From: a virus
DNA length: 23,296 nt
Virus record (IMG/VR): IMGVR_UViG_3300034093_003668
Location: 1-23,296 of that record
Strand: one strand, 5' to 3'
Of this stretch, positions 1 to 23,296 are shown in pieces. The notes under the pieces were generated by a model that was given only the letters and a program-made list of their open reading frames with translations, was not told the origin of the DNA and searched no databases. The translations under genes and the position numbers were made by a program. How positions within the stretch are numbered: position 1 is the first letter of the stretch; every line of letters starts with the position of its first letter.

Positions 1-96
1 GAGGGATAATTTTTATAGGCTTTCAGCGTACCTACTTTATGTTGGTGACCAAATCCAACGACTAACCTTATCAGTGAAAGTACCTCATGTACTATC

Positions 97-151
97 TTAT
101 AACAGCAAGTAAGCACCATTAAAACGTATGCCTACTTGCGTTTCGTTATAC
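97..151 (-). repeat. attC-like hairpin element A (also possible terminator)
   Basis: Outer inverted ends TTATAAC (97-103) and GTTATAC (145-151) enclose a second inverted pair, GCAAGTA and TACTTGC. The central part holds CATTAAAACG, which recurs in the loop of the next element at 646-655. The nested arms with short spacers resemble the R''/L''-L'/R' layout of integron attC sites. The element lies just 3' of the minus-strand gene ending at 157, which is where a cassette site or a terminator would sit. No T-tract follows the stem, which argues slightly against a simple terminator. Nothing else was recognised in 1-96. Confidence 0.4.
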
Positions 152-156
152 TCAAT

Positions 157-600
157 TTACCAGCTCTTACTAAAAGTATGTTCATTTTTATAAACAATTA
201 TACCACCTTCTATTTTATGATTAATTTCCTCAAACATATAGTTGTCTAAGTTAAAAATATCATATAGTTCAGATATTGATATACCTCTTATTGTATTGTT
301 ACACGCATCATTATTCATCCTACCCCATATATCTTTAAAATAAGGTATTAACTCTGGTTTAACTCTATCGTCATTTGGAAATGGTATAGATAATAATAAA
401 CCATCTACAACACCATACAAAGGAGTTCCATAAGCAATGAAGTTAAATTTACCATTATAATATTCTGGTATAGGATAGTTATAAAATAAGTAGTATTGTA
501 GTTTTTTCCACTTAAAATATTCATCATCCTTATGAAAAAAAAGCTGACCAAACTCGCTTTTACCAGAAATTTCTGGTCTAGAAAAGAAAAAATTATCCAT
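157..600 (-). CDS. Hypothetical protein, 147 aa
   Basis: I do not recognise this protein. It is a soluble-looking protein, rich in aromatic residues (many F, Y and W) and without membrane segments or a signal peptide. The ATG is preceded by an A/T-rich leader (ATTTAATTAAATAAT), typical of Bacteroidota genes that lack a strong Shine-Dalgarno. Hairpin elements of the same kind flank it on both sides (97-151 and 626-679), so the gene plus its 3' element has the shape of a cassette. No enzyme motif was found. It could be a host-derived accessory gene rather than core phage. Confidence 0.7.
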   Translation of the reverse strand: MDNFFFSRPEISGKSEFGQLFFHKDDEYFKWKKLQYYLFYNYPIPEYYNGKFNFIAYGTPLYGVVDGLLLSIPFPNDDRVKPELIPYFKDIWGRMNNDACNNTIRGISISELYDIFNLDNYMFEEINHKIEGGIIVYKNEHTFSKSW

Positions 601-625
601 ATTATTTAATTAAAATTTAAACTGA

Positions 626-679
626 GTATAACAAAGTGTAAAAAACATTAAAACGATTTTTTACACTCAACCGTTAGTG
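626..679 (-). repeat. attC-like hairpin element B (also possible terminator)
   Basis: A perfect 10-bp stem, GTGTAAAAAA (636-645) and TTTTTTACAC (657-666), has the loop CATTAAAACGA. It is flanked by GTATAAC (626-632) and GTTAGTG (673-679), placed like simple sites of an integron attC. The loop shares CATTAAAACG with element A. It lies directly downstream of the minus-strand gene ending at 686, so a bidirectional terminator is the simpler reading of the stem. The shared loop and the outer TATAAC are not explained by termination alone. Confidence 0.45.
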
Positions 680-685
680 TGCATT

Positions 686-913
686 TTAATTCTTACACGC
701 CTTTAATCCATCCCCATTACAGTCAGGGCATTTATCCCATTTTCCGTATTTATCCCAATCCACTACTCCATTAGGGATAGTTTTGTCATTCACATCTATA
801 TAAATCACATTACCTGTACCTTTACAAAAAACGCACACTAACAGCACATTTGCAATAGGCGGGGCTTTCTGTTCCGTTGAAAGTTTTTCGTTATTATTAA
901 GTTCTGTTTTCAT
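686..913 (-). CDS. Small zinc-ribbon protein with two CxxCxGxG motifs (DnaJ-type)
   Basis: A 75-aa protein with two CxxCxGxG-type motifs, CVFCKGTG near residues 28-35 and CPDCNGDG near 62-69. In DnaJ-family proteins, pairs of such motifs form a zinc ribbon that contacts unfolded or partner proteins. No J-domain or other domain is present, so it is a stand-alone zinc-binding module, with zinc binding inferred from the four cysteines. The N-terminus is polar and low complexity (ELNNNEKLSTEQK). The ATG follows an A-rich leader. It is flanked by repeat elements on both sides and looks like a host-type accessory gene. Cellular role unknown. Confidence 0.7.
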   Translation of the reverse strand: MKTELNNNEKLSTEQKAPPIANVLLVCVFCKGTGNVIYIDVNDKTIPNGVVDWDKYGKWDKCPDCNGDGLKACKN

Positions 914-952
914 ATCAATTTTTTTTAGTTATTAATCCCGCCCATCGCAAAT

Positions 953-968
953 CTGCAAAACGTTATAA
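953..968 (-). repeat. 16-bp direct repeat, copy 1 (element C)
   Basis: CTGCAAAACGTTATAA on the plus strand is identical to the copy at 1231-1246. On the coding strand both copies read TTATAACGTTTTGCAG and sit in the 5' region of a small gene, followed by a short hairpin (here GCA-GATT-TGC) and TTGCG. The TTATAAC part also appears in element A, tying all four elements to one repeat family in the first 1.3 kb. Confidence 0.6.
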
Positions 969-974
969 ACCATA

Positions 975-1181
975 TTAAAAGATGAACCATCCAAAGAACT
1001 TTTCTAAATATGGAAGTATTCCTAACCACATTATTAGCTTAAATAACCCTATACCAATCCATTTACCAACATTCGCTGATACTACCACAATCAATAAACC
1101 AAAGAAAATACGGCTTATAACAGCACCTATATTCAATTGCGGTTTTTGTGGTTCATTCAAGTTTTCATTTTCTAATTTCAT
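975..1181 (-). CDS. Small membrane protein, 68 aa
   Basis: The N-terminal 15 residues are polar (ENENLNEPQKPQ). Two hydrophobic stretches follow, about residues 19-40 (ISRIFFGLLIVVVSANVG) and 43-66, so it is probably a two-pass inner-membrane protein with a cytoplasmic N-terminus. An overlapping reading frame on the other strand is less credible because this strand gives a clean membrane topology and a normal A-rich start context (TTAAGATAAA-ATG). It sits between copies of the 16-bp repeat. No family recognised. Confidence 0.65.
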   Translation of the reverse strand: MKLENENLNEPQKPQLNIGAVISRIFFGLLIVVVSANVGKWIGIGLFKLIMWLGILPYLEKFFGWFIF

Positions 1182-1230
1182 TTTATCTTAATTTAAAGTT
1201 TTCGTTTTCAAAGTCCGCAACTAAATATAG

Positions 1231-1246
1231 CTGCAAAACGTTATAA
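1231..1246 (-). repeat. 16-bp direct repeat, copy 2 (element D)
   Basis: Exact second copy of CTGCAAAACGTTATAA. On the minus strand, TTATAACGTTTT is followed by the hairpin GCAGCTA-TATT-TAGTTGC (7 bp with one G-U), giving an R''-spacer-L''-loop-L' layout like half of an attC site. No matching GTT-type right end was found close by, so the element is incomplete compared with elements A and B. Confidence 0.55.
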
Positions 1247-1261
1247 GTAATAAAATAAAAA

Positions 1262-1342
1262 TTATGAGTTTTTTATTTGTTCACCTCTGTCTTTTATAAC
1301 CAAATCAAATTTACGTTCAACACCATGGTTTGTTTTTTCCAT
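1262..1342 (-). CDS. Small ORF, 26 aa
   Basis: ATG at 1342 opens a 26-codon frame (MEKTNHGVERKFDLVIKD...KNS) ending in TAA. It begins 11 nt after the stop of the upstream gene and has the same A-rich pre-start context (AAAAAATAAAATT-ATG), which suggests translational coupling. The peptide is charged and soluble with no recognisable motif. It may be a real small gene or the remnant of a longer one. Confidence 0.4.
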   Translation of the reverse strand: MEKTNHGVERKFDLVIKDRGEQIKNS

Positions 1343-1353
1343 AATTTTATTTT

Positions 1354-1887
1354 TTAATCCCACCATCTATTGATTTTTTTTGCCATGATTCTAAATACTA
1401 AATCCTTAGCTTTTTCTTGTCTTAAGTCACCCATAATCATAGCAACTAATTTTTTATCATTATGGTCAGTGGTAAATCTTTTTTGATTTTCTTTAATAAA
1501 GATAATTGCTCGTTTATGCCATGTTGGAAACTTTCTAAAATACGAATCAAAATCTTCACTGATAGTATTAATATTTATTTCACTATAACCTGGTTTATCT
1601 TCAATATCTGTAAATACCATTTCACTTTCATGATAATCAGTATATTCTGAATCGTAATAAGAGTCTTTAACTTTATTAATTAAATCAGCACAAATTAACA
1701 TATCTTTAGCATCTTCTTGTGCCCTAGTATGTCTATCCTTCCTACCGATATAATTAGATTGTCTCCTTAATTTAAATTCAATAATCTGATATATAAACCA
1801 AGAGTCCCAATCCCTATCTTTCCAAATTATAGGTAACCAAGCCCATAGATTACTAATTCCTATTTTTAAGGTTCTAAATATTCTCAT
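1354..1887 (-). CDS. Conserved-looking phage protein, 177 aa, function unknown
   Basis: The N-terminal 55 residues are rich in tryptophan, with W-x-W-x4-IWKDRDWD between about residues 14 and 28, then a basic patch (KLRRQSNYIGRKDRHTR). The rest is acidic and helical, ending in INRWW. I recall similar W-rich IWKDRDWD openings in hypothetical proteins of large phages but cannot assign a role. The start codon directly follows the stop of the upstream gene at 1888, so the pair is translationally coupled. Confidence 0.7.
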   Translation of the reverse strand: MRIFRTLKIGISNLWAWLPIIWKDRDWDSWFIYQIIEFKLRRQSNYIGRKDRHTRAQEDAKDMLICADLINKVKDSYYDSEYTDYHESEMVFTDIEDKPGYSEININTISEDFDSYFRKFPTWHKRAIIFIKENQKRFTTDHNDKKLVAMIMGDLRQEKAKDLVFRIMAKKINRWWD

Positions 1888-2127
1888 TTAATTATTATTT
1901 CTATGGTAATCTTTTATTTTATCAAGTAATGCTTGATTGAAATTTGTAAACCATTTTGGGTTACACTCTTTTGGTGTTATATGTGCTAATTCACCAGATT
2001 TATAAGTGGAACGAATACCACCTTTATAATGTCTGATGCTACCATCAGCTTCAATAATTTCAGTTGCAACATCTTTGTGCTTAAAACCCATTACTGAATC
2101 AAATATTTTAAAATCACTTCTTGACAT
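1888..2127 (-). CDS. Hypothetical protein, 79 aa
   Basis: Small soluble protein with a mixed charge pattern. No motif recognised. It lies 2 nt downstream of the preceding gene's stop and abuts the next start, so it is the middle member of a coupled run that the promoter at 2371-2401 would drive. Confidence 0.6.
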   Translation of the reverse strand: MSRSDFKIFDSVMGFKHKDVATEIIEADGSIRHYKGGIRSTYKSGELAHITPKECNPKWFTNFNQALLDKIKDYHRNNN

Positions 2128-2129
2128 TT

Positions 2130-2366
2130 TTATTTAATTTTAAATTTAATATTATCGAATCCTGAGAATCCGTTTAACTTATTATATGTTGTTGACATAA
2201 ACATGCCAATTAATTGAGACACAGCAACGCAAAGTGCCTCATTAGTGTATTCACTTGGTGGATGAATTAAAACCTCACTAGATAGGTCCGTAGTGTATTC
2301 AAATGTGAAACCATTGAAATCATCTAGTACTCTTTGTTTTCTTTCAACTTCGGTTAAATATTTCAT
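2130..2366 (-). CDS. Hypothetical protein, 78 aa, probably leaderless
   Basis: Unrecognised soluble protein. The ATG follows the TATATTTG -7 box with only 4 nt between, so transcription should begin at or within a base or two of the start codon. It heads the run of coupled genes down to about 1262. Its short spacing to the promoter is matched by four other genes in this window. Confidence 0.65.
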   Translation of the reverse strand: MKYLTEVERKQRVLDDFNGFTFEYTTDLSSEVLIHPPSEYTNEALCVAVSQLIGMFMSTTYNKLNGFSGFDNIKFKIK

Positions 2367-2370
2367 ATTA

Positions 2371-2401
2371 CAAATATACTAACTATTTTTTAATTAACCA
2401 A
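2371..2401 (-). promoter_or_regulatory. Bacteroidota-type promoter
   Basis: Minus strand TTG (2399-2401), 20 nt, then TATATTTG (2378-2371). This matches the known Bacteroidota consensus TTG-N19/20-TAnnTTTG. The start codon of the downstream gene is 4 nt after the box. Confidence 0.75.
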
Positions 2402-2596
2402 ATTTTGTTTTAACATTTTTTGTAACTCAGATAAATCATTATCTCTACCTTGCTGATTACCGTAATAAAGATATGAAGAACAATCTTCATCGAACTCAAT
2501 TGAGTTCCCACTAACTTTACCTTCAGTTGGATTCCAACCTTTTGAAACTAACTTCTTAGCTTCTTTTCCCAATTCTAAATTTACAAACGTATACAT
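2390..2596 (-). CDS. Hypothetical protein, 68 aa
   Basis: Unrecognised small acidic protein with two glycine/asparagine-rich turns and a helical C-terminus (LSELQKMLKQNLV). Its 3' end overlaps the -33 part of the next promoter, so the two transcription units are packed together. It has its own promoter at 2620-2650 with a leader of about 23 nt. Confidence 0.6.
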   Translation of the reverse strand: MYTFVNLELGKEAKKLVSKGWNPTEGKVSGNSIEFDEDCSSYLYYGNQQGRDNDLSELQKMLKQNLVN

Positions 2597-2619
2597 AACT
2601 AATTGTTTTATTGTTTATA

Positions 2620-2650
2620 CAAATATAATGATTATTTTTCAATTAACCAA
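2620..2650 (-). promoter_or_regulatory. Bacteroidota-type promoter
   Basis: Minus strand TTG (2648-2650), 20 nt, TATATTTG (2627-2620), located 23 nt before the ATG at 2596. Confidence 0.75.
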
Positions 2651-2667
2651 ATTTAATAAGAATATTT

Positions 2668-3357
2668 TTAATCTCGACCAATATATTCATCATCGTTAGG
2701 TTGTTGGTAATTGTAATTACCTCTACCATGTTCATGTTTTTCAATCTCATCATCTAAATCCATCATTTCTTCTTGATTCGGGTCCTCAACACTTTCTACG
2801 TCATCCATCACACCATCACCAGGTTTTGGAATATATTGTGTTGTTATCGCTGGACTCAATGATTTACCTATTGGTATCAATATTTTATTTGATAAAAATA
2901 AAATAAAAGCAAATGCGGCTAATCTAATAATACCATGTTGTATTTCATTGAACAATCTATTACCAAAAAACATTAGGAGAATATTCAATATAACTAACGC
3001 TGTATTAATATAACATAATTTATCAACAAACTCAGCACCAAACATTTTATAAAAGAATAACCAACCAACAAATCCGAAGTGGTAATCAATCATAAAATAT
3101 ACATAACCAGCAATTGCGAATATGTTAACTCTAACTCGGTCCAATTGCATTTGTTCCCAATTACCAAATAAAAGTAAAAATGCATATACAAATAGCATTA
3201 TTATTGGGAATATAGATGCTAGCACACCCAATAATAATATCATAACAATCAAGGTGCCACCCTTTACCATTATTAAATCACTAAACGTTAATTTGTTTAC
3301 CCCTATAGTACCACCGAAGCCGAATACTTGGTAAAATTTGATTCCATCATTTTCCAT
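2668..3357 (-). CDS. Multi-pass membrane protein with acidic C-terminal tail, 229 aa
   Basis: About five hydrophobic segments between residues 25 and 165, separated by short loops (for example LIVMILLLGVLASIFPIIML and LVILNILLMFFG), then a polar acidic cytosolic or periplasmic tail (DDVESVEDPNQEEMMDLDDE) with a glycine/tyrosine/glutamine-rich end. A longer frame reaching 3432 exists, but it would run through the promoter at 3377-3407 and the terminator at 3425-3444, so I take the ATG at 3357 (MENDGIKF). Function unknown. A phage superinfection-exclusion or envelope-modifying role is possible but only a guess. Confidence 0.7.
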   Translation of the reverse strand: MENDGIKFYQVFGFGGTIGVNKLTFSDLIMVKGGTLIVMILLLGVLASIFPIIMLFVYAFLLLFGNWEQMQLDRVRVNIFAIAGYVYFMIDYHFGFVGWLFFYKMFGAEFVDKLCYINTALVILNILLMFFGNRLFNEIQHGIIRLAAFAFILFLSNKILIPIGKSLSPAITTQYIPKPGDGVMDDVESVEDPNQEEMMDLDDEIEKHEHGRGNYNYQQPNDDEYIGRD

Positions 3358-3376
3358 ATCTCTTATTTTTATAAAA

Positions 3377-3407
3377 CAAAGATAATATAAATAAATAACA
3401 TTTCCAA
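3377..3407 (-). promoter_or_regulatory. Bacteroidota-type promoter
   Basis: Minus strand TTG (3405-3407), 20 nt, TATCTTTG (3384-3377), 19 nt before the ATG at 3357. It fixes the start of the membrane protein gene. Confidence 0.75.
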
Positions 3408-3424
3408 ATATTATGACAAAAAAA

Positions 3425-3444
3425 AAATCCACTTTCGTGGATTT
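3425..3444 (-). terminator. Rho-independent terminator
   Basis: Stem AAATCCAC/GTGGATTT with loop TTTC (GAAA on the other strand). On the minus strand it is followed by a run of T, and it lies 8 nt after the stop of the gene at 3453. Confidence 0.85.
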
Positions 3445-3452
3445 ATTAATTT

Positions 3453-4028
3453 TTAACCTACTTTACCCCCGCCAGGATATTTAGATAATACTGTTCTAAC
3501 TCTATCTACTTCATCTTTTGTGAATCGATAAGTACCACCTTCTTCATTTTGTTCTTGATTTAATTTTTTGTATGGTAATCTAGTGTAAATTTCTTTTTCA
3601 CTGAATCCAGCTTCCCTGAATATACCAACTTGTTTGATTGAATCATGTTTTTTAAAGAAGTTTATAATATCATCATATTCAACTTTAGTTTCACCATCAC
3701 CTTCTTTATCATCGTTGGTACCATCACGTTTAATTTTAGGTTCTTCTTTATTATCTTCGAATAAACCATTCAATGATTCTCTTAACATTTTTTTAATATC
3801 AGACTCACCCAGATTTTTAAGGGCCTTTTCTTTTGTTACCCAACCATGACCCTCTTTTTCATCAAGAATGTATTTTAATACATCTATTATTTCTTCTTTA
3901 CTTGAAATTGAATCTCTAATAACTGACTTTAAATCGTTATATAATTTATTATTTTGGATATCTTCTTTAATGATTTTTTGTTCCAATTTACCCAAGTCTT
4001 GTTTGTTAAGTTTGATTATGTTTTTCAT
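3453..4028 (-). CDS. Hypothetical protein, 191 aa, charged and helical
   Basis: Lysine/glutamate-rich protein. Residues 1-95 are predicted helical, followed by a low-complexity acidic linker (KRDGTNDDKEGDGETK) and a C-terminal domain of about 65 residues (DIINFFKKHDSIKQVGIFRE...VRTVLSKYP) that looks like a small helical DNA- or protein-binding fold. No family recognised. It is a single-gene transcription unit bounded by terminators at 3425-3444 and 4085-4104. The upstream region lacks the TAnnTTTG promoter but carries an ATATTTATTA motif 19 nt before the ATG, which may mark a different expression class. Confidence 0.65.
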   Translation of the reverse strand: MKNIIKLNKQDLGKLEQKIIKEDIQNNKLYNDLKSVIRDSISSKEEIIDVLKYILDEKEGHGWVTKEKALKNLGESDIKKMLRESLNGLFEDNKEEPKIKRDGTNDDKEGDGETKVEYDDIINFFKKHDSIKQVGIFREAGFSEKEIYTRLPYKKLNQEQNEEGGTYRFTKDEVDRVRTVLSKYPGGGKVG

Positions 4029-4047
4029 AATTAGTGTATTATTTTAT

Positions 4048-4057
4048 TAATAAATAT
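4048..4057 (-). promoter_or_regulatory. Candidate second-class promoter motif ATATTTATTA
   Basis: ATATTTATTA on the minus strand lies 19 nt upstream of the ATG at 4028, in a short intergenic space with no TAnnTTTG box. Similar ATATTTATWW motifs precede four other genes that lack the host-type promoter. Because the genome is AT-rich, chance matches are likely and this is only a candidate. Confidence 0.3.
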
Positions 4058-4084
4058 CTATAAGTTACTAAAAACACAAATAAA

Positions 4085-4104
4085 AAAACCCCATAAGGGG
4101 TTTT
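4085..4104 (-). terminator. Rho-independent terminator after sigma/SmpB operon
   Basis: Stem AAAACCCC/GGGGTTTT, 4-nt loop (ATAA on the plus strand), followed on the minus strand by TTT. It begins 2 nt after the sigma factor stop codon. Confidence 0.9.
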
Positions 4105-4106
4105 AA

Positions 4107-4994
4107 TTAATTCTGAAATAATTCCATTTTGATGCCTCTTCGATTCATGTTTATTTTCATGATTTTTAAAGCTTTCTTTCTAACTTGCCTAACACCTTCT
4201 CGACTCATATCAACTTTATACCCAATTTCAACTAAACTTAATGGTTCATGACCATTTAACCCATAGGTTAAAGTTATGATTTCTTTTTGTCTAAAATCCA
4301 GTGTTGTCATGATTGAATCCAATACTGATTGTAAGTCATTATTATTAACTAAATGGTCAGCACTTAATGAATTATCATTTTCAAGTACATCAATCATTGA
4401 ACCACTATCCGAATCACTAGTGAATGGTGTGTCTAATGACATAACTGACATGGTATCTAAACTTAATAACATATTAATGTTATCAAAATTCAAATCAGAA
4501 CCTTCAAGACCAACTAAATCTTGAGCAGCTGTTGGTCTTTGATTGATTTGTTCAAGACCAGACATTTCTCTTTTAAGTTTGTTTAATTCAGTAATTCTAT
4601 TTATTGGAATTCTAACGGTTCTAGAATACTTGTTCATGTAATCTGTCACATTTTTTCTTATATACCAAACAGCATAAGATATGAATTTGAAACCACGACT
4701 TGGGTCGAACTTTTGAGCAGCTTCAATTAAACCATAGTTACCCTCATTAACCAATTCTTCAAGTGGTGATTTAGCATTGGTATATTGTTTAGCCACACTA
4801 ATTACAAACTTTAAATTTCTCTCAATCAATTCATTTAAAGCATCGGTATCACCATTGAAAGCTTTAATCGCACATTGATATTCTTCATCTGCGGTTTCAA
4901 ATGATTTGATTGCTCTAACATCTATTAAGTATTGAGCAAATGCTTTTGATGATGTTCTGTCTGTAATTTTTTGGCTAATTTTTAATTGTCTCAT
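4107..4994 (-). CDS. RpoD-like sigma-70 factor, 295 aa
   Basis: Group 1/2 type sigma factor that would direct host RNA polymerase to phage promoters. The N-terminus MRQLKISQKITDR closely resembles the start of Bacteroidota RpoD, which also lacks region 1.1. Region 1.2 covers about residues 15-50; region 2 about 52-121, with NLKFVISVAKQY, LVNEGNYGLIEAAQKFD and GFKFISYAVWYIRK; region 3 about 125-190; region 4 about 232-280, with a helix-turn-helix (SLVEIGYKVDMSREGVRQVRKKAL). In the -10-reading segment, the WWIRQ of typical RpoD is WYIRK here, so promoter choice may differ. It starts 9 nt after SmpB in the same operon, with a strong terminator behind it. Confidence 0.95.
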   Translation of the reverse strand: MRQLKISQKITDRTSSKAFAQYLIDVRAIKSFETADEEYQCAIKAFNGDTDALNELIERNLKFVISVAKQYTNAKSPLEELVNEGNYGLIEAAQKFDPSRGFKFISYAVWYIRKNVTDYMNKYSRTVRIPINRITELNKLKREMSGLEQINQRPTAAQDLVGLEGSDLNFDNINMLLSLDTMSVMSLDTPFTSDSDSGSMIDVLENDNSLSADHLVNNNDLQSVLDSIMTTLDFRQKEIITLTYGLNGHEPLSLVEIGYKVDMSREGVRQVRKKALKIMKINMNRRGIKMELFQN

Positions 4995-5003
4995 ATATTT
5001 ATT

Positions 5004-5444
5004 TTAAATTTTTACGTTAAGTTCTCGTTCTAAATCACGTTTTTTAATCGAATCTCGTTTATCGTGAAGCTTTTTACCTCTGCATAGTGCTATTTCAATT
5101 TTTATTAAACCTTTGTCGGTAATAATAACACTAATTGGTACTATTGTCAACCCTTTTTGCTCTACATTTTCATTTAATTTTATTATTTCTTTTTTGTTCA
5201 ACAATAATTTCCTTAACCTGGTTGGTTCATGATTCGTATGAATGCCACTTTGTTTATATTCAGATATATTCATACCCTTAATAAACAATTCATCATTTTT
5301 GATGTAACAATACCCCTCAGAGATTGATACCTTATGATTACGTATTGATTTTACTTCACTACCAATTAGCTTGATACCAGCCGTTAGTTTATCAATAAAC
5401 TCATATTCAAATGAGGCTTTCTTATTTCGTGTTATAACTTCCAT
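5004..5444 (-). CDS. smpB: SmpB, SsrA-binding protein
   Basis: SmpB (146 aa) binds tmRNA and the ribosome A site to rescue ribosomes stalled on broken mRNA. The family pattern is clear: NKKASFEYEF at the N-terminus, GIKLIGSEVKSIR near residue 25, NHEPTRLRKLLLNKKE near 80, KGLTIVPISV near 105 and the basic tail GKKLHDKRDSIKKRDLERE, which enters the mRNA channel. A longer frame to 5480 would read through the promoter at 5457-5487, so I take the ATG at 5444. It is first in an operon with the sigma factor. No standard tmRNA gene was found in the window; it may use the host tmRNA or the odd RNA at 18765-18914. Confidence 0.95.
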   Translation of the reverse strand: MEVITRNKKASFEYEFIDKLTAGIKLIGSEVKSIRNHKVSISEGYCYIKNDELFIKGMNISEYKQSGIHTNHEPTRLRKLLLNKKEIIKLNENVEQKGLTIVPISVIITDKGLIKIEIALCRGKKLHDKRDSIKKRDLERELNVKI

Positions 5445-5456
5445 AATTAATTTTGA

Positions 5457-5487
5457 CAAAGGTAAGGATAATAAAGACATTATCCAA
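5457..5487 (-). promoter_or_regulatory. Bacteroidota-type promoter for smpB-sigma
   Basis: Minus strand TTG (5485-5487), 20 nt, TACCTTTG (5464-5457), 12 nt before the smpB ATG. Confidence 0.75.
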
Positions 5488-5505
5488 ATATTTTTAATGT
5501 TTTTT

Positions 5506-5940
5506 TTATTTAAAATGTAATGTGGATGTTTCAGTAATCCTAATCATCTCATTTTCAAACCAATCTTCTATGGTGGTTGCTAAAAATTCTATATCATAAT
5601 GTTTATTTAATTCAGATATAATATTATTAGTGTTAACAATTTTACCAGACATTTTTGAAATAACCCAATTTGTGGGACCTAATGTAACTTTATATTTGTA
5701 TTTTAAAAAATCTAATACATCGATTTTAGCATTTTTCTCATTAACTGTATACCAATTCAACATAAAATCATATAGTAATTCACCATCGACTTTATCTATT
5801 GCTATTGAATCATTAATATTTCTATATAATATGGCAAATGAAATACTAGTTTCATCTAGCGTATATTTGTATTTAAATTTTGAGCCAGTAAATAGGTAAT
5901 GTTTATTAACATACCATAAAACAAATTCAGATTCGGTCAT
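5506..5940 (-). CDS. Hypothetical protein, 144 aa
   Basis: Unrecognised soluble protein, acidic, with aromatic-rich segments (FVLWYVNKHYLF, FMLNWYTV). It overlaps the upstream gene by 4 nt (ATGA), so the two are translated together. The operon continues upstream through the small genes to the S1-domain gene and its promoter at 6787-6817. Confidence 0.65.
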   Translation of the reverse strand: MTESEFVLWYVNKHYLFTGSKFKYKYTLDETSISFAILYRNINDSIAIDKVDGELLYDFMLNWYTVNEKNAKIDVLDFLKYKYKVTLGPTNWVISKMSGKIVNTNNIISELNKHYDIEFLATTIEDWFENEMIRITETSTLHFK

Positions 5941-6221
5941 AAACCTTTAAGTATGTTATTAATTTCTATACAAGTTTCGTAATCTTCAATGCGTTCAAAA
6001 TAAGCAATTGAAAAGTTTAAGTGTGATGACCAATCTGATTTTTCAACGTTTATAGTAATGACATCATCATTAACCATTAGGTTGGCAACATTGGCTATTT
6101 TTTCATTATTTTTTATTGAGTTTTTAATTTCATTTAGAGTTTCAGTAAATAATAAATCCTTTTCATTTTGAATGAAATTAATAATTTCTCTATAACTTTC
6201 AAATTCAAGATTTATAGCCAC
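5937..6221 (-). CDS. Hypothetical protein, 94 aa, GTG start
   Basis: Unrecognised acidic helical protein (MAINLEFESYREIINFIQ...). The start is GTG, whose G is shared with the TAG stop of the upstream 58-aa gene, and the stop overlaps the next ATG. Coupling on both sides supports the unusual start. Confidence 0.65.
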   Translation of the reverse strand: MAINLEFESYREIINFIQNEKDLLFTETLNEIKNSIKNNEKIANVANLMVNDDVITINVEKSDWSSHLNFSIAYFERIEDYETCIEINNILKGL

Positions 6222-6397
6222 TAATTTAAATTAAAATCAACCCCGTTATCATCACCATCATCATTTGATATATAAACCCCTTCAATTTCATCACCAAATT
6301 CATCTAATACACTAACATCTATCTTACCATCACCATAATACGTGATGTGTACGATGTATTCGCCAAAATCAAATTCTTTGGTAATAGGTTTGCTCAT
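6221..6397 (-). CDS. Hypothetical acidic protein, 58 aa
   Basis: Small gene (MSKPITKEFDFGEYIVHITY...) with an acidic C-terminus (SNDDGDDNG). The predicted strands VHITYYGDGKIDVSVLDE suggest a small beta-rich fold. It begins one base after the stop of the S1-domain gene and shares a base with the next start, so it is a member of the operon. No motif known. Confidence 0.65.
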   Translation of the reverse strand: MSKPITKEFDFGEYIVHITYYGDGKIDVSVLDEFGDEIEGVYISNDDGDDNGVDFNLN

Positions 6398-6398
6398 A

Positions 6399-6782
6399 TT
6401 AATAAATATCTAGCACACTCATGTTAATTTCTTTTTTTTCTAAATCTACTGTCTTAATAATAATTTTTATTTCATCACCTAATCTCATTTTTCTACCAGT
6501 TATTTCTTCAATAAAACAATGGTTTTTAACATCAGGTGTCCAAGTTCTATAACCTATATCTGATGATTTAACTAACCCCTCACAACCATTTTCTGGTATT
6601 TCAACGAATATACCATAGTCTTGAACTGAAGTTATTACACCAGTATATATTTTACCTAATTTATCCATCAAGTATTGACATTGCTTATACTTAATGCTAT
6701 CTCTACTAGCTTTTTGTGCTACCCTTTCTCTTTGAGAAAGATGTGCTGCCATTTTTTCTAATTCATCAGATTTATACTTCAT
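6399..6782 (-). CDS. RNase R C-terminal part: tail helix plus S1 domain, separate gene
   Basis: A 127-aa protein that matches the end of RNase R. Residues 8-43 (LEKMAAHLSQRERVAQKASR, then DSIKYKQCQYLMDKLG) correspond to the helix that follows the catalytic RNB domain, and residues 44-127 are an S1 RNA-binding domain (YTGVITSVQDYGIFVEIPEN, CEGLVKSSDI, RLGDEIKI). The remaining RNase R is encoded separately at 7879-9417, with a plus-strand lysozyme between. This half has its own promoter and starts 4 nt after the -7 box. It probably associates with the catalytic half to restore substrate binding. An alternative is an independent S1 protein with a new RNA-binding role. Confidence 0.88.
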   Translation of the reverse strand: MKYKSDELEKMAAHLSQRERVAQKASRDSIKYKQCQYLMDKLGKIYTGVITSVQDYGIFVEIPENGCEGLVKSSDIGYRTWTPDVKNHCFIEEITGRKMRLGDEIKIIIKTVDLEKKEINMSVLDIY

Positions 6783-6786
6783 TTTG

Positions 6787-6817
6787 CAAATATACTAATT
6801 TAAAATCAAATTATCAA
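6787..6817 (-). promoter_or_regulatory. Bacteroidota-type promoter
   Basis: Minus strand TTG (6815-6817), 20 nt, TATATTTG (6794-6787). The ATG of the S1-domain gene is 4 nt downstream, giving a leaderless or nearly leaderless transcript. Confidence 0.75.
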
Positions 6818-6847
6818 TATTTTTAATATAAAAAAAGATATTTATAA

Positions 6848-7891
6848 ATGATGAGAATTATGACATTTGAGAATATCAATAGATTAAGTAGTATGTACTA
6901 CTTAAATAAAGCAATTAATGAATCTAAATTGCTTGTCGAATCATACCCAAATGTTAATTCTTTATTATTAGAAGCTGATGATGATTCAGCATCTTATGAA
7001 TGGGATTTTGTTAATAATAAATTCTATGATAGAGTAAATAATATTGAAACTGATATTAAAAAATCAGCATCATATGTTAGAACAGCTGAACAAGGTATAG
7101 ATTTCATTAAGACATTAGTTGCTAAAGTTGCTGAATTACCAGATAAATTAAAATCTCGTGTTGTTAAGGTAGCAATAGCATCAATGGTATTAACAATGGG
7201 TTATAATCAATTGGTTGATGTTGACAGCAAAGTAGATGCTTTACCTAAAAACAATGTAGTAACGATGGTTGGTGACCTATTAGATAATGCTATAACTAAA
7301 AAAGAAGTACCACAAAAAGCCGAAAAACCTGTAGTAAAAGAAAAGTTTTCAAATAAAATAATTGATTTATTAAAAACTCATGAAGGTATTGGTGGTAAAC
7401 CAGTACTTACCGCTTATAATATTGGTGACGGTGCATATACAATTGGGTACGGTCACGCTGTATTTAAGGATATTTCTAGAGGTGATAATAGTAGTAGTTA
7501 TGATTTCTTAGTATCATACGATGAGTATGAAAAAATGAAACAAAGAGGTGAAAAGGTAACCATAACACCAGAACAAGCTGAACAATTATTAAAAGATGAT
7601 GTTAAAATAGCTGCTGAAGGTTTAGATAGATTGTTGAATGAATGGAAAGCTGATGGTGTTAACCCTAAAATAACTCAACCTATGTATGATGCTATGGTTT
7701 CAATGATTTATAATATGGGTGTTACCACATTTAGAAAAAGTGAATTTATTCAATTAGTAAAACGTGGTAAATTTAAACAAGCTGCTGAAGCAATTAAAAG
7801 CACCAGCAGCCAAATGTTTAGAAAATATCCAGGATTAATAGTTAGAAGAGGTGATGAGTCTCAAACATTCACAGGTAATTACCCAACGTAA
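6848..7891 (+). CDS. GH24 (T4-type) lysozyme with long N-terminal region
   Basis: The C-terminal half is a T4-lysozyme-type muramidase: catalytic glutamate E179 in LKTHEG, then AYTIGYGHA (197-204), ITPEQAEQLLKDD, and a final helical part with RRGDES. It cleaves glycan strands of peptidoglycan. At 347 aa it is about twice the usual length. The first 45 residues contain SLLLE-ADD, a good match to the LxE/IxE cleavage sites of T4-type prohead proteases, followed by a helical region with a hydrophobic segment near 104-120. This may be a virion-packaged lysozyme. It is one of only two plus-strand genes and lies between the two halves of RNase R, overlapping the end of the catalytic half by 13 nt. 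ATGs at 6848, 6851 and 6860 are all possible; 6860 would leave 12 nt after the ATATTTATAA motif at 6838-6847. Confidence 0.9.
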   Translation: MMRIMTFENINRLSSMYYLNKAINESKLLVESYPNVNSLLLEADDDSASYEWDFVNNKFYDRVNNIETDIKKSASYVRTAEQGIDFIKTLVAKVAELPDKLKSRVVKVAIASMVLTMGYNQLVDVDSKVDALPKNNVVTMVGDLLDNAITKKEVPQKAEKPVVKEKFSNKIIDLLKTHEGIGGKPVLTAYNIGDGAYTIGYGHAVFKDISRGDNSSSYDFLVSYDEYEKMKQRGEKVTITPEQAEQLLKDDVKIAAEGLDRLLNEWKADGVNPKITQPMYDAMVSMIYNMGVTTFRKSEFIQLVKRGKFKQAAEAIKSTSSQMFRKYPGLIVRRGDESQTFTGNYPT

Positions 7892-9417
7892 CCATCGTTA
7901 CCCAATACACCACTAATTATTCTATGGAATATTAAATCAGGATATCTTCTGATTGGGCTAGTTGTATGCATATAAAACTTAACACCTAAACCATAATGCC
8001 CTATATTTTTAGTTTGATAATTAGCTTTGGTCATACATCTAACTACTAAATTATTAATTATATTTTCTTCTGGTGTATCTTTAACTTCTTTAAGTAACCC
8101 ATTTAATTTATCCTTAATCTTATTATCATCAGATAAGTCTAATTTATAACCAATCAATTCTATAAATGTTTTTAGTGATTCTAATCTAGTTGGGTCTGGT
8201 TCATCATGTGTTCTATGCAATGTCACAACACCTTTTTTTGTTACGTATTCACAAACTTGTCTGTTTGTTAAAACCATAAATTCCTCAATCAACCAATTTG
8301 ATTCTTTTTGCTCAGTAAAATAAACACCAAGTGGGTTTCCATTTAAATCTAAATCAAACTTAACTTCAGAACCTCTAAATTTTAATGAATTTTTATCACT
8401 TCTAATTTTTCTTATCTTACTAGCATATTTATGTAAATCTAATATCGCTCTTTTTAAGTCTTTATTATAGATATCACCACCATAAATTACTTTTTGAACT
8501 TCACCGTATGTTAATCGATAATTTGAATTGATTATACCACGACAAAACTTTTCTTTAATTACTTTACCATTTTGGTCAAGTGTGAATATAAATGAATAAA
8601 CTAATTTATCAGTATGTGGGTTAAGTGAGCAAAGATTATTACTTAATTTTTCTGGTAACATCGGTACAACTCTATCAACTAAATAAACCGATGTACCACG
8701 TTTATATGCCTCATCATCTATAGCTGTATTTGGTTTTACATAATAGGATACATCCGCAATATGAACAGCAACTTCAATATTACCATCAACCCATTGTACT
8801 GATAAGGCATCATCTAAATCTTTAGCTGTTTCACCATCAATAGTAAAAGTTAATATGTCACGCATATCTAATCTTTTAGCTATTTCTTTTTCTGAAATAA
8901 CATCTGATATTAATTCAGACTCATTAATCACATTTTGTTTAAATTCATATGGTAGATTATATTCTTCCAATATACTATGAATTTCAACATCATTATTACC
9001 TGATTGACCTAATACTCTAATTACTTCACCATTAGGGTTTTTCTGATTATCACCCCAAGTTGTCATTTTCACAACAACCTTTTCACCATTAGATGCACCC
9101 ATTGTTTTATTTAATGGGATGAATATATCAATATTCATTCGTTTATTATCTGGTATTAGAAAAGCATGCTTTAATGATATTTGCATAGTACCAACGAACT
9201 CAGTCTTGAATCGTTCTACAATCTCAATTACCTTACCTTCAAATTGACCATTATCAGTTTTGGTCAATTCAACTTTAACTATATCTAAATGCAATGCTTT
9301 GTTTACACTACCTTTATTGATATGTATACCCTTTTTTATATCTTGGTTTGTAACATAACCTGAACCGAATCCCGTAAGACCAATTTCACCAGTTACAATA
9401 TCTCCTTTTTTAAACAT
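7879..9417 (-). CDS. RNase R-like exoribonuclease, catalytic part without S1
   Basis: A 3'-5' exoribonuclease of the RNase II/R family. The N-terminal cold-shock-like domains cover about residues 1-150 and the RNB domain follows. The four metal-binding aspartates are present with the right spacing: D194, D200, D202, D203 in TFTIDGETAKDLDDAL. Other family signatures are VAVHIADVSYYV, TSVYLVDRVVPMLPEKLSN and HTTSPIRRYPDLIFHR. The protein stops just after this last motif (512 aa), where normal RNase R continues into the tail helix and S1 domain now encoded at 6399-6782. In bacteria RNase R degrades nonstop mRNAs during tmRNA-SmpB rescue, which fits the nearby smpB. I take the ATG at 9417. Confidence 0.92.
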   Translation of the reverse strand: MFKKGDIVTGEIGLTGFGSGYVTNQDIKKGIHINKGSVNKALHLDIVKVELTKTDNGQFEGKVIEIVERFKTEFVGTMQISLKHAFLIPDNKRMNIDIFIPLNKTMGASNGEKVVVKMTTWGDNQKNPNGEVIRVLGQSGNNDVEIHSILEEYNLPYEFKQNVINESELISDVISEKEIAKRLDMRDILTFTIDGETAKDLDDALSVQWVDGNIEVAVHIADVSYYVKPNTAIDDEAYKRGTSVYLVDRVVPMLPEKLSNNLCSLNPHTDKLVYSFIFTLDQNGKVIKEKFCRGIINSNYRLTYGEVQKVIYGGDIYNKDLKRAILDLHKYASKIRKIRSDKNSLKFRGSEVKFDLDLNGNPLGVYFTEQKESNWLIEEFMVLTNRQVCEYVTKKGVVTLHRTHDEPDPTRLESLKTFIELIGYKLDLSDDNKIKDKLNGLLKEVKDTPEENIINNLVVRCMTKANYQTKNIGHYGLGVKFYMHTTSPIRRYPDLIFHRIISGVLGNDGYVG

Positions 9418-9433
9418 CAATTTTTATTTTTTA

Positions 9434-9441
9434 CAAATATA
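9434..9441 (-). promoter_or_regulatory. -7 box TATATTTG upstream of RNase R catalytic gene
   Basis: TATATTTG on the minus strand lies 16 nt before the ATG at 9417. No clear TTG is present at the expected distance, which is inside the terminator hairpin, so the promoter may be weaker than the others. Confidence 0.5.
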
Positions 9442-9454
9442 CCAACAATAAATT

Positions 9455-9480
9455 AAAAAAGCCACACTAGGTGGCTTTTT
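9455..9480 (-). terminator. Rho-independent terminator
   Basis: Stem AAAAAGCCAC/GTGGCTTTTT with a 5-nt loop. It follows the stop of the gene at 9483 by 2 nt and separates the cell-wall enzyme genes from the RNase R gene. Confidence 0.88.
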
Positions 9481-9482
9481 AT

Positions 9483-10079
9483 TTAAATTATATCAGTACT
9501 TTCTAGTAACGTATATGAGAATTTGTTTCCATGAATTTTTGCTGCTTTTTTACATATAGACATGAATACATCAAAGTCTTTAACTCGTTTAAACACTTGA
9601 CACCCTTCGCTCCAATTTTCTACCCATGTTGAATCTTGACCAGCTTTATGAATATTAATCCCAAACATACCTGTATCAACTATAGCTTCAGAGAATACAT
9701 TATTCTTATCACCATCACGATAAACCTTTACGTTACCATTTCTTTGACAAAGTGCTTCGTATTTACCTTGATGTTTATCAATTGTCCAAACAGAACGATA
9801 TTGTCCAGGTACTAACCTAGCAACACCTTTAGAATTATGGAATTGTTCAACCCCTTTTTTACCAGGGTCAACTGTTGCGTTCCAACAATAAAATTTCCAA
9901 ACACCATTTTCTTTAAATGATATTGTAATGAAATCATCAAATACATTTGTTACCTTATCAGCAACAGATGGTGCGTTATTTCTTACCCCTACGATGTTCA
10001 CATCGTAATCTTTAGTGCCTTCAAACCATACGTGTCCTTTAGATTTTAAAGCGTTTTCAATTTGTTCTTTAGTATACAT
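9483..10079 (-). CDS. L,D-transpeptidase (YkuD)-like cell-wall enzyme
   Basis: A 198-aa protein. The C-terminal half contains GINIHKAG (H144) followed 13-16 residues later by WSEGCQVF (S157, C160), the H...SxGC arrangement of the YkuD fold in which cysteine is the nucleophile. In bacteria this fold cross-links or modifies peptidoglycan; in phages it is found near endolysins. The N-terminal part has the YRSVWTIDKHQGKYEALCQR segment typical of the strand region that leads into the catalytic part. It lies 3 nt after the GH19 gene, in the same unit. The family assignment rests on motif spacing only. Confidence 0.6.
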   Translation of the reverse strand: MYTKEQIENALKSKGHVWFEGTKDYDVNIVGVRNNAPSVADKVTNVFDDFITISFKENGVWKFYCWNATVDPGKKGVEQFHNSKGVARLVPGQYRSVWTIDKHQGKYEALCQRNGNVKVYRDGDKNNVFSEAIVDTGMFGINIHKAGQDSTWVENWSEGCQVFKRVKDFDVFMSICKKAAKIHGNKFSYTLLESTDII

Positions 10080-10082
10080 ATC

Positions 10083-10697
10083 TTATTTTTTTAACCAACC
10101 GTAATATTTTTTTGTTAGGGCATTTCTATGGTCTAAACCATTTGTACCACCATTAACTCTTTTTGTAAGTGATAAAATTGTTGCATCACTAACTCCTTTG
10201 TCACAAATATCCCATAATTTATTTTTATCAAAGAAATAAATTGCTGATTCAAATGCAAAATCTTCAGCAACTAAATCTGGGTTAGTCATAATCTCAGGTT
10301 TTTTCAAGTAATCTGAAAATGATTTGTAATTTGCTTTACCAGTCAATTGTAATGCACCTCTACCACGGAATTTCCAACCATCTTTAGATGCCTCATTACC
10401 ATTACCCAATCTGTCACCATAAACTCTTGATGCAATTTTTTCTGGGTTTCTAGCGTAAGACTCTTCTAGATTATCTGGGAAATATTTACCAAATGTAGTT
10501 TGCAACCCTTTAGCTGAATAATTTAAATTTTCACTAAACAATTTGAACTCACCAGTCTCATGTGCTGTTTGGGCAAAAAAGTGCGCAGCTTTTTCTGGTG
10601 TCATTTTGTAAAATTCCATGGCTTTTTTTAATGTGTTTGGTCCGAATGAACCATCTGGGGTTACCCCAATTTTTTCTTGCAATTTTTTTAAACTCAT
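10083..10697 (-). CDS. GH19 endolysin (chitinase-like muramidase)
   Basis: A 204-aa lysozyme of the GH19 family. The N-terminal 25 residues (LQEKIGVTPDGSFGPNTLKK) look like part of a peptidoglycan-binding motif. The catalytic domain shows FFAQTAHETGEF with catalytic E47, a second acid at E56 (SENLNYSA), RVYGDRLGNG and FRGRGALQLTG (110-120). It would hydrolyse peptidoglycan at lysis. It forms an operon with the YkuD-like gene and ends in the terminator at 9455-9480. No TAnnTTTG promoter precedes it; an ATATTTATTT motif lies 16 nt upstream, consistent with a different, perhaps late, class. Confidence 0.92.
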   Translation of the reverse strand: MSLKKLQEKIGVTPDGSFGPNTLKKAMEFYKMTPEKAAHFFAQTAHETGEFKLFSENLNYSAKGLQTTFGKYFPDNLEESYARNPEKIASRVYGDRLGNGNEASKDGWKFRGRGALQLTGKANYKSFSDYLKKPEIMTNPDLVAEDFAFESAIYFFDKNKLWDICDKGVSDATILSLTKRVNGGTNGLDHRNALTKKYYGWLKK

Positions 10698-10713
10698 AAC
10701 TATTCTCTTTTAA

Positions 10714-10723
10714 AAATAAATAT
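10714..10723 (-). promoter_or_regulatory. Candidate second-class promoter motif ATATTTATTT
   Basis: Minus-strand ATATTTATTT, 16 nt upstream of the GH19 start, in an intergenic space without a host-type box. Similar motifs lie upstream of four other genes. Low complexity limits the weight of this. Confidence 0.3.
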
Positions 10724-10736
10724 GAGTAAAAATACA

Positions 10737-10760
10737 AAAGGAAACCTATTGGCTCCCTTT
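10737..10760 (-). terminator. Rho-independent terminator
   Basis: On the minus strand AAAGGGAGCC-AATA-GGTTTCCTTT forms a 10-bp stem including two G-U pairs, followed by a T-rich stretch. It lies 5 nt after the HAD gene stop. Confidence 0.75.
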
Positions 10761-10764
10761 TTTT

Positions 10765-11382
10765 TTACTTTGTTGCATCCGTTATATGATGAACAATTAC
10801 TTTTAATTTTTGTTTACTGGCCCAATCCTGAAATACTGGTAAATGGTCATCCCTATCTTCCCAGATTTCAATTTCTTCTAGACTTGGGTTGTTATTAACT
10901 AATTTATCCAATACTTCTATTTTAAAGTCAGCAGTATCTAAATTACCAGTTTTATAGATATAATCGTTAAACTTTAATCCCTTACTGTTTAATATATCAG
11001 TAACCAATTTACCAACACCAGCATGTCTACCAGTTAATAATAATACCATAGTATCTGGTCTACTAGATTGTTCTTTATAAGCTGATAATGTTTTTGGTAT
11101 TGGGTTGTTATCAAAGATATTTTTACTCAATCCAAGTTCTTTATTAACACCACCACCTAATTTAGGGTTCTTCTCAAAATAAATTCTACTATCTAGACTT
11201 TCAGGTCTACCCCACCAACCTTTAAATGGCCATTCAAATCCAAATTCTTTTTGCCACAAAGGTTTACCACTTTCTGGTGTATCAGTATCAATTAATGTTC
11301 CGTCAAAATCAAATATAGCTACTCGTTTGATAGTTTCATCAATAACACCTTCCCTTAATATCATTCTAATTTTATCTTTCAT
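10765..11382 (-). CDS. HAD phosphatase of the Swiss-Army-Knife RNA-repair type
   Basis: A 205-aa HAD hydrolase with motif I DFDGTL (25-30), motif II LLLTGRH (114-120) and an acidic motif WEDRDDH (174-180). The segment TPESGKPLWQKEFGFEWPFK, then GWWGRPESLD, is characteristic of the HAD domain found in RNA-repair (SAK-like) proteins, suggesting removal of phosphates from RNA ends. A longer frame to 11397 exists, but the promoter box at 11387-11394 leaves 4 nt before the ATG at 11382, which I use. The N-terminus MKDKIRMILREG matches an LxE-G prohead-protease site and resembles the start of the next protein upstream, so both may be packaged into heads. RNA specificity is inferred. Confidence 0.8.
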   Translation of the reverse strand: MKDKIRMILREGVIDETIKRVAIFDFDGTLIDTDTPESGKPLWQKEFGFEWPFKGWWGRPESLDSRIYFEKNPKLGGGVNKELGLSKNIFDNNPIPKTLSAYKEQSSRPDTMVLLLTGRHAGVGKLVTDILNSKGLKFNDYIYKTGNLDTADFKIEVLDKLVNNNPSLEEIEIWEDRDDHLPVFQDWASKQKLKVIVHHITDATK

Positions 11383-11386
11383 TTTA

Positions 11387-11416
11387 CAAATATACAAATA
11401 AATATTTAATTTTCAA
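11387..11416 (-). promoter_or_regulatory. Bacteroidota-type promoter
   Basis: Minus strand TTG (11414-11416), 19 nt, TATATTTG (11394-11387), with the HAD start codon 4 nt downstream. The -33 part lies inside the end of the 2H phosphoesterase gene. Confidence 0.72.
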
Positions 11417-11975
11417 AAGGATACTCCTTTTTTGTTCCATCAGCCATTGAATAAACCACTTTAGTTACAACAACCTCAACTGGTTCAATGTCTTTAAATT
11501 TATCAACATATTTATCAATTTTATCTGGTTTGATATAGGCAATCGTTGCGTGTGGGTGGTAATCTGGGTATGATGTAGTATGTGGGAATTTAGTAAACTT
11601 TTTATTTTCACTATGTAAATCTTCACTTTCCACGTCAAATTTTAATACACCAAACTTTGGATTATTAAATGATGATACTTTTTGCATCTTCAATTCTGGT
11701 TTTTTTAAACCATTAATAACCTTTTCAATATCTTCTAATGGTATATCACTATGTAATCCATATAACACTGTAACATGTGGTTCAGTTTCAAACCCATATC
11801 CTCTATCACCATCTTCACCAAGATATAAATCTTCCTTATCAATCATTGATTCAAGATTATTCCAATCTTCTTTATTCACATCTAAAAATACCATAACACA
11901 ACCGTATTCAAACTTATCGCTGTGTTTACCTTCATTTATTTTTTTTCTAAATATACTTTTAATAAAATCTTTCAT
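11406..11975 (-). CDS. 2H phosphoesterase (2'-5' RNA ligase / cyclic phosphodiesterase family)
   Basis: A 189-aa protein with the two HxTx motifs of the 2H family: PHVTVLYG (H67) and PHATIAYI (H142). Members hydrolyse or form 2'-5' links and open 2',3'-cyclic phosphates; the phage T4 anti-CBASS enzyme Acb1 uses the same fold to destroy cyclic nucleotide signals. Which reaction applies here cannot be told. I use the ATG at 11975 because it overlaps the upstream stop as ATGA; the frame extends 14 codons further. The N-terminus MKDFIKSIFRKKINEG ends in an IxE-G site like the leader of the neighbouring HAD protein. Together the two could heal cleaved RNA ends. Confidence 0.85.
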   Translation of the reverse strand: MKDFIKSIFRKKINEGKHSDKFEYGCVMVFLDVNKEDWNNLESMIDKEDLYLGEDGDRGYGFETEPHVTVLYGLHSDIPLEDIEKVINGLKKPELKMQKVSSFNNPKFGVLKFDVESEDLHSENKKFTKFPHTTSYPDYHPHATIAYIKPDKIDKYVDKFKDIEPVEVVVTKVVYSMADGTKKEYPFEN

Positions 11976-12325
11976 ATTAATAATAATACTATTAATGAAC
12001 CAACTATTAACCCCCAAATAAAACTATTGAAATTTGATTTAGTTTTTGGTTTTGATTCTTTGTTTGTTATTAGTGCACCAGAAATCCTTTTTGTAGCACT
12101 ACCTATTAGTTTCATATCAATAGCTCCGTGCGCATTTATTGTTTGTCTTAAAGCACCTTTTATTCTATTTCGCTCAACTACTCTTTCTTTATTTAACTTC
12201 TCAATAGATTTAATATTAATGTCCTCATATTTCATGAAGACATTAATAATTTCATCGCTAGTAATTGTTTTATTTTTTAATAATTCCTGAACTTCAAGGT
12301 CAATTTTTTTTACTCTCCTACTCAT
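11972..12325 (-). CDS. Tail-anchored helical protein, 117 aa
   Basis: Residues 1-70 are charged and helical (VKKIDLEVQELLKNKT, IKSIEKLNKERVVERNR), and the last 20 residues are a hydrophobic membrane anchor (FIWGLIVGSLIVLLLI). No family recognised. It overlaps the metallophosphoesterase gene by one base and the 2H gene by 4 nt, so all three are co-translated. The position suggests a membrane-associated partner of the neighbouring nucleic-acid enzymes, but this is only context. Confidence 0.65.
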   Translation of the reverse strand: MSRRVKKIDLEVQELLKNKTITSDEIINVFMKYEDINIKSIEKLNKERVVERNRIKGALRQTINAHGAIDMKLIGSATKRISGALITNKESKPKTKSNFNSFIWGLIVGSLIVLLLI

Positions 12326-13911
12326 TAGTTTAAGGTTGTAAATTCTCCATTTATGAAGTTTATGTGTTGAGCTCTACCGTCTGTATGTATTATAATATGT
12401 GATTGTAACCATGTACTTGCACCTTTATTATAACCAACTCTTAATTTAGTTGATGTTCCAACTGCGATTGCACCATCTTTTCTACCTGGACTATGATAAT
12501 GACCAACAACAATTTTAGTATTTAATCTACGGAATTGTAATAATGAACCACGACTACCATTAGAACCGATATCACCATGTTGTCCAAGTTCCCAATCCTT
12601 AACTCTATAAGATTCACTTCTACCTAATGTTTTAAACTTAGGGAATCGCTCATTTATAATTGATGGGATAACCCCTTTAACACTATATGGGTCTCTACCA
12701 TACTGCTCAAGTAATAAGTCACTATATCGCATATATAATCTTGAGTTCTTGAAAGTTGGTTGTTTCTTCCAGTCTTCATTCTTCAACCATCGGTCTAAGA
12801 AATCATCATGGTTACTTCTAACAACTACAACATTATCATATTTTTCAAATGCTTGTAACCCAGTTAACATATTTTCAACCTCTTTTTCCAAATCATTAGT
12901 ACCAGCAATTTCTTTACCGTATTGAATAAATGGGTCTTTCATTTCGTGATGTGATATTGAATTACCATCAAATACATCATGTAAAATAACATGTTTAGGT
13001 ACTAGTTTATCCATTAGTACCATAGTTGAATCAAGTACTACTTGGTCATGATGACCATAGTGAATATCACCCAATACTATAGCTGAAACTTTATCCAATT
13101 CTTTAATTAACCCATTTTCAACTCTAAAGTATAAATCACTAAAGTTACCAGTTTTGTCATCAGCAGTTACTTGTCTAGTAAAGAAAATTTCATCATCTTT
13201 TATTTCAACAATAACAAACCCAAAGGTATGGTGGAAATCACCAGTTTTACCAGCTTTAGAGTCAGTATAGTTCTTTTTAGTAATAGAACCAGTAGTTAGC
13301 ATCATTTTTGGTCTACAACCTTCTAAAACTGGTATCATTTCTAATTGTACTTTTGGACTACCAAAGACACATGAATTAACACCACTCAAAGCCTGTAAAC
13401 CAGTCATTGGATTTACCGCTGTTGGTTGAATTTTAATATCTGATAATATTGATACAAACTCATGGATATCATGTCTATTAGCATCTAAATACTTAATGAC
13501 TTTACTGTCCCAATTTTCCTCTTGTTCTTGGTTTTGTGACCATATTGATGTTGGATTTTTATATCTACCAGCAATAACGTGAATATCAGCGTTGATATAA
13601 TCAGCATATGCTTCAATATTCTTAAGGAATCCAGAATGTACTGGAGTGTTATTTTGAGCCCATGTGATGATAAATCTTTTTTTGTTTTCATCATGTACTC
13701 TAGCTTTGGCTTTTACATACTGTTCTGGTTCAATATCAACCTTTTCTTTTAATGATAATCTTTCAGAACACCATTTACGTATTGTTCGTTCACTAACACC
13801 GAATTCATCACCAAGCATTGCTGCTCGTTTTTCCCATGATGTGGAGTCTTTGTCATTGTAAACTTCACGTATACGGTCTTTTTGACTTTCAGTTAAATTT
13901 TTAAATTTCAT
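12325..13911 (-). CDS. T5 A1-like protein: N-terminal HTH plus metallophosphoesterase
   Basis: A 528-aa protein. Residues 5-55 form a helix-turn-helix (WEKRAAMLGDEFGVSERTIR, then KWCSE). The C-terminal 250 residues carry the calcineurin-like metal motifs in order: GDIHYGHH (281-288), HDVFDGNS (311-318), RSNHDD (365-370), GQHGDIGSNGS (443-453) and GHYHSP (470-475). Phage T5 A1, needed for host DNA breakdown, has this architecture, and homologues are common in large phages. A nuclease that helps degrade host DNA is therefore the best guess. It is co-expressed with the ECF sigma gene just upstream (gap 5 nt). Confidence 0.7.
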   Translation of the reverse strand: MKFKNLTESQKDRIREVYNDKDSTSWEKRAAMLGDEFGVSERTIRKWCSERLSLKEKVDIEPEQYVKAKARVHDENKKRFIITWAQNNTPVHSGFLKNIEAYADYINADIHVIAGRYKNPTSIWSQNQEQEENWDSKVIKYLDANRHDIHEFVSILSDIKIQPTAVNPMTGLQALSGVNSCVFGSPKVQLEMIPVLEGCRPKMMLTTGSITKKNYTDSKAGKTGDFHHTFGFVIVEIKDDEIFFTRQVTADDKTGNFSDLYFRVENGLIKELDKVSAIVLGDIHYGHHDQVVLDSTMVLMDKLVPKHVILHDVFDGNSISHHEMKDPFIQYGKEIAGTNDLEKEVENMLTGLQAFEKYDNVVVVRSNHDDFLDRWLKNEDWKKQPTFKNSRLYMRYSDLLLEQYGRDPYSVKGVIPSIINERFPKFKTLGRSESYRVKDWELGQHGDIGSNGSRGSLLQFRRLNTKIVVGHYHSPGRKDGAIAVGTSTKLRVGYNKGASTWLQSHIIIHTDGRAQHINFINGEFTTLN

Positions 13912-13916
13912 AATTT

Positions 13917-14504
13917 TTAATTAAAACTATTGTTATAATGCTGAAGTAGTTTAGAAAGCTTTAATTTAGCTTTAAGTAAGTTAGTTTTTGATGTACTAAC
14001 ATTAATACCGAGTTTATCAGCAATTTCATTGTGACTATAATTTTCAATATAGTATAATTGGAATACTTTTTTTTGTTTTGGACTTAGGTTTGATATCGCA
14101 ACATTTATATCGTTAGACATAATTTCTTCAAAATTATCAATTACATCTGTATTTATAAAATATGAATTTAGGTTATTCAATTTATCTTCAGAAATATCAG
14201 TGGTATCTCGTCTTTTTCGTATAGAATCTATAACACTATTTTTACTAACCATCTTAACCCATGCGGAAAATTGTGCTGGTGATTTACCTTTAAATGTGTC
14301 TAACTTATTCATTAACTTTAAGAATATATCTTGCGTTAAATCTTCAGCTTCATGTAAATTACTAATATATTTTTTACAAACATTTAAAACAGTATAATAG
14401 TATTTTATATATAATGCTGATTGGTAAGATTTATCATTATTTTTACAACCATCTATGATTTCAAAAATATCAGTTTTGTTATTAACAAGTAATTCTCGAA
14501 CCAT
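13917..14504 (-). CDS. ECF-type sigma factor, 195 aa
   Basis: Two-domain extracytoplasmic-function sigma factor. Region 2 covers about residues 28-97 (YYYTVLNVCKKYISNLHEAE, DLTQDIFLKLMNKL, FSAWVKMVSKNSVIDSIRKR). Region 4 covers about 135-185 (LSPKQKKVFQLYYIENYSHN, EIADKLGINVSTSKTNLLKA), with the helix-turn-helix that reads the -35 region. No anti-sigma factor is adjacent. It overlaps the upstream HAD gene by 23 nt. With the RpoD-like factor at 4107 the phage carries two sigma factors, so it probably redirects host polymerase in stages. Confidence 0.93.
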   Translation of the reverse strand: MVRELLVNNKTDIFEIIDGCKNNDKSYQSALYIKYYYTVLNVCKKYISNLHEAEDLTQDIFLKLMNKLDTFKGKSPAQFSAWVKMVSKNSVIDSIRKRRDTTDISEDKLNNLNSYFINTDVIDNFEEIMSNDINVAISNLSPKQKKVFQLYYIENYSHNEIADKLGINVSTSKTNLLKAKLKLSKLLQHYNNSFN

Positions 14505-14958
14505 ATATGTCTTTTAACATTTCACAAGCTTCTTCTTCTGTTTGTGGATTTCTTTTAATAACACTTAGTGTTGCACTTAATATTGAACACGCTGATTTGA
14601 GACCAGCTCTATCATCTAAGAATATATTATAAAATAATTTACCACTACCACCATGTAATTCAATTATATTTTCATTTATTGTATCAAATGGTATATTGTT
14701 TGAATTTAAATATTCACCCATTTCATCATATCTGCTGACTGGTGAGCAACTATATACTATAAATTTAGCACCATATTTTTTAGATTCTCTCAATAAATCA
14801 ATAACAAAATCAAACTCATATCCAAGGTTATGGTAATCAAATACTGTATTATCATAATCATATGCTATGATTAATGATTTATGGTTAACCCATTCTTTAA
14901 CTAATCTTTTAATTGCTGATATGTCAGCAACATATGGGTCTTTATTTTTATTTCGCAT
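14482..14958 (-). CDS. HAD-like hydrolase, 158 aa
   Basis: Motif I YDYDNTVFDY with D34 and D36, a motif II serine in FIVYSCSP near residue 70, and a motif IV acidic pair in FLDDRAGL (115-116). The small size and absence of a large cap suggest action on a macromolecule or a small phosphate ester. Substrate unknown. It overlaps the genes on both sides (11 and 23 nt), so it is co-translated with the calcineurin-like enzyme and the ECF sigma factor. Confidence 0.8.
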   Translation of the reverse strand: MRNKNKDPYVADISAIKRLVKEWVNHKSLIIAYDYDNTVFDYHNLGYEFDFVIDLLRESKKYGAKFIVYSCSPVSRYDEMGEYLNSNNIPFDTINENIIELHGGSGKLFYNIFLDDRAGLKSACSILSATLSVIKRNPQTEEEACEMLKDIYGSRITC

Positions 14959-15559
14959 TTTTGATTCTATCTAAATTTTGTATAGTAATAATTTCTTTCA
15001 CTTCTTGATATGAGATTGGTCTAAAACCATTTGAATCAACACCAATGTCCATTTGATTTGGTGACAATCTTTTGTCACCATCTAACATACCATGAACATG
15101 ACCAAATAATTGCCATGAACCTCTATGTGATTTATTCCAAGATAACATTGGGTAGTGACATAATATGATATCTTGAAAACCATCTGACACTTCTTCATCT
15201 AATACCCTGATTTCTAATAAATCATAAATACCAGCATCAAAGTATTCTTTAGCTTCCTTACTACCAAGCACAGCTTTTTCGTGATTACCTTTAATTAATA
15301 TTTTATAACCATTCAATCGATTTAATATCATAATAGCATTATTTGAACTACCAAGTGAAAAATCACCATCACAAATAATCAAATCATCTTCAGCTACCAC
15401 CATGTTCCAATTATCAATCAAAGTTTGATTCATCTCTTCAACATCTTCAAATGGTCTTTTACAATATTTGATTATGTTGCTATGATTAAAATGTGTATCA
15501 GATGTAAACCAAATCTTATTAAATGGTATACTTTTTAAATCAAAATGTGTTCGATTCAT
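14948..15559 (-). CDS. Calcineurin-like metallophosphoesterase, 203 aa
   Basis: Metal-binding motifs in the standard order: FTSDTHFNH (D21, H23), CDGDFSLG (D66), IKGNHE (90-94), LCHYPM and FGHVHG. This single-domain small phosphoesterase is common in phages and bacteria; substrates include nucleotide and sugar phosphates and RNA ends. I start at the ATG at 15559 (MNRTHFDL), 2 nt after the stop of the upstream gene; the frame extends 10 codons further but would overlap it. Confidence 0.85.
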   Translation of the reverse strand: MNRTHFDLKSIPFNKIWFTSDTHFNHSNIIKYCKRPFEDVEEMNQTLIDNWNMVVAEDDLIICDGDFSLGSSNNAIMILNRLNGYKILIKGNHEKAVLGSKEAKEYFDAGIYDLLEIRVLDEEVSDGFQDIILCHYPMLSWNKSHRGSWQLFGHVHGMLDGDKRLSPNQMDIGVDSNGFRPISYQEVKEIITIQNLDRIKNAK

Positions 15560-15561
15560 AT

Positions 15562-15756
15562 TTAAACTTTTTTTACGTAATATACCCAACCATTCTCAGA
15601 ATTATTCTCAAATAAATCAGCAACACTTTGTGCTTTTTCTTCAGTATCAAATTCTAATATCTCATTATGACTATTCACTAAGAATATGTGTTGCGGTTTT
15701 CCACCTTTTTTTGTTAAAACTTTAACAATAATGTAAGCATCTTTAAATTCACTCAT
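15562..15756 (-). CDS. Hypothetical protein, 64 aa
   Basis: Small protein with a predicted beta-alpha-beta arrangement (YIIVKVLTKKGG, HIFLVNSHNEI, GWVYYVKKV). It overlaps the upstream gene by 4 nt (ATGA) and is followed closely by the phosphoesterase start. No family recognised. Confidence 0.6.
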   Translation of the reverse strand: MSEFKDAYIIVKVLTKKGGKPQHIFLVNSHNEILEFDTEEKAQSVADLFENNSENGWVYYVKKV

Positions 15757-16133
15757 ACTAATTTCACTTTTGGTTCAAATTTAACCCAATTTCTATCATA
15801 CCATTTAGATTTATAGTGACCAGGTTCAAATTTAGTTGTGTATAATATAATATCTAATGCTGTTGGTAATTCATCAAATAATATTTGCATATCAACTATT
15901 TGAGATTCCGTTAGTATAATATTTTCATCATTTAATGGGTCGAAGTTCTCTGGTTTACCATTTAATATAGTATTCATATCTTCAAATAAATCATCACCAC
16001 CGAATGGTGAATCACCATGTTCTTCATTATCATTACCCCTAGATAATATCTGATTATCTGTAGTCATTGACCATTTTAAATGCTTTATAAGCTTAATGTG
16101 GTCTTCTTTTAATTCAAATTTTATTAATGCCAT
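15753..16133 (-). CDS. Hypothetical protein, 126 aa
   Basis: Unrecognised acidic protein. The N-terminal third (FELKEDHIKLIKHLKW) is helical and the middle is rich in asparagine, aspartate and glycine. The ATG lies 4 nt after a TATATTTG box at 16138-16145, matching the leaderless pattern of other genes here. It heads the run toward the phosphoesterase and ECF sigma genes. Confidence 0.6.
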   Translation of the reverse strand: MALIKFELKEDHIKLIKHLKWSMTTDNQILSRGNDNEEHGDSPFGGDDLFEDMNTILNGKPENFDPLNDENIILTESQIVDMQILFDELPTALDIILYTTKFEPGHYKSKWYDRNWVKFEPKVKLV

Positions 16134-16137
16134 ACTG

Positions 16138-16145
16138 CAAATATA
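16138..16145 (-). promoter_or_regulatory. -7 box TATATTTG, 4 nt before a start codon
   Basis: TATATTTG on the minus strand, with GTG rather than TTG at the expected upstream distance. It directly abuts the stop of the gene at 16146. Probably a weaker promoter of the same class. Confidence 0.5.
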
Positions 16146-16349
16146 TTATTTATATTTTATAAAAGCACACTTTTCTTGAAAAATATTACAAAAATCTAAT
16201 TTTTTCATAGAAAAGTAACTATCACCCACTTTAAAGAAAACAGTTTCACCAAAGAATGATAATTTTTCTGGGTCCCATTTTTCCACAACAGCTAGTGGCA
16301 TATTTTGTTGACCCTCGTTTGCAACTGCAACTAAAACAGATTTACTCAT
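16146..16349 (-). CDS. Hypothetical protein, 67 aa
   Basis: Small protein (MSKSVLVAVANEGQQNMPLA...) with an aromatic-rich C-terminus (SYFSMKKLDFCNIFQEKCAF). No motif. It shares a base with the stop of the upstream 49-aa gene (TAATG), so it is the last gene of the operon that begins at 17662. Confidence 0.55.
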   Translation of the reverse strand: MSKSVLVAVANEGQQNMPLAVVEKWDPEKLSFFGETVFFKVGDSYFSMKKLDFCNIFQEKCAFIKYK

Positions 16350-16498
16350 TATTGATTATTTTCTTCGTTTGTTAGTTCATCAAGTTGTTGATGAAGTTTT
16401 TTAACGTATAATTCTAATTGAGGTGTTGTCTGTGCTAACCCCTCATAGAACTTTATAAGATTTTTAATATCTTCAATTAATCTTTCGTTACTATCCAT
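16349..16498 (-). CDS. Small coiled-coil protein, 49 aa
   Basis: MDSNERLIEDIKNLIKFYEG followed by a second helix (LELYVKKLHQQLDELTNEE), giving a short helical hairpin or coiled coil. It shares one base with the preceding and with the following gene (TAATG on both sides), which is strong evidence of a real, co-translated gene. Function unknown. Confidence 0.6.
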   Translation of the reverse strand: MDSNERLIEDIKNLIKFYEGLAQTTPQLELYVKKLHQQLDELTNEENNQ

Positions 16499-16926
16499 TA
16501 CACAATAGAGTCAGTATTTGTTAGTAAGTCTTTAACCATTTGAGATAATACTTTACCATCATATTGACCAGCATAGTTTTCACTAAAATGAGCCATAATT
16601 TTACCCATATCTTTAGGTGAATTATACCCCTTTAATTGTCTAAGTAATGAAAATTGAAAGTACATATCATCCAAAGTCATTTGTTTTGGCATATACTTTT
16701 CAAGTACAGCAACTTCTAATTGGTCACCACCTGTTTCAATAATACCATCAATTGATTTTTTAACTAATTTAACAATATCCGCATCTGATAACTCAATCTT
16801 ACCATTTGAAGATTGCTCACCCCTTTGGATTTCACCTTTTAATACTCTTAAGACTTTTAATGTAATTGTGTCTTTCGCTTTCATTGCAGTAACTAAATCT
16901 ACACTGATTTGTGATTGTAATCCCAT
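16498..16926 (-). CDS. YqeY-like protein (GatB/YqeY domain)
   Basis: A 142-aa helical protein matching stand-alone YqeY proteins: an N-terminal KDTITLKVLRVLKGEIQRGE segment, DADIVKLVKKSIDG in the middle, then EVAVLEKYMPKQMTLDDM and DMGKIMAHFSENYAGQYDGK near the C-terminus. The domain occurs in the tail of GatB, where it contacts tRNA in amidotransferase reactions; the role of free YqeY is unclear. A tRNA-related role fits this phage's tRNA cluster but is inference. Confidence 0.85.
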   Translation of the reverse strand: MGLQSQISVDLVTAMKAKDTITLKVLRVLKGEIQRGEQSSNGKIELSDADIVKLVKKSIDGIIETGGDQLEVAVLEKYMPKQMTLDDMYFQFSLLRQLKGYNSPKDMGKIMAHFSENYAGQYDGKVLSQMVKDLLTNTDSIV

Positions 16927-16930
16927 ATAA

Positions 16931-17233
16931 CTATTTTTTAATTTTTAAATAGTATTGATACCCATTATCATTATCAATACCGTAAAACATCCATTTAAGT
17001 AACCCTTGTTTAACTTTTTCAGTTATCTCACCCCTTTTTACTAAATCACCAAAAGCTTTGTGCCTTTCAAACCTATTGTCAGTTGTTGATTTTCTTTCAT
17101 CAATTTTCTTTTCAATAGGTTTAATTTCAACTTCAATTTTTTTAGTTGTTTGTTTAACAACAGGTCTAAGTTTTGGTTGCTCTTCAATAGGTTGAATAAG
17201 CTCAGCTTGAACTTTAACTCGTTTTTTTGCCAT
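16931..17233 (-). CDS. Hypothetical basic protein, 100 aa
   Basis: The N-terminal half is a lysine/valine/proline-rich tail (VVKQTTKKIEVEIKPIEKKI), probably disordered. The C-terminal 40 residues (FGDLVKRGEITEKVKQGLLK, then WMFYG) could be a small helical domain. It overlaps the upstream gene by one base (TAATG). Nucleic-acid or protein binding is possible; no family recognised. Confidence 0.55.
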   Translation of the reverse strand: MAKKRVKVQAELIQPIEEQPKLRPVVKQTTKKIEVEIKPIEKKIDERKSTTDNRFERHKAFGDLVKRGEITEKVKQGLLKWMFYGIDNDNGYQYYLKIKK

Positions 17234-17424
17234 TATCTAACTAGTTCATTCAACCTAGTTTCTAAAATAAACAATCTTTTATCAATATCTGCAATTGACA
17301 TTTCAGTCTCTTTTGACATGTTTATTCCAGCGTTTTCAGCTTTTAATTTAGATTTTTCTCTGTTCAATCTGTCTCCTTCTGAAACGATTGCCTCATACAT
17401 CACTGCTTTCTCCTGATTTGTCAT
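17233..17424 (-). CDS. Small coiled-coil protein, 63 aa
   Basis: Heptad-like charged helices (LNREKSKLKAEN, ADIDKRLFILETRLNELVR). It overlaps the upstream gene by 32 nt and the downstream gene by one base. It is probably an oligomerising or scaffold peptide; function unknown. Confidence 0.55.
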   Translation of the reverse strand: MTNQEKAVMYEAIVSEGDRLNREKSKLKAENAGINMSKETEMSIADIDKRLFILETRLNELVR

Positions 17425-17662
17425 ACTTTTCTTTTAATAATTTACCAATGACATTATCTAATATCACCGATTTATCCCAAAAACCTAATTTATGGGCTTC
17501 ACCAATTAATTTAATTAAACCATCTGTTAATAAATCAACATCTAAATTTAACATTTCCACCTCAATTACTTTATCAGTTGGTGCTTCTTGGTTTGGTTTA
17601 CCAATTCTTATTTCATTACCATCCCTATCTGAATCGTAATCTAAAAATATTATGTTTTTCAT
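17393..17662 (-). CDS. Hypothetical protein, 89 aa, probably leaderless
   Basis: MKNIIFLDYDSDRDGNEIRI opens with a beta strand and an acidic loop; the rest is helical (LTDGLIKLIGEAHKLGF). The frame can be extended 12 codons to 17698, but that would include the promoter, so I use the ATG at 17662, 5 nt after the TATATTTG box. It is first in the operon that contains the YqeY-like gene. Confidence 0.65.
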   Translation of the reverse strand: MKNIIFLDYDSDRDGNEIRIGKPNQEAPTDKVIEVEMLNLDVDLLTDGLIKLIGEAHKLGFWDKSVILDNVIGKLLKEKYDKSGESSDV

Positions 17663-17667
17663 AATTA

Positions 17668-17698
17668 CAAATATACAATTAAAAAAACAAAAAATCAA
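17668..17698 (-). promoter_or_regulatory. Bacteroidota-type promoter of the YqeY operon
   Basis: Minus strand TTG (17696-17698), 20 nt, TATATTTG (17675-17668), 5 nt before the ATG at 17662. The -33 element lies within the stem of the terminator at 17693-17712. Confidence 0.75.
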
Positions 17699-17712
17699 CC
17701 CTTCAGTTGATT
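17693..17712 (-). terminator. Rho-independent terminator overlapping a promoter
   Basis: Minus strand AATCAAC-TGAAGG-GTTGATT is followed by TTTTGTTTTTTT. It would stop leftward transcripts arriving from the tRNA side and so isolate the YqeY operon. Confidence 0.75.
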
Positions 17713-17752
17713 AATATTTTATTATAAATATCGTATTTAATATTTGTCTTAT

Positions 17753-17762
17753 ATATTTATTT
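17753..17762 (+). promoter_or_regulatory. Candidate second-class promoter motif ATATTTATTT
   Basis: Plus-strand ATATTTATTT lies 14 nt before the ATG of the basic 48-aa protein. The intergenic space has no correct TAnnTTTG box on this strand. The sequence is simple and may be chance. Confidence 0.3.
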
Positions 17763-17776
17763 GTAAAATTATAGTT

Positions 17777-17923
17777 ATGGCAAAAGCAACTAAATCTAGT
17801 AACGCATCATCTTCATTAAGAAAGGTTACTAAAAAGAGACCAGGTATTCATTCTAAGAAAAAAAGTTCTAAAAGTAAAAACTCAAAGAACTATAAGAAAG
17901 AATACGCATCTCAAGGTAGATAA
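17777..17923 (+). CDS. Very basic small protein, 48 aa
   Basis: About one third of the 48 residues are lysine or arginine, with the rest mostly serine (KKRPGIHSKKKSSKSKNSKN), and it ends in YKKEYASQGR. I recall similar serine/lysine tails in small proteins of other large phages; binding to DNA or RNA is the obvious inference. It is one of only two plus-strand genes and ends exactly where the opposite-strand gene at 17924 ends. An ATATTTATTT motif lies 14 nt upstream (17753-17762), as for the lysozyme, so expression may be late. Confidence 0.7.
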   Translation: MAKATKSSNASSSLRKVTKKRPGIHSKKKSSKSKNSKNYKKEYASQGR

Positions 17924-18172
17924 TTAACTACCTCGATATCTCTCAATGTTTACCCACTTGTATTCCTTTGGACCATCTGGGGTAGATATTCTTTGACATA
18001 CTTCAGCCCTTATTACATTAAACATTGGGTAATCAACTAAGAATAATTCAAAACATTCTCTAGGTATAATTCTATTTGAATGATAGTCTACTAAACCATC
18101 ATCACCAACAATAAATTGATGTGACTGTGCACGATGTTGGGTGTGTAAAAATAATACTGTTAGATTTTCCAT
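17924..18172 (-). CDS. Hypothetical protein, 82 aa
   Basis: Unrecognised protein with aromatic- and histidine-rich segments (VLFLHTQHRAQSHQF, FELFLVDYPMFNVIR). It lies directly downstream of the tRNA cluster on the same strand, so it may be read from the same transcript. Its stop codon touches the stop of the convergent gene at 17923. Confidence 0.6.
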   Translation of the reverse strand: MENLTVLFLHTQHRAQSHQFIVGDDGLVDYHSNRIIPRECFELFLVDYPMFNVIRAEVCQRISTPDGPKEYKWVNIERYRGS

Positions 18173-18185
18173 TATAATGTTTGGT

Positions 18186-18276
18186 TGGTGAATGTGGTGG
18201 GAATCGAACCCACGGTGGAGAATTAACTCACCAGATTAAGAGTCTGGACCGTTCGCCTAGCTACGGATACACATTC
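18186..18276 (-). tRNA. Type II tRNA with anticodon CTT (Lys codon AAG)
   Basis: A 7-bp acceptor stem GAATGTG/CACATTC, discriminator A and encoded CCA. The anticodon stem CCAGA/TCTGG has loop CTCTTAA. The D stem is only 3 bp (CCG/CGG), and a 17-nt variable region can form an arm (GAG..CTC), as in Leu, Ser and Tyr tRNAs. Lys tRNAs normally have short variable loops, so the body and anticodon disagree. It is the last tRNA of the leftward cluster. Confidence 0.85.
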
Positions 18277-18283
18277 AATTTAG

Positions 18284-18356
18284 TGCGCCTGGAGGGCCTT
18301 GAACCCTCTACCTTCCCGTTAAAAGCGGGAAGCCCGTCCACATGAGCTTCAGGCGC
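18284..18356 (-). tRNA. tRNA-Lys(TTT), first copy
   Basis: Acceptor GCGCCTG/CAGGCGC, anticodon stem TCCCG/CGGGA with loop CTTTTAA, T arm GAGGG-TTCAAGG-CCCTC, discriminator A, no encoded CCA. The T-arm and acceptor are perfect. Confidence 0.93.
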
Positions 18357-18391
18357 ATAACATAGCCATTTATTGTGTCTATGTGTCTGTG

Positions 18392-18464
18392 TGCGCCCGA
18401 CAGGGTTTGAACCTGTGACTCGTAAATTAAAAGTTTACTACTCTACCAACTGAGTTACGAGCGC
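18392..18464 (-). tRNA. tRNA-Lys(TTT), second copy
   Basis: Acceptor GCGCTCG/CGGGCGC (one G-U), anticodon stem GTAAA/TTTAC with loop CTTTTAA, T arm ACAGG-TTCAAAC-CCTGT, discriminator A, no encoded CCA. It has the same anticodon as the neighbour but a different body, so it is not a recent duplicate. Confidence 0.93.
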
Positions 18465-18507
18465 ATATTTCTTCTTATGACACTCGTAACTTTTACAGCC
18501 GAGTGCC

Positions 18508-18552
18508 CTAACGTTTCTTCTTCTTTTTTGAAATGATTGTTAAGTTTTTCAT
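18508..18552 (-). CDS. Possible 14-aa peptide, MKNLTIISKKKKKR
   Basis: A minimal frame that starts 11 nt after the stop of the 61-aa gene with an A/T-rich start context and ends in a run of lysines. It is followed by a 6-bp stem (CGAGTG/CACTCG, 18481-18505). It may be a small peptide or simply chance; there is no other support. Confidence 0.25.
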   Translation of the reverse strand: MKNLTIISKKKKKR

Positions 18553-18563
18553 AATTTTTAATT

Positions 18564-18749
18564 TTATTGTTTTATATTATCTTTTTCAATAGCAATGAGT
18601 TCATTTTCTATACCCATACCATATTTAGTTGAAGCAATGCAAAATACTATAGTTGCTTCAGTAACAGCTTCAATTATTTCCTCAATTGAGGCATCTTTTG
18701 AAACATTTGTTTCCATACCCAATAATGGTATTTTTATTGTTGAACTCAT
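18564..18749 (-). CDS. Hypothetical protein, 61 aa, inside the tRNA cluster
   Basis: Protein with acidic helices (SIEEIIEAVTEATIVFCIAS). No family recognised. The ATG has the A/T-rich leader usual here (AAAATAATAAATT). It lies between the Lys tRNAs and the 150-nt tRNA-like RNA and is read in the same direction, so it is likely to be part of the polycistronic tRNA transcript. Confidence 0.55.
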   Translation of the reverse strand: MSSTIKIPLLGMETNVSKDASIEEIIEAVTEATIVFCIASTKYGMGIENELIAIEKDNIKQ

Positions 18750-18764
18750 AATTTATTATTTTAG

Positions 18765-18914
18765 TGGGGCTGGGGGGAATCGAACCTAGGTTACCCTATC
18801 TACTTCGCTTCAATGATTTGTTTGTCGACCAACGCCTCATATTCACTTTTTGACCTTAGCTGCTATAGCACCGTCATCCAGGACGGGTCGGTTCACCTCA
18901 CCGCAAGCAACCCC
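18765..18914 (-). ncRNA. Unusual 150-nt tRNA-like RNA
   Basis: GGGGTTG at the 5' end pairs with CAGCCCC at the 3' end (7 bp, one G-U), and GGTTCGATTCC near the 3' end looks like a T arm, although only two of five T-stem pairs hold. Inside are a D-like hairpin (CGGT/ACCG), a 5-bp hairpin CCGTC-CTGGAT-GACGG with a 6-nt loop, and a palindrome TGCTATAGCA in the variable-arm position. About 75 nt extra then precede the T arm. It could be a decayed or interrupted tRNA, or a compact tmRNA-like molecule. The latter is suggested by the phage smpB, but I see no tag reading frame. Confidence 0.35.
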
Positions 18915-18919
18915 ATGTG

Positions 18920-18991
18920 AGCAGACGGCCAGAATCGAACTGGCATCCTCGATTTGGTAAACCGATGCACTAACCGTTGTGCTACGCCCGC
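18920..18991 (-). tRNA. tRNA-Gly-like, anticodon reads ACC
   Basis: Acceptor GCGGGCG/CGTCTGC with two G-U pairs, discriminator T, D arm GCAC/GTGC, anticodon stem TCGGT/ATCGA with loop TTACCAA, T arm GCCAG-TTCGATT-CTGGC. The acceptor start and T73 fit glycine. An A at position 34 is very unusual for bacterial Gly tRNAs, so the decoding assignment is uncertain. Confidence 0.75.
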
Positions 18992-19038
18992 ATTCTATTT
19001 TTTACCTCTATCATAAGAGCTTAAAATATAACAGCCCG

Positions 19039-19115
19039 TGGAGCGGGTGGTGGGGCTCAAACCCACAACCCCCAGCTTGGAAGGCTAGTGCTCTAATCAA
19101 TTGAGCTACACCCGC
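19039..19115 (-). tRNA. tRNA-Gly(TCC)
   Basis: Acceptor GCGGGTG/CACCCGC, discriminator T, encoded CCA, anticodon loop CTTCCAA, D arm GCTC/GAGC. Canonical glycine features throughout. Confidence 0.93.
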
Positions 19116-19344
19116 AATTTGTGCCTCTCTCTGCACCCGTCATACCCCCTTTGTATTCTGTTAATCTCCTAAAGCCTCAGCCCTTATAAGGATTTTCCTA
19201 ACGGTAAAGCGGTATCAAAAACCAGTATTCATTTAATAACGTCAGTAGGACTTAACTGGAACCTCTCATTTATATCCAATCATCAACGGGTAATTAACCC
19301 ATAAGGCGTAATCCATACATTGCTGCACGTCTATCCTACTTATT
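19116..19344. other. Spacer of 229 nt inside the tRNA cluster
   Basis: No tRNA, gene or promoter could be supported. The stretch contains palindromes (CCTTATAAGG near 19180-19190 and GGGTTAATTACCC near 19288-19300) and some short inverted pairs. The sequence is less AT-rich than intergenic DNA elsewhere. It may be the remains of lost tRNAs or structured spacer RNA. Confidence 0.4.
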
Positions 19345-19424
19345 GGCCGATGGAGGGACTCGAACCCCCGATGTTTGTGTTCTTCCTTACAAGGGAAGTG
19401 CTGTCGCCACTGAGCCACATCGGC
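19345..19424 (-). tRNA. tRNA-Thr(TGT)
   Basis: Acceptor GCCGATG/CATCGGC, anticodon stem CTTCC/GGAAG with loop CTTGTAA, T arm GGGGG-TTCGAGT-CCCTC. The variable loop is long (about 12 nt) and the discriminator is C, both slightly unusual. No encoded CCA. Confidence 0.88.
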
Positions 19425-19492
19425 AAAATGATTTTTATTTCCCCCTTGAAAAGCCAAGTACAAGTCAAAAATCTAAAATTTACCCTAGCGAG

Positions 19493-19573
19493 TCGGAGCG
19501 GAGGGATTCGAACCCCCATGCCGTTAGGACTTGATTTACAGTCAAGCGAGCCAGCCAATTGCTCAACACTCCG
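19493..19573 (-). tRNA. tRNA-Tyr(GTA)
   Basis: Acceptor CGGAGTG/CGCTCCG, discriminator A, anticodon stem CTTGA/TCAAG with loop CTGTAAA, and a variable region of about 12 nt as expected for tyrosine. No encoded CCA. Confidence 0.9.
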
Positions 19574-19638
19574 AAATACAGGATGGTACACTGTTCCAAA
19601 TTAAAAGTTTGATAGTATATATTGCTGTAACCATCCTT

Positions 19639-19715
19639 TGGTTATCCGAGAGGGCTTCGAACCCCCAGATTCTCCCTTCAAAGGGGAGTGACTTTGCCAG
19701 TTTGTCTATCGGACA
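19639..19715 (-). tRNA. tRNA-Gln(TTG)
   Basis: Acceptor TGTCCGA/TCGGATA with the T1-A72 pair typical of glutamine, encoded CCA, anticodon stem CTCCC/GGGAG with loop CTTTGAA, T arm GGGGG-TTCGAAG-CCCTC. Confidence 0.92.
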
Positions 19716-19757
19716 ATAACTTCCCATAACTTATTTTTTAATGGCTTATGGGAACCA

Positions 19758-20402
19758 TTATTTTCTTCCTTTAACCCATCTTTCATTTAGATAGGTTTCA
19801 AGCTCTTCTTTCTTAATTTTCTTATTAATACTATCTTTAGTTATCCAACATGTACCGTACTGTGAATTATTTTCACCAATTCCAGCACCTTTTTTAGCTT
19901 CACTCATCTTTTGTTTAGTTTCATCTGAATGTTGTTTACCTTTGAAATTATTTTCATTGTTTTTAAGATATCTTTTAACACCATTAGATACTGATTTTCG
20001 GTATTCTTTTGTTTGTTTAGCTTTGGTTATACTTATTTTTCTTTTTTCACTGTCACTAAAATTTTTAGAACCAACTAATAAAAATTTTAGTCTATGTTCT
20101 TCATTAACAAAACCACCAGTCCCACCTAATTTTAAATTCATACAGTTTTTATCTATAATCATTTCTGGTGTGATTGCTTTTATTTCTGCTTCAATCAACA
20201 ATTCTCTTGTATCAAAGAATTCTAGTATTTCCTTCTTATGATTATCAACACCATACTTGCGTATACTATATCTTAATCGTTTCCCACTACCCATATAACC
20301 ATCTTCTAAGTTAATGGTGCTGTGCATACCTATGTAATATCTACCAGTTATTAAACAAGTAGTCTTGTATAAGTAATGTATTGTTTTCGGTTTCCTCGCC
20401 AT
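19758..20402 (-). CDS. GIY-YIG homing endonuclease with NUMOD3 motifs
   Basis: A 214-aa protein. The N-terminal GIY-YIG domain has HYLYKTT for GIY, RYYIGMHS for YIG (residues 21-28) and a catalytic glutamate in LLIEAE near residue 71. The C-terminal half contains two NUMOD3-like DNA-binding repeats, around residues 100-125 and again 155-172 (KQHSDETKQKMSEAKKG). Such T4 Seg-type enzymes cut DNA lacking them and spread by repair. It sits between tRNA-Gln and tRNA-Pro, a common position for free-standing homing nucleases, and is not inside an intron. Confidence 0.93.
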   Translation of the reverse strand: MARKPKTIHYLYKTTCLITGRYYIGMHSTINLEDGYMGSGKRLRYSIRKYGVDNHKKEILEFFDTRELLIEAEIKAITPEMIIDKNCMNLKLGGTGGFVNEEHRLKFLLVGSKNFSDSEKRKISITKAKQTKEYRKSVSNGVKRYLKNNENNFKGKQHSDETKQKMSEAKKGAGIGENNSQYGTCWITKDSINKKIKKEELETYLNERWVKGRK

Positions 20403-20413
20403 ATATTCTTTTA

Positions 20414-20423
20414 TTATAAATAT
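20414..20423 (-). promoter_or_regulatory. Candidate second-class promoter motif ATATTTATAA
   Basis: Minus-strand ATATTTATAA lies 11 nt before the start of the GIY-YIG gene. It matches the motif before the lysozyme gene exactly. Simple sequence, low weight. Confidence 0.3.
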
Positions 20424-20449
20424 AAGGTAAGGTACAAAAAAGTCAAGGG

Positions 20450-20523
20450 TCGAATAGGCTGGATTCGAACCAGCGTGCTCGGCATTCCAAATGCCGCTAG
20501 ATAAACCGCTCCTATACTACTCG
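20450..20523 (-). tRNA. tRNA-Pro(TGG), first copy
   Basis: Acceptor CGAGTAG/CTATTCG with C1-G72 and discriminator A as expected for proline, anticodon stem CGGCA/TGCCG with loop TTTGGAA, perfect T arm (GCTGG-TTCGAAT-CCAGC). No encoded CCA. Confidence 0.9.
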
Positions 20524-20575
20524 TTAAATTACGTTCCTATCTCTACAGCAGTTTACGTACAACTATAACTGTTCG

Positions 20576-20651
20576 TAGGGATACAGAGACTCGAACTCTG
20601 ATGATGCCTACGTCCCAAACGTAGTGACTTAGCCAATTAGTCCACATCCCT
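20576..20651 (-). tRNA. tRNA-Pro(TGG), second copy
   Basis: Acceptor AGGGATG/TATCCCT, anticodon stem CTACG/CGTAG with loop TTTGGGA (G37, the usual proline form), T arm CAGAG-TTCGAGT-CTCTG. No encoded CCA. It has the same anticodon as the neighbour with a different acceptor. Confidence 0.88.
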
Positions 20652-20756
20652 ATAAATTACATTCCTACTAGAGTTTATGTATAACTTAATTACCCAACAT
20701 GTCAAAGAACATATAAACTTTATTTTTTGTCCCGTTTATAAAATTATGGACATAAA

Positions 20757-20789
20757 AAAACCCGAACTGCAATTAGCGATTCGGGTTTT
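20757..20789 (-). terminator. Rho-independent terminator after the 34-aa gene
   Basis: Stem AACCCGAA/TTCGGGTT with a 13-nt loop; on the minus strand it ends in TTTTTTT. It may also act in the other direction. Confidence 0.88.
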
Positions 20790-20811
20790 AAATATCTTGT
20801 TGTTTTAATGA

Positions 20812-20916
20812 TTAAATGATTTCCTCACTACCAACTTGATATGACACACCCGTCACACTAGGCTTCCCGCCTTGCGTATACTGTTTCGGTTGATATGTCG
20901 TACCTGTTGTTCTCAT
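20812..20916 (-). CDS. Isolated small gene, 34 aa
   Basis: ATG at 20916 opens a 34-codon frame (MRTTGTTYQPKQYTQGGKPS...EEII), rich in threonine, glycine and glutamine, which looks extended rather than helical. It has its own well-formed promoter (20961-20991, leader about 44 nt) and its own terminator (20757-20789), so it is a complete transcription unit inside the tRNA cluster. Base composition is markedly more G/C-rich than the neighbouring spacer. Function unknown; the same RNA could also act as a regulatory RNA. Confidence 0.6.
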   Translation of the reverse strand: MRTTGTTYQPKQYTQGGKPSVTGVSYQVGSEEII

Positions 20917-20960
20917 TTTATTTTTTTTAATTATTTTTTACTGTTTCTATTAAATATATG

Positions 20961-20991
20961 CAAATATACTAAAAGTTTATAATATATGCAA
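20961..20991 (-). promoter_or_regulatory. Bacteroidota-type promoter of the 34-aa gene
   Basis: Minus strand TTG (20989-20991), 20 nt, TATATTTG (20968-20961). Confidence 0.78.
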
Positions 20992-21061
20992 CTTTTTTTT
21001 AAATTATTTTTTTTAACCCACAGGTTTGATTGCTCAGGGACCCATGGTAATTATTTTTTAG

Positions 21062-21132
21062 AAGCGGATTCAGGACTCGAACCTGGCTATGGGGTTATGA
21101 GCCCCTTGTGCTACCAATTACACCAAACCGCA
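21062..21132 (-). tRNA. tRNA-Met(CAT), with some initiator-like features
   Basis: Anticodon loop CTCATAA on a stem with three G-C pairs next to the loop (GGGG/CCCC), and a T1-T72 mismatch at the acceptor end. Both are initiator tRNA marks. Against this, the 11-24 pair of the D stem (T-A) is of elongator type and the acceptor has a second mismatch. A lysidine-modified Ile tRNA is a further alternative. No encoded CCA. Confidence 0.75.
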
Positions 21133-21137
21133 ATATG

Positions 21138-21210
21138 TTCACCATAAGGGACTTCAACCCTCATCTCCACTCCCAAACGGAATAGTGCACTTACTTTGTG
21201 CTAATGGTAA
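21138..21210 (-). tRNA. Degenerate tRNA-like gene, possibly Asn (GTT)
   Basis: A 7-bp acceptor TTACCAT/ATGGTGA, D arm GCAC/GTGC and T arm GAGGG-TTGAAGT-CCCTT fit a 73-nt tRNA. The T loop has TTG instead of TTC, and the anticodon arm pairs poorly with C at position 33, so the anticodon (perhaps GTT) is doubtful. It is probably a decaying gene, or one that uses host modification. Confidence 0.5.
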
Positions 21211-21216
21211 ATAATG

Positions 21217-21388
21217 TTAGCCAGAATCATCTTTTTTTTCATAAACGAATTTTTGAATTTGCTGAACTGATTCTTATGCTAATTTTTTGAGACTGTCCAG
21301 ATTTAATAATTACCTTATTCACCTTAAATATGCGGCGATTAAATAGTTTATTCACCGCAAGGTTGTTATGGCAGTGTAACCCTGTCTC
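21217..21388 (-). ncRNA. Structured RNA region downstream of a strong promoter
   Basis: Two nested helical domains are visible on the minus strand. The first pairs TTAGC with GCTAA (217-221/278-282) and AGAATCA with TGATTCT (223-229/268-274). The second closes with GAGAC/GTCTC (289-293/384-388) and contains ACCTT/AAGGT (321-325/359-363) around a 12-bp hairpin at 332-358 with one G-U, one mismatch and a 3-nt loop. (Numbers are offsets from 21000.) No protein-coding gene is convincing here. With 21400-21700 it makes about 500 nt without a gene between the promoter at 21708 and the first tRNA. Confidence 0.45.
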
Positions 21389-21707
21389 GTAATATCTTTA
21401 TCCCAAAATGATTTTTTGTGTTTTTCATCCCAGCGGATTAACCCATTTTACGTCTTCGGCTTTGCTTTGGTGAGAGTCTACTGTTATTCGACTGCATCCT
21501 ACTTGCACCTGTTGGGGTGGTCTGACGTTTAACCTTTTTTTTATATGGAAGTCTTACCATCTTTATTAATTCCGTAGTTCCAATGATACAAGTACCATTT
21601 TTCCTTACCAATTAATATCTCATGTAGTTTGTCTGTTTGGTTGCAGAACTCATTTTTTTGGATAAATGTTTTATAATAAATTAAAGAACGTTTTCTTATT
21701 TGTTTTA

Positions 21708-21738
21708 CAAAGATAGTAACTATTTTTTGATTTGTCAA
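21708..21738 (-). promoter_or_regulatory. Bacteroidota-type promoter for the structured RNA and tRNA cluster
   Basis: Minus strand TTG (21736-21738), 20 nt, TATCTTTG (21715-21708). No start codon follows closely, so the transcript probably begins near 21700 and covers the RNA region and tRNAs. Confidence 0.75.
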
Positions 21739-21766
21739 CTACTTTATGAAAATATTTTAATATTTT

Positions 21767-22177
21767 TTAAAAATTCCACTCATTATTTGGTTTAACATCT
21801 TGATTATCAGTTAAATCAGTAATAAAAGTTTTTTTATTAATATCATCTCTAATTCTAGCTGCATCTTCATATCTTTCTTCAGTAACGGCTAACTCAAGTT
21901 GTTTTTGTAATGGTAATTCTTTTTTGACACCAGAAGTTTCAAGTGGTGAACCCACCATTTCAATTTTAACTATAGTACCATGTTCATTTTCCCATTCAGT
22001 TCTTTCAAATGTGTAACCACCATCTTCATATCTAGATACCGATTTAGGTTCACCTAATTCACTTTCATCATCATTTTTTAATGATTCTCTCATATTCATT
22101 AAAGTTTTAATGAATTTTTGTAATTTCTCATTTTTCTTATTCCCATTATTAAAGGATTCGTCAAAATTATCAAACAT
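21767..22177 (-). CDS. UVR-motif protein, 136 aa
   Basis: The C-terminal third contains LPLQKQLELAVTEERYEDAA followed by RIRDDI, a good match to the UVR motif that mediates protein pairing in UvrB, UvrC, McsA and some ClpC proteins. The N-terminus is helical and charged, with an acidic middle. No zinc or nuclease motif is present. It could be a small adaptor that binds the host Uvr or Clp machinery. A pair of palindromic sites lies 70-120 nt upstream and may control it. Confidence is high for the motif and low for function. Confidence 0.75.
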   Translation of the reverse strand: MFDNFDESFNNGNKKNEKLQKFIKTLMNMRESLKNDDESELGEPKSVSRYEDGGYTFERTEWENEHGTIVKIEMVGSPLETSGVKKELPLQKQLELAVTEERYEDAARIRDDINKKTFITDLTDNQDVKPNNEWNF

Positions 22178-22243
22178 AACTATTTTTTATTTATTGATTT
22201 ATTATAATTTATATTGTCAAGTAAAATGCCAAATAATATTTAG

Positions 22244-22298
22244 TGACATTTAGTCATTAAATATCTATTTTTAAAAAATCTTAACTGACAATTAGTCA
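22244..22298. promoter_or_regulatory. Pair of palindromic operator-like sites TGACAnTTAGTCA
   Basis: TGACATTTAGTCA (22244-22256) and TGACAATTAGTCA (22286-22298) differ at one base and are centred 42 bp apart, about four helical turns, so a dimeric regulator bound at both would face the same side of the DNA. They lie between the UVR-motif gene and the small membrane protein gene. Confidence 0.5.
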
Positions 22299-22302
22299 GG
22301 TA

Positions 22303-22530
22303 TTAATTTTTCTTAACTTTTTTAATTAGGTGTTTAATAGGGTTTACCTTAGAAAAGTGAAAATAAAGACCAAAGCAAAATGCTGATAATAGGTAAAAAA
22401 TAAATGTGGTAATTCCATAAGAACCTGTTAGTTGAAATATCATGTAAAATAGTATATCGAAACCCATCGGATTGAAGAACATTCCTAGCATTAGCATTAT
22501 TATCGATATTTTTCTGTTTACTGGGGTCAC
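22303..22530 (-). CDS. Two-pass membrane protein, 75 aa, start uncertain
   Basis: Two hydrophobic segments (ISIIMLMLGMFFNPMGFDIL and TTFIFYLLSAFCFGLYFHF) joined by a short loop, then a basic tail (HLIKKVKKN). The frame starts at GTG. An ATG 7 nt upstream (22537), in better context, begins another frame (MDSDPSKQK) that overlaps it, so a small frameshift near the start is possible. Function unknown; it may be an envelope-modifying protein. Confidence 0.6.
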   Translation of the reverse strand: MTPVNRKISIIMLMLGMFFNPMGFDILFYMIFQLTGSYGITTFIFYLLSAFCFGLYFHFSKVNPIKHLIKKVKKN

Positions 22531-22563
22531 TGTCCATAATTTTTTTAATTTGTTTATATTATA

Positions 22564-22595
22564 AAAACCGCTACATATAAATATATAGCGGTTTT
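22564..22595 (-). terminator. Rho-independent terminator, bidirectional
   Basis: Perfect 10-bp stem AAAACCGCTA/TAGCGGTTTT with a 12-nt AT-rich loop and T-rich flanks on the minus strand. It follows the 57-aa membrane protein gene. Confidence 0.88.
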
Positions 22596-22615
22596 AGTTT
22601 ATTTAAGTTATTTTT

Positions 22616-22789
22616 TTAAAACCAACAAGTTATCATAGATACCCCTGGTATTAAACCGATAGCGTGAATTATTTCCTCTTTCCAAACTGGACCTTCAAAG
22701 TCACAATTTAATAATTTCACGATGTTTACAATCCAAGCTACTAAAACGTAAGCCCAAATTAAAAATGGTATTAAAGCTAATTTTCTCAT
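22616..22789 (-). CDS. Small membrane protein, 57 aa
   Basis: MRKLALIPFLIWAYVLVAWI starts with a positive N-terminus and a transmembrane helix (residues 4-25). A polar loop (NCDFEGPVWKEE) is followed by a second, weaker hydrophobic segment (IIHAIGLIPGVSMI). It has its own promoter (22812-22842) and terminator (22564-22595), so it is a single-gene unit. No family recognised. Confidence 0.65.
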   Translation of the reverse strand: MRKLALIPFLIWAYVLVAWIVNIVKLLNCDFEGPVWKEEIIHAIGLIPGVSMITCWF

Positions 22790-22811
22790 TTTTTTTTATA
22801 TTTTGTTTATA

Positions 22812-22842
22812 CAAATATATGTATAATTTTTTAATTAAACAA
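22812..22842 (-). promoter_or_regulatory. Bacteroidota-type promoter
   Basis: Minus strand TTG (22840-22842), 20 nt, TATATTTG (22819-22812), 22 nt before the ATG at 22789. Confidence 0.78.
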
Positions 22843-22850
22843 ATAAAAAA

Positions 22851-22916
22851 TTATCTTCTATAATTAGGACCATTTACGATTAAAAAGAAAAATATAAGGA
22901 TGATAACAATTGCCAT
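22851..22916 (-). CDS. 21-aa single-pass membrane peptide
   Basis: MAIVIILIFFFLIVNGPNYRR is nearly all membrane helix with a short basic tail. The ATG lies one base after the stop of the ABC ATPase gene (TAATATG), so the two are translationally coupled. It may be a regulator or anchor of the ATPase, but it is short enough that chance cannot be excluded. Confidence 0.45.
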   Translation of the reverse strand: MAIVIILIFFFLIVNGPNYRR

Positions 22917-22917
22917 A

Positions 22918-23296
22918 TTATGAATTTATTAAATCATTTTTAATTACATTAACTAGATTTAAATGTTCTGTACCAAATTTTTCCCAAGCTAAACCCATTT
23001 GTTTCAAATCGTAATGTTTAACTACCGTACTATAATCTTTAATACCATCTTTATGACCAATCACATAGATACTATCAGCCAATTCAACAGCCAGGTTAAT
23101 ATCATGTGTTGAGAATATGATAGTATTCAATTCATGACTCTCTTGAATTAATTTAAATGCTGATTTAACATTCTCAATGTTACCAACATCTAAACCACTG
23201 AACGGTTCATCAAATACCATAAAATGACCTGATGATAACAGTTGTTCAATAATAGCAGTTCTTTGTCTTTGGCCACCAGATAATTCACATGGGTAT
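22918..23296 (-). CDS. ABC-family ATPase, C-terminal part (runs off the window)
   Basis: The visible 125 residues contain the ABC signature LSGGQRQR, Walker B FMVFDEPFSGLD with the catalytic glutamate, the D-loop, and the switch histidine in FSTHDINLAVELADSIYVIG. Walker A would lie beyond the right edge. The sequence resembles ATPase subunits of ABC transporters rather than SMC or MutS proteins. ABC ATPases are rare in phages; no permease is visible, though three small membrane proteins lie downstream. The gene continues past 23296. Confidence 0.9.
   Translation of the reverse strand, partial: YPCELSGGQRQRTAIIEQLLSSGHFMVFDEPFSGLDVGNIENVKSAFKLIQESHELNTIIFSTHDINLAVELADSIYVIGHKDGIKDYSTVVKHYDLKQMGLAWEKFGTEHLNLVNVIKNDLINS

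What the first reader, a model, noticed from the sequence alone, without database searches (positions are those of the whole stretch)
18186..18276. Lys anticodon on a type II tRNA body
A tRNA with 3-bp D stem and long variable arm (Leu/Ser/Tyr style) but a Lys CTT loop. Its aminoacylation is unclear: A73 and TT in the anticodon fit LysRS, the body fits LeuRS. If charged with another amino acid it would recode AAG.
Basis: seen in the sequence. Interest (0 to 1): 0.55.

Follow-up and report, generated by a model that had tools for sequence, protein, structure and literature searches.

The report
Phage lysine tRNA with long arm
A virus of bacteria carries a lysine tRNA built on a long-armed body that bacteria normally keep for leucine, serine and tyrosine; the same odd design turns up in many unrelated phages, it most likely still carries lysine, and its shape may help it survive host defences that cut lysine tRNA.

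Summary
In detail: window 18276..18186 (minus) is an intact tRNA (7/5/5-bp arms, A73, CCA) with CTT anticodon and a 17-nt variable arm. It is not a one-off: I parsed 109 distinct long-armed YTT tRNAs from viral contigs and found the class in isolated phages of Caulobacter, Mesorhizobium, Rhodobacter, Ruegeria and Xanthomonas. Long-armed Asn, Thr, Met, Ile, Trp, Cys, Gln and Pro tRNAs occur too, and their acceptor-end identity bases follow the anticodon, not the body. In phage tRNAs the 3' spacer of the variable stem is mostly 1 nt for Ser, 2 for Leu, 3 for Tyr and 4 for long-armed Lys: a separate register, which this tRNA has. AAG codons align with Lys in a relative, 61 of 74. So recoding is not supported and 'body fits LeuRS' fails. 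Most likely it is a class-switched tRNA-Lys charged with lysine; resistance to tRNA-Lys-cutting defences is the best guess at why. Neither charging nor resistance is shown. Ten paper searches showed no report of the class.

The parts
18186..18276 (-). class-switched (type II) tRNA-Lys(CUU), whole gene with encoded CCA
   Evidence: sequence, ARAGORN, own parser, conserved in L034, L036, L050, L070, L107
18270..18276 (-). acceptor stem 5' strand GAATGTG
   Evidence: pairs 7 of 7 with 18190-18196
18248..18269 (-). D region, 22 nt, 3-bp stem CCG/CGG, A14 G15, G18 G19
   Evidence: 18 of 109 long-armed Lys tRNAs have a 22-nt D region
18231..18247 (-). anticodon arm CCAGA-CTCTTAA-TCTGG, anticodon CTT at 18238-18240
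18214..18230 (-). long variable arm U-GAG-UUAAUU-CUC-CACC: 3-bp stem, 1 nt 5' and 4 nt 3' unpaired (register 4), C48
18197..18213 (-). T arm GTGGG-TTCGATT-CCCAC
18186..18189 (-). A73 and encoded CCA end
18283..18356 (-). ordinary type I tRNA-Lys(TTT) next to it
18391..18464 (-). second type I tRNA-Lys(TTT)
21137..21210 (-). third type I tRNA-Lys(TTT); 4 of the 12 tRNAs called in the window are Lys
19345..19424 (-). tRNA-Thr(TGT) with a 12-nt variable region, a second class-switched tRNA of this window

Best explanation
It is a working phage tRNA-Lys that reads AAG and is charged with lysine by the host LysRS, built on a type II body. SHOWN: intact, conserved, one of a class spread over many phages; its variable arm is in a register of its own (4-nt 3' spacer) apart from Ser (1), Leu (2) and Tyr (3); in other class-switched phage tRNAs the acceptor identity bases match the anticodon; AAG means Lys in this phage's genes. 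INFERRED: LysRS reads U35, U36 and A73 and tolerates the long arm, while the odd register keeps SerRS, LeuRS and TyrRS off. INFERRED, weaker: the changed body is kept because host defences that cut tRNA-Lys (PrrC, the AriB nuclease of PARIS and similar) read more than the anticodon, so that this tRNA goes on supplying Lys-tRNA after host tRNA-Lys is cut.
For: Family: 76 of 102 stretches and 68 of 92 new stretches hold a parsed type II Lys tRNA; 109 distinct sequences. Isolates. Own register: all three pairs form with a 4-nt spacer in 33 of 50 clusters (10 of 53 with 3, 3 of 53 with 2, 4 of 53 with 1); Ser 59 of 83 with 1, Leu 81 of 95 with 2, Tyr 27 of 42 with 3; pairing 0.786 against at most 0.519 in 200 shuffles. 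Not Ser: no G73 among 109 (80 A, 29 T). Identity follows the anticodon in 110 non-Lys class-switched tRNAs: summed log-likelihood ratio against L/S/Y +298 versus at most -59 in 2000 label shuffles; e.g. Cys U73 4/4, Trp G73 7/7, Asn G73 15/16, His C73 2/2, Pro C1-G72 6/6, Thr G1-C72 and C2-G71 14/14. AAG = Lys. Lys identity is anticodon plus A73, and U35 amber suppressors insert Lys (PMC9976931, passages). Phage tRNA-Lys rescues from PrrC (PMC11555353, passages); AriB cuts Lys(UUU), Thr(UGU), Asn(GUU) and reads anticodon stem, D loop and more (PMC12409363, passages).
Against: For Lys itself the acceptor bases do not decide: Lys beats L/S/Y in only 37 of 109 (mean log ratio -0.43), because Lys, Leu and Tyr share A73 and G1-C72. 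29 of 109 type II Lys tRNAs have T73, against 4 of 133 type I, which standard LysRS should dislike (this tRNA has A73). 31 of 109 have no clear variable stem. In a sample anchored on tRNA-Tyr 0 of 35 distinct Lys tRNAs were type II, so the class is a minority. The anticodon stem keeps U39 and C40, so it lacks the U39A change by which T5 tRNA-Lys resists AriB. No nuclease, host or infection data exist for this phage.
Confidence: 0.6

Rival explanations
1. Recoding or ambiguous decoding, as in nematode nev-tRNAs: the type II body is charged with Leu (or Ser) and inserts it at AAG.
For: Nev-tRNAs are class II bodies with class I anticodons, charged with leucine (PMC4033280, passages). A73 and G1-C72 suit LeuRS.
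Against: C48 against U48 in 163 of 164 phage Leu; spacer 4 against 2; no G73 for Ser. AAG aligns with Lys 61 of 74 and 63 of 75. Class-switched tRNAs of other isotypes keep the identity bases of their anticodon.
Confidence: 0.06
2. It descends from a tRNA-Tyr by anticodon change and is still charged, at least partly, with Tyr.
For: Tyr is the nearest in variable-arm register (3 against 4) and shares A73 and G1-C72; nearest Tyr body similarity 0.66, about equal to Ser 0.65, Leu 0.64 and type I Lys 0.68.
Against: G34 and A36 of Tyr are gone; the nearest bodies are other type II Lys (0.81, 0.79) and a type II Asn with G73 and T1-A72 (0.72); the spacer differs; AAG aligns with Lys.
Confidence: 0.12
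3. Lys-charged, but the long arm is a neutral relic: phage tRNA arrays drift in class because host synthetases other than SerRS and TyrRS ignore the variable arm, and the tRNA simply supplies codons.
For: The reverse switch exists: 21 of 74 distinct Leu tRNAs in the Tyr-anchored phage sample are type I, whereas all 52 Ser and 58 Tyr are type II (Tyr was searched for as type II). AAG is used 86 times against 492 AAA.
Against: The Lys variable stem is paired, covaries and sits mostly in one register, which drift does not predict. Class switches lean to U36 anticodons, 15 of 226 against 6 of 331.
Confidence: 0.3
4. A dead tRNA gene or a decoy that is never charged.
For: Just under the Rfam cut-off; a class-switched tRNA-Asn of Cellulophaga phi4:1 is annotated as pseudo; no promoter signal above shuffles.
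Against: All stems intact with compensatory change, encoded CCA, kept in five related contigs and across phages of many hosts.
Confidence: 0.04

Closest known systems
Nematode nev-tRNAs (Hamashima et al. 2012; read here through PMC4033280, passages)
   Same: class II body with a class I anticodon, many copies
   Different: [quoted passage not shown] this one has C48 and a 4-nt spacer, and AAG reads as Lys
Phage tRNA-Lys that counter PrrC or PARIS (SP15, T5; PMC11555353, PMC12409363, passages)
   Same: phage-encoded tRNA-Lys for a host whose own may be cut
   Different: T5 resists through changes round the cut site (U39A, A41C); here the whole body class differs and U39 is kept. No paper seen describes a body switch
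Bacterial tRNA-Tyr
   Same: type II, A73, G1-C72
   Different: anticodon CUU, 3' spacer 4 instead of 3
Bacterial tRNA-Lys
   Same: anticodon, A73, U35 U36
   Different: 17-nt structured variable arm instead of 4-5 nt, 3-bp D stem

Membership tests
tRNA (RF00005) | score at or over the gathering cut-off of 29 bits | tested here: not met
   28.3 bits; not listed. The model is 71 positions long, built on short variable loops
tRNA (RF00005) | complete cloverleaf with T33, TTC loop, CCA | tested here: met
bacterial tRNA-Lys | anticodon U35 U36 and A73 | tested here: met
   rule from PMC9976931
bacterial tRNA-Lys | class I variable loop of 4-5 nt | tested here: not met
   17 nt with a 3-bp stem
bacterial tRNA-Lys | charged by LysRS | not testable with these tools
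   needs aminoacylation assay
bacterial tRNA-Lys | AAG codes for Lys in the genes served | tested here: met
   61 of 74 and 63 of 75 AAG sites
tRNA-Leu (type II) / nev-tRNA | U48 and 2-nt 3' spacer of the variable stem, as in phage Leu | tested here: not met
   C48, spacer 4
tRNA-Ser | G73 and 1-nt 3' spacer | tested here: not met
   A73, spacer 4
tRNA-Tyr | G34 U35 A36 and 3-nt spacer | tested here: not met
   C34 U35 U36, spacer 4
phage anti-defence tRNA | T5-type change U39A at the AriB site | tested here: not met
   U39 kept (change described in PMC12409363)
phage anti-defence tRNA | rescues infection from a tRNA-Lys nuclease | not testable with these tools
   needs plaque or cleavage assay

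The most novel reading that the evidence does not exclude
Phages have made a fourth variable-arm class of tRNA. Next to Ser (spacer 1), Leu (2) and Tyr (3) they use a 4-nt register that keeps all three long-arm synthetases off, which lets them put Lys (and Asn, partly Thr) on a type II body and so hide these tRNAs from host nucleases that read the class I shape. Shape, not only the anticodon loop, would then be at stake in the arms race over tRNA.
Probability: 0.3. Interest if true: 0.85.

Novelty: new variant of a known kind. Interest (0 to 1): 0.6.

Why it matters
Textbooks tie the long variable arm in bacteria to Leu, Ser and Tyr. Phages break this rule in both directions (long-armed Lys, Asn, Thr, Met; short-armed Leu) while mostly keeping identity bases that fit the anticodon. 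That gives a natural test of which synthetases really need the arm, warns that annotation tools may call such tRNAs 'pseudo' or miss their ends, and makes the open question of why phages carry tRNAs testable: does the body shape protect against tRNA-Lys nucleases? Cultured phages with the class exist (Caulobacter, Ruegeria, Rhodobacter).

Tried and rejected
Minimum-energy folding alone: z -0.51, no help. First estimate of how rare the class is in cells: the genome-contig scan gave 80 stretches, of which 2 hold real type II Lys tRNAs; but the control showed that the type I version of that pattern occurs in only 3 of 395 Bacteroidota genomes, so the scan is a weak test. A looser pattern finds type I in 109 of 118 Bacteroidota genomes; its type II version gave 80 matches in 45 of 118 genomes, near the level of the reversed-pattern control, and 20 matches in 16 of 120 Pseudomonadota. 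I checked 50 loci (30 of the 80 and all 20): only the already known Thalassospira place is a tRNA. The other 50 Bacteroidota matches were not checked. (That the two groups are Bacteroidota and Pseudomonadota follows from the record titles of L151 and L167.) The two cellular places: L164 is a MAG contig with phage-type genes; L167 is a tRNA array beside AbiEii and a T5orf172 gene, origin not settled. Acceptor-base classification for Lys: uninformative. Promoter scan: no more than shuffles. Own tRNA parser: rows with score under 47 or fewer than 5 anticodon-stem pairs were dropped before the counts; duplicates were merged except in the tables. Samples were chosen for type II Lys and for type I Lys, so Lys fractions there mean nothing; one search is anchored on Tyr. 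One paper search returned nothing.

Full report
WHAT IS THERE. The window is a 23,296-base virus record. Relatives of the tRNA lie in uncultured phages of 634-636 kb, LR745206.1 and LR756504.1. On the minus strand, 18276 to 18186, lies a complete tRNA gene: GAATGTG TA.T.CCG.TAGCTAGGCGAA.CGG.T CCAGA CTCTTAA TCTGG TGAGTTAATTCTCCACC GTGGG TTCGATT CCCAC CACATTC A CCA. ARAGORN agrees on the isotype but cuts the 5' end; Rfam's tRNA model scores 28.3 against a cut-off of 29.

IT IS REAL AND KEPT. The gene is identical or nearly so in L034, L036, L050 and L070, and present with a compensatory acceptor change in L107, whose neighbourhood is 77% identical in DNA.

IT IS A CLASS, NOT A FREAK. A pattern for a long-armed YTT tRNA in viral contigs gave 102 stretches, of which 76 hold a tRNA that my parser accepts; a second pattern (stopped at its limit) added 68 of 92 new loci. 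Merged, there are 109 distinct type II Lys tRNAs. Named isolates have it: CcrBL9, Cp1R7A-A1 (two), RcXuper, vB_RpoS-V10, Xanthomonas phage X1; Pseudomonas phage OMKO1 and Cellulophaga phi4:1 have a long-armed Asn. It is a minority: in loci chosen by a tRNA-Tyr pattern 0 of 35 distinct Lys tRNAs were type II, against Ile(TAT) 5 of 8, Asn 5 of 44, Thr(TGT) 3 of 29, Cys 2 of 20. In cellular genomes I found it at two places only, with the limits on sensitivity given under Tried and rejected.

WHAT IS IT CHARGED WITH? Three lines. (a) Other class-switched phage tRNAs: their N73, 1-72 and 2-71 follow the anticodon. Cys U73 4/4, Trp G73 7/7, Asn G73 15/16, His C73 2/2, Pro C1-G72 6/6, Thr G1-C72 with C2-G71 14/14, Gln U1-A72 5/6; Met has a mismatch at 1-72 in 7 of 12, as initiators do (that these are the usual bacterial identity bases is partly recalled, and partly seen as the majority among type I tRNAs of the same phages). 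Against shuffled labels the signal is large (+298 versus at most -59; 110 tRNAs). Results against: Ile 7 of 15, Arg 1 of 4, Glu 1 of 3, Phe 0 of 2 and Lys 37 of 109 preferred their own isotype over L/S/Y. (b) The variable arm. In phage tRNAs the number of unpaired nt between variable stem and T stem is mostly 1 in Ser, 2 in Leu, 3 in Tyr, and 4 in type II Lys (clusters at 75% identity). PMC9976931 (passages) names the unpaired bases of the arm and the 15-48 pair among what class II recognition depends on. This tRNA has spacer 4 and C48. (c) AAG in the genes: Lys in 61 of 74 and 63 of 75 aligned codons against L467, over 4,565 codons in 25 genes at 74.5% identity (a smaller first run is). So the genes treat AAG as Lys. 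None of this measures charging; LysRS acceptance of the long arm is inferred.

ORIGIN. By body (variable arm and anticodon left out) the nearest to this tRNA, beside the copy in L036, are type II Lys of other phages (0.81, 0.79) and, as first of another isotype, a type II Asn (0.72) with T1-A72 and G73; nearest Tyr 0.66, Ser 0.65, Leu 0.64, type I Lys 0.68. Among the 109, the nearest label other than type II Lys is type I Lys in 38, type II Asn in 23, Tyr and Ser 8 each. A single source is not shown; several origins are likely.

WHY. Lys makes up 4 of the 12 tRNAs called here. Phage tRNA-Lys overcomes PrrC (PMC11555353, passages). AriB of PARIS cuts Lys(UUU), Thr(UGU) and, less, Asn(GUU), and reads the D loop and other parts beyond the anticodon stem (PMC12409363, passages). 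Class-switched tRNAs lean to U36 anticodons: 15 of 226 against 6 of 331, and 12 of 290 against 3 of 267 in the set anchored on type I Lys, whose Lys rows inflate the 290 (duplicates not merged). The overlap Lys, Thr, Asn is suggestive, but Ile(TAT) and Met also switch and are not known to me as AriB targets. The evasion idea is a hypothesis; the tRNA keeps U39, so it does not use the T5 solution. The paper on anticodon-loop changes in phage tRNAs (PMC10264068, passages) has no hit for 'variable'.

NOVELTY. Ten paper searches and text searches inside seven papers showed no type II tRNA-Lys in phages; closed-access work was not searched. Class II tRNAs with class I anticodons are known as nev-tRNAs, of which one was shown to take leucine. 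So: a new variant of a known kind.

Noticed in passing
window 18770-18916, minus: tRNA-like stretch with a 7-bp acceptor (GGGGTTG/CAGCCCC), possible GGA (Ser) anticodon and a very long insert where the variable arm would be; T stem poorly paired. Not called by ARAGORN or Rfam. Decayed, or carrying an insert?
   Followed up: partly
window 18920-18991, minus: tRNA-Gly with anticodon ACC (A34), unusual for bacteria (recalled)
   Followed up: no
window 5004-5480 and 7879-9420, minus: SmpB and an RNase R/II-type RNB protein in one phage: parts of trans-translation; no tmRNA called in the window. L038 from another phage has a tmRNA
   Followed up: no
window 19758-20402, minus: NUMOD3-bearing ORF, probably a homing endonuclease, inside the tRNA array; similar DNA in Escherichia and Acinetobacter phages
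   Followed up: no
loci (e.g. L476, L490, L495): Reverse switch: 21 of 74 distinct phage Leu tRNAs have short (type I) variable loops, while all 52 Ser stay long
   Followed up: partly
e.g. L219:5588, L449:3497, L460:4172: Initiator-like tRNA-Met with mismatched 1-72 and long variable arms
   Followed up: partly
L044, L046, L055, L588, L589, L167 and others: 29 of 109 type II Lys tRNAs have T73 against 4 of 133 type I; several lie in phages or genomes of alphaproteobacteria, perhaps because their LysRS is of class I (recalled), for which A73 matters little (PMC9976931)
   Followed up: partly
L001 14436-14520, minus: Match to tRNA-Sec (47.4 bits, cut-off 47) in a 634-kb phage
   Followed up: no
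window 16498-16926, minus: YqeY-like protein near the tRNA array, with relatives in other huge phages
   Followed up: no
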